51,441 nt of DNA, from NCBI RefSeq assembly GCF_001939115.1, contig NZ_MQTZ01000030.1, forward strand, positions 1 through 51,441, in the 5' to 3' direction. Below are positions 1-51,441 of this stretch, piece after piece. Positions within the stretch are counted from its first letter, which is position 1. Every line of letters begins with the position of its first letter. Both the position numbers and the translations under genes were made by a program. This DNA comes from Leptolyngbya sp. 'hensonii'. GTDB lineage: Bacteria; Cyanobacteriota; Cyanobacteriia; GCF-001939115. A model generated the notes under the pieces. That model saw only the letters and a program-made list of their open reading frames with translations. It did no database searches and had not been told where the DNA came from.

Positions 1-174
1 ATGTTCATGGCACTCAAAGACCTCGGCGATTGCCGGGGCGGTCCATCCTTGCGCATTCAGCCGCAGCATATGGGCACGGTCTCGGGTTCGTTGCGGCACG
101 GTCGTGGCTAATCTCAGTTCAGCCAGGGTGCGGTCTTCCTCGTCACTCAGTTTGATTCGTAAGGGGGCAGGCAC
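1..174 (-). CDS. IS630-type transposase, N-terminal part, cut by window edge
   Basis: Reading the minus strand from a GTG at 174 gives 58 uninterrupted codons running off the left edge. The peptide contains LRLNAQGWTAPAIAEVF, which looks like the N-terminal helix-turn-helix of IS630/Tc1-type transposases, where such a motif binds the terminal inverted repeats. No catalytic DDE residues are visible because they lie outside the window. A TTG nine bases further upstream is an alternative start. The family call is by pattern recognition from a short fragment. Whether the element is intact cannot be judged here. Confidence 0.6.
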   Translation of the reverse strand, partial: MPAPLRIKLSDEEDRTLAELRLATTVPQRTRDRAHMLRLNAQGWTAPAIAEVFECHEH

Positions 175-251
175 TAGAGACAACCAGTAGAGGGCCAAAT
201 CTATCTTATACTTTATCCCTCCGACCTACTTAGTAGAGTCCGTCAAGAACC

Positions 252-2075
252 ATGAACAACAATCGGGGTCGTGTGTTTGGGTCCGATATTCTGATCGTGG
301 ATGATACGCCAGATAACTTGCGCGTTCTGTCTGACATTTTGACTCAGGCAGGATATCAGGTGCGTAAAGCTATGAATGGCACAATGGCCTTGAAGGCCAT
401 CCAGTCCCTCCAACCTGATTTGATTCTGCTAGACATCATGATGCCGGATATGAATGGTTATGAGGTGTGCCAGAAACTGAAAGCAGATCCCCACAGTGAC
501 TCTGTTCCAGTTATTTTCCTCAGTGCACTGGATGATGTTCTGGATAAGGTGAGGGCGTTTGAGGTCGGTGGCGTGGACTATATTACCAAGCCCTTTTATG
601 TTGAGGAAGTTCTGGTTCGTGTTCAAAATCAATTGCAGTTAAAAGCGGCGGAACAGGAAATTCGCTTGCTAAATACCCATCTGGAAGAAAAGGTTAGAGA
701 ACGGACGCAAGAACTGGAGCTAGCCAACGCCCGATTGTTGACGATGGCATTACGGGACGATCTGACGGGACTGGCCAATCGGGTCCTGTTTATGCAGAGT
801 CTGGAACAGTCTCTGAGTCAGGCGAAAACCGATCCAGACTATCGCTTTGCCGTGCTGTTTCTGGATTGCGATCGGTTCAAAACGATCAACGACTCCCTCG
901 GGCACATGGTGGGGGATGAACTGCTGGTTGCTGCCGCTCGCCGTTTGGAGGCCCTGCTGGATTCATCGGCTACCCTGGCTCGATTGAATGGAGACGAATT
1001 TGCCATCTTATTGCAGCGAGTGACCAATGCTGCCCAGGCAACTCATCTGGCTGAGCAGATCCTGGCCTTATTTGCCAGTCCTTTCCAACTCAGCCGACAT
1101 GAGGTTTTCGTGAGTTTCAGTATTGGGATTGCGACGGGTCACTCCAACTATGAAGAACCAGAGCATGTCATGCGAGATGCTGATATTGCCATGTATCGGG
1201 CTAAGGCTGCAGGCAAAGCTCAATATCAGGTTTTTGACACCGCCATGCATGCTGAAACCTTTCAGGCGGTTCAAATTGAAATGGATCTGCGTCGAGCAGT
1301 GGAGCAACAGGAGTTTATTCTGCATTACCAGCCGATCGTAGCAGTCAATACGGGGAGAATCGTGGGCTTCGAAGCCCTGGCTCGCTGGCAGCATCCTCAG
1401 TGGGGGCTGATTACGCCCAATCAGTTCATTCCCATAGCCGAGGAAACGGGAATCATTGCAGCAATCGGTCATCAGATTATTCGAGAAGCCTGTCATCAAC
1501 TCCGTCACTGGCAGGACGAGGGTCTGTTGACTTGTCCATTGGTGATGAGTGTCAACCTGTCGGCCCGGCAGTTAATCCGCCATACCCTGATTGAACAGGT
1601 GGATGAGATTCTAGCCGAAACGGGGATTAACCCGATGTGCCTCAAAATGGAATTAACTGAAAGTGCCATTATGGAAAACCCCCAACTGGCAGCGGGACTC
1701 TTTCAGGAGTTGCAAGAACGGGGTATTCAACTCAGTATCGATGACTTTGGCACAGGCTATTCTTCCCTCAGCTACCTGTACAACCTGCCCATGGATACCC
1801 TCAAGATCGATCGCTCGTTTATCAGCAATGTGGATGTAGATGGTGAAAAACTGGAACTGGTGCGGACGATCGTCAACCTGGCCTGGAATTTGGGGATGGA
1901 TGTGGTGGCTGAAGGAGTCGAAACTGCCATGCAACTGGCTCAGTTAAAAAGCCTCCGCTGTGATTATGCCCAGGGATATCTGTTCTCTCGTCCTCTCCCA
2001 GTGGCGGATGCGAGAGAATTACTTAAGAGGCCAAACACCTGGCTAGCTTCACCAAAATCTGCATCAACGGACTAG
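252..2075 (+). CDS. Response regulator with GGDEF and EAL domains (c-di-GMP turnover)
   Basis: A 607-residue cytoplasmic protein. Residues about 12-130 form a receiver domain, with the acidic pocket at DD18-19, phosphoacceptor D61 (in LLDIMMPDMNG) and the TKPF lysine near 115. A coiled-coil-like linker (about 130-170) leads to a GGDEF domain (about 170-325), whose signature reads NGDEF near residue 246. An EAL domain follows (about 340-590), with EALARW near 374, ESAIM, DDFGTGYSS, KIDRSF and EGVET all present. The EAL half therefore looks catalytically complete for c-di-GMP hydrolysis. The N in place of the first G of GGDEF makes cyclase activity less certain. The stop is seven bases before the next gene, whose receiver domain is very similar, so the two probably share an operon and an input. 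Confidence 0.93.
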   Translation: MNNNRGRVFGSDILIVDDTPDNLRVLSDILTQAGYQVRKAMNGTMALKAIQSLQPDLILLDIMMPDMNGYEVCQKLKADPHSDSVPVIFLSALDDVLDKVRAFEVGGVDYITKPFYVEEVLVRVQNQLQLKAAEQEIRLLNTHLEEKVRERTQELELANARLLTMALRDDLTGLANRVLFMQSLEQSLSQAKTDPDYRFAVLFLDCDRFKTINDSLGHMVGDELLVAAARRLEALLDSSATLARLNGDEFAILLQRVTNAAQATHLAEQILALFASPFQLSRHEVFVSFSIGIATGHSNYEEPEHVMRDADIAMYRAKAAGKAQYQVFDTAMHAETFQAVQIEMDLRRAVEQQEFILHYQPIVAVNTGRIVGFEALARWQHPQWGLITPNQFIPIAEETGIIAAIGHQIIREACHQLRHWQDEGLLTCPLVMSVNLSARQLIRHTLIEQVDEILAETGINPMCLKMELTESAIMENPQLAAGLFQELQERGIQLSIDDFGTGYSSLSYLYNLPMDTLKIDRSFISNVDVDGEKLELVRTIVNLAWNLGMDVVAEGVETAMQLAQLKSLRCDYAQGYLFSRPLPVADARELLKRPNTWLASPKSASTD

Positions 2076-2082
2076 AAGCGCG

Positions 2083-3468
2083 ATGAATCATAATCCTGCC
2101 GATGGATTGGAAGCTGACATTCTGGTTGTTGACGACATGCCAGACAATATTCGCTTCCTATCAACCCTGCTGGGAGAGCAGGGATACGGGGTTCGTAAAG
2201 CATTGAATGGACAGATGGCCTTAACTGCCGTCAAGGCAGCCCTGCCTGACCTGATTCTGCTCGACATCACCATGCCTGGAATGAATGGCTATGAAGTGTG
2301 TCAGCAGTTGAAGGCAGATCCGGAAACTGAAGGGATTCCGGTCATCTTCCTAAGCGCTCTGGATGATGTTCTGGATAAAGTCAGGGCGTTTCGACTGGGT
2401 GCGGTGGACTATATTACGAAGCCGTTTCAATTTGAAGAGGTTCTGGCCCGACTCAATACCCAGTTAGCCCTGAAGAAATTGCAGACTCAACTGAAACAGC
2501 AAAATAAAAAACTGACTCAGGCTTTGCAGGAGTTGAAGCAGGCCCAGACTGAGCTGATCCAGCGGGAGAAAATGGTCGGATTGGGTAACCTGGTGGCTGG
2601 GGTCACCCACGAGATCAATAATCCGATCAATTTTATTTCCGGTAATCTGCAACCTGCGCGGGACTACATGCACGCTTTGCTGGATCTGGTTCAGCGTTAT
2701 CAACAGGAATGCCCGCACCCTTCGGCTTTTCTCCAGGAGGCGATCGAACAGGTTGATCTGCCCTATCTGGCGGCTGATCTCCCCAAGCTGATGGATTCGA
2801 TGCAAGCGGGGGCCGATCGCATTCGGTCCATTGTGCTAGCGCTACGGATTTTCTCTCGTCTGGGAGAAGCAGAATTAAAATCTGTTAACCTGCACGAAGG
2901 ACTGGAAAGTACCCTGCTGCTCCTGCAACACCGCCTGAAGGGAGATCAGACTCGTCCAGACATTAAAGTCATTCGGAATTACGGCAATCTCCCCATGGTC
3001 ACTTGCTATGCCAGTCAGCTCAATCAGGTATTTCTCAACCTGCTCACGAATGCGATCGATGCGATCGATGTGATGATGGCCAATGGGAAGGTAGATGCAG
3101 GGAATCAGGCTTTTGTGGAACCAGCGATCCCTGAAATTTCCTCCCGAGCTGGGGACCATCCCATGCCTCCCTACACGATCGTCATCCAGACCCAACTGAT
3201 GCCCGATGCCAAGGTACAAATCGGGATTCGAGACAACGGGGTGGGCATTCCAGAAGCAATGCAGGCACACCTCTTTGATCCCTTCTTTACCACCAAACCT
3301 GTTGGCCAGGGATTGGGTTTGGGGTTAGCTACCAGCTATCAGATCATAGAACGGCATGGTGGGAGGTTAATCTGCCAGTCCCAACCCGATCGGGGCACAG
3401 AATTTATGATTGAGATTCCGCTGAGTCAGAACGGGTCAGATTTCCAGGAAAATCAGCTGGCGGGGTAA
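2083..3468 (+). CDS. Hybrid receiver-histidine kinase (REC-HisKA-HATPase)
   Basis: 461 residues. The N-terminal receiver domain has phosphoacceptor D61 in LLDITMPGMNG and TKPF near 115. A coiled coil (about 130-165) precedes the dimerisation/phosphotransfer helix, with THEINNPINF and the phosphorylated His near residue 176. The HATPase domain follows, with its N-box (NQVFLNLLTNAIDAI), the G1-type GIRDNGVGIP, FDPFFTTKPVGQGLGLGL and a C-terminal GGxL segment. Kinases with an N-terminal receiver and no sensor or membrane segment are common in cyanobacteria and act as intermediate relays. The gene starts seven bases after the REC-GGDEF-EAL gene. The receivers of the two proteins are nearly the same (for example FLSALDDVLDKVRAF in both), which suggests duplication and a shared upstream phosphodonor. 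Confidence 0.93.
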   Translation: MNHNPADGLEADILVVDDMPDNIRFLSTLLGEQGYGVRKALNGQMALTAVKAALPDLILLDITMPGMNGYEVCQQLKADPETEGIPVIFLSALDDVLDKVRAFRLGAVDYITKPFQFEEVLARLNTQLALKKLQTQLKQQNKKLTQALQELKQAQTELIQREKMVGLGNLVAGVTHEINNPINFISGNLQPARDYMHALLDLVQRYQQECPHPSAFLQEAIEQVDLPYLAADLPKLMDSMQAGADRIRSIVLALRIFSRLGEAELKSVNLHEGLESTLLLLQHRLKGDQTRPDIKVIRNYGNLPMVTCYASQLNQVFLNLLTNAIDAIDVMMANGKVDAGNQAFVEPAIPEISSRAGDHPMPPYTIVIQTQLMPDAKVQIGIRDNGVGIPEAMQAHLFDPFFTTKPVGQGLGLGLATSYQIIERHGGRLICQSQPDRGTEFMIEIPLSQNGSDFQENQLAG

Positions 3469-3592
3469 GCCGGGGCATGGGGAGGGAGCAGTCAGGCATC
3501 AGGGACAAGCACAAGTTAAATTTCCAGGTGGAGTCTATGGTAGCTGTGGGAAAGTGTGACTACAATGACGGAAGGAGTGTCCTGCAGCGTTT

Positions 3593-4003
3593 GTGCAAAC
3601 CCATAAAGCTCAGAAAATTGATCTCAACACAGATTATCCCTGCCCCTGTCGGCGGCGGGGCCGCCTTGTGCCGATCTCGCTGACAGAAGCCTTTGGCTGT
3701 AATCGCTGCCAGCAGATTTTCGTGGTCCAGGACAGCGGCTATGTGATTGAGCAGTTATCTACCACTTATCCTTATAAACGATCGTGGCGCTGGAGCGGTC
3801 ACCAGTGGAACTTTGCCCACTCTGGTTTCCGAGAGAACTACTTGCCGTTGGCTCTGGGCATGATCGGAGTCCTGCTGGTGATTTGTTTGCCTCTGGCGCT
3901 CCGTGCCCCTAATCATCCCAGTAGCACTATTCCCTGGCTTGTACTGTTTATCCTGCTGGCAATGTTGCCAGCACTCATGTTGTGGTTAGCTTACAGGCGT
4001 TGA
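3593..4003 (+). CDS. Small zinc-ribbon membrane protein of unknown function
   Basis: 136 residues read from a GTG. The frame is closed 25 bases upstream and holds no earlier ATG, GTG or TTG. Residues about 15-45 contain CPC and CNRC pairs typical of a rubredoxin-like zinc ribbon. Two hydrophobic segments follow, about 85-107 (LALGMIGVLLVICLPLALRA) and 113-134 (WLVLFILLAMLPALMLWLAY). This suggests a membrane protein with the zinc ribbon on its N-terminal side. Its stop codon abuts the GTG of the next gene (ProA-like), implying translational coupling. I recognise no named family; conservation next to proA in related genomes would show whether the pairing is meaningful. Confidence 0.7.
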   Translation: MQTHKAQKIDLNTDYPCPCRRRGRLVPISLTEAFGCNRCQQIFVVQDSGYVIEQLSTTYPYKRSWRWSGHQWNFAHSGFRENYLPLALGMIGVLLVICLPLALRAPNHPSSTIPWLVLFILLAMLPALMLWLAYRR

Positions 4004-5251
4004 GTGGACAGTAACTTACCGGACTTTACGACTATTGTTCGACGGGTCTTTCAGGCCTCCCTGGAGTTGGCTGCAATTAAAGGGGCGGATCGAAGCCGCG
4101 CTTTGCAGGCCATGGCTCAGGCCCTCAAGCGTTACCAGAACGATATTCTGGAAGCGAACACCCTGGATCTGGAAGCCAGTCGAGAGATGGCCATCCCTGA
4201 ACTGGTTCTGGATTGGTTGAAGTTGACACCAGAGCGAATTCAGACCACGCTACAAATTCTGCAGCGCCTCTCAGAACTTCCCGATCCCCTGGGTCGCATG
4301 CTCAATGCAACCTACCAACTGGCCCATTCCCACGCCTATTGTCAACCCATGCCCCTGGGTGTGATTGCCTTGGTCTATGAAGCCTTTCCTGATCTGGCAG
4401 TGATCGCAGCGGGGCTCTGCTTAAAAACCGGAAATTGCTTGATTTTGAAGGGAGGGAGTGAGGCCAGCCAATCCAATGCTGTGATAGCCCAGGTGTTGCA
4501 ATCTGCTATTCGGGAGGTGGGTCTGCCAGAGGGCTGCCTCGAATTGCTGCCCTCGGATCAGGGTGGGTCGATTCGGGATCTGGTTACCCAGGATCGCTAT
4601 GTCAACTTAATTATTCCCTATGGTCGTCCTAGTCTGATTCAGCAGGTTATACGGCAGGCCACTGCCCCTGTGCTGCGATCGGCCATGGGCAACTGTTACC
4701 TGTACTGGTCTCCTTCAGGGAGTTTGGAGACCGCCCGCTGGATGATTATCGATAGTCACCAGAGTGAACCGGACCCCGTCAATGCAATTGAAAAAGTTCT
4801 GATTCACAAGGAGCACAACCGCTCATCACTGACGATGCTATGGAACAGTTTGAAGGAAAAAGGCTTTCAACTGCGGGTAGACCTTTTCTTGCAGGAAGAA
4901 TTTCCGGATCTGAGACTGGCAGAGGAGGGCGATTGGAATACGGCCTATCTGGATAGGATTGTGGCGTTTAAGACGATCGAGAGTTTGGCATCCGCCATCT
5001 CCTGGATTAACCGCTATAGTAGCGGCCATGCTGACTGCCTGGTCACGGAGTCTTATCAGGAGAGTCGGCAGTTTGCCCAGGGGATCAACAGTGCCTCAAC
5101 CTACATCAATGCCTCACCCCGCTTCTCGCGCAACTCCAGACACGGAGATGCCATTTTCCTGGGTATGTCTAATCAGCGGGGCCATCGTCGGGGCATGATT
5201 GGGACAGATGCCCTGACCACAGTGAAGTATATTGTTCAGGGCGGCGATTAA
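4004..5251 (+). CDS. proA: Glutamate-5-semialdehyde dehydrogenase-like protein (ProA family)
   Basis: 415 residues, normal ProA length, of the aldehyde-dehydrogenase fold. ProA reduces gamma-glutamyl phosphate to glutamate semialdehyde for proline synthesis. Family landmarks are LGVIALVYEAFPDLAVIAAGLCLKTGN, GGSEASQSN (cofactor side) and AMGNCYLYW. In canonical ProA the catalytic Cys lies in a CN(A/T)xET segment. Here the aligned stretch reads EPDPVNAIEKVLIH, so the Cys appears to be Val. Cyanobacteria can carry two ProA-like proteins, and this looks like the divergent one, so enzymatic activity is uncertain. The gene starts with GTG directly after the upstream stop codon and is followed nine bases later by the pyrB frame. 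Confidence 0.85.
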   Translation: MDSNLPDFTTIVRRVFQASLELAAIKGADRSRALQAMAQALKRYQNDILEANTLDLEASREMAIPELVLDWLKLTPERIQTTLQILQRLSELPDPLGRMLNATYQLAHSHAYCQPMPLGVIALVYEAFPDLAVIAAGLCLKTGNCLILKGGSEASQSNAVIAQVLQSAIREVGLPEGCLELLPSDQGGSIRDLVTQDRYVNLIIPYGRPSLIQQVIRQATAPVLRSAMGNCYLYWSPSGSLETARWMIIDSHQSEPDPVNAIEKVLIHKEHNRSSLTMLWNSLKEKGFQLRVDLFLQEEFPDLRLAEEGDWNTAYLDRIVAFKTIESLASAISWINRYSSGHADCLVTESYQESRQFAQGINSASTYINASPRFSRNSRHGDAIFLGMSNQRGHRRGMIGTDALTTVKYIVQGGD

Positions 5252-5278
5252 TCTTGAACTTTGACTATTGCCTCGTCT

Positions 5279-6274
5279 ATGTCTACTCCCTGGCCTCACC
5301 GCCACATCATTTCCTTGGCCAATTTTTCCCAGCAGGACTACGATACCGTGCTGCAAACGGCGGCCAGCTTTCGGGAAGTTCTTTCCCGACGCACAAAGAA
5401 GGTCCCAACCTTGCAAGGTCAGGTGGTTGCCAACCTGTTCTTTGAACCCTCGACGCGCACCCGCAATAGCTTTGAACTGGCGGCCAAGCGGCTCTCTGCC
5501 GATACCCTTAACTTTGCACCGGGCACCTCTTCCCTCAGTAAAGGCGAAACGATCCTGGATACGGCACTGACTTACCTGGCCATGGGTACCGATATTATGG
5601 TAATTCGCCACCAGCAGGCGGGTGTTCCCCAGGCGATCGCCGATGAATTAGACCGATTGGAAACCCGGGTCAGTATTCTCAACGCTGGGGATGGGCAACA
5701 TGAGCACCCTTCCCAGGCTCTGCTGGATTTGTTCACCCTCTGTTCCTTACTGGACCCAACCGATCCTCGCCTGAACCTATTACAAGGTAAGAAGGTGGCG
5801 ATCGTGGGGGATGTCTTGCACTCCCGGGTCGCCCGTTCCAACCTCTGGAGCCTGACGGCCAGTGGGGCTGAGGTTCACCTGGCCGGACCCCCTACCCTCC
5901 TGCCTCGACTGTTCGCTCAGTTCCCAGGAGCTCAGTCTCCGGTAGGGGGGCAAATATTTGTCCACTGGTCGATCGAACCGGCCCTGGAAAATGCCCATTT
6001 TGTTATGACCCTGCGGTTGCAGAAAGAGCGGATGACCGAGTATCTGTTACCCAGCCTGCGGGAATATCACCAAGGTTTTGGCCTCACCCACGATCGGCTC
6101 AAACATTGCTGCCCTGGAGTCAAGGTGCTTCACCCAGGTCCAGTGAATCGGGGTGTGGAGATCAGCTCTGCCCTGATGGATGACCCCGAATTCAGTCTCA
6201 TTGCCCAGCAAGTCACTAGTGGTGTTGCCGTCAGAATGGCCCTCCTCTACCTGATTGGCAGCGGCAAATCTTAG
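5279..6274 (+). CDS. pyrB: Aspartate carbamoyltransferase catalytic subunit
   Basis: 331 residues from the ATG at 5279; the frame is open to a TTG at 5261 but the ATG fits family length better. The enzyme condenses aspartate and carbamoyl phosphate, the first committed step of pyrimidine synthesis. Carbamoyl-phosphate loop [14 protein letters not shown] (about residues 53-66), [13 protein letters not shown] and [11 protein letters not shown] are all present. This protein is clearly distinct from the ornithine-specific paralogue at 21298-22239. It lies just downstream of the ProA-like gene on the same strand. No regulatory-subunit gene (pyrI) is present nearby, which is usual in cyanobacteria. 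Confidence 0.96.
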
Positions 6275-6488
6275 GATCACGGATTCAATCCCCTCGAGGA
6301 TAGGGGAGTGAGGGTAGTCAGGAGTTTGGCACTTTATTTAATGCCGATTCCTTAGGATCGTGGATTTAATAACTCCGAAATTTTCAGCCCTCACCCCCTG
6401 CCCCCTCCCCCTCTCCCGATGGGAGAGGGGGCAGGGGGGTGAGGGCAATCAGGAGTTTATCGGTGTTATTTAATTCTCATTCCTTAGA
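6270..6488. repeat. C/G-rich palindromic intergenic repeat, two tandem units
   Basis: The pyrB-typA gap contains two related units starting with 'ttaggatc(a/g)(c/t)ggatt' at 6271 and 6351. The second unit carries a nearly perfect long hairpin: ccctcaccccctgcc... from about 6389 pairs with ...ggcaggggggtgaggg ending near 6446, around the loop 'gat'. The outer ends ('ataactccgaaa' and 'aggagtttat') are also partly complementary. The first unit has lost most of the central hairpin. Similar sequence recurs at 13437-13581 (reverse orientation) and at the right edge from 51395. This looks like a dispersed non-coding repeat family. Confidence 0.75.
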
Positions 6489-6633
6489 AATAGAATTTGC
6501 TTCTGTTCTGCTTGAACTTCCCAGGAACAGGTAAGCTAGAATTGTAAAGGTTCTTTACCAGAGCTTCTGTCTGATTCCAAGAAAAAATTTCTTAAGAAGC
6601 TCTTCTCAAAAACTCTTTCTCCCAAACATCCCT

Positions 6634-8424
6634 ATGACGCTCCCAATTCGCAATGTCGCCATCATTGCCCACGTTGACCACGGCAAGACAACCCTCGTTG
6701 ACGCTTTGCTGAAACAGTCCGGCACCTTCCGCGAAGGGGAAGATATCCCCGATTGCGTAATGGATTCCAACGATCTGGAGCGGGAGCGAGGGATCACCAT
6801 TCTGTCTAAAAATACAGCAGTCCACTACAAAGACATGCTGATCAATATCGTCGATACGCCTGGCCACGCTGACTTCGGTGGTGAGGTAGAGCGGGTCCTG
6901 GGCATGGTCGATGGCTGTCTGCTGATTGTCGATGCCAATGAAGGCCCCATGCCCCAAACCCGATTCGTGCTGAAGAAAGCCCTGGAAAAAGGGCTGCGCC
7001 CGATCGTGTTTGTCAACAAAATTGATCGGCCCCAAGCCAATCCCATGGGTGCGGTCGATAAGGTTCTGGATCTGTTCATCGAGCTCGGAGCAGACGACGA
7101 TCAGTGTGATTTTCCCTACCTGTTCGGTTCTGGCTTAAACGGCTTTGCCAAGAACGATCTGGAAGAAGAAGCGAAGGACATGCAACCGTTGTTTGATGCT
7201 ATTCTGGAGCATGTTCCCCCTCCAATCGGCGATCCAGAAAAACCGCTGCAACTACAGGTTACTACCCTGGATTACTCCGAGTATCTGGGCCGAATCGTGA
7301 TTGGCAAAATTCACAACGGCACCATCCGTACCGGTCAGCAGGCAGCCTTGGTTGTGGAATCAGGCAACATCATTAAGTCCAAAATTACCAAACTGATGGG
7401 CTTTGAGGGCCTAAAGCGGATTGAGATTGAATCTGCATCTGCTGGCAATATCGTGGCGGTGGCCGGTTTCGCTGATGCGAACATTGGGGAAACGATTACC
7501 TGCCCCAATGAACCCCATGCTCTGCCTTTGATCAAGGTGGATGAGCCCACCCTGCAGATGACCTTCTCGGTGAATGACTCCCCGTTCGCAGGTAAAGAAG
7601 GGCAGTTTGTCACCTCTCGTCAGGTGCGCGATCGGTTGATGCGCGAACTGGAAACCAACGTGGCTCTGCGAGTCGAGGAAACGGATTCTCCCGATAAGCT
7701 CTTGGTTTCGGGACGGGGTGAACTGCACCTGGGCATCCTGATTGAGACCATGCGCCGGGAAGGCTATGAGTTCCAGGTTTCTCAGCCGCAGGTTATTTAT
7801 CGGGAAGTCAGTGGCCAGCCCTGTGAACCTTACGAGACTCTGGTGCTGGATGTGCCTGAAGATGGGGTGGGCGGTTGTATTGAGCGATTGGGCCAGCGCC
7901 GGGGAGAAATGCAGGATATGCAGGTGGGCACCAATGGCCGTACCCAGTTGGAATTTGTCATTCCGGCCCGGGGTCTGATTGGTTTCCGGGGTGAGTTTAT
8001 GCGACTGACTCGGGGCGAGGGCATCATGAACCACAGTTTCCTGGACTACCGCCCCTTGGTGGGCGACATTGAGGCTCGTCGGAATGGGGTCTTAATCTCC
8101 TTTGAAGAAGGGACGGCCACTTTCTATGCCATGAAGAACGCTGAAGATCGGGGCGTATTCTTCATTACTCCCGGTACCAAGGTCTACAAGGGGATGATTG
8201 TGGGTGAGCATAACCGTCCTCAGGATCTGGACCTGAATGTTTGCAAGACCAAGCAGTTGACGAACCATCGGGCTGCGGGTGGAGATGAACTGGTGCAGTT
8301 GCAGGCCCCGATCGACATGAGTTTGGAACGGGCTCTTGAGTATATTGGACCAGATGAACTCGTCGAAGTCACCCCTCAGTCGATCCGGTTGCGGAAGGTG
8401 GCGAAGAAACTGGCCAAACGTTAA
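6634..8424 (+). CDS. typA: Ribosome-associated GTPase TypA/BipA
   Basis: 596 residues, full length. The translational GTPase domain has G1 [10 protein letters not shown] (about residues 11-20), the switch region [15 protein letters not shown]3 DTPGHADF and G4 NKID. The EF-G-like domains and the TypA-specific C-terminal domain ([31 protein letters not shown]) follow. TypA binds the ribosome and supports 50S biogenesis and growth under cold and other stresses. It appears monocistronic: a 359-bp repeat-filled gap lies before it and a strong terminator hairpin follows. The ATG start gives the usual [20 protein letters not shown]-terminus. Confidence 0.97.
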
Positions 8425-8458
8425 TCCCGTTAAAGCTAGGACTCAACTTTAGAAGCAT

Positions 8459-8490
8459 AGGGACGCAGCATGCTGCGTCTCTATTTTTAT
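8459..8490 (+). terminator. Rho-independent terminator after typA
   Basis: A perfect 18-bp palindrome, GACGCAGCATGCTGCGTC (8462-8479), is followed within four bases by a T-rich tract ('tatttttatttta'). It lies 35-65 bp after the typA stop codon in the right orientation to end the typA transcript. Confidence 0.8.
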
Positions 8491-8529
8491 TTTAGGCGCT
8501 GCGAATGCATACACCACCCATTCGCATGT

Positions 8530-8727
8530 TCTCTGTTGAACAAAGTCAACATCCTTAACTCGCAAGCGCAACCCTGCGATTAAGCGAAGACCGCTTCGAT
8601 AAAGTAGCTTCACAACCAGTTGATAGATACCATCACACTGTTGAATCACGGCGATCGCTGCCTGTTGGGTCAACACATTTGGCACATACTTAGATCTTTT
8701 TGCTCGAACTGAAGTGGACCCAATCGG
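8530..8727 (-). pseudogene. Fragment of an integron-integrase-like tyrosine recombinase
   Basis: The minus-strand peptide [14 protein letters not shown] continues into [22 protein letters not shown]. This matches the start of the catalytic domain of IntI-type integrases (pattern RAKRxxxLPxVLT, LLYGxGLRLxExLRLRVKDxDF), including the first catalytic Arg region. Upstream the frame hits a stop near 8730, and downstream of DFVQQR the similarity ends. N-terminal SAM-like domain, the rest of the catalytic domain and the active-site Tyr are missing. It is a decayed remnant. I see no attC-like array of cassettes beside it. Confidence 0.65.
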
Positions 8728-8783
8728 CTAGACAATTCTGAGGGATCTCTAAGCTCTGAAAATTGAGATCCAGTTTTCCTCAT

Positions 8784-9032
8784 TCAAGCTTCCTTACCTG
8801 TTCGCTTCTCCCAATACACAACGTCTGGCATGCGATAATTCAATGCTTGATGCGGAGGTTCTTGATTATACCAATGAAACCATCTTTTCACCTCCTGATT
8901 CAAATGAATTCCATCTTCAAACGCCATCAAGTAAATCAACTCATACTTCAATAATTCTCCACAGGAGAGGCTTCGCCAACGCCACAACCGTTCAATAAAA
9001 ATATTGTCGTGGCATCGTCCTCTACCATCCAT
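8784..9032 (-). pseudogene. IS3-family transposase (OrfB) C-terminal fragment
   Basis: The minus-strand frame begins MDGRGRCHDNIFIERLWR and ends FEDGIHLNQEVKRWFHWYNQEPPHQALNYRMPDVVY. This is the end of the DDE domain of IS3-type OrfB: FIERLW holds the final catalytic Glu, and WFxxYNxxxPHQAL is the family tail. A stop codon lies two codons before the ATG, so the first two thirds are gone. Between RLWR and LLKYE is an extra peptide (WRSLSCGE) encoded by a short palindromic repeat of the same type found in the nearby tRNA genes. Non-functional. Confidence 0.8.
8954..8981. repeat. Short palindromic repeat inserted in-frame in the IS3 fragment
   Basis: The segment ttctccacaggagaggcttc followed by gccaacg interrupts the conserved RLWR-(S)LKYE coding stretch. 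'ggcttcgccaacg' is shared with the repeats at 9841-9888 and 10270-10317. The insertion keeps the reading frame open. Confidence 0.6.
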
Positions 9033-9043
9033 AACGCCTCACC

Positions 9044-9601
9044 TTGCATCTGTATCATGACCCCATCGTTAGCTTTGTCGGCACCACCCAGGTGGTAGAA
9101 CTACCTCGGTTGCATGTATCGGGGAGTGCCAAGGTCCGACGGGTTCGTTGCGTCAACTATCGTCATGTGATTGATAGCCTCAGACGCAAACCCAGGGCAT
9201 TTCTCTACTGCCAATGGCAGCAAGACCTCTTGCCGAATCCCCCATGGCAGGACCTAGGGCAACAGTTAAAAGCTGCTGTAGAGACTGATTTGGCTGCTCG
9301 TCTGATAGTGGAGGCCCTCTATTTAGCTGCCACTCACAACCAGGAATCAGCCATTGCTGACTTCCTGCAAACACAACTCCAGCAAGGGAGGCTCAGTTTG
9401 TCCCGATTGCAACAACAGTTTCAACCCCAATCTCATGCCTCTATGGCTCCCCATATCATGTCACATCGTTACGAGCGCAGGAGTTTCCTGATTACTGCTA
9501 ACCAGCCTTTCAGTCACGGGGATACCATCTTCCCAGACTCTATGATCGCTCTTGCTGCCATCGATCGATTAGTGCATCACCCGACAATTATCGAGTTTTA
9601 G
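9044..9601 (+). pseudogene. IS21 remnant: IstA C-terminus joined to IstB C-terminus
   Basis: The first 140 residues (VSFVGTTQVVELPRLH..., RKPRAFLYCQW, DLAARLIVEALYLAATHNQESAIADFL) resemble the C-terminal part of the IS21 transposase IstA. The last 45 residues (YERRSFLITANQPFSHGDTIFPDS, AAIDRLVHHPTIIEF) match the end of the helper ATPase IstB. The IstB Walker A region and the IstA DDE domain are absent. An internal deletion of an IS21 element would produce this in-frame join. The remnant is unlikely to be active; its expression is unknown. Confidence 0.75.
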
Positions 9602-9820
9602 ACTGAAAGTTTCCGTAAACAAGCCGCTGTCTCTCGATCCTTTCCACAGCAACCACGCAACTCTAAATCTAACTGAGGTTCTTCGTACTGATAATTGTCG
9701 TTTCTACCAATTTGCGATCTCATCAACTTTTTACTTAGGGGCTCAAAACTGAGCTTTTTTCAATTCAGAAATTGGCCTATGTAATTGACATTTCATACCA
9801 GGTAAGCTTTACCCTCCCGA

Positions 9821-9939
9821 TTGCCCCGCCAGGCATTGTTCGCGCAGCGTTGCCGTTGGCGAAGCCTGCCGAAGGCATAGGCAATACCTGGTCTCTCCTC
9901 GTTCAAAGCGAGGGATGTTGCCAGTTACACCATAGGGCA
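9821..9939 (-). tRNA. tRNA-Gln(TTG) with expanded T-loop
   Basis: Minus strand 5' end at 9939. Acceptor TGCCCTA pairs with CGGGGCA at 9822-9828 with one mismatch. The anticodon arm is CCTCG-CTTTGAA-CGAGG, anticodon TTG. The T-stem CCAGG/CCTGG (9887-9891 and 9829-9833) is perfect, but the loop between its arms is 53 nt rather than 7. The extra sequence is the 48-bp palindromic repeat also found in the tRNA at 10228-10397. Either the gene is a disrupted pseudogene or the insertion is tolerated or removed from the RNA. Confidence 0.75.
9841..9888. repeat. 48-bp palindromic repeat, copy 1 (inside tRNA-Gln T-loop)
   Basis: Identical over 48 bp to 10270-10317. It contains internal inverted segments (cgttgccgttggcgaagcc, then gccgaaggcataggcaat). 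Both copies occupy the T-loop of a tRNA gene in the same orientation. Confidence 0.9.
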
Positions 9940-9943
9940 TTGG

Positions 9944-10042
9944 ATGCAGGAGTTGGGATCGTTCGCGCAGCGCCTCCGTTAGGAGATACCAACCTCTCTC
10001 TGATTCAGATTCAGAGCGACTTGCCAATCGTCACATCCTGCA
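9944..10042 (-). tRNA. tRNA-Gln(CTG) with expanded T-loop
   Basis: Acceptor TGCAGGA/TCCTGCA pairs perfectly (10036-10042 with 9945-9951). The anticodon arm is TCTGA-ATCTGAA-TCAGA, anticodon CTG. The T-stem GTTGG/CCAAC (9989-9993 and 9952-9956) is perfect but encloses 32 nt instead of 7. The extra sequence is a repeat containing ctcctaacggaggcgctgcg (minus strand). It starts four bases beyond the end of tRNA-Gln(TTG). Confidence 0.75.
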
Positions 10043-10050
10043 ATAAATGG

Positions 10051-10143
10051 CTGCCCCAGTAGGACTCGTAGCTTGCTTCCGCGAAGCGGTACCTACAACC
10101 CTGCGGTTAACAGCCGCCAGCTCCGCCATTAAGCTATGGGGCA
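10051..10143 (-). tRNA. tRNA-Asn(GTT) with expanded T-loop
   Basis: Acceptor TGCCCCA/TGGGGCA pairs perfectly (10137-10143 with 10052-10058). The anticodon loop is CTGTTAA, anticodon GTT, with one mismatch at the outer pair of its stem. The T-stem GTAGG/CCTAC (10092-10096 and 10059-10063) is perfect but its loop is 28 nt. The additional 21 nt are the palindromic repeat gcttgcttccgcgaagcggt. A variant of this repeat sits in the anticodon loop of the tRNA at 10228-10397. Confidence 0.8.
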
Positions 10144-10148
10144 ATGAG

Positions 10149-10221
10149 TGGGAAGTGACGGGATTGAACCGCCTTCTCGCCGTTTTCAGCGGCACGTGAG
10201 CACCAGCTTCACCAACTTCCC
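10149..10221 (-). tRNA. tRNA-Phe(GAA), intact
   Basis: A 73-nt cloverleaf. Acceptor GGGAAGT/ACTTCCC has 7 bp, the anticodon arm is TGCCG-CTGAAAA-CGGCG, and the T-arm GGCGG-TTCAATC-CCGTC has a normal 7-nt loop. CCA is not encoded. This gene is free of repeat insertions and gives the reference geometry for its interrupted neighbours. Confidence 0.88.
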
Positions 10222-10227
10222 ATTAGG

Positions 10228-10397
10228 CGGAGGATAGAGGAATCGTTTCCTTCGGAACGCCCAGGCGAACGCGCAGCGTTGCCGTTGGCGAAGCCTGCCG
10301 AAGGCATAGGCAATACCCCTAGCCCAAGGACTACCCTGGTTTACCCTGCGGGAAGCAAGCTACAAGACCAGTTGCCAGCCGTTCGGCGGTACCCTCC
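10228..10397 (-). tRNA. Doubly interrupted tRNA, anticodon TGT (Thr) or GTA (Tyr)
   Basis: Acceptor GGAGGGT/ATCCTCC pairs perfectly (10391-10397 with 10229-10235). The anticodon stem CTGGT/ACCAG (10367-10371 and 10336-10340) is perfect, but the loop between is 26 nt. It reads CTTGTA, then 19 nt of the repeat gcttgcttcccgcaggg, then AA. Removing the repeat leaves a standard 7-nt loop CTTGTAA with TGT in anticodon position (Thr). However, the 15-nt variable region can form a short stem, as in class II tRNAs, so Tyr (GTA) is the alternative. The T-stem AGGGG/CCTCT is intact but encloses 75 nt, including the 48-bp repeat. Confidence 0.65.
10270..10317. repeat. 48-bp palindromic repeat, copy 2 (inside tRNA T-loop)
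   Basis: Identical to 9841-9888 and in the same orientation relative to the tRNA. A further stretch, 10241-10269, fills the remainder of the enlarged T-loop. Confidence 0.9.
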
Positions 10398-10405
10398 AGA
10401 ATTGG

Positions 10406-10478
10406 CGAGAACGGAAGGAATTGAACCTTCATTCTTTGATTTCGTAGACCAAGATGTTTGCCGTTACACCACGTTCTC
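10406..10478 (-). tRNA. tRNA-Arg(ACG), intact
   Basis: A 73-nt cloverleaf. Acceptor GAGAACG/CGTTCTC has 7 bp, the anticodon arm is TTGGT-CTACGAA-ATCAA (anticodon ACG), and the T-arm GAAGG-TTCAATT-CCTTC is normal. The A34 is expected to be deaminated to inosine by TadA. Together with tRNA-Phe it shows that the cluster includes structurally normal genes. Confidence 0.88.
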
Positions 10479-10499
10479 AAAGGCGGAGAGCAGTGGACT

Positions 10500-10588
10500 C
10501 GTCCTCATGGGGAGTCTTGATGGGAGTTTCACCTGCTTCTCCATGCTTGAGAGGCACGGCGACTTCAAACTACGTCCACGATGCTACA
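10500..10588 (-). pseudogene. Degenerate tRNA-like sequence, possibly tRNA-Glu(CTC)
   Basis: The minus strand has a D-arm-like segment followed by a six-pair stem CCGTGC/GCATGG enclosing CTCTCAA. This is a canonical anticodon loop (C32, T33, CTC, A37, A38), so the anticodon would be CTC (Glu). I could not pair a T-arm or an acceptor stem in the expected places. Spacing fits the next member of the cluster. Exact ends are approximate. Treat as a remnant. Confidence 0.35.
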
Positions 10589-10591
10589 AGG

Positions 10592-10692
10592 CACGGATGA
10601 TGGGATTTGTTCGCAAAGCGTCTCCGTAAGAAGATACCCACGATCTTTCGCTCGACAAGCGACTGCTTTGAGCCGGACTAAACTACATCCCC
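10592..10692 (-). tRNA. tRNA-Asp(GTC) with expanded T-loop
   Basis: The anticodon arm is TCGC-TTGTCGA-GCGA, anticodon GTC. The T-stem GTGGG/CCCAT (10637-10641 and 10600-10604) encloses 32 nt, including the repeat ttcttacggagacgctttgc. The inner five acceptor pairs GGATG/CATCC are good but the outer two are poor, so the ends are approximate. The repeat enters after T54, as in the other interrupted tRNAs. Confidence 0.65.
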
Positions 10693-11445
10693 AAAGGTGG
10701 CACTTATGCAATTTTCAAGGTTTAGGTTGGCTGATGAATCAGCAGGAATTAGAACAAGCAACGCCGTTCCAGGTAATAGACTTGCTGGATGTTCTGTCGC
10801 TTTTGCTTGGACTGAATGGAAACTGAATTTCCCTGATTTAATGAGTCCTCTTGACGTGGCATGGAAGTGCCAGAGAAATGAGTGGGTAAGAACTCTAAAA
10901 GCTTCAAGAGGCAACTGTTTTGAGTAAGGGAATGAGTATTCATTGGATTAACTCCTCTCGGGCTCACCTTATGTTGCAGGCATAATACAACATACTACAA
11001 AGTGTCGAGAGAGCACTACAACTTTTTTTGAGCCGGGAGAAAACGACGGTCAGAACATACTTGTATCCCTCTCTCGTGCTAAATTTGCCCACTATGCCAG
11101 GGAGGAAATGTGGGCTGCGAAGCCCAACTTCGGTATAGTTCAGCTTTAACATCGGTTTTCGCTCAAAGACTAATCACATTGCCAACCCTACCTGCACCAT
11201 TTGCGATTAAAGCAAGATCTGCGTCCACAATGTGGTTTCCTGAAGCTGTTCTGTACTGGGCTGCATTTTTCCTCAAAATTTTGGCTTTCGCTATCATGAC
11301 AATTGGTTGCGGAATTTTCTTCCTGTTTCCTTCTTGAATGGTTGAGGGGCAGGAAAACCTGGCAAACACAAAATAGAGTAGAACAGGGGACAGAAGCTAC
11401 TATGGCAAGGAACTCCCGCCCTTAAAAGATTCTCAAGAGGAAATA
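10693..11445. other. Unassigned stretch between tRNA cluster and MAPEG gene
   Basis: No gene is convincing here. A tRNA-like antisense pattern near 10741-10800 lacks matching stems. A short hydrophobic reading frame at 11230-11337 (plus strand, starting MWFPEAVLYW, 35 residues, one membrane-spanning stretch) lies 108 bp before the MAPEG gene. It could encode a small membrane peptide, but it has no recognisable family or clear ribosome-binding site. A short inverted repeat, gtgggctgcgaagcccaac, lies at about 11109-11127. Confidence 0.4.
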
Positions 11446-11838
11446 ATGATCAGTTCTTTGTACGCCTCATTGTTGGCCCTGTTGATCGTCTGGCTATCAC
11501 TTCGCGTCATCAAGCTGCGTCAGACCAAGAAAGTCAGTCTTGGTGATGGTGGTGAATCTGAACTTCAAGTTGCAATCCGAGCCCAGGGTAATGCAACAGA
11601 ATATATCCCAATCTCCCTGATTCTGCTGCTACTTCTGGAGCTGAATAAAGCTCATGGTGCTCTGATTCATGCTGGTGGTATTGCGATCCTTGCTGGTCGT
11701 TTCCTCCATGCAAGAGGCTTACTGACTGAAAGCTCACGGTATCGTGTGTTGGGGATGCAGGTCACCATCTTCACTTTAATCGGTCTGGCATCTGCTAATC
11801 TCATTTACATCATTTATGGTGGCTTACGTCCCCTTTAA
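11446..11838 (+). CDS. MAPEG-family membrane protein
   Basis: 130 residues, ATG start with 'agaggaaat' just upstream. Hydrophobic helices cover about 4-22, 55-70, 75-92 and 104-125. The segments RAQGNATEYIPISLILLLLLE and GRFLHARGL match the MAPEG superfamily (membrane-associated proteins in eicosanoid and glutathione metabolism). In that superfamily, the RAxxNxxE stretch contributes to glutathione binding. The bacterial members (YecN-like) have no well-defined substrate. It stands alone between the tRNA cluster and a MITE-containing spacer. Confidence 0.85.
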   Translation: MISSLYASLLALLIVWLSLRVIKLRQTKKVSLGDGGESELQVAIRAQGNATEYIPISLILLLLLELNKAHGALIHAGGIAILAGRFLHARGLLTESSRYRVLGMQVTIFTLIGLASANLIYIIYGGLRPL

Positions 11839-12483
11839 AGGGATGTAAAACGGTGCCCCTTGAAGAATCGACCATTTTTGGGCTGGAGCCAACCAGGGCG
11901 TTGGTTTGGAAATTGCCCTTGGCTTGTTGGTTCATGCCAATACCATGATCATCTACTGTCGATCGCACCCTAATCTATAGGTCTGCGGCCTTCCAGGAGG
12001 TTTTACTGAATATTTGCCTGATTAGAGCGGTACACACCTGGGCGTTGCTGAATAGAAGGATGATTTTCGTGCTTGAACCTTATGCAGCCCTCACCCTAGC
12101 CCTCTCCCAAAGGAGAGGGAACAAGAGTTTTAGCTCCCTTCTCCTGCGGGAGAAGGGTTGGGGATGAGGGTAATTCATATTTGCATTCAGCAAAGCCCAC
12201 ACCTGTATAAACTGCAGGACATTGCGTCCAAACAATCACTTAAGCCAGATTTGAGCCTTAGACAGTTGCCGTAACCCAGGTGCAAGGTAATATAAACAGT
12301 CTTAAGAGTTTATTCAGCCCTACCTTTTCTATCTGGCTGTAGAATGGGGCTTTCATGTCCAGAGCAGATCTACGGAGCTTGTTACCATAACAGTTCGCAG
12401 AAGGCTCATAACAAGCCCCCTGTTACCATTTCGTAGAACCTGGGCACCCTAACACAGAATCCCTGTCAGGAGGACACGTAATA
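11839..12483. other. 645-bp spacer containing a MITE
   Basis: No credible reading frame is present. The centre holds the 157-bp MITE described separately. The end carries a strong ribosome-binding site, 'gtcaggaggacacgta', directly before the ATG at 12484. No tRNA, riboswitch or clear terminator was recognised. Confidence 0.6.
12041..12197 (+). mobile_element. 157-bp MITE, copy 1
   Basis: Ends are 13-bp inverted repeats, GGCGTTGCTGAAT and ATTCAGCAAAGCC (one mismatch). It is flanked by an 8-bp direct repeat, CACACCTG (12033-12040 and 12198-12205), consistent with a target-site duplication. The interior contains two nested hairpins (ccctctcc/ggagaggg and cccttctcc/ggagaaggg). The copy at 26122-26278 differs at only two positions. 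The terminal sequence resembles IS5/IS903-type ends (GGCTTTGTTGAAT as I recall them), so an IS5-like transposase may mobilise it. It has no coding capacity. Confidence 0.88.
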
Positions 12484-13419
12484 ATGACTGATAGTGCCAA
12501 GTACAGATTAGTAACCAGAAGCGATTTTGATGGACTCGTTTGTGCTGTCCTGCTGAAAGAAATGGATCTGATTGAGGATATCAAATTTGTTCATCCTAAA
12601 GATATGCAGGATGGCAAAATTGAGGTTACTGACAAGGACATTACCACCAACCTCCCCTTTGTTCCAGGAGTTCACCTAGCCTTCGATCATCACCTGAGCG
12701 AAACTATTAGAAACGAAAATATTCAAGCGAATTATATTATCGAACCTGAAGCACCATCAGCTGCCAGGGTGGTTTATAACTACTACGGGGGAAAAGATCG
12801 CTTTCCGTCGATCGCGGTAGAAATGATGGAGGCGGTAGACAAAGCAGACTCAGCTCAGTTCTCGATCGAGGATGTGCTGGAACCCAGAGGATGGACCCTC
12901 CTGAGTTTCTTGATGGATGCTCGGACTGGCTTGGGGCGGTTCAAGGATTTCAACATCTCTAACTATCAGTTGATGATGCATCTGATAGATTACTGCAAAC
13001 AGCATACGATCTCCGAAATCCTGGATTTACCAGATGTGAAGGAGCGGGTCGATCTCTACTTTGAGCAGGAGCCTAAGTTTAAAGAGCAGATTCAGCGCTG
13101 TGCCACGGTCCATAAGAATCTGGTGGTGTTGGACTTGAGAAATGAAGAGGTCATCCATGCGGGCAACCGATTTATGATCTACGCCCTGTTCCCGGAATGC
13201 AACATTTCCATGCATATCCTCTGGGGTTTGAAACAGCAAAATACTGTCCTGGCTGTGGGTAAATCCATCTTTAATCGCACGTCTAAAACCAACATTGGTG
13301 AACTGATGTTGAAACACGGGGGCGGTGGGCACCTGAATGCCGGAACCTGCCAGGTGCCGCATGATCAGTCCGAGGATGTGATTAAGGCTGTTGTCACCCA
13401 GATCACGACGGACGGCTGA
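12484..13419 (+). CDS. DHH-family phosphoesterase (exopolyphosphatase-like)
   Basis: 311 residues. The N-terminal metal-binding motifs are RSDFDGLVCA (D14, D16) and AFDHHLSE (D67-H68-H69), the DHH signature. The C-terminal substrate-binding motif is GGGGHLNAG near residue 279. Family members cleave phosphoester or phosphoanhydride bonds, with substrates such as polyphosphate, nanoRNA, pAp or cyclic dinucleotides. The sequence does not fix the substrate, and it is often annotated as exopolyphosphatase-related. A strong 'aggagga' ribosome-binding site precedes the ATG. It is apparently monocistronic, followed by a palindromic repeat. Confidence 0.85.
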   Translation: MTDSAKYRLVTRSDFDGLVCAVLLKEMDLIEDIKFVHPKDMQDGKIEVTDKDITTNLPFVPGVHLAFDHHLSETIRNENIQANYIIEPEAPSAARVVYNYYGGKDRFPSIAVEMMEAVDKADSAQFSIEDVLEPRGWTLLSFLMDARTGLGRFKDFNISNYQLMMHLIDYCKQHTISEILDLPDVKERVDLYFEQEPKFKEQIQRCATVHKNLVVLDLRNEEVIHAGNRFMIYALFPECNISMHILWGLKQQNTVLAVGKSIFNRTSKTNIGELMLKHGGGGHLNAGTCQVPHDQSEDVIKAVVTQITTDG

Positions 13420-13436
13420 TGCCCCCATGCGGGAGC

Positions 13437-13581
13437 TCTATCCCCCTATTCAGCCATCACGGCAACGCCACCCTCCTCCTAAATGCCCCCCCTGCTCTTC
13501 CAGTGGGCGAGGGGCAGGGGTTGGGGGTTGAAGGTGAGGGCTGAAACTCTTGGGGGTTATTCAATTCAGGATCCTAATTTT
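13437..13581 (-). repeat. C/G-rich palindromic repeat, reverse-oriented copy
   Basis: The right half, gtgagggctgaaactcttgg followed by gggttattcaattcaggatc, is the reverse complement (with changes) of the start of the unit at 6351 (ggatcgtggatttaataact...cagccctcac). The centre, cccctgc...gcaggggttggggg, forms the usual hairpin. It lies directly after the DHH gene and may act as its terminator. Confidence 0.65.
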
Positions 13582-13658
13582 AACGATGAAATGACTGATC
13601 GTTGGGGGCAGTCATAAATACCCGCTTGGAGATTGACAGAGGGAGCCAGAAACAGTTA

Positions 13659-14639
13659 ATGGTAAAAGCGTTCCCGATCGAGTTTTCTGTCATGAACCTT
13701 CCAAGTAAACCTGCCTGGGCAGGGGACGACTTGCTATCCCGCTGTGTTAATGTTCTGATTCAGACGAAACCCCTGTATGCGGTTATGAAGCAACAGGCCC
13801 GCCAGGTGCTAATTAAAACGGCTGAGAAGAATGGCGTCCCCTGGCGACAGCGATACAAGGAACTGGCAGACTCAGGAATTCAGGCGCAACTGGAGCAGGT
13901 GAGCAATCCTGCCATAACCTACCCGGATTATTATCAGGTGCCTTTCCATGCGTACGATCGAGGCAATCTGTGCTGGGAGGCTGCCTTTGAGACGGAATCA
14001 GCGACCTATGCCATGGCCCTGCGGGTCTGGAAAAATGAACCTCAGACCTGGCAGGAAGCCCACAACCGCCTGCGAGACAGTTTTCATCAGGTTTTGGCCA
14101 AACAGATCCCTGAACCGGTGCAAGATATCCTGGATATGGGCTGTTCGGTTGGAATTTCGACCCTGGCCCTGCACCGCTTTTTCCAGTCTCGCCAGAACAG
14201 TCCTGTGCTGACGATCGGGTTAGATTTATCCCCTTACATGCTGACCGTGGCCAGACAACGGGATGCACAGAAAGAGATTGCTGAATGGCTCCATGCGGAT
14301 GCAGCAGCAACCAACCTGCCAAATGGCTCCTTTGATCTGGTGACGCTTCAGTTTGTAACCCATGAGTTGCCCCATCAGCCCACCCTGGACATTTTTCGGG
14401 AAGCAGCCCGGCTCCTGCGATCGGGTGGGCACTTGGCGATCGTGGATAATAATCCCAAGTCGCCTGTTATTCAGAATCTTCCCCCCGTCTTATTCACATT
14501 GATGAAAAGTACGGAACCTTGGTCCGACGAGTACTACACCTTTGATCTGGAAGCAGCCCTGCGATCGGTAGGTCTGGAGTCTGTTACAACGGTTGCTAGT
14601 GACCCCCGGCATCGGACAATTGTGGGTCGCAAACCCTGA
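13659..14639 (+). CDS. Class I SAM-dependent methyltransferase
   Basis: 327 residues from the ATG at 13659, preceded by 'gagggag'. The frame extends to a weaker TTG at 13602. The C-terminal half has the Rossmann-type SAM site ILDMGCSVGISTLAL (near residue 157), acidic GLDLSPYMLTVA, HADAAATNLPNGSFDLVTLQFVTHEL and LLRSGGHLAIVDNNP. The N-terminal 140 residues have no familiar fold beyond PDYYQVPFHAYDRGNLCWEAA, which recurs in a cyanobacterial/plastid methyltransferase group. The substrate is unknown. It is followed in the same direction by a receiver protein. Confidence 0.85.
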   Translation: MVKAFPIEFSVMNLPSKPAWAGDDLLSRCVNVLIQTKPLYAVMKQQARQVLIKTAEKNGVPWRQRYKELADSGIQAQLEQVSNPAITYPDYYQVPFHAYDRGNLCWEAAFETESATYAMALRVWKNEPQTWQEAHNRLRDSFHQVLAKQIPEPVQDILDMGCSVGISTLALHRFFQSRQNSPVLTIGLDLSPYMLTVARQRDAQKEIAEWLHADAAATNLPNGSFDLVTLQFVTHELPHQPTLDIFREAARLLRSGGHLAIVDNNPKSPVIQNLPPVLFTLMKSTEPWSDEYYTFDLEAALRSVGLESVTTVASDPRHRTIVGRKP

Positions 14640-14711
14640 ACAGCTAATGCATGATTGCCGGTCCTGAGTGTAACGCTTCTGAATTACTTATTCATTTGTA
14701 TAAGGGTTGCC

Positions 14712-15131
14712 ATGGGTGTCTGCGATTCCAATCCTGCTCTGCAAGGACTAAAACTGTTGTTGGTTGATGATAATCTGGATAACCTGGTTGCTGTCCGAGA
14801 CATTCTGCAATTGTCAGGTATCATCGTGACCTATGTGGAAACTGTTCAGGCAGCAATGGAAGTCCTCCAGTCTTCTCTGCCTGATATCATTCTCTGTGAT
14901 ATCCGCCTGCCTGATGAGTTTGGCTATGCGTTAACCCGACAACTCAGAACCCTTCCGGCTGAACAGGGTGGTAACATTCCCGCGATCGCGATGACCGGTC
15001 TGGCGACGGAGTTGGATCGGCAGCGCTGTCTGGATGCGGGTTTTCAGGTATACCTGGCCAAACCCCTGAATGTCGAGCAGTTGCTCACTGTCATTCTCCA
15101 TTTGACTCAGGCCCCTTCTATGACCCTATGA
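14712..15131 (+). CDS. Single-domain response regulator (receiver only)
   Basis: 139 residues from ATG 14712; the frame also runs back to a TTG at 14655. Receiver landmarks are LLLVDDNLDN (acidic pocket), LPDIILCDIRLPDEFGYAL (phosphoacceptor Asp) and YLAKPLN (the conserved Lys). No output domain is fused, so it likely acts by protein interaction or as a phosphate relay. No kinase gene is adjacent. It ends six bases before the nucleoside hydrolase, so the two may be cotranscribed. Confidence 0.9.
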   Translation: MGVCDSNPALQGLKLLLVDDNLDNLVAVRDILQLSGIIVTYVETVQAAMEVLQSSLPDIILCDIRLPDEFGYALTRQLRTLPAEQGGNIPAIAMTGLATELDRQRCLDAGFQVYLAKPLNVEQLLTVILHLTQAPSMTL

Positions 15132-15137
15132 TCGACC

Positions 15138-16142
15138 ATGGCTCCTTCGACCATCCCCAAAATCATTCTCGATACTGATCCGGGTGGTGATGACCTCTTT
15201 GCTTGCCTCTGGCTACTCAGCCTGGTCAGGCAGGGACTGGCTGAGCTTGTAGCCATCACCACCACTCAGGGTAATGTGGCAGCTCGCCGCACCTTTACCA
15301 CGGCTAGTCAGATTCTGGGGCTCGTTGGGTTGCCAGAGATTGAAGTAGGGCGGGGGGTTCTGGTCGTCGGAGCAGAGAAGGGAGACGCCTCCCACATTCA
15401 TGGCGCGGATGGGATGGGCAATTTGTCTGATACGCTGCCCCCTGCCATCCATGATTGGGCCACAGCCCGATCGGCAGATGACCTGATGATTGAGCAGATC
15501 CGGGCTGCCCCTGGGGAGATGACGATCGTGGCGATCGGTCCCCTCACGAACCTGGCTGCCGCTGAAACCCGATGTCCAGGAATTCTCCGGCAGGCCAAGC
15601 AAATTGTGATCATGGCTGGGGCCTTTCTATGCCATGGCAATGTCACTCCCCAGGCTGAATTTAACGTTTGGTTTAATCCGGAAGCGGCTGAGACTGTCTT
15701 GCAGAGTTGCCATAACACAGTGGTTATCCCCCTGGATATCACGACTCGCCTGGTCTTTACCCGCGCTATGGCCCGATCGGTGGCCCAGACCAACTCAACC
15801 CATCCGATCGCCCAATTGCTGACAGGTCTTTGTGAGTTCATGATCGGAACTGCATTAAAGTATCGGGAAATCAGCGGTATAGAGGGATTTCTGGTGCATG
15901 ATGCTGCCACGATCGGCTATCTGTTTTACCCAGAAACGCTGCTGCTGCAACGGGCCACCGTTCGCGTGGAAACCGAGGGGCATTGGACTCGGGGCCAAAC
16001 CCTGTTCGATCGACGTCACAGGGCTAAAGCTACCGCCAATGCCTGGGTCGCCTTGCAGGTGGATGAAGTTGGTTTTTTCGCCAGCTTTATCGCAGATTTA
16101 CAGGCACTGCTGGGGGATAGCCATGACCAGGGAACTGTTTGA
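15138..16142 (+). CDS. Inosine/uridine-preferring nucleoside hydrolase
   Basis: 334 residues. The calcium-binding signature DTDPGGDD (about residues 10-17) is near the N-terminus. AIGPLTNLA, MAGAFLCHGNVTPQAEFNVWFNPEAA and a C-terminal VHDAATIGYL carry the other expected ligands. The family hydrolyses ribonucleosides to base plus ribose for salvage. The start overlaps no gene and lies six bases after the receiver protein. Confidence 0.92.
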   Translation: MAPSTIPKIILDTDPGGDDLFACLWLLSLVRQGLAELVAITTTQGNVAARRTFTTASQILGLVGLPEIEVGRGVLVVGAEKGDASHIHGADGMGNLSDTLPPAIHDWATARSADDLMIEQIRAAPGEMTIVAIGPLTNLAAAETRCPGILRQAKQIVIMAGAFLCHGNVTPQAEFNVWFNPEAAETVLQSCHNTVVIPLDITTRLVFTRAMARSVAQTNSTHPIAQLLTGLCEFMIGTALKYREISGIEGFLVHDAATIGYLFYPETLLLQRATVRVETEGHWTRGQTLFDRRHRAKATANAWVALQVDEVGFFASFIADLQALLGDSHDQGTV

Positions 16143-16223
16143 CCCGATCGATCCAGGCCAGCACCTGGGGAGTTTGCCATCCCCGGCCAGGGCAAGATAA
16201 GGGAAAACCACCTGTGGATGCTG

Positions 16224-16239
16224 TACCGTCCGTTCGGTA
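16224..16239. promoter_or_regulatory. Possible TetR operator upstream of the gene at 16274
   Basis: TACCGTCCGTTCGGTA is an inverted repeat with 5-bp arms (TACCG/CGGTA) and a 6-bp centre. It lies 35 bp before the ATG of a TetR-type gene, where autoregulatory operators are usually found. Inferred from position and symmetry only. Confidence 0.4.
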
Positions 16240-16273
16240 TATTTGTCAATAGCTCCTCTTTACTTTCTGGCTC

Positions 16274-16855
16274 ATGTCTAAACAAACCTATGTCCCCACC
16301 CTGCTTAAACTGTTTCGACAGTTTGGTTATGAGGGGGTTACGCTCTCCAAAATTTCCCAGGAAACCGGCCTGGGAAAAGCCAGTCTCTATCATCACTTTC
16401 CAGGCGGTAAAGCTGAGATGGCAACTGCGGCCCTGGCTTCTGTCAATCAGTGGCTGGAGTGCCATATTTTACAAATCCTCGCGAGGGCAAGCGATCGGGA
16501 AGACCATCATCTGGCAAAGCCAATCGACACCTTCAAAACCATGTGCGAGGAGACGAGTCGCTTTTTTAACCAGGGGCAAAATTCCTGTCTGTGGGCTATT
16601 TTAGTCATGGAGCAATCGAGTGATGATTTGTTTCACGCCCAAATTGCCGCAGCCTTTTCGCGGTGGATTGAGGCGATCGCCAAAATTTTGACCACCGCAG
16701 GATTGGATGAAACCCTGGCCAGACAACGCGGGGAAGACGCCATGATTGCCATTCAGGGCGCATTGATTCTGTCCCACGGGTTGAAAGATTTTGCGCCGTT
16801 TCAGCGGGTACTCCAGCAATTACCGCAACAACTCTGTCAGGACATTGAAAGCTGA
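16274..16855 (+). CDS. TetR/AcrR-family transcriptional regulator
   Basis: 193 residues. The N-terminal helix-turn-helix covers about 8-45, with YEGVTLSKISQETGLGKASLYHHFPGGKAEM, the signature of the LmrA/YxaF-like branch. The C-terminal ligand-binding helices follow. The target is unknown, and no obvious efflux or oxidoreductase gene lies directly divergent. A palindrome at 16224-16239 may be its own operator. It converges with the second TetR gene across a 13-bp gap. Confidence 0.9.
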   Translation: MSKQTYVPTLLKLFRQFGYEGVTLSKISQETGLGKASLYHHFPGGKAEMATAALASVNQWLECHILQILARASDREDHHLAKPIDTFKTMCEETSRFFNQGQNSCLWAILVMEQSSDDLFHAQIAAAFSRWIEAIAKILTTAGLDETLARQRGEDAMIAIQGALILSHGLKDFAPFQRVLQQLPQQLCQDIES

Positions 16856-16868
16856 CATTCGTACAGGA

Positions 16869-17462
16869 TCATTTCCCTTCCCCATGGACCAGACCGGCAA
16901 GCACCAGTTGCCAGACTTGGGCGAAGTCTGCATCGATGTCTGGATGGCTCCAAGTGGAGGCATGGGCTGGATGGTGAAATCGGATGGTGGCATTGAAGAC
17001 GGCCTTGGCCGATCGCTGGGCGTCAGAACTCTGAAACTCCTGGCTGGCAACGCCACTGGCAATGATCCGAGTGAGTTGGCCCTCCAGCTCATCCACATGG
17101 GCCTGCACAACCTCGCGGGCTTCTTCGGCAATGGCATGATAGGTGGCAAACAATTCTGGATCCTCCAGGACCTTTTGCCGTTTCAAAGCCATCAGTTGCC
17201 CCAGCCAGTGACGCAGCCGCTCCAGAGCAGGCCCTTTTTCTGCTGCGATCGCAGCCAGGGGCAGGGAAACCCGGTGCAGCCAACGTTCTGCCACTGCATC
17301 CCGCAGAGCTGCTTTGCTGGGGAAATGCCGATAAATCGAGCCGTGGCTCACGTCCAGAAACCGGGCCACATCAACAACAGTTGCCTTGGCCGGACCGAAG
17401 CGGCGCAAAACCTCCTCTGCGGCGTCAAGAATTCGATCCGGGGTTAAGGCTGAATCATTCAT
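16869..17462 (-). CDS. TetR-family regulator, probable repressor of the adjacent reductase
   Basis: 197 residues from ATG 17462 (MNDSALTPDRIL); the frame continues 20 codons upstream without a better start. The helix-turn-helix is ATVVDVARFLDVSHGSIYRHFPSKAALRDAV. It lies 65 bp downstream of an aldo/keto reductase gene on the same strand, so the two probably form an operon. The 28-bp palindrome upstream of the reductase is the best operator candidate. The ligand is unknown. Confidence 0.9.
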   Translation of the reverse strand: MNDSALTPDRILDAAEEVLRRFGPAKATVVDVARFLDVSHGSIYRHFPSKAALRDAVAERWLHRVSLPLAAIAAEKGPALERLRHWLGQLMALKRQKVLEDPELFATYHAIAEEAREVVQAHVDELEGQLTRIIASGVASQEFQSSDAQRSAKAVFNATIRFHHPAHASTWSHPDIDADFAQVWQLVLAGLVHGEGK

Positions 17463-17527
17463 TCTGGAATTTTGAAAACAAATTTGCATGGCAAGACCAC
17501 ACCGATTGCCATTGCAATGCAACGCAT

Positions 17528-18529
17528 CTATGCGGGTTTTTCACTATCTAACAGGGCCATCTGTCCTGCATCATACCGCTCACCGGCCACCGCATCCAAT
17601 GGAATCGCCGCCTCAATCCGGGCCAGTTCATCTGCGTTCAGGTGCAGGGTCAGAGATCCTAGCGCTTCCTCCAAGCGGCTGCGCCGTCGGGCTCCAATCA
17701 GAGGAATGATATCCTCCCCACGGGACAGTACCCAGGCGATCGCGACCTGGGCTACTGTGGCATCCTGTTCTGTGGCAATGGTCCGCAGGGCCTCAACCAG
17801 GGACAGATTCTGATCGAGATTCTCGCCAGAAAACCGGGGCAGGTGGCTGCGGAAATCCTGGGCTGTTCCCGATCGCTCTTTGGACCAGTGACCACTTAGC
17901 AGCCCTCGCGACAACACCCCATAGGCTGTGATGGCGATGCCCAGTTCTCGCACGGTCGGCAAAATCTCTGCCTCAATACTGCGGCTCAGGAGCGAATATT
18001 CGATTTGCAGCCAGGCGATGGGATGGACGGCCTGGGCCCGGCGGATGGTTTCCACCCCGACTTCGGATAAGCCGATGTGCCGCACGTACCCAGCCTGGAC
18101 CATTTCCCCGATCGCACCGATCGTGTCTTCGATCGGCACTGCTGGATCCAGACGGGCAGGCTGGTACAGGTCAATATAGTCGGTTCCCAGCCGTTGCAGC
18201 GTGTAGGCCAGAGCCGTTTTAACGGCTGCCGGACGGCCATCAAATCCGATGAAGCTCCCGTCAGGGGAGCGCAGGGCCCCAAACTTCACAGCGATGAAAA
18301 CATCCTCCCGCCGCCGTCCGACCAGAGCTTCATGCAAGAGCAACTCATTATGACCCATGCCATAGAAGTCGCCCGTATCCAACAGGGTTATGCCTGCATC
18401 CAGAGCGGCGTGAATTGTTGCAATGCTCTCTTCCCGATCGGCAGGGCCATAGAAATCTGACATGCCCATACAGCCCAACCCCAGTGCCGACACCCTAGGG
18501 CCATTTTTTCCCAGCTGACGCATCACCAT
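17528..18529 (-). CDS. Aldo/keto reductase
   Basis: 333 residues from ATG 18529 ([24 protein letters not shown]). A frame extension to 18586 would run into the operator palindrome and is unlikely. The TIM-barrel NADPH-dependent reductase landmarks are LLDTGDFYG (catalytic Asp and Tyr), FIAVKFG (Lys) and HIGLSEVG. In place of the frequent YQHRVDP the sequence has YQPARLDP, so the usual active-site His aligns with Ala, a known variation in this subgroup. The substrate is unknown. Cotranscription with the following TetR gene is likely. Confidence 0.92.
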
Positions 18530-18570
18530 AGACACTTCTCCATCGCCTGATGGAATGAGTGTCGCATAGT

Positions 18571-18598
18571 AAATGACAAATATCAATATCTGTCATTT
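18571..18598. promoter_or_regulatory. 28-bp palindromic operator candidate
   Basis: AAATGACAAATAT (18571-18583) and ATATCTGTCATTT (18586-18598) are inverted copies with one mismatch and a 2-bp centre. The site lies 42-69 bp upstream of the aldo/keto reductase ATG, where a repressor would block the promoter of the reductase-TetR operon. Size and symmetry fit a TetR dimer site. Binding is inferred. Confidence 0.6.
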
Positions 18599-18616
18599 GT
18601 TTTATTTAGGAGACTG

Positions 18617-18913
18617 TCAGGCAACGAGTAGGGGTTGCCAGGCCACTTGCTGACGTGCGTGAAAATGCGGATAGCTAGGAGAATCCAAGCCTAACCATAC
18701 CCGGTAAGAGGAACCCGATACGGTCACGACGATCGGAAGTCCTTGCTCTGCCAACTCGCAGGCTAATTGGTAAGCATTTAAGCGATGCCGACTGTTAAAT
18801 TGCTCAACCAGACCGTAAAGCCTACAACCATGGCGCATGCCCTGACGGATATTGCCCTCGAAATAGAAGTTGAAGCGATGAACTAGTTGTTCATCCAGAA
18901 TTACGGGTGTCAT
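18617..18913 (-). CDS. Conserved small protein of unknown function
   Basis: 98 residues, ATG start. It has no signal peptide, membrane segment or metal motif. The composition is that of a small globular protein (YGLVEQFNSRHRLNAYQLACELAEQGLPIVVTVSGSSYRVWL). I do not recognise a named domain, though similar small proteins occur in other cyanobacteria. It lies 88 bp upstream of the aldo/keto reductase start, on the far side of the palindromic operator, in the same direction. Confidence 0.65.
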   Translation of the reverse strand: MTPVILDEQLVHRFNFYFEGNIRQGMRHGCRLYGLVEQFNSRHRLNAYQLACELAEQGLPIVVTVSGSSYRVWLGLDSPSYPHFHARQQVAWQPLLVA

Positions 18914-19151
18914 AACAAAGGTAACTGCAAAAAAACAGGTCAGGAAATCTTTACAAAAATTTACTTACAATCCCATTCTAGCGGATGAATTTGCATCGGT
19001 ATGTCAATTCACCGGAGCAGGGGCCAGAATCTTTCGCTACGACTGGAGATATTCCTGCTTTGGATAGATCTAACCCTGGGAAGGGACTTGCTAATGTGCT
19101 GAATACGCCTCATTCATCCCTGTCCAACACTTAATCCTCTGGCAAATATTT

Positions 19152-21281
19152 ATGTATGTTGCACTCTGGCCCGGAACCGTTTACCCCCTTGGCTCTTCCT
19201 GGGATGGTAAGGGTACGAACTTCGCCCTGTTCTCAGAAAATGCGACGGGTGTAGAGCTTTGCCTGTTCGATCGAGCCGATCAGGAAACCCGCATTGCCCT
19301 CAAGGAAGTGAGCAATTTTGTCTGGCATGGCTATTTGCCAGGGATTGGTCCCGGACAGCGCTATGGTTTCCGCGTGCAAGGGCCATATGCCCCCCACAAA
19401 GGACACCGTTTCAACTCCAACAAGCTGTTGATCGATCCCTACGCGAAAGCGATCGAGGGGGATGTCGGTCATGGTCCAGAATTATTGGGCTACGACTGGG
19501 AATCACCAGAGGCCGATCTCTCCTGCTCCGATCGAGATAGTGCCCACCTGGTTCCCAAAGCCGTGGTGGTGGATCAGACCTTTGATTGGGAGGGAGATCG
19601 CCAATTGCGTACCCCCTGGCACGAAACGGTCATCTACGAAGTCCATGTGAAAGGGTTTACCCAGCTCCATCCTGAGATCCCGAAAGAGCTACGAGGAACC
19701 TATGCCGGTATGGGACATCCAGTGGCGATCGAACATCTGCAGCGCCTTGGAATTACGGCGGTTGAACTACTCCCCATTCATCACTTTCTGACCTATCCAG
19801 GACACCTGGTAGACAAGGGCTTGCGAAATTACTGGGGCTATGACTCCATCAACTTTTTTTCCCCTTACGCTGGCTATAGTGCCAGTGGAAGCATGGGGCA
19901 ACAGGTGAGTGAGTTTAAGGAGATGGTTAAAGCTCTACATCGAGCTGGAATTGAGGTGATCCTGGACGTGGTTTACAACCATACAGGAGAAGGGAACCAT
20001 CTAGGACCCACCCTCTCCTTCCGGGGAATTGATAACTCGATCTACTACCGCCTCGTGGATCAGGATCCCCGTTACTACATGGATTTCACTGGCTGCGGCA
20101 ATTCCCTGGGGGTGCGTCAACCGCAGGTGCTGAAGCTAATCATGGATAGCCTGCGCTACTGGGTGATCGAAATGCATGTGGATGGCTTCCGGTTTGATCT
20201 GGCCTCTGCCCTGGCTCGGGAACTCTATGAGGTGAATAACCTGGCCGCTTTTTTCAACATCATTCACCAGGATCCGGTACTGGCGGATGTGAAACTGATC
20301 GCAGAACCCTGGGATGTGGGTGACGGGGGCTATCAGGTGGGTAACTTCCCAGTGCTGTGGTCTGAGTGGAATGGGAAGTACCGGGATACGGTCCGGGATT
20401 TCTGGCGGGGGGAAGACAGCACTCTGGGAGAGTTTGCCTATCGGCTCACCGGTAGTCCGGATCTGTATTACCAGACAAATGGACGGCGGCCCAATGCCAG
20501 TATCAACTTCATCACAGCCCATGATGGCTTTCCCCTGAACGACCTGGTGAGCTACAACGACAAACACAACGAGGCCAATGGAGAAGACAATCGGGACGGT
20601 GAAAGTCACAACCGTTCCTGGAACTGTGGCGTTGAAGGGGACACGGATGATCCGCAGGTGCTGCAACTGCGATCGCAACAGCAGCGTAACTTCCTGGCAA
20701 CGTTGATGTTATCCCAGGGGATTCCCATGCTGCTAGGTGGGGATGAAATGGGGCGGACCCAGGGGGGGAATAACAATGCCTACTGTCAGGATAGTGAAAT
20801 TTCCTGGTTTAACTGGCAATTGTCGGAGGAGAATGCGGAACTGGTGAATTTCTGCCGGGAGCTGATCGACTTCCGACGACAGCATCCCGTTTTTCGGCGG
20901 CGCAAATGGTTCCAGGGGCAGGCCATCCATGGTTCTGGGGTGACAGATATCCTCTGGTACAACCCGGATGGGGGTGAAATGACCCAGGAGCAGTGGGATG
21001 TTGGTTTTGCCAAGTCGATCGCCGTCTTCCTGAATGGGGACAAAATTCCCAGTCCTGGTCCCCAAGGACAACGCATCAGTGATGACAGCTTTCTAATATG
21101 TTTCAATGCCCATTACGAGCTGTTGGAGTTCAGTCTGCCCACCGAATTCAGGCAGGTTGACTGGAGTCTGGTGATTGATACGAAGGAACCCCGGTTTATC
21201 CAGGGGGAGAAACTCTACACGGGGGAGCAGACCATCCCCGTGACAGCCCGATCGCTGGTGGTCCTACGTCGTCAGCAATAA
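19152..21281 (+). CDS. glgX: Glycogen debranching enzyme (isoamylase type)
   Basis: 709 residues. An N-terminal carbohydrate-binding domain (about 8-150, PLGSSWDGKGTNFALFSENA) is followed by the GH13 barrel. Barrel landmarks include VILDVVYNHTGEG, nucleophile region VDGFRFDLAS near 343, acid/base IAEPWD near 383 and ITAHDGFPLND near 456. It hydrolyses alpha-1,6 branches of glycogen. The length and the NNNAYCQDSEISWFNW segment match GlgX/isoamylase. It is isolated from other glg genes and convergent with argF. Confidence 0.95.
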   Translation: MYVALWPGTVYPLGSSWDGKGTNFALFSENATGVELCLFDRADQETRIALKEVSNFVWHGYLPGIGPGQRYGFRVQGPYAPHKGHRFNSNKLLIDPYAKAIEGDVGHGPELLGYDWESPEADLSCSDRDSAHLVPKAVVVDQTFDWEGDRQLRTPWHETVIYEVHVKGFTQLHPEIPKELRGTYAGMGHPVAIEHLQRLGITAVELLPIHHFLTYPGHLVDKGLRNYWGYDSINFFSPYAGYSASGSMGQQVSEFKEMVKALHRAGIEVILDVVYNHTGEGNHLGPTLSFRGIDNSIYYRLVDQDPRYYMDFTGCGNSLGVRQPQVLKLIMDSLRYWVIEMHVDGFRFDLASALARELYEVNNLAAFFNIIHQDPVLADVKLIAEPWDVGDGGYQVGNFPVLWSEWNGKYRDTVRDFWRGEDSTLGEFAYRLTGSPDLYYQTNGRRPNASINFITAHDGFPLNDLVSYNDKHNEANGEDNRDGESHNRSWNCGVEGDTDDPQVLQLRSQQQRNFLATLMLSQGIPMLLGGDEMGRTQGGNNNAYCQDSEISWFNWQLSEENAELVNFCRELIDFRRQHPVFRRRKWFQGQAIHGSGVTDILWYNPDGGEMTQEQWDVGFAKSIAVFLNGDKIPSPGPQGQRISDDSFLICFNAHYELLEFSLPTEFRQVDWSLVIDTKEPRFIQGEKLYTGEQTIPVTARSLVVLRRQQ

Positions 21282-21297
21282 TTTGTCAACAGTTTTG

Positions 21298-22239
21298 TTA
21301 CAGAAGACTGTATAGCAGAGCTTTTTGAGCATGCATCCGGTTTTCGGCTTGATCCCAGATCCGGGATTGGGGGCCTTCCATCACCTCATCAGTGATTTCC
21401 TCACCCCGGTGGGCCGGTAAACAATGGAGCACGATCGCCCCTGGGGCTGCATATTGCATCAGTTCCGCATTCACCTGATAAGGCTGAAACAGGGGAATGC
21501 GGCTTTCGGCAGAGTCCTCCTGACCCATGCTGGCCCAGACATCGGTGTAGATGACGTGGGCTCCCTTGACTGCAGCCACCGGGTCATCGGTGAGGCCCAC
21601 TTCCGAGCGATCGCCCGCCAGTGCGCGGGCCTGCGCCACCACCGCAGCCTGGGGTTGAAAATCTGAGGGAGTAGCTACGTTGAGATGCATACCCGTGAGG
21701 GCACAACCCAGCATCAAGGAGTGGGCCACATTATTGCCATCCCCCAGATAGGTAACGGTGAGGGACTCCAGGGATCCGAAGCATTCCTGAATCGTCAGCA
21801 AATCGGCCAAGATTTGGCAGGGGTGTTCCAGGTCACTCAGGGCATTGATGACGGGAATGTGGGCATATTGGGCAAACATTTCCAGGTCTGCCTGATCAAA
21901 AGTACGAATGGCCATAATATCGACGTATCGATCGAGGACTCTGGCTGTATCAGCCAGGGGCTCCCCGCGTCCTACCTGGGTCACATTGGGGTTGAGGTCA
22001 ATCACCTGACCGCCCAGTTGATACATGGCCACGGAGAAACTGACTCGGGTACGGGTAGAGGCTTTATAAAACAGCAATCCCAAAACTTTGCGGCATTCGG
22101 GAGCAATCTGACCGGTTTTCATCTGAATTGCCAGATCTAGTAACTCTTGGACCTCATCCGCATTCAGGTCAGCCAAACTCAATAAATCGCGCCCTTTTAG
22201 TGCTCCCATGATCATCCCCAAATCAGTGGAAGAAATCAT
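21298..22239 (-). CDS. argF: Ornithine carbamoyltransferase
   Basis: 313 residues, converting ornithine and carbamoyl phosphate to citrulline in arginine synthesis. Landmarks are YKASTRTRVSF (carbamoyl phosphate loop), DLEHPCQILADLLT, the ornithine-side DVWASMGQE and HCLPAHRGEEI. Its ATG overlaps the stop of the upstream RNA methyltransferase gene (ATGA), so the two are translationally coupled. Internal ATGs at codons 9 and 11 are alternative starts. Confidence 0.96.
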   Translation of the reverse strand: MISSTDLGMIMGALKGRDLLSLADLNADEVQELLDLAIQMKTGQIAPECRKVLGLLFYKASTRTRVSFSVAMYQLGGQVIDLNPNVTQVGRGEPLADTARVLDRYVDIMAIRTFDQADLEMFAQYAHIPVINALSDLEHPCQILADLLTIQECFGSLESLTVTYLGDGNNVAHSLMLGCALTGMHLNVATPSDFQPQAAVVAQARALAGDRSEVGLTDDPVAAVKGAHVIYTDVWASMGQEDSAESRIPLFQPYQVNAELMQYAAPGAIVLHCLPAHRGEEITDEVMEGPQSRIWDQAENRMHAQKALLYSLL

Positions 22240-23210
22240 TCTACCGCTGTCTTGGGAAAATGCAGGAAATTCAGTCTCCGTCCCGTCAGGAACTCCTGAG
22301 ATAAGTCCTCCTGTTCCCCTGTTTCAGTTTGTTTGAACAGCATTGTAAATGCTCCTGCGCCCTGGCCAGACTGGGGCCAGATGCGATAACAGGGCTGTTC
22401 TGTCAGATGGGATTGATAGGCTGATAGTTGAGGCACCGCCACGGGTTGGAACTGGGGAAACCGGGTCAGAAACCAGGTGCTCACCTGTTCATTTTCTTCT
22501 CTGGAGTAGGCGCAGGTCATGTAGAGCAGATAGCCCCCAGGAGCCACGATCGGGGCAGCATTGGCCAGGACTCTTTTTTGCCGATTGGCATTTTTGTTGA
22601 TGCTGACCGGGTGAAAACAGCCGGGGGCTTTCTCCCCCTTCGCCAGGAGGGACTGGCCGGTGCAGGGGGCATCCACGATGACGACATTCGCCGTAGCCGG
22701 AATGGCGATGGCCAGATCCTGAGGGTCCTGGTTGAGGACGATCGTGCGCTCGATCTGGCAGCGCTTCAGATTAGCGATCAGGGGAGCCAGCCGCTTGCCA
22801 ATGACCTCGTTGCTAAGTAGCCGGTCGGGTTGTAAAGCTGTCCAGGCAAAAATACTCTTGCCCCCCGGTGAAGCGCATAGGTCTAGCACCAGTCTGGGAG
22901 CAGGAGGAAGTCCCAGTAGGGGGGAAGCGGCAAAGACGGAAGAAAAATCCAAACAATAAAAGGAACCAGCCTGGTGCAGGGAATGGCGACCGGGTTTTTC
23001 GCCCAGGGCTAGGCGATCGACAAAGATGGGTTGCCAGGGCAGGGGCGGTTCAATCGCAAAGGGGGGGGTTGGGGGACGATCCTGGCACCAGAGAATACAG
23101 GGAGGGAATGGGGTGGGCTGGATCAGGGCCTGAATGAATCGTTCTCGCTCTGTGGGATCTGCAAAGAGAGACTGACTGAATTTCTGCAGTAATTTAGAGG
23201 GCTGATCCAT
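22236..23210 (-). CDS. NOL1/NOP2/Sun-type RNA m5C methyltransferase
   Basis: 324 residues. SAM site LDLCASPGGKSIFAW, then VDAPCTGQSLLAKGE and LYMTCAYSREENEQVS carry the two conserved Cys (PC and TC motifs) used in RNA cytosine-5 methylation. The enzyme resembles RsmB/RsmF but lacks an NusB-like or long C-terminal PUA domain. The specific target (rRNA or tRNA) is not determinable. It overlaps argF by four bases and starts ten bases after the selU stop codon, giving a three-gene minus-strand unit. Confidence 0.88.
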   Translation of the reverse strand: MDQPSKLLQKFSQSLFADPTERERFIQALIQPTPFPPCILWCQDRPPTPPFAIEPPLPWQPIFVDRLALGEKPGRHSLHQAGSFYCLDFSSVFAASPLLGLPPAPRLVLDLCASPGGKSIFAWTALQPDRLLSNEVIGKRLAPLIANLKRCQIERTIVLNQDPQDLAIAIPATANVVIVDAPCTGQSLLAKGEKAPGCFHPVSINKNANRQKRVLANAAPIVAPGGYLLYMTCAYSREENEQVSTWFLTRFPQFQPVAVPQLSAYQSHLTEQPCYRIWPQSGQGAGAFTMLFKQTETGEQEDLSQEFLTGRRLNFLHFPKTAVE

Positions 23211-23220
23211 AATTCAGTGG

Positions 23221-24267
23221 TTATGGCCTTGCACACCATAGAGGCATTGCATGCAACACCTTCAGCACACCCAACACCCGATCAGCAGCCTGGACAGGGT
23301 CTAAACCCGTGACCTCGATCGGATAAATTGGCACCCCCCGCTTCTGCAGATCATAGCGGTAGGTGCTGTCGTAATAATCCAGCACCCGTTCGATCGCGGG
23401 AGCCAGATCGCCCCGGCGAATTGCGTCTACTGCCTCCTGGGTAGCCAAACCTCCAAGACGCTTGCGCAGACGTTCCGTGGCGGCAATTAACCCATCCCGA
23501 TCGACCTGTCCATAGTCTGCCAGCAGCAGCGCTACCCGCTCGGAACGGGGCCGTTCAATCTGGAGAACTGGAGCGCTGAACATCTGCTGAAATAGGGGGT
23601 CTGGAACTCGGCAAAGACCAATGCGACGGCTCTCTGCCTCAATCCAGACCGGTCGATCGGGCTGCAGGGCCGCCCATGCCAGGGCCACCTTATTCTCAAA
23701 CTGTTCATTCGTCGGCTGGGGGGGCAGCCCCAGCCTGCCATAGCTGCTGCCCCGGTGATGGGCCAGCTTTTCTAGATCGAGGATCTGTTCGCCCCGATCG
23801 GCCAGGGCATAGAGCAAGGCCGTTTTCCCTGTGCCGGTCATCCCCCCCAGGGTGAAAATGGTCCGAGGTTCAGCCAGTACAGCCAGCACCCAGCGGCGAA
23901 AGGCTTTATAGCCCCCTTCCAGCAGCGTGACCTGGAGACCTGCCGTTTCCAGGAGCCAACCCATACTGCTGCTCCGCATGCCACCGCGCCAGCAGTGGAC
24001 ACGAACCTGGCGATCGGAGGCGAGGGCCTTCGCTTGCTGAACAAAACCCGCCAGTTTGGGACCCACCAGTTCCAAACCCAGTTCGATCGCCAGTTCTCGC
24101 CCCTGCTCTTTGTAGCAGATCCCTACCTGAGCCCGTTCCGCATTACTGAACAGGGGAAAACTAACAGCGCCAGGAATGTGGCCCTGTTCATACTCTCCGG
24201 GACTGCGAACATCCAGAATGACCCCTGGGACTTGGAAAAATTCAGAAATACAGAGGGTTTGACTCAT
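23221..24267 (-). CDS. selU: tRNA 2-selenouridine/geranyl-2-thiouridine synthase
   Basis: 348 residues from ATG 24267 (MSQTLCISEFFQVPG); the frame extends 22 codons upstream without improving the match. The N-terminal rhodanese domain has DVRSPGEYEQGHIPGA and the active-site Cys in HCWRGGMRSSS. The C-terminal P-loop reads LGGMTGTGKTALLYAL, followed by LAHHRGSSYG. SelU/MnmH replaces sulfur with selenium (via geranylation) at the wobble uridine of some tRNAs. It is the first gene of the selU-methyltransferase-argF unit. No selD gene is in the window. Confidence 0.92.
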   Translation of the reverse strand: MSQTLCISEFFQVPGVILDVRSPGEYEQGHIPGAVSFPLFSNAERAQVGICYKEQGRELAIELGLELVGPKLAGFVQQAKALASDRQVRVHCWRGGMRSSSMGWLLETAGLQVTLLEGGYKAFRRWVLAVLAEPRTIFTLGGMTGTGKTALLYALADRGEQILDLEKLAHHRGSSYGRLGLPPQPTNEQFENKVALAWAALQPDRPVWIEAESRRIGLCRVPDPLFQQMFSAPVLQIERPRSERVALLLADYGQVDRDGLIAATERLRKRLGGLATQEAVDAIRRGDLAPAIERVLDYYDSTYRYDLQKRGVPIYPIEVTGLDPVQAADRVLGVLKVLHAMPLWCARP

Positions 24268-24368
24268 CCAGAATGTGGCAATAGGATCCTGCAGCCGCAG
24301 AGCCATTGTATGTAACGGCCCTCGCAGGGGCAAGCGTTAAGGGTTAACCGAGTTTCTAGCCCGATACT

Positions 24369-25988
24369 CTAGACCTCTGCAGCAACGGTTTGCTCTGCAA
24401 TAGCAGGCTGGGCCTGCTTGTGGAGAGCGGCATAAAGGCGGTTGAGAGCATGAATATAGGCTTGTGCCGAAGCCACGATAATGTCCGTATTGGCGGCATG
24501 GCCCGAGTAGATCTGCTCATTGTGACGCAGGCGAATGGTCACTTCCCCGATCGCGTCAATGCCTGCTGTCACGGACTGAACCGAGAACTCAATCAGTTCA
24601 TTCGGGACATTGACCACCCGGTTGATGGCTTCATAAACCGCATCCACGGGACCTGTCCCGATCGCTGCATCCGTCAATTCTTCTCCCTGGGGCGTCCGAA
24701 CCGTGACCGTTGCTGTCGGGGTGGCGTTGTCCCCACAGGAGACCTGGACCCGCTCCAGATGGAACAGTTCAGGGGCCTGCCGGATCTCATCGCTGACGAT
24801 CGCCTCCAGATCCCAATCGGAAACTTCTTTCTTCTTGTCAGCCAGTTCCTTGAACCGGACAAAAGCTTTGTTCAGCTCCTGCTCGGACAGATCGTAGCCC
24901 AGTTCCTTCAGGCGGGTGCGGAAGGCATTGCGACCAGAGTGCTTGCCCAGGACGATCTGGTTGTCCGTCAGACCAATGGACTGGGCATCCATGATTTCGT
25001 AGGTGAGCTTGTTCTTGAGCACCCCATCCTGGTGAATCCCAGACTCATGGGCAAAGGCGTTGGCTCCGACGATCGCCTTGTTGGGCTGGACCAGCATCCC
25101 CGTCAAGTTAGACACCATGCGGGAAGTCTTATAAAGCTCACGGGTGTTGATCTGGGTCAGGGGTGCCTCAGAGTCAGCGGGACGGCCCAGGAAGGGATTG
25201 AAGTATTGCCGCCGAACATGGAGGGCCATCACTAGTTCTTCCAAAGCGGTGTTACCGGCCCGTTCGCCAATGCCATTGATGGTGCATTCCAGTTGCCGCG
25301 CCCCATTTTTGACTGCTTCCAGGAAGTTGGCCGTAGCTACCCCCAGATCATTATGGCCATGGACTGAAATAACGGCCTGGTCAATGTTCGGCACATTCTC
25401 TTTGATACCCCGAATTAAAGCCCCGAACTCGCTGGGCATCATGTAGCCCACCGTATCTGGAATGTTGACCGTTTTGGCTCCAACGGCGATCACCCTCTCC
25501 AGCACCTGATAGAGGTACTCCGGATCGGATCGGGCTGCATCCATGGGGGAGAACTCTACATCATCCACGAAAGATTTGGCGTAGGAGACCATCTCCTCTG
25601 CGATCGCCAATACCTCCTCCCGAGACTTACGGAGCTGGTACTGCAGGTGAATGTCAGAGGTGGAAATAAAGGTATGAATTCTAGCTTTGGCTGCAGGTTT
25701 CAGGGCTTCAGCAGCAGCCTGGATATCAGCCTGGATGGCTCTGGCCAGACTACAGATGACTGGGCCAGCCTCAGTGCCCACAGCCTCGGCAATCTTCTGA
25801 ACGGCTTCAAAATCGCCAGGGCTGGCATAGGCAAACCCAGCTTCAATGACATCGACTCCCAGTCGCGCCAGTTGCCGTGCAATTCTCAGCTTTTCATCAA
25901 CATTCAGAGTGGCTCCAGGGCACTGTTCGCCGTCCCGAAGGGTGGTGTCAAAGATGATAATTCGGTCTGGTGCGGATTGTATGTTCAT
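24369..25988 (-). CDS. leuA: 2-isopropylmalate synthase
   Basis: 539 residues from ATG 25988 ([10 protein letters not shown]); a TTG four codons upstream is possible. It catalyses the first committed step of leucine synthesis (acetyl-CoA plus 2-oxoisovalerate). The HMGL-like barrel has [27 protein letters not shown] and [13 protein letters not shown]. The C-terminal LeuA dimer domain (allosteric leucine site) is present and ends about residue 520. No leader peptide or T-box was seen upstream. It stands 102 bp upstream of selU. Confidence 0.96.
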
Positions 25989-26121
25989 AGATACTTGCAA
26001 CTGTTCTGGGAGAACAAATAACGACTGAAACTATATTAGCGTCTTGTCATTTGTCATTTGTCACTGGGATCTGTCATTTATGATTTCGTTCAATCCCCTT
26101 GATTGACTGACAAAACTTTTG

Positions 26122-26278
26122 GGCTTTGCTGAATGCAAATATGAATTACCCTCATCCCCAACCCTTCTCCCGCAGGAGAAGGGAGCTAAAACTCTGGTTC
26201 CCTCTCCTTTGGGAGAGGGCTAGGGTGAGGGCTGCATAAGGCTCAAGCACGAAAATCATCCTTCTATTCAGCAACGCC
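26122..26278 (-). mobile_element. 157-bp MITE, copy 2
   Basis: The reverse complement is identical to 12041-12197 except at two positions. It is flanked by AACTTTTG (26114-26121) and AACTTTTT (26279-26286), an 8-bp target duplication with one change. It sits between leuA and the NYN gene. Upstream, at 26045-26080, are short irregular 'tgtcattt' repeats of no assigned role. Confidence 0.88.
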
Positions 26279-26427
26279 AACTTTTTCTGTAGGTTGGGTG
26301 GAGAGAGCGAAATTCAACCTTGTCAAGGCTTTGGCCTTGGGTGTCGGACCCCAAGCCACTGCTGCAGATCAGCCCAGGCGGTTGCTCCCCAGAGGGGAAG
26401 AGAGGGCTAGGGTGGGTAACCCAATGA

Positions 26428-26946
26428 CTAATAATCCGATTTTTCGATCTGGTCACGGATGTCATTCAGGTCAATGTAACGATCGGTGGCGTTCCTCAAT
26501 TCACGAGCAATCATTCCTTCTGTGGAAACAACTGTAATGTGGGTATTTTTCGATCGCAGCAGCTCGATCGCCCGTTCAAAGTCCCCATCTCCACTGAATA
26601 AAATCACCTGATCGTATTGATCGACCGTGTTAAACATATCAATAACAATTTCAATATCTAGATTGGCCTTTTGAGAAAAGCGACCAGAGTTGTCGTCGTA
26701 ATATTCCTTAAGAATCTTAGTGCGGACTGTATACCCCAGGCTGATCAAGGCATCTCGAAATCCCCGTTGATCCTGGGGATCCTTAATCCCGGTATACCAG
26801 AAGGCATTGACCAGCTCTATATCTTCCCGTTCTGTAAAATATCCCAACACTCGGCGGGGGTCAAAAAACCAGCCATTTTTCTGCTGGGCATAAAACATAT
26901 TATTGCCGTCTACAAAGATGGAGAGACGGGTTTTGACATGTTGCAT
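26428..26946 (-). CDS. NYN-domain protein (LabA/DUF88 type)
   Basis: 172 residues. The PIN-like NYN fold is marked by the acidic residues of SIFVDGNNMFYAQ (about 9-21), KANLDIEIVIDM and ILFSGDGDFERAIELL. NYN proteins are predicted metal-dependent RNases. The cyanobacterial LabA/LalA subgroup is linked to circadian gene-expression feedback, but that role is not shown for this copy. Single gene, convergent with nothing; a 775-bp spacer lies upstream. Confidence 0.85.
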   Translation of the reverse strand: MQHVKTRLSIFVDGNNMFYAQQKNGWFFDPRRVLGYFTEREDIELVNAFWYTGIKDPQDQRGFRDALISLGYTVRTKILKEYYDDNSGRFSQKANLDIEIVIDMFNTVDQYDQVILFSGDGDFERAIELLRSKNTHITVVSTEGMIARELRNATDRYIDLNDIRDQIEKSDY

Positions 26947-27721
26947 AAAAATTCAGACCTAGTAATTTGTTTTGGTTGCGGCTAACAACCATTTGACTAA
27001 GAAAACCTGAAACCGGACTATACACAACTTAACCAAAGTAATGGCCATTGAAAGGGTTGGCCCGGTCAAACATTCTATAACTCAGTTAGACCTATCAGTA
27101 AGCTCCAGTAATACGTTCAGTTCAATCGATGCTGTTAATTAGAGACTTCGAATATCTCAATGTTAATGAAGGCAATATTAGAGCAAAAACGTGCAGGCAG
27201 GTATACGCAGGATGAAAGACGGAGTATTTTTGCCAGGGCAGATTTTTGTGGATATCCCGCTGCAGGCTTTATCTGGCCTCATCCTCCACCTACTTCAAAA
27301 TTCGACAAGCGGTTGGTTGAGTCACCGCTGGCAAGACGTTAACATCCAACCTGTTAGTGGTGGTTGCATCAGAGCTGAGCAGCTCTAGAAAGCTCTAGAA
27401 ATCAGTTGGCCCAAAACGAATCAGAATCCACAGAGAGATAAAAAAACGTTATATGTAATTATTTATGGCGGATCTCCAGATTATTCCATTAGAATAGGCC
27501 TTTATCGAAGGCTTAGCCCTTCCAGGGACCGTTCTATGGGAGATTAAACCGTCTCAACAAAGGGTTTCCCCATTATACGAAGTTGCCCTCACTTGAAAGA
27601 GTAATGACGGTTTTTGTCAGATATGTCGTGGTGTTATCCCTGTCAGAGTGGGTTCAAACAGTGATTTAAGGTTGAACACCTGCAAGCCAGGTCGCTCCAG
27701 AACACCCTATCAGTCAGATTC
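26947..27721. other. 775-bp intergenic region
   Basis: No convincing gene. A short plus-strand frame (27212-27388, beginning MKDGVFLPGQIF) has an 'caggatg' context but no recognisable similarity or composition signal. The direct duplication 'agctctagaaagctctagaa' lies at about 27380-27399. This region presumably holds the divergent promoters of the NYN and CHASE2-kinase genes. Confidence 0.5.
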
Positions 27722-30163
27722 ATGTCAAACGATTCCAGGCCACCGGCTCTGCCAAAACGTCTAGCGGATGGGGAGCGATCGAAGACAACCCAATCTGGGG
27801 TGGGTTGGGAGCGTCGGTTATGGAGTTTGAGAACCCTCAGTCACCTTCTAGCCGGAACCTGGTCGCTTCTAGCCGCAACTGCCATTGCACTGGATAGTCC
27901 CCTGGCTCAACTTCTGGAGTATCAGGTTCAGACCCTTTTCTTTGAAGTCCGAGGTCCAATCGCTCCGCCGGACAATATCGTGATTCTGGCGATCGACGAA
28001 ACATCCCTCCAGGCTTACCAGAGTGCACCACAACAATACTCTGCGCTGGAACCCCTGCGGGCATGGCCCTGGAAGCGCACTGCTTATGCCCAGGTGATCG
28101 ATCGGCTGATGGCTGCGGGGGTAAAGGCGATCGGGATTGATGTGGTCTTCTCCTCGCCCAGCAGCTATGGCCCGGATGATGATGAACGGCTCCGGCAAAC
28201 ACTGCAACGCTATGGATCGCGGGTCGCCCTGGCTGCCACTTTTGAAGAAACCGAAGAGCGCCGGGGAGAGCAAATGCAACTGACCTATCCCGATCCTCAG
28301 TTTCGCCGCCCGGGTGTGACGATTGGGTCAATCAACTACTGGATTGAAGCGGATGGTAGAATTCACCGTCTGGGAGACCGGTTTCTGTCCATGATGGCGA
28401 CCTACGCTCCCGCAGAGGAAGTTGCTGTGATCGAACAAATGGCTGCAACAACCCCTGCCTTCAGTCGAGCCATCTTACGGGCAGCTCAGCTTCGTGATCC
28501 TGGAGCAACTGGCAGCCATATTTTTTTCTATGGTCCTGCGGGAACCTTTGAGCAGATCCCCTTCTGGCACATTTTGGATGATGAAAACTGGAATAGCTAC
28601 CTCAAGGGCGGAGCCTATTTTAAGGACAAGATTGTTCTGATTGGAGCAACGGCTGAAACCCTGCGAGATTTCCATGCAGCGCCTTTTGCCATGAACTGGC
28701 TGTTTCCTAAGGCCATGAGTGGCGTAGAAATTCATGCCAATGCCCTGGCCACTCAGATGACCGGTCATGCCATCACCGAAGCAGTTCCGCCTGCGATCGA
28801 ACGCGGTCTTCTGGTCTGGGCTGGCGTCACGATCGTCAGCCTCTGGATCGGTCGCTACCGGCGTGTTACCAGTCGGATCCTCCTGACCCTGAGTACAACA
28901 GCCCTCTGGGCCATCCTGTGTTACGGTCTGTTTCTCCATGGTCGGTTGATTTTGCCTGTAGCCGTGCCTATTGTCACGATCGCCCTCAGTGGCCTGTCCT
29001 ATGGGGTCATTGGCTCCATGGATGAGTACTACCGTAAATTGCGACTGCGGCGCACGCTGCGAAATTATGCGTCTTTCCCGATCGTCCAGGAAATCATCAG
29101 TCAGCAGGAAGATTTGCAGGATTTGTTACTGGAGCGGGAGAGGGCCATCCTGAATCAAAAACTGGGCGGTCGCTATCGCATTATCAAAGTGTTAGGAGCC
29201 GGGGGATTTGGGGAAACCTATGTTGCCGAGGATACCCAGCGACCGGGCAATCCCCATTGTGTTGTTAAACTGTTGCGACCAGTTAGCCATGAACCCCGCG
29301 TCTTACAACTGGCCAGACGCCTGTTTGAGAAAGAGGCCGAAATCCTGGAGCGGTTGGGAAAACACGATCAGATCCCGCAACTCCTGGCCTACTTTGAGGA
29401 AGGGCAGGAATTTTATCTGGTCCAGGAGCTGATTGAAGGACACCCCCTCAGCTATGAGTTGCCCCTGGGCCGACAGATGCCGGAAGCTAGAGTCGTCAGC
29501 ATACTTTGGGATCTGCTGAAAATTCTGGAGGCTGTCCATAGCCAGGGCGTGATTCATCGGGATATCAAACCCAATAACATTATCCGGCGACAGGCCGATG
29601 GCAAGCTGGTTTTGATTGACTTTGGGGCAGTGAAAGAAATCCACACCGCCAGTCAGAGCCAGCTCGAAGCCGATGATCAGCAGGCTCAACCGCAATCAAC
29701 GTTTCTGCAGAGGGACGATCCTCTGGACAGCCGCACGATCGGAATTGGCACCCGAGGATACATCCCGGTAGAACAATATCGAGGGCACCCTCGCTTCAAC
29801 AGCGACATCTATGCTGTAGGGATGACAGCGGTGCGAGCCTTGACAGGGCTGCCTCCCGATCGACTGCAGGAAGATTTCAGTACCGGACAGATTCTGTGGG
29901 AAAAGTCTACTCGGGTGGGTCAGGAACTGGCTACCATTCTCGATCGAATGGTTCACTACGACTTCACCCAACGCTATCAATCCGTGCCAGAGGTATTGGG
30001 CGATTTGCAAAGACTGATGGAATCCTATGACACATCCCTGGTGCCACTGCTGCTCCCAGAAGAGGATGAGACCAAAGAGGAAACCTTGCCGATCGAGAAT
30101 TCCTCTGTACCCACGGAGCATTGGGACAGTTCCGGCTATAGTTCTTCCCGGCAGGATGTTTGA
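27722..30163 (+). CDS. CHASE2-domain membrane Ser/Thr protein kinase
   Basis: 813 residues. One N-terminal membrane helix (about 38-58) precedes an extracytoplasmic CHASE2 sensor (about 65-335, with NIVILAIDETSL and FKDKIVLIGATAE). Three or more hydrophobic helices follow (about 360-435). A cytoplasmic kinase domain (about 483-760) has a glycine loop VLGAGGFGETY, CVVKLLRP lysine, VIHRDIKPNNI and LIDFGAVKEI. All catalytic residues are present. CHASE2-STK fusions are common in cyanobacteria and probably sense an external or periplasmic cue. Downstream is a DM13 lipoprotein in the same direction. Confidence 0.95.
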   Translation: MSNDSRPPALPKRLADGERSKTTQSGVGWERRLWSLRTLSHLLAGTWSLLAATAIALDSPLAQLLEYQVQTLFFEVRGPIAPPDNIVILAIDETSLQAYQSAPQQYSALEPLRAWPWKRTAYAQVIDRLMAAGVKAIGIDVVFSSPSSYGPDDDERLRQTLQRYGSRVALAATFEETEERRGEQMQLTYPDPQFRRPGVTIGSINYWIEADGRIHRLGDRFLSMMATYAPAEEVAVIEQMAATTPAFSRAILRAAQLRDPGATGSHIFFYGPAGTFEQIPFWHILDDENWNSYLKGGAYFKDKIVLIGATAETLRDFHAAPFAMNWLFPKAMSGVEIHANALATQMTGHAITEAVPPAIERGLLVWAGVTIVSLWIGRYRRVTSRILLTLSTTALWAILCYGLFLHGRLILPVAVPIVTIALSGLSYGVIGSMDEYYRKLRLRRTLRNYASFPIVQEIISQQEDLQDLLLERERAILNQKLGGRYRIIKVLGAGGFGETYVAEDTQRPGNPHCVVKLLRPVSHEPRVLQLARRLFEKEAEILERLGKHDQIPQLLAYFEEGQEFYLVQELIEGHPLSYELPLGRQMPEARVVSILWDLLKILEAVHSQGVIHRDIKPNNIIRRQADGKLVLIDFGAVKEIHTASQSQLEADDQQAQPQSTFLQRDDPLDSRTIGIGTRGYIPVEQYRGHPRFNSDIYAVGMTAVRALTGLPPDRLQEDFSTGQILWEKSTRVGQELATILDRMVHYDFTQRYQSVPEVLGDLQRLMESYDTSLVPLLLPEEDETKEETLPIENSSVPTEHWDSSGYSSSRQDV

Positions 30164-30366
30164 AAAGTCTAAATCTTGACAGCCCAGGCAACTACAGTGG
30201 TGGCTGTTAGAGCAAGACTGGCAGAGGCCACATTAAAAGAACCTGAGAATCTCCTGAATTATTTCTCAGGCAAAAATCAGCATTCAGGTCAGAACTCCTT
30301 AGAGCATCATCATTCTCCAGGCAGTTCTGCCCGTGAAAATAGATAGCAGAATTTGAGGCAGATTTG

Positions 30367-30867
30367 ATGATGCGCTTTCCTCGTTTACTAATCCCAGGTC
30401 TGGCCGCGATCGCCCTGGTTGGATGTCTTGGAGCAACCTCAGGGACGCCTTCGGCTGAGAGTCCTGCTGCTCCTGTCTCTTCCCCCTCACCCGAACAGTC
30501 TGCACCTCAGGTTGCAGCAGCACCTTCTGGGTCATTTATGGCGGGAGAGCATCCCACTCAAGGCAAAGTGAAACTGGTTGTCAAAAACAATCAGCGATTT
30601 TTAGAATTTGACCGGACCTTTAAGACGGATTCAGGCCCTGATCTGGTTGTTGCGCTCCATCGATCGGGGAATGTCCTGCAAACGACTAAACCACCAGCCT
30701 ATCCCTTGAAAGAGGGAGACTACGTGGTTCTGGCCCCTCTGCAGAAAACGAGTGGGGCGCAGAGTTATGCCATTCCCAGTCAGGTCAATCTGGCAAATTA
30801 CAAATCTGTGGTGGTCTGGTGTCAAAAGTTCAACGCCACCTTTGGGGCTGCTCGGTTAAGCAACTAA
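30367..30867 (+). CDS. DM13-domain lipoprotein
   Basis: 166 residues from ATG 30367 (or 30370). The signal peptide MMRFPRLLIPGLAAIALVGC ends in a lipobox (ALVGC), so Cys would be lipidated and anchored on the outside of the membrane. A Ser/Pro/Ala-rich linker (about 22-58) leads to a DM13 domain (about 60-165, GPDLVVALH, VVVWCQKFNATFGAA). The near-terminal Cys is the conserved one proposed to support redox or electron transfer. It lies 203 bp after the CHASE2 kinase. Confidence 0.88.
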   Translation: MMRFPRLLIPGLAAIALVGCLGATSGTPSAESPAAPVSSPSPEQSAPQVAAAPSGSFMAGEHPTQGKVKLVVKNNQRFLEFDRTFKTDSGPDLVVALHRSGNVLQTTKPPAYPLKEGDYVVLAPLQKTSGAQSYAIPSQVNLANYKSVVVWCQKFNATFGAARLSN

Positions 30868-30892
30868 TGGTGCAAACAATAAATTTTGCCCC

Positions 30893-30946
30893 ATGAGGGT
30901 TTGGGGGCCAAGTCCCCAAGAAGGGGTGAACCCCCCAAACCCCTTT
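30893..30946 (+). terminator. Large hairpin after the DM13 gene
   Basis: gggtttgggggg-type sequence (about 30897-30908) pairs with ccccccaaaccc (about 30933-30945), with an inner pairing 'gtcccc/gggg'. A T-rich stretch follows weakly. It could terminate the DM13 transcript or be an unrelated palindromic repeat. Confidence 0.45.
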
Positions 30947-31066
30947 CAAAACTTATGTTTTGCCGCCCTAATCATTGGTCATTTCTGATTTCGTGAGATC
31001 CCTTCCTGGGAGGGGTGACCCCCAGGGTCAGAGTCGGTAACAACAACTAAGTTGAGGAGAAATTCA

Positions 31067-31870
31067 ATGAAACTTGCAGGGAAGGTCGCTCTGGTTACGG
31101 GGAGTAGCCAGGGGATTGGTCAGGCGATCGCGGTTCGTCTGGCAGCAGAAGGAGCTCGGGTTGTGATTAACTATCGCTCCAATCCTCAAGGAGCGGAAGA
31201 AACGCTCTCCAAGGTGCAGACTGCCGGGGGGGATTGCCACCTAGTTGAAGGCTACTGCGATAACGATCGGGGCTATAGCGTGGGCGCAGATCTGGGCATG
31301 GTAGACGATGTGCGGCGGTTGATTGCAGCCGGGATTGAACATTACGGCCAGTTAGATATTCTGGTCAATAATGCCGGGATTGAGAAGCATGCGCCTTTTT
31401 GGGATGTGACCGAAAAGGATTATGAGGCTGTGCTCAATGTCAACCTGAAGGGGGTGTTCTTTGCAACTCAGTCCCTGGTGCAGCATCTGAGGGAAACCAA
31501 CCGTCCAGGCAAGATCATCAATATCAGCTCCGTTCACGAAGAACTGCCTTTCCCCAACTTCACAGCCTACTGTGCCAGCAAGGGAGGGTTGAAAATGCTG
31601 ACCCGCAATCTGTCCGTAGAACTGGCTCCCTTAGGCATCACCATTAACAATGTGGCTCCCGGCGCGATCGAAACTCCGATCAACACCAAACTGTTGAATG
31701 ACCCTGAGAAACTGGGGGCTCTGCTCAAAAACATTCCCCTGGGTCGGCTTGGTCAGCCGCAGGATGTGTCTGGTCTGGTGGCATTCCTGGCTTCCCCGGA
31801 TGCAGATTACATCACGGGTTCCACTTTCTTTGTCGATGGAGGTCTGACCTGGAACTATCAAGAACAATGA
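31067..31870 (+). CDS. Short-chain dehydrogenase/reductase (glucose 1-dehydrogenase-like)
   Basis: 267 residues from ATG 31067, with 'gaggag' at 31054-31059 as ribosome-binding site. The Rossmann cofactor site is VTGSSQGIGQAIA, with NNAG at about 95. The catalytic Ser-Tyr-Lys set lies in ISSVHEELPFPNFTAYCASKGG. The C-terminal VDGGLTWNY is typical of classical SDRs. The nearest familiar type is glucose 1-dehydrogenase, but substrate is not fixed by sequence. The insert CDNDRGYSVGADLGMVDDV is longer than usual. Its stop overlaps the start of the aquaporin gene. Confidence 0.9.
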   Translation: MKLAGKVALVTGSSQGIGQAIAVRLAAEGARVVINYRSNPQGAEETLSKVQTAGGDCHLVEGYCDNDRGYSVGADLGMVDDVRRLIAAGIEHYGQLDILVNNAGIEKHAPFWDVTEKDYEAVLNVNLKGVFFATQSLVQHLRETNRPGKIINISSVHEELPFPNFTAYCASKGGLKMLTRNLSVELAPLGITINNVAPGAIETPINTKLLNDPEKLGALLKNIPLGRLGQPQDVSGLVAFLASPDADYITGSTFFVDGGLTWNYQEQ

Positions 31871-32700
31871 TGCAAGTTCTCCGCAAACATTACCCGGAAT
31901 ACCTGATGGAAGCGGCGGGGTTAGGCATTTTGTTGATGGTTGCTGGTGGGATGGCATTTCTGTTGAGGCATCCGGCCCTGTCCATCCACCAGTTCATTAC
32001 TGAGCCGATCCTGCAACGCTTACTCACCGGATTAGTGATGGGGTTGACGGTGATTTCGATCGTGTATTCTCCCTGGGGTCAGCAATCGGGGGCCCATCTG
32101 AACCCGGTGGTGACGTTCACATTTTTTCGTCTGGGGAAGATTCATCCGATCGATGCGGGCTTCTACATCCTGTTTCAATTCCTGGGCGGTTTGACCGGTC
32201 TGCTCCTGCTTAACCAGATTTTGCGGGGCGCGATCGCCCATCCAAAGGTGCATTTTGTGGTCACACAACCCGGACCATCAGGAGTCTTCGCCGCTTTTCT
32301 GGCTGAATTCACGATCGCGACCGGCATGATGCTGATGGTGTTGTTTGTTTCCAATACGCCCAGGCTGGCCCGTTATACGGGGCTATTTGCAGGGATGCTG
32401 TTCGCAACCTATATTACGATCGAAGCGCCGCTATCGGGCATGAGTATGAACCCGGCCCGTACCTTTGCCTCTGCGCTTTCGGCTCAAAGCTGGACGGATA
32501 TCTGGATCTACTTCACGGCTCCCCTGGCAGGGATGCTGTTGGCAGCCGAGGTGTACGTTCGTCTGAAAGGTCGTAAGGCGGTCAGATGCGCCAAGTTGCA
32601 CCATCTAAACAATAAACGTTGCATTTTTCGCTGTGGCTATCGGGATTTGACGGTCAGAAATGGCCAGTTTGTTCTCAGTGACAAATTACCCGGTTCCTAA
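31867..32700 (+). CDS. MIP/aquaporin-family channel with atypical C-terminal tail
   Basis: 277 residues. Six membrane helices lie within the first 225 residues. The two half-helix motifs are HLNPVVT (NPV instead of NPA) and SMNPART (NPA). The family conducts water, glycerol or small neutral solutes. The altered first motif suggests a changed selectivity. The last about 50 residues (from VRLKGRKAVRCAKLHHL) are basic and Cys-containing and not a usual aquaporin end. The start overlaps the SDR stop (ATGA), so the two genes are coupled. Confidence 0.85.
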   Translation: MMQVLRKHYPEYLMEAAGLGILLMVAGGMAFLLRHPALSIHQFITEPILQRLLTGLVMGLTVISIVYSPWGQQSGAHLNPVVTFTFFRLGKIHPIDAGFYILFQFLGGLTGLLLLNQILRGAIAHPKVHFVVTQPGPSGVFAAFLAEFTIATGMMLMVLFVSNTPRLARYTGLFAGMLFATYITIEAPLSGMSMNPARTFASALSAQSWTDIWIYFTAPLAGMLLAAEVYVRLKGRKAVRCAKLHHLNNKRCIFRCGYRDLTVRNGQFVLSDKLPGS

Positions 32701-32762
32701 ACTTCACTGTACTGACTGCCCAGTTTGTAAATCCCTTCTGTGATCATGACAAGGAGACGATC

Positions 32763-34076
32763 GTGCTTGAAAGTCTGGCCAAAATTCAAAATCCCCTGAT
32801 CAGGAGTGCGACAGCAGCAATCACTGTCTGTTCAGTTATGACCTTTGCTGCCGCAATTACGATCGGGATTGCCAAACCCAAAACCGATGATGCGTTTCGC
32901 AGCGGCTTGACGGCTTCTTTGATTGGGACAGGGGTGGGGGCATTGTTTGGGCTGGTGTACCGGCAACGCCAAGGGGCTAAAACCCAGACTGGTCCTGCCA
33001 CCCAACTGGATGGAAAACAGCCCTGGCAAGATTGGCGCAATTTCGTGGTGGCTGAAAAAGTCAAGGAAAGTGAGGAAATTACCTCCTTCTACCTGAAACC
33101 CGAGGATGGGGGAATGATTCCCCATTTTCAACCGGGACAGTTCCTCACGATTAAGCTGGAGATTCCCGGTCAGCCGCGCCCCGTAATTCGCACCTACTCG
33201 CTGTCAGACTATTGCAATACCTGCATGCACTATCGGCTTTCGATTAAGCGAGAGCCTGCCCCCAAGGGGCTGGACGTGTTGCCCGGTGTGGCCTCTAACT
33301 TCATGCATGATCAGATTCAGGTCGGTTCTGTGATCCAGGCCAAGCCACCGGCAGGGAAGTTTATCCTGGATGTGTATAAGTCGCTTCCAGTCGTATTGAT
33401 CAGCAATGGGGTTGGGATCACCCCCATGATCAGTATGGCCAAAGCCTGTGCCCGGATGAATCCCGATCGTCCCCTCTGGTTTTTGCATGGAGCCAGGGAT
33501 GGCCGCTTCCACGCTTTTCGAGAGGAAGTGCAGGCGATCGCTCAACAAAACCCCACTTTGCAGGTTCACTATTGCTACAGTCGTCCTCGGCCAGAGGATG
33601 CCGGCCATTACCAGAGCGAAGGATATGTGGATGTCGCCCTGTTGCAAAAACTGGTTACCCCCAATGCGGAGTTTTTCCTGTGTGGCTCGCCGCCTTTTAT
33701 GCAATCCCTGCGAGATGGACTGAAAGCCTGGGGTGTTCCAGAAGAACAGGTTTTCTTTGAAGCCTTTACCAAGGCTCCAGCGGCTGCCAGCCCACCTGCC
33801 ATTGAGCCCCAGGGGGCTAGCGCAGAAGTTGTCTTTGCCCAGTCTGGCCAGACCCTGACCTGGCGAGAAAGCGATGGCACCCTGCTGGAGTTCGCAGAAG
33901 CCAACAATATCAATCCTCCTTACAGTTGCAGAGCCGGGATTTGTGGGACCTGCATCTGTAAACTCCAGGCGGGGGAGGTGACTTATCGGGAAGCCCCCAC
34001 GGCTGCGATCGAGGCGGGCTCCGTCCTGATCTGCATCTCCCAACCCAAGAGTGAGCGAGTTGTGCTGGATATTTGA
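32763..34076 (+). CDS. Membrane-anchored FAD/NAD ferredoxin-type reductase with C-terminal 2Fe-2S domain
   Basis: 437 residues from GTG 32763, with 'aaggag' at 32751-32756. The N-terminal 65 residues contain two hydrophobic stretches (SATAAITVCSVMTFAAAITIG and a second one near 47-62), suggesting a membrane anchor. The FAD domain has IRTYSLSD near 140. The NAD(P) domain has VVLISNGVGITPMISM near 207 and FFLCGSPPFM. The C-terminal plant-type ferredoxin domain has SCRAGICGTCICK (three Cys) and LICISQP (the fourth). It resembles hybrid-cluster/flavohaemoprotein reductases but has no globin. It probably donates electrons to a membrane or iron-sulfur partner, perhaps linked to the SDR and channel genes upstream. 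Confidence 0.88.
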   Translation: MLESLAKIQNPLIRSATAAITVCSVMTFAAAITIGIAKPKTDDAFRSGLTASLIGTGVGALFGLVYRQRQGAKTQTGPATQLDGKQPWQDWRNFVVAEKVKESEEITSFYLKPEDGGMIPHFQPGQFLTIKLEIPGQPRPVIRTYSLSDYCNTCMHYRLSIKREPAPKGLDVLPGVASNFMHDQIQVGSVIQAKPPAGKFILDVYKSLPVVLISNGVGITPMISMAKACARMNPDRPLWFLHGARDGRFHAFREEVQAIAQQNPTLQVHYCYSRPRPEDAGHYQSEGYVDVALLQKLVTPNAEFFLCGSPPFMQSLRDGLKAWGVPEEQVFFEAFTKAPAAASPPAIEPQGASAEVVFAQSGQTLTWRESDGTLLEFAEANNINPPYSCRAGICGTCICKLQAGEVTYREAPTAAIEAGSVLICISQPKSERVVLDI

Positions 34077-34205
34077 GCCCACCTGAAAGATTGAAAATAT
34101 TAGTTGCAAAGGGAAGGCCAGATTCCGAGCAAGGGCTATGATTTGCCCAGCGTCACTGCTACGCAGCTTTTGCTGTCAATGCCTTGAGAAGATGAATGGG
34201 GATCC

Positions 34206-35087
34206 ATGGTTATGGAAAACTTAAATTTTAAGCCGAAAGCTTTTGGTTACCATCCCTATAATGCCTATTTCCTGGCCCTGGTGTCCCAACTGGCCTATGA
34301 AAAGGATGGGAAGGCTGTCCAGGCAAAGGCCCAATCCTGGGGAATTGCAGCAGAGGATATCCAACCTTTTGATTGCGGGGGAACGCAGGCCATCCTGCTA
34401 GCCGATTCGGAGAAGATTATTGTTGCTTTTCGAGGCACAGAACCTATCCTGGCTGATTGGATCACAGACCTCAAAATCCGCAAAACTGCTGGACCTGGGG
34501 GTAACGTCCATCGGGGGTTTTATGCGGCCCTGGCCTGTATCTGGGCGGATGTGGAGAACGCGATCGAGCAGGCCATTGACAAAGCTTCCCAGCAACAGCG
34601 GCAAAATCCAGCTTACACCCGACCCACCCTCTGGTTCACGGGTCATAGCCTCGGTGGAGCCCTGGCTACTATGGCCACGGCCTTCTGTAAGTTCAATGAA
34701 CAGCCGATCGTGGTGAATGGTCTCTATACCTTTGGTCAGCCCAGGGTTGGAAGTGAGAAATTTGCGGCAAACTTCAATAACCTGTTTAAGGCCCAGACAT
34801 TCCGCTTTGTCAATAACAATGATGTTGTAGCAAGGCTTCCACCCAGCTTGATGGATTATAGCCATGTGGGCCAGTTAAAATACTTCGACCATGAGGGCAA
34901 CTTCAAGAGTGATGGTGATTTGAACTGGTGGAATACCTTCTGGGATCGGGCTGCCGGGTTACTGGAGGAGAGTCTTAACGCTGGTCCTGATCAAATTAAT
35001 GATCACAGTCTGGACGAACAGTATATCCCTCATCTGTTGAAGCATGTACAGCAATGGGAAGTAGAACAGAAGCCTCCATCTCCCTAG
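34206..35087 (+). CDS. Class 3 (fungal-type) lipase
   Basis: 293 residues. The alpha/beta-hydrolase nucleophile motif is FTGHSLGGALATM (Ser near 146). The oxyanion region is VAFRGTE, the acid is probably the Asp in FVNNNDVVARLPP and the His is in NDHSLDEQYI. No signal peptide is apparent. The substrate (membrane lipid or triacylglycerol) is unknown. It converges with the ABC-F gene. Confidence 0.9.
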   Translation: MVMENLNFKPKAFGYHPYNAYFLALVSQLAYEKDGKAVQAKAQSWGIAAEDIQPFDCGGTQAILLADSEKIIVAFRGTEPILADWITDLKIRKTAGPGGNVHRGFYAALACIWADVENAIEQAIDKASQQQRQNPAYTRPTLWFTGHSLGGALATMATAFCKFNEQPIVVNGLYTFGQPRVGSEKFAANFNNLFKAQTFRFVNNNDVVARLPPSLMDYSHVGQLKYFDHEGNFKSDGDLNWWNTFWDRAAGLLEESLNAGPDQINDHSLDEQYIPHLLKHVQQWEVEQKPPSP

Positions 35088-35112
35088 TTCACCACCATAC
35101 TACCCTCTCAGA

Positions 35113-37086
35113 TTAACCTGCCCGATCGGCCAGTTCCAACCAGCGTTCCGTCGCTGTATCGATCGCCTGAGTCAGTTCCGACAGGCGTTCTGACAATTTC
35201 TGCACTTCACTGAAGCCTGCCGGTGGATTGGTATACAAAGTCTTTTCGATCGTTTCTTTCTCCGCTTCCATTGCTGGAATTTGCGTCTCCAGTTGTTCAT
35301 ACTCCCGCTTTTCTTTGAAAGAAAGTTTGCGGATTCTAGTGGAAGTAGGAGATGTGGCAGCAGCAGTTTCTTGAGAGTCCTGAGAAGCAGTGGTCAGCTC
35401 TGACACTGGCTGCAGATTTTGCAGTGGCTGATTAACCGTTGACCGGGCAATTTGCCCCTTGACTGCCTCAGCTTCCTCCTCCGCCTGCTTGTAATCCAGG
35501 TAGACCGAGTAATTGCCGGGATACTGACGCAGGGTACCCCCAGCTTCAAAAGCAAAAATGCTATCTACCGTGCGATCGAGGAAGTAACGATCGTGGGAGA
35601 CCACAATCACACAGCCGTTAAAGTCTTCCAGGTAATCTTCTAAGACCGTCAGGGTTTGCACATCCAGATCATTGGTGGGTTCGTCCAGGATCAGCACATT
35701 TGGCGCACCCATCAGCACCCGTAAGAGAAATAGACGCCGCCGTTCTCCCCCCGATAGCTTGTGAATGGGAGCATATTGCTGATTGGGTGGAAACAGGAAA
35801 CGCTCCAGCATTTGAGAAGCGGTAATGACTTCGCCTTCTGCCGTTTTAACCAGTTCCGCCACGCCCTTCAGATATTCGATCACCCGCTGGTTTTCGTTCA
35901 TCGTCACATCATCCGAATGCTGGTCGAAATAGCCGATGTGGATGGTGGAGCCAATCTCTACCGTGCCTGCATCCGGCTGCACCCGGCCCGTGATCATATC
36001 CAGCAACGTGGATTTGCCCGCTCCGTTGCTACCAATAATCCCGATCCGATCTTCTGGATTGAAATAGTAAGTGAAGTCTTTGATCAGGGTACGATCGCCA
36101 TAAGCCTTGCAGAGACCCGTTAGTTCGATCACCTTCTTGCCAATCCGACGACCGGCAGTGGAAATCTCAACTTTGCCTTGGCCCTGCTTGAATTCTTGGC
36201 CCTGCATCTCATGGATGCGATCGATGCGGGCTTTTTGTTTAGTGCTGCGAGCCTTAGGACCTCGCTTCAGCCACTCCAGTTCCCGCCGCAAGACCCCGAC
36301 ATGTTTTCGCTGGCTGCTGGCCGCCACCTCTTCCGCTTCGGCCTTCTTGGTCAAGTAGTACGCATAGTTGCCATTGTAGGTATAGAGATCTCCCCGATCG
36401 ACCTCCAGAATCCGATTGGTAACTCGATCAAGGAAGTAGCGATCGTGGGTAATCAGCAACAAAGCCCCTCGAAACCGGTTCAGATAACTCTGTAACCACT
36501 CTACCGACAGGGCATCCAGATGGTTAGTCGGCTCATCCATCAAGAGCCCGTCCGGCTCAGACAGCAGGGCTGTGGCCAGGGCAATTCGTTTCCGGTACCC
36601 CCCGGACAGAGCGCCAATGCGAGCCTCAAAATCCTCAATTCCCAGCTTGCTGAGAATGATCTTGGCATTGGTTTCCAGTTCCCAGGCTCCCGCTGCTTCC
36701 ATTCGTTGCGACAGGCTGGAAAGCTTGGCCATCAGCGTCTCCGTATCCCCATGGCCATGGGCCAGCTTATCAGACAGGGCCTCATACTCCCGCACCAGAT
36801 CCATTTGCTCCCCACTGTCTGCAAAGACCTGCTCGAGGACGGTCCGATTCTCATCCAGCTCCGGTTGTTGGGGCAGGTAAACCACTCTAGAGCCGGGATT
36901 GGTCCAGAGTTCTCCTTCGTCGATCGGCTCCAACCCTGCAATCATTTTCAGTAGGGTTGATTTACCGGAACCATTGATGCCAATCAAGCCCACTTTATCG
37001 CCTTCATTCAGGCTGAAGCTGGCATCCCGCAGGATTTCTTTGATCCCAAAGTCTTTCTTAACCGATCGCAGCGTAAAAATTGCCAT
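35113..37086 (-). CDS. ABC-F ATPase (ribosome-associated, EttA/Uup group)
   Basis: 657 residues with two nucleotide-binding domains and no membrane segments. The first has GINGSGKSTLL, LSGGYRKRIALA and LLMDEPTNHLD. The second has GSNGAGKSTLL, LSGGERRRLFLL and LILDEPTNDLD. The linker between (about 245-320) has the basic P-site tRNA-interacting region. The C-terminal about 100 residues form a coiled coil (FKEKREYEQLETQIPAMEAEKETIEKTL), as in Uup. ABC-F proteins act at the ribosome during stalled or difficult translation. Confidence 0.93.
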   Translation of the reverse strand: MAIFTLRSVKKDFGIKEILRDASFSLNEGDKVGLIGINGSGKSTLLKMIAGLEPIDEGELWTNPGSRVVYLPQQPELDENRTVLEQVFADSGEQMDLVREYEALSDKLAHGHGDTETLMAKLSSLSQRMEAAGAWELETNAKIILSKLGIEDFEARIGALSGGYRKRIALATALLSEPDGLLMDEPTNHLDALSVEWLQSYLNRFRGALLLITHDRYFLDRVTNRILEVDRGDLYTYNGNYAYYLTKKAEAEEVAASSQRKHVGVLRRELEWLKRGPKARSTKQKARIDRIHEMQGQEFKQGQGKVEISTAGRRIGKKVIELTGLCKAYGDRTLIKDFTYYFNPEDRIGIIGSNGAGKSTLLDMITGRVQPDAGTVEIGSTIHIGYFDQHSDDVTMNENQRVIEYLKGVAELVKTAEGEVITASQMLERFLFPPNQQYAPIHKLSGGERRRLFLLRVLMGAPNVLILDEPTNDLDVQTLTVLEDYLEDFNGCVIVVSHDRYFLDRTVDSIFAFEAGGTLRQYPGNYSVYLDYKQAEEEAEAVKGQIARSTVNQPLQNLQPVSELTTASQDSQETAAATSPTSTRIRKLSFKEKREYEQLETQIPAMEAEKETIEKTLYTNPPAGFSEVQKLSERLSELTQAIDTATERWLELADRAG

Positions 37087-37110
37087 GAGCTACAGGTCAC
37101 CTTCAGTAAC

Positions 37111-38046
37111 CTAGTTTAGCGTTGCCTGGAGTCCACTCGCCTGTTTCGCTTCTATTCGGCCCCTGATTGAGGCTCGTATGGGAATATCCAGCAGAACATA
37201 GAACAGCCATTTGGCGGCAGTGGCAAATTTCCGATCCCTCAGCAAGACTGCCAGCAAGTAAGCTGTCTCTAATGCTGTTTTGTAAGGATGGGACGCAAGC
37301 GTTGGATCGAAGTCTTTCCCATGCCGGATGCGTTTGATGGCAATAATGATTCCCTTCAAAAGACAGACATAGTACGTCATTACCGAGCCAGTTTTTAAGG
37401 CTTCATACAGGAAGTTTAGATCGCCCCCCAACCCTCGCCACTTCCGGTCTTTAGCCGGAGCCTGATAGTGATTGGCCCTGGCCTTTTCAGCTCTAACAAT
37501 CTTCAGACCCTGACGCTGGACTCGGCGGGCCAAGTCATGCTCCTCGCAACCATAGGTCTTAAAGTACCGAATATTAGTATCAAATTGAAAGTAATCTGCC
37601 AGCACTTGCCTGAGCGAAAACAAACTCCCTGTGCCAAAAGTGGGGGCATTCCAATCATGGGATCCATGACATTGGTAGACGCAACCCCAGGTAAACATCA
37701 GGTCAGGGTCGTTAATATATAGCTCGGCAATTTCATCCAGACAATCCGGGAATGGACTCACATCATCGTCCATGAAAACGATAATGCTCCCTTGAGCATG
37801 GGCAAGGGCTCGATTTCTGCTAAACGGTAAGCCTCGATTTCTCCCATTGCGCAGGATGGACAGATGCTCGATTTTGGTTGGGTAGTCATGGAGCACCTGT
37901 TCAACTGGTTCTGGGGAATGATCATCCACCACAATCACTTCATAGTTCGGATAAGTCACTTGCTCGATCGCAGGCATACTATACTTTCGCAAACTCTCAG
38001 CCCGGTTATAGGTGCAGAGGGCGATCGTGATTAGGGGGAGCTTCAT
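37111..38046 (-). CDS. Family 2 glycosyltransferase
   Basis: 311 residues from ATG 38046 (MKLPLITIALCTYNRAESL); the upstream extension to 38130 is not family-like. GT-A landmarks are EVIVVDDHSPEP, NRGLPFSRNRALAHA and the DxD site FMDDDVSPF. An ED-type EEHDLARRV follows in the acceptor region. One hydrophobic segment near the C-terminus (KWLFYVLLDIPI) may associate with the membrane. The sugar and acceptor are unknown. It lies 24 bp downstream of the ABC-F start on the same strand but is probably separate. Confidence 0.9.
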   Translation of the reverse strand: MKLPLITIALCTYNRAESLRKYSMPAIEQVTYPNYEVIVVDDHSPEPVEQVLHDYPTKIEHLSILRNGRNRGLPFSRNRALAHAQGSIIVFMDDDVSPFPDCLDEIAELYINDPDLMFTWGCVYQCHGSHDWNAPTFGTGSLFSLRQVLADYFQFDTNIRYFKTYGCEEHDLARRVQRQGLKIVRAEKARANHYQAPAKDRKWRGLGGDLNFLYEALKTGSVMTYYVCLLKGIIIAIKRIRHGKDFDPTLASHPYKTALETAYLLAVLLRDRKFATAAKWLFYVLLDIPIRASIRGRIEAKQASGLQATLN

Positions 38047-38187
38047 AGAATTCAAGACCCTGATTACCTTAAAGATAATACTATTGCTTACTGGATGCCT
38101 GCCGGGAAGGCAGTTCCTGCCGGATGCCATCTACCCATGGCAGAATCAATTACTCTAGTTCTAGAAGCCTATCAACCCGCAAGCACC

Positions 38188-38898
38188 ATGATTGACCTCT
38201 ACTACTGGCCCACTCCCAACGGGCACAAAATCACCATCTTTCTGGAAGAAGCCGAGCTGGGCTATCGGATTATCCCCGTCAATATTGGTGCCGGTGATCA
38301 GTTTAAGCCAGATTTTTTGAACATTGCTCCCAACAATCGCATGCCCGCCATCATTGATGATCACCCGGCAGATGGGGGTACCCCTATCTCCATCTTTGAA
38401 TCGGGCGCAATCCTGCTATATCTGGCCGAGAAAACTGGGAAGTTTTTACCAACGCCGTTGCGTGATCGCAAAACAGTCCTGGAATGGTTATTCTGGCAAA
38501 TGGGTGGGCTGGGTCCCATGGCCGGACAAAATCACCACTTTGCCCAATACGCGCCTGAGAAGCTGCCCTACGCCATCGATCGCTATGTGAAAGAAACTAA
38601 TCGGCTCTATGGGGTTCTGAACCGTCAGCTAGAAGGGCGGGACTACATTGCTGGGGCCTATTCCATTGCCGATATGGCCTGCTATCCCTGGATTGTGCCC
38701 TACGAACGGCAACAGCAAAATTTGGAGGACTTCCCCAATCTGAAACGTTGGTTTGGGCAGATGCACGATCGACCGGCTGTGATTCGAGCCTATGAAAAGG
38801 GGCAGCCCTATAGCAAGCAACCTACCGTTAACGAGGAGAGTCAGAAAATCCTGTTTGGCCAGACAGCCGCATCTATTCAACCAGCAGGAAACCAATAA
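38188..38898 (+). CDS. Glutathione S-transferase (YfcG/Nu-class type)
   Basis: 236 residues from ATG 38188 (MIDLYYWPTPNGHKITIFLEEAEL), which matches the YfcG start; earlier ATGs (38137) are in a less conserved extension. The thioredoxin fold has NNRMPAIIDD, and FESGAILLYLAEKTGKFLP is the glutathione-contact region. The C-terminal helical domain has SIADMACYPWI. YfcG-type enzymes act on glutathione disulfides and peroxides. Confidence 0.92.
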   Translation: MIDLYYWPTPNGHKITIFLEEAELGYRIIPVNIGAGDQFKPDFLNIAPNNRMPAIIDDHPADGGTPISIFESGAILLYLAEKTGKFLPTPLRDRKTVLEWLFWQMGGLGPMAGQNHHFAQYAPEKLPYAIDRYVKETNRLYGVLNRQLEGRDYIAGAYSIADMACYPWIVPYERQQQNLEDFPNLKRWFGQMHDRPAVIRAYEKGQPYSKQPTVNEESQKILFGQTAASIQPAGNQ

Positions 38899-38919
38899 GG
38901 TGACATGTTCCCCTGATTA

Positions 38920-39993
38920 TCATTGTTGGCCAGAGGATGACATCTTTTCTCGCCGCACTACTTCAATCTGATTGACCTCAAAAACCAATGTAAAGGTCTG
39001 CCCCATTGATTTTTCTATAAATTTTTCTAGGAGCGTTACTTGTTTTGGGGTAACAGCTTCTGAACTGCGAACGGTTAATCGGACTTCAGGAGGGATGACC
39101 AACCAATTTGTTTCAATCTTTAGCAGTTCTACACGCTGAAATGTCATCGTCCGATTCAGCAATGCTTGTTTGAGATTGGCCTCCAGACGACTCTGCCTCA
39201 CCAGATCAATAAAACTTAGACCGAGGGGAACGAGCAGAATACTCGTCAAAATAGTTGCCAATATCAATGCTTTCCGGGCCTGGGAAAATGGCGCATAGCC
39301 TGCCAGGAAGAAGGTCACCATGCAAGAGAGCATAATTCCCAACAGGTTAGTCAAGTAGAGTAATGATGCGCCCAAGCTCAGGATGCCATTGGCGTGGGAT
39401 AACCCCAAACCAATGACGCATAGGGGAGGCATCAAGGCAACGGCGATAGCTGTTCCTGCCAGACTACCAGAAATTTTAGGTTGCACTTTCCCATAGCCAC
39501 TGATGCTGCCAGATGAGATAGCAATACCCAGATCTAAGAGATTAGGTTTAGACCGCGCTAAAATTTCACTGCCAAAGGTTGAAAATCCTGCTAATGATCC
39601 TAATATCCAGGAGAGGATGACAGCCAGTACTGTTCCCACTGCAACTGAAGTAAGTCCCCGTCGGAAGAGTGTGATATCCCCTTCTAGGGCACCAAACGCC
39701 AGACCTCGAATGGGTAACATCAGAGGCGCAACAATCATGGCTCCGATGATAACGGCTACACTATTAGAGAGTAATCCGAGGGTAGCAATGATACAGGATC
39801 CAACAATGAGAATTAGAAAATTGAGATCCAGTTTGGATTCTTCCAGGAGTTCAGTGCGAAGTTGATGCAGTTTCGTTGCATCAGCTATTGTACGTTGTGA
39901 ATGCCGAATGCATCGTCGTACGATCGCCACCACAGGGACTGCCCAACTGGCCGGAATTCTTCTCAACATACACAACCCTCTGGAAAACTTCAT
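38920..39993 (-). CDS. DUF389-family membrane protein
   Basis: 357 residues from ATG 39993; the frame extends to 40077 with unlikely sequence. Five or six membrane helices cover about 65-265, with the DUF389 signatures SNSVAVIIGAMIVAPLMLPI and GSLAGTAIAVALMPPLCVIGL. The C-terminal 100 residues are soluble. The function of the family is unknown. It is preceded by a promoter-sized gap to the retron cassette's last gene. Confidence 0.85.
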   Translation of the reverse strand: MKFSRGLCMLRRIPASWAVPVVAIVRRCIRHSQRTIADATKLHQLRTELLEESKLDLNFLILIVGSCIIATLGLLSNSVAVIIGAMIVAPLMLPIRGLAFGALEGDITLFRRGLTSVAVGTVLAVILSWILGSLAGFSTFGSEILARSKPNLLDLGIAISSGSISGYGKVQPKISGSLAGTAIAVALMPPLCVIGLGLSHANGILSLGASLLYLTNLLGIMLSCMVTFFLAGYAPFSQARKALILATILTSILLVPLGLSFIDLVRQSRLEANLKQALLNRTMTFQRVELLKIETNWLVIPPEVRLTVRSSEAVTPKQVTLLEKFIEKSMGQTFTLVFEVNQIEVVRREKMSSSGQQ

Positions 39994-40142
39994 TTTGTAT
40001 TCATCATCCCCCTTCCTGAAGAAGCGGATTTCCCAGTCATTCTGGCAGCACCTCTGTCCCTGGTATAGAGGCTTCACAGGTCAATGGGATGCGATGCTTG
40101 CTAATCCCCCGCATATCTCACCAGCAAACTGGAACCAGCAGA

Positions 40143-42203
40143 TCAAACTAACTTCTTGATGTCGCCGAAGGCCCGGTAGAAGCCCCCACGAGAGGATTCG
40201 CGAATTTCTGCCACCAGATAGCGGGCTCCCTCTTCTCGAATGTCCTTCGGGAACTGCACTTTCCAGGTGGCGTTGTAGCCAGGGGAAGCAGTGCGAATCC
40301 GGAGCTGGCTGCCCTCCCGGAAACATTCCACGATCACACCGCCAGTGGTGGCAGAAGTGGTTTCCAGAGTGGTGGAAGGCAGGGAGGCAACGGCCTGGGG
40401 CGCTTTGATGTCCACGACCTGGGGGATGGTGCCTGCCTGGGCCGCCGCGATCGCCGTCTCACTAGCATCAATACAGGCCAGGGAACCATCGGTGGTGACA
40501 ATATACAGCCGATCTCGGAAAAACTGCATGGAGTAGGCGGAGCCACAGCCTGTAGCCAGTTTCCAAAGGCGATCGCCCTGCTGGTTGAAGCAGTAGAGGG
40601 AAGAATAGTTATCTCCAGCAAAGACATACTTGCCGTCCTCGGCAGCAGCACAGGAATAGACTGCGGCATCACAGGCATAGACCGTCCCGGCTTCCCCTTT
40701 CTTGGAAAAGCAATGGACCTTATTGGAGGAGGTGGCCGCATAGACACTGCTCTCTTCCTGCCAGCCAAACAGCACTATGCCCCCCGTCGGCTGATGCCAG
40801 ATCAGGCGGCCATCTTCCCAGTCATACATGGTGACGCCGCCGCTGTGCCCGTGGTAGACTCCGATTTCATCACAGCGGATCATCCAGCCGGACGCTCCCT
40901 GGCTCCGCTTCATCCACTGGGATTCGTCTTCCTGGTTGATCACTGCCACCTGGCCCCCCGCATCGGAAACCCCCAGCACCCCATCATGGATATCCAGCCA
41001 GAAAATATCCACATCGGGGGCAATCTCGTAGGCGACGCGGGGCACCTTGCTGCTCAGGTCATACACCTTGCCATCATCACAACCGGCGTAGATCCAGTCC
41101 TCATCGGCCACGATGCACTTCACCCCTTCCGGCAGGGTGAACTGACCCAGAACCTGCCCCTGATGGTCCAGGACGAACACCCGTCCCGCCTGATTGCCCA
41201 GCCAGCAATGCTGCTCATCCACAAAAATCCCCAGGGCTGGAGAACCGGAGGCAAACTTCCAGAGCACGGGAGACTGCTTCGCTGTTGATCGATTACTGGT
41301 CATCTGGCGACGGGTCACGGGCCGCTTCTGCCGCCCCCCCATCACCGCCCGTTCGTAGCCCTTCTTCAGCTTCTCGTTGATTTTCTTGGCAGCGTCCGCT
41401 TTGGCCTTTTCCGGTGAGGCATGGGTCTTGGTTTGGACCTGGCCCTGGTCTCCAATCCGACCATAGCGAATCGTCACCTCACTGCCTTTGATCACCACCT
41501 CATAGAATTTGTGGGACCCCCCATCCGCTTCGGACAGTTCCAGATAGGTTTTCTCTTCGTCACCGGCTGCGGGGGCAGCCACGGGCACTGGCACTGGCAC
41601 TGATTCTGGTGGGGTAGCCACGGGCACTGGGGTAGGTTCTGGAGTGGGTGCCGGGGTGGTTACTGGACTGGGTGTAGGAACTGGTAGGGGCTGAGGCTCG
41701 GCGAAGAACTCCAGGAAGCCAAAGTATTCTGCACCTTTGCACTGGGGGAAACGATCGGCATTGAGAAACTGGGAGCGGGCTAAGGGAAAGGAACACCACT
41801 GGGTAAACCGCTGCAAGCTTTCACCAGGAATGGAATAAGTGACCTTACCTATCCGGCGAGATGTGGAGGAGCCGTAGGCGATCAGGACCCCCTCCTCATA
41901 GGCCAGCAGAAAGGACATGTTTTCCAGTTGCGCCACGTTACCAGCCTGAGGTTTGAGGCGGTTCCATTCGTCCACTAGACAGTACTCAATCGCAAAAAAA
42001 TCGGCATGGGCAATTTCCGGAAACGCATCCGCATTGGCAAAGAGTTCCCGGTCGATCGTAGGACCGTAATCATAGGAAAAGACCCGGACAGTCTCATAGA
42101 CAAAGGGAATCAGTAACAGACCAATGAATTCCCCCTGGTCGGCGTCACAAATCACCAACCGACCCGTTTTCCCTTTCCGCAAAATATATCGGGGCTTCTC
42201 CAT
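40143..42203 (-). CDS. WGR-domain protein with predicted beta-propeller; third gene of retron cassette
   Basis: 686 residues. The first 170 are an unassigned globular region. A Pro/Thr/Val-rich linker (about 172-213) follows. A WGR domain (about 217-290) has KFYEVVIKGSEVTIRYGRIGDQGQ with YGR in place of WGR, and the usual SPEKAKADAAKKINEKLKKGY tail. WGR domains bind nucleic acid near PARP and DNA-repair proteins. Residues about 320-630 hold repeats such as IFVDEQHCWLGNQAGRVFVLD and YIVTTDGSLACID, typical of a PQQ/WD-like propeller. A conserved cap follows. The gene starts six bases after the reverse-transcriptase stop codon, so it is cotranscribed with it. Confidence 0.75.
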   Translation of the reverse strand: MEKPRYILRKGKTGRLVICDADQGEFIGLLLIPFVYETVRVFSYDYGPTIDRELFANADAFPEIAHADFFAIEYCLVDEWNRLKPQAGNVAQLENMSFLLAYEEGVLIAYGSSTSRRIGKVTYSIPGESLQRFTQWCSFPLARSQFLNADRFPQCKGAEYFGFLEFFAEPQPLPVPTPSPVTTPAPTPEPTPVPVATPPESVPVPVPVAAPAAGDEEKTYLELSEADGGSHKFYEVVIKGSEVTIRYGRIGDQGQVQTKTHASPEKAKADAAKKINEKLKKGYERAVMGGRQKRPVTRRQMTSNRSTAKQSPVLWKFASGSPALGIFVDEQHCWLGNQAGRVFVLDHQGQVLGQFTLPEGVKCIVADEDWIYAGCDDGKVYDLSSKVPRVAYEIAPDVDIFWLDIHDGVLGVSDAGGQVAVINQEDESQWMKRSQGASGWMIRCDEIGVYHGHSGGVTMYDWEDGRLIWHQPTGGIVLFGWQEESSVYAATSSNKVHCFSKKGEAGTVYACDAAVYSCAAAEDGKYVFAGDNYSSLYCFNQQGDRLWKLATGCGSAYSMQFFRDRLYIVTTDGSLACIDASETAIAAAQAGTIPQVVDIKAPQAVASLPSTTLETTSATTGGVIVECFREGSQLRIRTASPGYNATWKVQFPKDIREEGARYLVAEIRESSRGGFYRAFGDIKKLV

Positions 42204-42208
42204 GGGTA

Positions 42209-43627
42209 TTACCTGCGTTTGCGTTTGTACTTCTGTTTAATGCGCTTGACCTGAGCCAGGAGTTTCTGGCCTTTTTCGGGATTCACCATCGCGACATAAT
42301 TGGCAAACCCGTGAATCGACGCCATTAAATCTCGCGAATGGCCCCATTGTTTCCCTGCTGGTCCATCCTTCTCGATCTGGTAAAGGATGGCCCGGAAGCG
42401 TTTCAAGGTCTCCCGGTCCACATTCAATTTGTGGTTGACCACAATTCCGGTCACTTCCTGCTGGCGGGAATTCCGTAGCACCCTGGTTTTCTGATCATGC
42501 ACCGTGAAGCCTTCGTGGGTAAGGATGGCCACCGATCGCTGCAGCAGATTACAAATCTGGCGCAGCGCGTCCCCGGAGCCTGAAAAGGTGAGATCGTCGG
42601 CATAGCGGGTATAGGTGAAGCCGAGGGTTGTGGCCATCTCTGTCAGACGCCGGTCCAGACGGCGGCAGATCAGGTTCGCGATCGTCGGACTGGTGGGAGC
42701 CCCCTGGGGCAGGCGGCGATCGGTGAGGGCTACATAGTAGGTCTGGCCATCCAGGTCCACCGTCTCCACCTCCGGTTCCGTACAGAGCAGGGCCAGGATG
42801 GTGGCGACGGCTTCAGAGTAACCGAAAGAGCGAAACAGTCCTTTGACCCGGCGATAGGAAATGGTCGGGAAAAAGTCCTGCAGATCCAGGTTAATCACCA
42901 CATCCGCCCCCAGATGGGGCAAGGCATTGGTGACGATCGATCGGCCTCGACAAAATCCATGGGCGGCATCATGGGGCGTTAACCGATCTAGAATATTGTC
43001 CAGAATCCAGTACTGAACCTGTTTCAGTCGAGGCATGGGCGCTGAAATTAGCCGCAGTCCTCCCGTTTTCTTGGGAATCTGGAAGCGCACATAGTGGGAG
43101 GTAGGGCTGGTGCGACGGGCAAAAGCCAGAAATCGCAGGGCGGCGATCGTCAGACCCATGGCTGTCGCTAACTGCTCGGCAGTCAGGCAGAGGGGTAGGC
43201 GGTGCTGCTGCAAGCGATCGGACAACCCTTCAGTCTGATTCAGCCCTCCAGAGACTCCCTCCCCCAGATAGAGAATCTCCTGCTGCCGCCGCTGTTCCCA
43301 GGCAGCAGACCGTTCCTGCCGTTCCCGTTCCCGTCGCTCTTTTGTCTCCTGCTGTTTACGTCTAGATTCGGCCAGACGCTTCTCCAGCATCTGCTTCCGC
43401 AGAATTTTCTCATCCTGCAGGCGGCGGTCTTCCCGTTTTAGTTCCCTCAGTTCCCGATGGATCTCGCCCCGCCGCCGGATCTCGTCTGCCGGGTCCTGGG
43501 GTAGTTCTCCCTGAGCTGGCCAGAAGCCCAGACGGATCATTTCCTCCAGAATGATTTCCTCTCTGGAGGTTTGCCGGATACGATCCCACAGTTCCTCACG
43601 GGTGCGGGGGGGAGATGGCTCGGACAT
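42209..43627 (-). CDS. Retron-type reverse transcriptase with coiled-coil N-terminus
   Basis: 472 residues. Residues about 10-118 are a charged, Arg/Glu-rich coiled coil not found in the shortest retron RTs. The RT core follows, with RFQIPKKTGGLRLISAP, the retron-specific NAxxH motif (NALPH, 234-238) and metal-ligand D248 in NLDLQDFF. Further motifs are QGAPTSP (308-314), catalytic YADD (342-345) and VTG (392-394). NAxxH and VTG distinguish retron RTs from group II intron and other bacterial RTs. A structured intergenic RNA candidate lies directly upstream. A SWIM-domain gene precedes it and a WGR/propeller gene follows, in one minus-strand unit. Confidence 0.93.
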   Translation of the reverse strand: MSEPSPPRTREELWDRIRQTSREEIILEEMIRLGFWPAQGELPQDPADEIRRRGEIHRELRELKREDRRLQDEKILRKQMLEKRLAESRRKQQETKERRERERQERSAAWEQRRQQEILYLGEGVSGGLNQTEGLSDRLQQHRLPLCLTAEQLATAMGLTIAALRFLAFARRTSPTSHYVRFQIPKKTGGLRLISAPMPRLKQVQYWILDNILDRLTPHDAAHGFCRGRSIVTNALPHLGADVVINLDLQDFFPTISYRRVKGLFRSFGYSEAVATILALLCTEPEVETVDLDGQTYYVALTDRRLPQGAPTSPTIANLICRRLDRRLTEMATTLGFTYTRYADDLTFSGSGDALRQICNLLQRSVAILTHEGFTVHDQKTRVLRNSRQQEVTGIVVNHKLNVDRETLKRFRAILYQIEKDGPAGKQWGHSRDLMASIHGFANYVAMVNPEKGQKLLAQVKRIKQKYKRKRR

Positions 43628-43689
43628 GACCGAAATGGATAGGGTTGGTGATGCGGTAAGAGCGGGACAACCATTTGGGCTGCCCCACT

Positions 43690-43900
43690 GGCGGAACCTT
43701 CCTTCGTAAACCCCCTGGAACTGGATCGCTCAACTCAAGCGGCTCCCGGGTACTATCGCTCGTTAGCTTCGCGGAAACGACACCGTAACAGCGATAGTAC
43801 CCGGAGAGACGCACAGTTAAGAGCGGGCCAGTGATGCGCGTTTAGACTAACCACAAGGATGGCGATCCACCATCCGGATTGCAAGGTTTGACGTTCCGCC
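43690..43900 (-). ncRNA. Candidate retron msr-msd RNA
   Basis: Read on the minus strand (5' end near 43900). The ends are complementary: ggcggaac (43690-43697) with gttccgcc (43893-43900), 8 bp. Allowing a 7-nt bulge, 11 bp pair (43690-43700 with 43883-43887 plus 43895-43900), as expected for a1/a2. A short hairpin (43857-43862/43870-43875) would be msr. A 15-bp perfect stem, ccgggtactatcgct (43746-43760) with agcgatagtacccgg (43790-43804), plus 4 bp after a bulge, would be msd. The canonical TAGC branching site is not obvious; the sequence after a1 reads TTGC. Structure is inferred by eye. Confidence 0.7.
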
Positions 43901-43901
43901 T

Positions 43902-45566
43902 CTACCGCTGTGCCGGGTAGCCTGACCCATACTGATACCCGAATTGCATTCTGAGCGCCAGCATGTGCTCACATGGACCTTTACGCAGCTTGTTTTGCTG
44001 GTAAAAGTTGCAGCTACAACCTGCCTGGATCATACGGTGATCCCGATCGATCGTCACGACCGGTTCATAAGTCTTTTCTTTCTCCTGGACGGTCCCTTGT
44101 AACAGCAAGACCCCAGCACCGTCTCGGGTGGCATGGGTCACCTGCACCCCCTTCTGCTTCAGGAAGCGGGTAGCCTTCTCCTCCCGATCGTTGGCGAACC
44201 GGAGCTGATCCAGGGGCAGGGGGTCCCGACTCAATTCCCGCACCCGATAGACTTGCTTGTTCAGGTCATAGATGGCCCGACCCGCCTGGGTATAAGCTCC
44301 CAACGCCCCCTGGACGATCGCCCGATCCAATCCCATCCGCCTTGCCAGGGCCTCTGGCGCTTCCCGCCAGTTTTGCCGCAGAGCCTGGAAAACCTGCTGT
44401 TTAGTCCAGTCATCCACCTCGGCACGGGGAGCCATTAAATCGAAATTCCCCGCCTGGGACCAGTCATTCGCAGTCCAGCCGGAAAGACCCAGGGTGAAGG
44501 CCATGTCCCCCAGGTCAGCCACGTAGAAGGAGGGCATGCCCGTGCCCAGCAGATGCACCGTGAACTTGCGGGCTACAGGAATGAGCCGTTCCAAAAAGAG
44601 AAGTCGCCGCCGCCCCCAGACCCGGATCTCCTGGGCTTCAGGGCCTGGGTAGGGAGATCGGGCACAAACCACCTCGATCTCCCAGGGTTCAAACACAATC
44701 CGCACGGGCTGACCAGGTTGTAGATGATACCGCAGGCTGCGGGGTCCCTGCCGCTCTTTGTGACGACGCAGGACAAAACAGATATTGTGAATGTCGATCG
44801 GGTGCAGGTCGAATTGGGTGGCAGGCAGGGCCATAGCCGAACTCACCTGTAGGAAGCCCCGCACCCAGCTATCGGGCAGGTCGATCTTGACTTCTTTGTA
44901 GGTCTCTTCCCCAGTAGTCTGCACCTCGAATCCGGTGGGATCGACCTCAAACTGGGTCTGCTTGTAGCTGCGAATCTTCTGGAATTCGTTATAGAGGGCT
45001 GCGGAGTAATCAATATTGGTGGTGCCACAGGCAAATTCCCCAATGTTCTGGAAGACCTCATAACTAGCACTTAGCCGTCCATAGCTGGATTCGTCTCGAC
45101 TGAAGCATTCGAAGAAAATTTCATCCGGATGAACCGTAATCACCGGGTCAAACAGAAACAGTAGATCCCGCTCTTTCTCATAGCAATATTGCATGAACTG
45201 GTACTTGGCTTTCTCGAAGGGAGCCATCCGCTCCCGATGAAACCGGTTCAGCACCATCAGTTCCTGTTGCAACGCCTGCACCCGCTCGCCGATCCCCAAC
45301 CGTTGGGCTGCCACCAGTTGCCAGTCAATCTCGGCCTGCTGGGCGGCCCACTCCTTGTAGGCCGTTTTGTCCTTGGGCTGGAATCGTAGATCAGCCACGA
45401 CCACATCGTGCAGGGCACTGATGGCTTCGCGAAAGGCCACATGCTGGCGTAACTCCCCTCGAAAGAAGGTTGGCTCTCGCTTCAAATCAGGGGCAAAAGA
45501 CATTTGGGTCCGATCGCCCCGTTGCAATACAGAGGTACTACCTTTGTAGGTGTGGTTAAATTCCAT
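43902..45566 (-). CDS. SWIM zinc-finger protein (WHSWIM-like); first gene of retron cassette
   Basis: 554 residues, ATG with a strong 'aggagt' ribosome-binding site. The C-terminal SWIM finger has the CxC...CxH ligands C517, C519, C532 and H534 in GCSCNFYQQNKLRKGPCEHML. Residues about 385-455 (VFQALRQNWREAPEALARRMGLDRAIVQGALGAY) look like a winged-helix region. The N-terminal 350 residues are unassigned. SWIM fingers bind DNA or proteins. Retron classifications, as I recall, include a type whose accessory protein is called WHSWIM. The stop codon is two bases from the start of the candidate retron RNA. Confidence 0.75.
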   Translation of the reverse strand: MEFNHTYKGSTSVLQRGDRTQMSFAPDLKREPTFFRGELRQHVAFREAISALHDVVVADLRFQPKDKTAYKEWAAQQAEIDWQLVAAQRLGIGERVQALQQELMVLNRFHRERMAPFEKAKYQFMQYCYEKERDLLFLFDPVITVHPDEIFFECFSRDESSYGRLSASYEVFQNIGEFACGTTNIDYSAALYNEFQKIRSYKQTQFEVDPTGFEVQTTGEETYKEVKIDLPDSWVRGFLQVSSAMALPATQFDLHPIDIHNICFVLRRHKERQGPRSLRYHLQPGQPVRIVFEPWEIEVVCARSPYPGPEAQEIRVWGRRRLLFLERLIPVARKFTVHLLGTGMPSFYVADLGDMAFTLGLSGWTANDWSQAGNFDLMAPRAEVDDWTKQQVFQALRQNWREAPEALARRMGLDRAIVQGALGAYTQAGRAIYDLNKQVYRVRELSRDPLPLDQLRFANDREEKATRFLKQKGVQVTHATRDGAGVLLLQGTVQEKEKTYEPVVTIDRDHRMIQAGCSCNFYQQNKLRKGPCEHMLALRMQFGYQYGSGYPAQR

Positions 45567-46502
45567 GGCTCATTACTCCTAAGGAGCTTGTCCTTGCTCA
45601 AGTTTCGCCACGCTAGAAACCTGAAAAATATTTGTACCTATTCTGACATACGCCCCTAGCCTCAACGGTTGCAGCTTTGAGTTTGTAATGCTCCAAAAGT
45701 GCTGCTACAAAAAAATACCCCCTCAAGAGGAGGGGGTAGAGTGAGTATTCGTACTGAGGGATAATAGACTTTATTGCTACGGAGGCAATGATATTGGGTG
45801 TGAGAGAGAACCAGTAAAGAATAAACTGCCATCTGGTTATAGAGTAAGACTGCCATATGTCATCCCTGTGTCCTTGAGTTAGCATTTCTATGGCTGAGCC
45901 AGAAAGAATTAAGACACAGCCCGCTGAAACAGGGACAGGATTCCTGTCCCGATGATGATTTTGGTCATATTTCTGCCATCCTATGGCTGGTGCAACCTGG
46001 CTTGGGGAGACAGCCCAGTAATTCCCTATAGTGATGGGGGAGTTGAGTATAAAGTTTTAGTGAAGTGTTAGTAGAGTTACTTAAGCCTCTTTCAAAAGTT
46101 TGATATTGTTTTTTTCCATAGACTAATTATGTCAACTTAGCATCCGCAATGCTTGTCTAGTCGCGATCAGATCGATATCAGGTTACGTGGATATCCTGGG
46201 ATGAATATGCTCTGGGATGTATATGTTCTGGGCAAGAATGTTTAGTTAATGCTCATTCTAATGATTCAGGGAACGCTTCAGCTTTCTACCTCTAAATTCA
46301 ACCATTACGGGAAATTCCCCTTGACTGATGTAGTGACTGAGCAGTGGAGCCGCCAGTGATGTCTGCTCAGCCTAAATTACTCGCGGTTCTGGAATAGCTG
46401 GCAGGGGTTGCAGTCTTTAGCCATGACTGGATCATGAGGATGCAGGGGGAGTGACTCTCTGCCTATCGTTTACTGTCTATTTTTAAGTTAAACGCGCAAG
46501 TC
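45567..46502. other. 936-bp spacer with terminator hairpins
   Basis: This is the divergent region between the retron cassette and a glycosyltransferase gene. A minus-strand terminator lies at 45711-45742. A palindrome, gggacaggattcctgtccc, lies at about 45931-45949. A 90-residue minus-strand frame (45613-45885) runs across the terminator hairpin and is not credible. No gene was supported in 45750-46500. Confidence 0.55.
45711..45742 (-). terminator. Rho-independent terminator on the minus strand
   Basis: On the minus strand, taccccctcctcttgagggg followed by gta then TTTTTTT forms a 9-bp G/C-rich stem with a T-run. It ends a transcript entering from the right, though no gene is recognised there. 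It insulates the retron cassette, whose first start codon lies 145 bp further on. Confidence 0.7.
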
Positions 46503-47762
46503 ATGAAAAATTGTGTGAGCCCACGGAAACGGCATAGAAACCAGGTTTTGTGTACCAGCAAGCTTCTGGTCATTCCAGGGCGTTGTGAGTCATCCGGAGA
46601 TACCTTAGCCTTTCTAACGTCCCTGCTGGAAGGGTTTGCCCAATGTGGCGCAGTTCAGCAGATTTGCGTTTTAGTTCAAGCTGGCTCTCCTCTGGAACAG
46701 GAACTGGCTGATGCTGGCCTGCTTTTTAGCGTTCAATCTATTCCAGTTCGATCGGCCAGCCAGTTTTTAACCCATGCCCTGCAATGGGTTAACCAGCAGC
46801 CTGCAGAATGGCCCCTTTTGCTGGACAATTGGAGACCATCGGTTCTATGGTCAACCCTGATCCTTGCTGCGCCACGACTCTGCTGGAGTAACCGCCAGGT
46901 TTATCATTTTTATCGGGATACGGCATTGCTGCAAAATCCTGGTCTGTTGCTGCTCCAGAAGCTGGCGTTTCTTTATTTGGCCCATCATACGATTTGTAGT
47001 TCTTATTTCACGGCCTGGCACATTGCCCGATTTACAAAGAACCTGCGGGGAATTCTTTATCCTCCCGTGGAGAACGATCGCGGCTTCAACCCATCGCGCT
47101 CCCATGAAATTCCTGAGCCCCTAGCCACTGCCATCCGAACGGGAGCCAAAATTATTCTGGCCCCTTATCGATGCAAAACGGCCCAGAGTGGAACTGATCA
47201 GAGCTTAATGGCTCTCATTCCCATGATCGTTTATCTACATTCCCAGGGGCACTCCTACCATATTGCACTAATCAGTGAGGATGAAGGGATTACCCCTGGC
47301 CTGGTGCGCAAATTGCGGGAACGACTCAAGCAAATAGGAGGGGGAACTTGGGTGACGGTTTTACCATCCGGAGCCAGGATGAGTGACTACTACAGCTATA
47401 CAGAGGTGGTGGTGGCCCTGTCTCCCCAGGAACCCTGTGGCCGGGTGGTGGTGGAGGCCATTACAGCGGGGGTGCCAGTCGTGGGCAGCCAGACGGGCGG
47501 TATTGGAGAAATCCTCAGTCACTTTGCGCCAGAGTGGTCGGTCGATGCCACAGATCCGATCGTCGTAGCAGAAACCATTCTCCACCTGAATGCCGACCTG
47601 AACACGCCTCAAAAGCTCGTATGTGGCCAGGAGTGGATCCGAATGCAGGGAACCCTGGCTGATTATGCCCGCAAAATGATGATGATTACCAAGATGATCC
47701 CCGATAGCTCTCGTCAGTGGGTTCGGCAGGGGCAGGCTACCCTTTCAGCCTCCTCCAATTGA
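46503..47762 (+). CDS. Group 1 (GT4-like) glycosyltransferase
   Basis: 419 residues. The C-terminal Rossmann half has ALSPQEPCGRVVVEAITAGVPVVGSQTGGIGEIL, the donor-binding E-x7-E pattern of GT4 enzymes. The N-terminal half has LLVIPGRCESSGDTLAFLTSLLEGF and a hydrophobic stretch near 150. The N-terminal basic leader (MKNCVSPRKRHRN) is unusual. Acceptor and sugar are unknown. It converges with the aminotransferase gene. Confidence 0.85.
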   Translation: MKNCVSPRKRHRNQVLCTSKLLVIPGRCESSGDTLAFLTSLLEGFAQCGAVQQICVLVQAGSPLEQELADAGLLFSVQSIPVRSASQFLTHALQWVNQQPAEWPLLLDNWRPSVLWSTLILAAPRLCWSNRQVYHFYRDTALLQNPGLLLLQKLAFLYLAHHTICSSYFTAWHIARFTKNLRGILYPPVENDRGFNPSRSHEIPEPLATAIRTGAKIILAPYRCKTAQSGTDQSLMALIPMIVYLHSQGHSYHIALISEDEGITPGLVRKLRERLKQIGGGTWVTVLPSGARMSDYYSYTEVVVALSPQEPCGRVVVEAITAGVPVVGSQTGGIGEILSHFAPEWSVDATDPIVVAETILHLNADLNTPQKLVCGQEWIRMQGTLADYARKMMMITKMIPDSSRQWVRQGQATLSASSN

Positions 47763-47772
47763 GATCGCCTGA

Positions 47773-48987
47773 TCAGCAGGGGGAGGACGATGGCAGTACC
47801 TCAGGTTGATAGCGGATCCCAGCCTGCTTCAAACGGCGTAGCGCTTCACCCAAACGATCGCACTCCGCGATCAAGCTGATCCGCACATACCCTTCCCCGC
47901 CTGAACCAAACGCATTCCCAGGCGTGACCACGATCCCAGTCTGCTCTAGCACATTCAGAGCAAAATCAGTTGAACCGGTGCCGATCGGGCAGGGAACCCA
48001 CAGGTACATGGTGGCCATGGGTTTAGGAACAGTCCAACCCAGTTCTCCTAACCCCTGAATCAGAAAATCCCGGCGGTTCCGATAGCGATTCTGGACTTCA
48101 TGCAGATAAACATCTGGAAGTTGTAATGCTCTCTCTGCAGCAGCCTGGAGGGCAGCGAAGATCCCGTAATCCAGGTTCGTCTTCAGGGTGCGCAACCCCT
48201 GAATCACATGACGATTACCCACGACAAAGCCAACTCGCCAGCCAGCCATATTATAGGTCTTGGACAGGGTATGGAACTCGACCCCAATCTCCTTCGCCCC
48301 AGAAATTTCCAGGAGGCTAGTGGGCTGATAGCCATCAAAGGCCAGTTCGGCGTAGCAAAGGTCATGCACCAGGAGAATTTCGTAGCGACGGGCAAAGTCA
48401 ACAATCTCCTCGAAAAACTCACGGGGAGCTGTAGCCGCTGTCGGATTGCTGGGGTAATTAAAGTATAGGATCTTAGCCTGCTCAGCCACGGCATCCGGAA
48501 TTTGGGTGACATCAATCAGCCAGTTATTCTCCGGTTTCAGGATCAGGCTATGGATTTTTCCACCAGCAATGATTGGCCCCCGGAAATGGGCCGGATAGGC
48601 TGGGCTGGGAACCAGCACCAAATCCCCCGGATTGACGTAGGCGATCGCCAGGTGGGTTAACCCTTCCTTCGACCCCAGTAAGGGCAGGGCTTCCCCCTCC
48701 GGATCCAGCATGACTCCATAACGGCGGTTGTACCAGGTTGTGATGGCCCGTCGAAAACTAGCTGTGCCCTCGAAGGGAGGATAACCATGGTTGGCAGAAT
48801 TCTGCAGAGCAGCTATGGCCGCCTCGACAACTGGTTGGGGCGTGGCTCCATCCGGGTTACCCATACCCAGATCAATTAAATCCAGACCCTGCTCCCGGGC
48901 CCGAGCCTTCAGTTCATCCAAACGAGCAAAAACATAGGGGGGAAGGGCCTGCAACCGATCGGCAGGGGCTAACCAGTCCGGTCTCAT
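47773..48987 (-). CDS. Class I/II aminotransferase (LL-diaminopimelate/alanine type)
   Basis: 404 residues. PLP enzyme landmarks are DLGMGNPDGATP, YFNYPSNPTAATA, HDLCYAELAFDG and the Schiff-base Lys in TLSKTYNMAGWRVGF. The sequence is of the fold-type I subgroup often annotated as LL-diaminopimelate aminotransferase or AlaC. Exact specificity is unsettled. The ATG overlaps the stop of the upstream dehydrogenase gene by four bases (ATGA). Confidence 0.88.
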   Translation of the reverse strand: MRPDWLAPADRLQALPPYVFARLDELKARAREQGLDLIDLGMGNPDGATPQPVVEAAIAALQNSANHGYPPFEGTASFRRAITTWYNRRYGVMLDPEGEALPLLGSKEGLTHLAIAYVNPGDLVLVPSPAYPAHFRGPIIAGGKIHSLILKPENNWLIDVTQIPDAVAEQAKILYFNYPSNPTAATAPREFFEEIVDFARRYEILLVHDLCYAELAFDGYQPTSLLEISGAKEIGVEFHTLSKTYNMAGWRVGFVVGNRHVIQGLRTLKTNLDYGIFAALQAAAERALQLPDVYLHEVQNRYRNRRDFLIQGLGELGWTVPKPMATMYLWVPCPIGTGSTDFALNVLEQTGIVVTPGNAFGSGGEGYVRISLIAECDRLGEALRRLKQAGIRYQPEVLPSSSPC

Positions 48988-50162
48988 GGGGTCACCTCCT
49001 GATCCGGATAGGAGTAAGGAGAGAGTTCCTCGATTCGATTTCGTTCTCCTCGAACCGGGGCCAGGGTGGAAACCATGGCTGCCATCAACTGGGAAGGCTC
49101 GATCGGGAAAGGTAGACGGTGAATATCCGAGCCAGGAGCACAGGCCAAGTCAGCAGCCTGCTGTAATTCAAACAGGCAGACATTTCCCAAACCTAGCGCC
49201 GCCAGATCCTGGGGCAGGCCAATCTCAGCATAGAACTTGAGCAACTGATGACGGGCTGTAGCAGCTAACTGGTTACCCTGAACTATTTCCTCCAGACGGA
49301 GTTGCACCAGAATTCCATAGGCCACTTTCTCTCCATGCAGGGAACTGTGGCTGGCGGCAATATGGGTCAGCCCATTATGAACGGCATGGGCGGCGACTGT
49401 TCGGCATTGGGCTCCCCCCAGGCCCCCAATCACCCCAGCCAGGAGCACGGTGGCATCTACCACTTCGCGCCAGATTGGCCCTCCCGGATCCTGAAGTGCA
49501 GGCAAAGATTTCTGAAACAAAATATCACGTAATACTCTGGCTTGCTGGACGGCAGCAATGAGTAAGGTCTGATCAGAGTGGCCACTGCTGACAGAAGCCT
49601 CATACCACTTCGCCAGAGCATCCCCTATCCCAGCCACCAGCGATCGAGGGGGAGCGGTTTGGATCAGGTCATAATCCAGAATCAGCACATCCGGGCAGTG
49701 GGCCAAACCGACATCGTAGAGAAACCCGCCCTGGTCAGAATAGACATTGGAGAGGGCAGTCCAGGCGGCACAGGTGGCAGCAGAGGTGGGAATCGTCACG
49801 ATCGGCAGTTGAAGCTGATGGGCCACCAATTTCGCTGCATCCAGGGCCTTGCCTCCACCTACACCGATCACAACATCAGATTTAGATTCAGCAGCAGCCT
49901 GCCGCAGAACGGCCAAACTTGCCTCACTACAATCTTTGCCGTAGGCAAGCCACGCGGCCTGCTGGGATTGCTCCAATAGCAGGGGGTGCAACAAGGGATG
50001 AATCAGTTCCAGAGTACGATCACCACCGATCACGAGGGGACGGCTACCCAGTTGGGCGATCGCTGATCCAGATGCGGCTAAGGCTTGCTCCCCTCGGATC
50101 ACCCAGGCAGGAGCAGCATGGAGGGATAGGATGGGTGGGGCCTTGCAAGTTGAATCGGACAT
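48984..50162 (-). CDS. Iron-containing alcohol dehydrogenase (glycerol dehydrogenase-like)
   Basis: 392 residues from ATG 50162; a TTG five codons upstream is possible. NAD-binding GVGGGKALDAAKLVA (near residue 98) and metal ligands in GIGDALAKWYEA, AAHAVHNGLTH and SSLHGEKVAYG match the GldA group. The substrate (glycerol, or another alcohol or phosphate ester) is unknown. It is coupled to the aminotransferase, an unusual partner. Confidence 0.87.
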   Translation of the reverse strand: MSDSTCKAPPILSLHAAPAWVIRGEQALAASGSAIAQLGSRPLVIGGDRTLELIHPLLHPLLLEQSQQAAWLAYGKDCSEASLAVLRQAAAESKSDVVIGVGGGKALDAAKLVAHQLQLPIVTIPTSAATCAAWTALSNVYSDQGGFLYDVGLAHCPDVLILDYDLIQTAPPRSLVAGIGDALAKWYEASVSSGHSDQTLLIAAVQQARVLRDILFQKSLPALQDPGGPIWREVVDATVLLAGVIGGLGGAQCRTVAAHAVHNGLTHIAASHSSLHGEKVAYGILVQLRLEEIVQGNQLAATARHQLLKFYAEIGLPQDLAALGLGNVCLFELQQAADLACAPGSDIHRLPFPIEPSQLMAAMVSTLAPVRGERNRIEELSPYSYPDQEVTP

Positions 50163-50274
50163 GTTCGAAGTGGACAACTATACCAGTTGAATCACGGTAA
50201 AGACAACCATACTACCATTTAACCCCGCTGCACAGGGACAGATGCCCAAAAATAGGCATAAACAGGCAGGGAAA

Positions 50275-50802
50275 TCAGGCTGATATTTTAGCCATCTGTG
50301 CTGCATCAATCTGAATCACGAAAGGTTCAGTCGCCGTAGGAGAGGTGGCTGGCTTTACCTGACCTAAAAATACTGGTTCCGATACGCCTGGCTCTGGATG
50401 CACGATCGTTCTGGCCCGAAGGAGAACCCCCCTACCCCGGCTCAAACGACCCGCAGAGAAGAGATTCCCGGCAGCTTGACGGAGCGTAGCTTCCAACTGG
50501 GTTTCAGTAATCTCTCTGGGCACCAGGATGACCACCAGGTTTGCCCCATTGTCATAGATGGTAGAAAATCCCACCGCTCCCGGGATCACCTTGTGAGCGA
50601 AGGGTGCCAGACTTAAGGAAAACAGTCCTACGGTCAATACAGCCATAAATCCAGTCACACCAATCAGGCGAAACCGGAGGCCCCATTGCAAGACAAAACC
50701 CAGAGTAGCCAGGGCTGCGAAACCGAGGGTGGTGAATCCTGCCCATTTAGCAGCAATCAGGAAATCAGCAATTGTCGGCATAGGACTAATGTTGAAACTC
50801 AT
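50275..50802 (-). CDS. ycf51: Ycf51 family protein
   Basis: 175 residues. Two hydrophobic N-terminal helices (about 10-38 and 45-70) include ADFLIAAKWAGFTTLGFAALATLGFVLQWGLRFRLIGVTGFMAV, characteristic of Ycf51 (DUF2518). The C-terminal soluble part is less conserved. The function is unknown; it is conserved in cyanobacteria and some plastids. The start overlaps the sufU stop by four bases; a second ATG seven codons in is an alternative. Confidence 0.9.
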   Translation of the reverse strand: MSFNISPMPTIADFLIAAKWAGFTTLGFAALATLGFVLQWGLRFRLIGVTGFMAVLTVGLFSLSLAPFAHKVIPGAVGFSTIYDNGANLVVILVPREITETQLEATLRQAAGNLFSAGRLSRGRGVLLRARTIVHPEPGVSEPVFLGQVKPATSPTATEPFVIQIDAAQMAKISA

Positions 50803-51269
50803 TCATTGCTCACGAATCCAGCAGCTTGAGCCCCCTTGGGACTTTCCAGCGCTGCTTTTAGAGTATGCCATGTCAACGTGGCACATTTGATTCGCACTGG
50901 AAATTGAGAGACACCCTGCATCACATTTAATTTTCGTAATTCTTGAGGAAACTCTGCTTGCCCCTTCATCATGGCCTGAAAACGCTGCACCATCTCCAGG
51001 GCTTCATCAACTTGCTTGCCCCGCAACGCTTCTGCCATCAGGTCAGCCGAGGCCATTGCGATCGCACAACCTTCTCCCTCAAACCGAACCTCTTCAATCT
51101 GGGTTCCGGCCTCGTTAAGTTTTAGAGTCAGTTCGATCGTATCTCCACAGGAGGGATTGTGCCCTCGTTGCTGCCGATGCACTGGATCGGTCTTGCCCTT
51201 ATAGCGGGGCTTCTTGTAGCGCTCCAGGATTACCTGTTGATACAGATCCCGCAGATTACCCAGGGTCAT
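50799..51269 (-). CDS. sufU: SufU-type iron-sulfur/zinc scaffold or sulfur-transfer protein
   Basis: 156 residues. The three conserved Cys lie in NPSCGDTIEL, GEGCAIAMASADL and IKCATLTWHTL. The 18-21-residue insertion between the second and third Cys (about 85-105) marks SufU rather than IscU. SufU accepts sulfur from SufS, and a zinc ion sits at the three Cys. No suf genes are near. It is coupled to ycf51. Confidence 0.9.
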   Translation of the reverse strand: MTLGNLRDLYQQVILERYKKPRYKGKTDPVHRQQRGHNPSCGDTIELTLKLNEAGTQIEEVRFEGEGCAIAMASADLMAEALRGKQVDEALEMVQRFQAMMKGQAEFPQELRKLNVMQGVSQFPVRIKCATLTWHTLKAALESPKGAQAAGFVSNE

Positions 51270-51364
51270 GCTTGCTCGAATCGAACCCGATACAACGCCT
51301 CAATTGTAACAACTTACTTGCCCTTCATCTGTTGCGGGGAAGCATTCCTGTCAGGTTATTTCAG

Positions 51365-51441
51365 AACCCTGGATGTTCAAGTTGAATCCAGGGTTCCTAA
51401 GGATCGTGGATTTAATAACTCCGAGATTTTCAGCCCTCACC
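51365..51441. repeat. Hairpin and partial palindromic repeat at right edge
   Basis: aaccctggat (51365-51374) and atccagggtt (51386-51395) form a perfect 10-bp hairpin with an 11-nt loop. Directly after it, cctaaggatcgtggatttaa and the following sequence match the start of the repeat at 6349-6390 (one change). The copy is cut by the window end. Confidence 0.75.

What the first reader, a model, noticed from the sequence alone, without database searches (positions are those of the whole stretch)
40143..45566. Retron cassette with a SWIM-finger protein and a WGR/beta-propeller protein
Seen: three minus-strand genes, tightly spaced, in the order SWIM protein, structured spacer, RT, WGR/propeller protein. 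The RT has the retron hallmarks NAxxH, YADD and VTG. Known: retrons pair an RT and msr-msd RNA with effector proteins and act in anti-phage defence. I recall a type with a WHSWIM protein plus an ARM-repeat partner. Inference: here the partner is a WGR domain followed by a propeller, which may be a different effector arrangement. WGR and SWIM modules both contact nucleic acids, so the effector may sense the msDNA or damaged DNA.
Basis: partly seen in the sequence, partly recalled or inferred. Interest (0 to 1): 0.88.

Follow-up and report, generated by a model that had tools for sequence, protein, structure and literature searches.

The report
Type XIII retron with fourth propeller gene
This is a cyanobacterial copy of a known but untested bacterial immune element (a type XIII retron); it carries an extra WGR/propeller protein that keeps turning up beside this retron in two distant phyla, and its companion 'SWIM' protein is predicted to have the fold of a DNA sliding clamp, which suggests the system acts on replicating DNA.

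Summary
The cassette is real. RT and SWIM match PADLOC's type XIII retron models end to end. The 274-nt spacer holds an msr-msd RNA conserved across several phyla with strong covariation. So the retron kind is known. The canonical third protein itself starts with a WGR domain followed by HEAT repeats (PADLOC WGR_XIII), and this genome still encodes it, intact, on another contig. The WGR/propeller protein is a fourth, facultative protein that PADLOC does not model. It sits in or beside type XIII loci in Cyanobacteria and Bacteroidota in at least five arrangements, and all copies from cyanobacterial type XIII genomes, apart from one paralogue, form one clade that excludes copies from genomes without the retron. 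The family also occurs alone elsewhere. Unexpected: the AlphaFold model of the SWIM protein has a PCNA-like sliding-clamp fold (Z 17, 216 residues), with no sequence support. In four cyanobacteria the RNA lies beside SWIM, away from the RT. New variant of a known kind; the mechanism is inferred.

The parts
43902..45566 (-). SWIM_XIII protein, 554 aa
   Evidence: PADLOC SWIM_XIII E 5e-243 over residues 1-542; conserved in 27 relatives
44469..45467 (-). Predicted sliding-clamp (PCNA-like) fold, residues 34-366, with a helical insertion at about 57-137
   Evidence: AlphaFold model; Foldseek E 6e-9, top 50 all PCNA or 9-1-1 clamps; VIA Z 17.2, 216 residues, 2.8 A. Fold only, no sequence support
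44241..44411 (-). Probable winged helix, residues 386-442
   Evidence: Helix-helix-helix-strand-strand in the model; weak HTH/WH Pfam hits in a few relatives
43965..44018 (-). SWIM zinc-finger motif CxC...CxH, residues 517-534
   Evidence: Pfam SWIM; the C, C, C and H are invariant in 21 diverse relatives
43690..43900 (-). msr-msd non-coding RNA, from a1 (43893-43900) to a2 (43690-43697)
   Evidence: Conserved core 43702-43887; covariation; a1/a2; single copy in the genome
43739..43812 (-). Long covarying hairpin, probably the msd template stem
   Evidence: Helices 3-5 of the consensus; 21 of the 22 long-stem pairs have two-sided changes
42209..43627 (-). Type XIII retron reverse transcriptase, 472 aa
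   Evidence: PADLOC RT_XIII E 3.5e-199; NAxxH, YADD, VTG; RT tree
40143..42203 (-). WGR/beta-propeller protein, 686 aa, facultative fourth component
   Evidence: Pfam WGR and PQQ/propeller; linkage in two phyla; clade
41694..42203 (-). N-terminal domain (residues 1-170) found only in this copy of the protein
   Evidence: Similar (30-37%) to the N-terminus of the second propeller protein that follows WGR/propeller genes in loci without a retron
41346..41552 (-). WGR domain, residues 218-286
   Evidence: Pfam E 1.2e-19
40431..41273 (-). Beta-propeller, residues about 311-591, best match a seven-bladed design
   Evidence: Pfam PQQ/propeller; VIA Z 27.3, 267 residues
40146..40340 (-). Conserved C-terminal module of about 65 aa
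   Evidence: Alignment; the same module is fused to the RT in L136 and doubled on a VWA protein in the L141 retron locus

Best explanation
This is a type XIII retron. Shown by sequence: the RT, the msr-msd RNA and the SWIM protein are co-located, and the third core protein (WGR-HEAT) is encoded on another contig. A WGR/propeller protein is added as a fourth component, in an apparent operon with the RT. Inferred mechanism: the RT copies part of the RNA into msDNA; the RT-msDNA particle binds the SWIM protein (clamp-like fold, winged helix, zinc finger) and the WGR-HEAT protein and keeps them inactive. Phage replication or DNA damage, sensed through the msDNA or through DNA ends bound by WGR domains, releases them onto DNA, where a clamp-like, non-enzymatic DNA-binding complex blocks replication or kills the cell. 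The WGR/propeller protein most likely widens sensing: WGR for DNA ends, propeller and C-terminal module for docking to the RT particle. Identity about 0.95; propeller protein a true component about 0.8; the molecular mechanism about 0.3.
For: PADLOC matches. ncRNA covariation and a1/a2. In 390 cyanobacterial genomes RT (E<=1e-150), SWIM and WGR-HEAT share 17 genomes, although they are split between distant loci in several of these. WGR/propeller in 9 of 17 type XIII genomes against 14 of 373 others, Fisher 3e-8; in the second order 9 of its 10 carriers have the RT, Fisher 2e-6. Five or more gene orders put it in the locus. Dedicated clade, 97/91. C-terminal module fused to the RT in one genome. 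Clamp fold. WGR binds 5'-phosphorylated DNA ends in PARP2/3 (PMC4081085, PMC8190142).
Against: No phage-defence test, no msDNA and no interaction has been shown. The propeller protein is absent from about half of type XIII genomes and stands alone in Streptomyces, Deinococcus, Hymenobacter and some cyanobacteria. Fisher tests ignore shared ancestry. No catalytic domain is recognised in any partner, so toxicity is unexplained. The clamp fold rests on one AlphaFold model (pLDDT 73).
Confidence: 0.6

Rival explanations
1. The WGR/propeller gene is a passenger: a DNA-damage or housekeeping protein that merely sits next to the retron in some genomes, while the true system is RT + RNA + SWIM + WGR-HEAT.
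For: Solitary copies in Streptomyces, Deinococcus and Hymenobacter and in cyanobacteria without the retron. In some of those it is followed by a propeller partner, fused in L165 to a DNA alkylation-repair domain. Eight of 17 cyanobacterial type XIII genomes lack a full-length copy.
Against: Repeated placement in the locus in different orders and in two phyla. Copies from type XIII genomes, linked or not, form one clade to the exclusion of the others, except G087's second copy. Its C-terminal module is fused to the RT in L136.
Confidence: 0.2
2. The WGR/propeller protein replaces the WGR-HEAT partner at the protein level in this organism.
For: It is the only WGR protein in the cassette; both partners carry WGR.
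Against: An intact 1071-aa WGR-HEAT protein, 1191 bits to WGR_XIII, is in the genome. In G087, L024, L190, L193 and L195 both proteins occur in one locus.
Confidence: 0.05
3. The retron does not act against phages but in DNA repair or replication-stress control, with the clamp-like SWIM protein and WGR proteins as DNA-damage factors.
For: WGR and clamp folds are typical of DNA-break and replication factors (PMC4081085). Loci are split and chromosomal; none was found in viral contigs beyond one remote RT.
Against: All retrons with a tested role, as far as I know, defend against phages or act as toxin-antitoxin units; patchy distribution (22 of 390 genomes) fits defence better than housekeeping.
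Confidence: 0.15

Closest known systems
Type XIII retron (PADLOC models RT_XIII, SWIM_XIII, WGR_XIII, HEAT-ARM_XIII; classification of Mestre et al. 2020, cited in PMC9252829, paper itself not readable here)
   Same: RT, SWIM protein and msr-msd RNA in the usual order; WGR-HEAT protein present in the genome
   Different: WGR-HEAT is encoded on another contig; a WGR/propeller protein not covered by any PADLOC model is added next to the RT
WGR/propeller proteins annotated 'WGR domain-containing protein' (Streptomyces, Deinococcus, Hymenobacter, Calothrix)
   Same: Full-length similarity, 47-60% identity
   Different: No retron beside those in the annotated regions read; the window copy has an extra N-terminal domain and a proline-rich linker
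PCNA / 9-1-1 sliding clamps
   Same: Predicted fold of SWIM residues 34-366
   Different: No detectable sequence similarity; long helical insertion; C-terminal winged helix and SWIM finger; ring formation untested

Membership tests
Retron (general) | RT of the retron clade with NAxxH, YADD, VTG | tested here: met
Retron (general) | Structured msr-msd RNA with flanking a1/a2 inverted repeats | tested here: met
Retron (general) | Production of msDNA (branched RNA-linked cDNA) | not testable with these tools
   needs nucleic-acid extraction
Retron (general) | Phage-defence activity of an associated effector | not testable with these tools
   needs phage assays
Type XIII retron | RT of type XIII | tested here: met
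   660 bits against 353 for the next model
Type XIII retron | SWIM_XIII protein next to the RT | tested here: met
   805 bits over residues 1-542, upstream of the RNA and RT
Type XIII retron | WGR-HEAT / ARM partner in the genome | tested here: met
   C56:8633-11848, 1191 bits
Type XIII retron | WGR-HEAT / ARM partner in the same locus | tested here: not met
   not in the 5.9 kb upstream of SWIM in the window, nor downstream of the RT; encoded on another contig
PCNA-like sliding clamp (SWIM protein) | Two-domain clamp fold | tested here: met
   predicted model only: Z 17.2, 216 residues, 2.8 A
PCNA-like sliding clamp (SWIM protein) | Sequence similarity to clamp families | tested here: inconclusive
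   no hit by profile or Pfam
PCNA-like sliding clamp (SWIM protein) | Ring assembly around DNA | not testable with these tools
   no complex prediction or biochemistry available
MoxR/VWA-SWIM systems (E. coli yehI/yehQ) | Homology of SWIM and WGR-HEAT proteins to YehQ and YehI | tested here: inconclusive
   no significant profile match; single-sequence targets

The most novel reading that the evidence does not exclude
Type XIII retrons use a sliding-clamp-like protein as effector: the msDNA particle restrains a PCNA-fold, winged-helix, SWIM-finger protein together with DNA-end-binding WGR proteins (HEAT and propeller forms), and on infection this clamp-like assembly is released onto phage or host replication forks. 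No retron with a clamp-fold effector is known to me.
Probability: 0.35. Interest if true: 0.85.

Novelty: new variant of a known kind. Interest (0 to 1): 0.6.

Why it matters
Type XIII is one of the retron types for which I found no experimental account, and none of its proteins carries a recognised toxic enzyme. A clamp fold in the SWIM protein and two different WGR partners give a concrete, testable idea of how it could act: on replicating or broken DNA. The separation of the RT from its RNA and effectors in some cyanobacteria, with co-occurrence kept, would show that a retron can work in trans in nature and that neighbourhood-based defence finders miss such systems.

Tried and rejected
E. 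coli yehI/yehQ (WGR-HEAT-like DUF4132 plus SWIM, in a MoxR/VWA locus) as relatives of the type XIII pair: hhalign found nothing beyond a few SWIM-finger residues. Rfam: no family matches the spacer. PCNA by sequence: profile against PDB chains, Pfam on 27 members and one archaeal-virus protein taken for the clamp all gave nothing; the last is weak because it is a single sequence whose identity I inferred from its length. Viral contigs: no WGR/propeller protein and only one remote RT. PDB by sequence: no SWIM relative. One plasmid search was wasted on an out-of-frame query and repeated. The WGR/propeller model had only four sequences, so its N-terminal domain is unresolved. PDB fold search with it returns only propellers. 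Literature: no readable paper describes type XIII proteins; Mestre 2020 is not held.

Full report
The observation. The three ORFs, their order and spacing are as described. PADLOC assigns the RT to RT_XIII (E 3.5e-199, residues 5-471) and the SWIM protein to SWIM_XIII (E 5e-243, residues 1-542), both nearly end to end. The RT has NAxxH, YADD and VTG. Pfam confirms SWIM, RVT_1, WGR and a PQQ/beta-propeller region.

The RNA. The 274-nt spacer folds far below its shuffles (z -5.8). I aligned 31 spacers from Cyanobacteria, Acidobacteriota, Myxococcota, Pseudomonadota, Bacteroidota and others. RNAalifold gives 49 pairs, 43 with two-sided changes that keep pairing. With that structure, 92.8% of cells pair; shuffles give 69.5% and slid versions 34-45%; the covariation score is 0.616 against 0.182 in shuffles. 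The flanks pair with each other inside each locus (mean longest perfect duplex 9.7 bp) much better than with flanks of other loci (5.7 bp); 43 of 52 reach 8 bp. This is the a1/a2 hallmark. In the window a1 is 43893-43900 and a2 is 43690-43697. The window genome has a single copy. Retron identity is therefore well supported by sequence; msDNA itself is not shown.

The third protein. Most relatives carry a protein of about 940-1140 aa next to SWIM. PADLOC calls it WGR_XIII, with weaker HEAT-ARM_XIII matches; Pfam sees HEAT repeats and, in several, a weak N-terminal WGR. So the canonical partner is WGR + HEAT. The window lacks it, but the same genome encodes an intact 1071-aa copy at C56:8633-11848, with WGR and HEAT by Pfam and 1191 bits to WGR_XIII.

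Co-occurrence and splitting. In 390 genomes of the class, the RT is found in 22 (17 at E<=1e-150), SWIM in 19 and WGR-HEAT in 18; 17 genomes have both SWIM and WGR-HEAT, and these are the 17 strong RT genomes. In several the genes are far apart: in G221, RT and RNA lie about 250 kb from SWIM + WGR-HEAT; in G194 and G116 they are on different contigs. In G340, G050, G379 and G122 the RNA lies just downstream of SWIM and not before the RT. A whole-genome search finds only that one copy in G340, G050 and G122; G379's copy was found by the profile only. Those four RTs form a clade (100/99). In G340, G050 and G379 the RT and RNA are on different contigs, so the RT must act in trans if it uses this RNA; in G122 they are about 2.5 kb apart.

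The WGR/propeller protein. PADLOC gives only a 17.6-bit WGR-domain match. Strong homologues occur in 9 of the 17 type XIII genomes and in 14 of the other 373 (Fisher 3e-8). In the order of Emticicia (194 genomes), 9 of 10 carriers have the RT, which is in 39 (Fisher 2e-6). These tests ignore shared ancestry. Position: after the RT, same strand (window; G087, where the genes overlap by 1 bp; L193); between SWIM and the RNA (L190); between WGR-HEAT and SWIM (L024, L195); before WGR-HEAT (L137); convergent with the RT (L128, L134, L135; in L130 a 253-aa gene lies between); L191 and L192 have it just before the RT. In a tree of 36 sequences, all copies from cyanobacterial type XIII genomes, linked or not, group together (97/91) apart from copies in genomes without the retron; the second G087 copy, which has a different neighbour, falls outside. 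The family also stands alone in Streptomyces, Deinococcus and Hymenobacter. Its C-terminal module of about 65 aa is fused to the RT in G379 (L136) and occurs twice on a VWA protein between SWIM and the RNA in G255 (L141). I conclude that it is a facultative, partly specialised fourth component.

Structure. The SWIM model (19 sequences, mean pLDDT 72.8, pTM 0.71) gives Foldseek hits that are all sliding clamps in the top 50 (best E 6e-9). VIA-align gives Z 17.2 over 216 residues at 2.8 A, model 34-366, almost a whole PCNA subunit, including Rad9-Hus1-Rad1 chains. Clamp proteins, including phage DnaN-like ones, also dominate the viral library. The second half of the model has the strand-helix order expected of a clamp domain. 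Arg199, Arg319 and Arg320 are invariant in 21 diverse relatives and lie at or next to the helices that would line the ring; this last point is my reading, not a computed surface. No sequence method sees a clamp, so this is a fold prediction only. The WGR/propeller model is good only over WGR, propeller and C-terminal module; the propeller matches seven-bladed designs and WD40 proteins (Z 27).

Mechanism. Shown here: gene content, conserved RNA, co-occurrence, linkage. Known from papers: PARP2/3 WGR domains recognise 5'-phosphorylated DNA ends (PMC4081085, PMC8190142); retrons commonly hold a toxic effector in check until infection (abstract of PMC12548924); retron Eco8 msDNA senses phage SSB (abstract of PMC13158370). 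Inferred: RT-msDNA restrains SWIM and WGR-HEAT; the trigger is phage replication or DNA ends; the outcome is a DNA-bound block rather than an enzymatic cut, because no catalytic domain was recognised in any partner. The WGR/propeller protein probably adds a DNA-end or protein sensor docked on the particle.

Novelty. The kind is known. New, as far as the tools and readable literature show: the recurrent fourth protein, the clamp-like fold of the SWIM protein, and the natural separation of the RT from its RNA and partners. The primary classification paper could not be read here, so it may already mention some of this.

Noticed in passing
L131/L147 (G340), L138/L150 (G050), L136/L151 (G379), L132 (G122): The retron RNA lies just downstream of SWIM and not before the RT; in three genomes RT and RNA are on different contigs, so the RT would have to work in trans. 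These RTs form one clade.
   Followed up: partly
L132:8840-9613 and L138:8630-9313: A ribonuclease III gene lies directly upstream of the retron RT, same strand, gaps of about 105 and 32 nt, in two genomes of that split clade; it could process the RNA or be chance.
   Followed up: partly
L017, L204, L206, L207, L208, L210: Two tandem copies of the retron RNA in front of the RT.
   Followed up: no
L165:7736-11251, L166, L167, L168, L170: In cyanobacteria the non-retron WGR/propeller gene is followed by a second propeller protein whose N-terminus resembles residues 1-85 of the window protein; in L165 it is fused to a DNA alkylation-repair domain.
   Followed up: partly
L141:7170-9011 and L223:3351-5210: VWA proteins carry the C-terminal module of the WGR/propeller protein (two copies in L141, inside a retron locus; one in a Deinococcus ficus plasmid).
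   Followed up: partly
L144 and L171 (G025, G109; 1.7-1.8 Mb genomes): Divergent RT (about 36%) and SWIM (about 30%) with a 930-990 aa neighbour, but no recognisable type XIII RNA upstream; possibly a sister type.
   Followed up: no
L001, L002, L004, L005, L006: The window genome has five other reverse-transcriptase genes over the Pfam cut-off; not examined.
   Followed up: no
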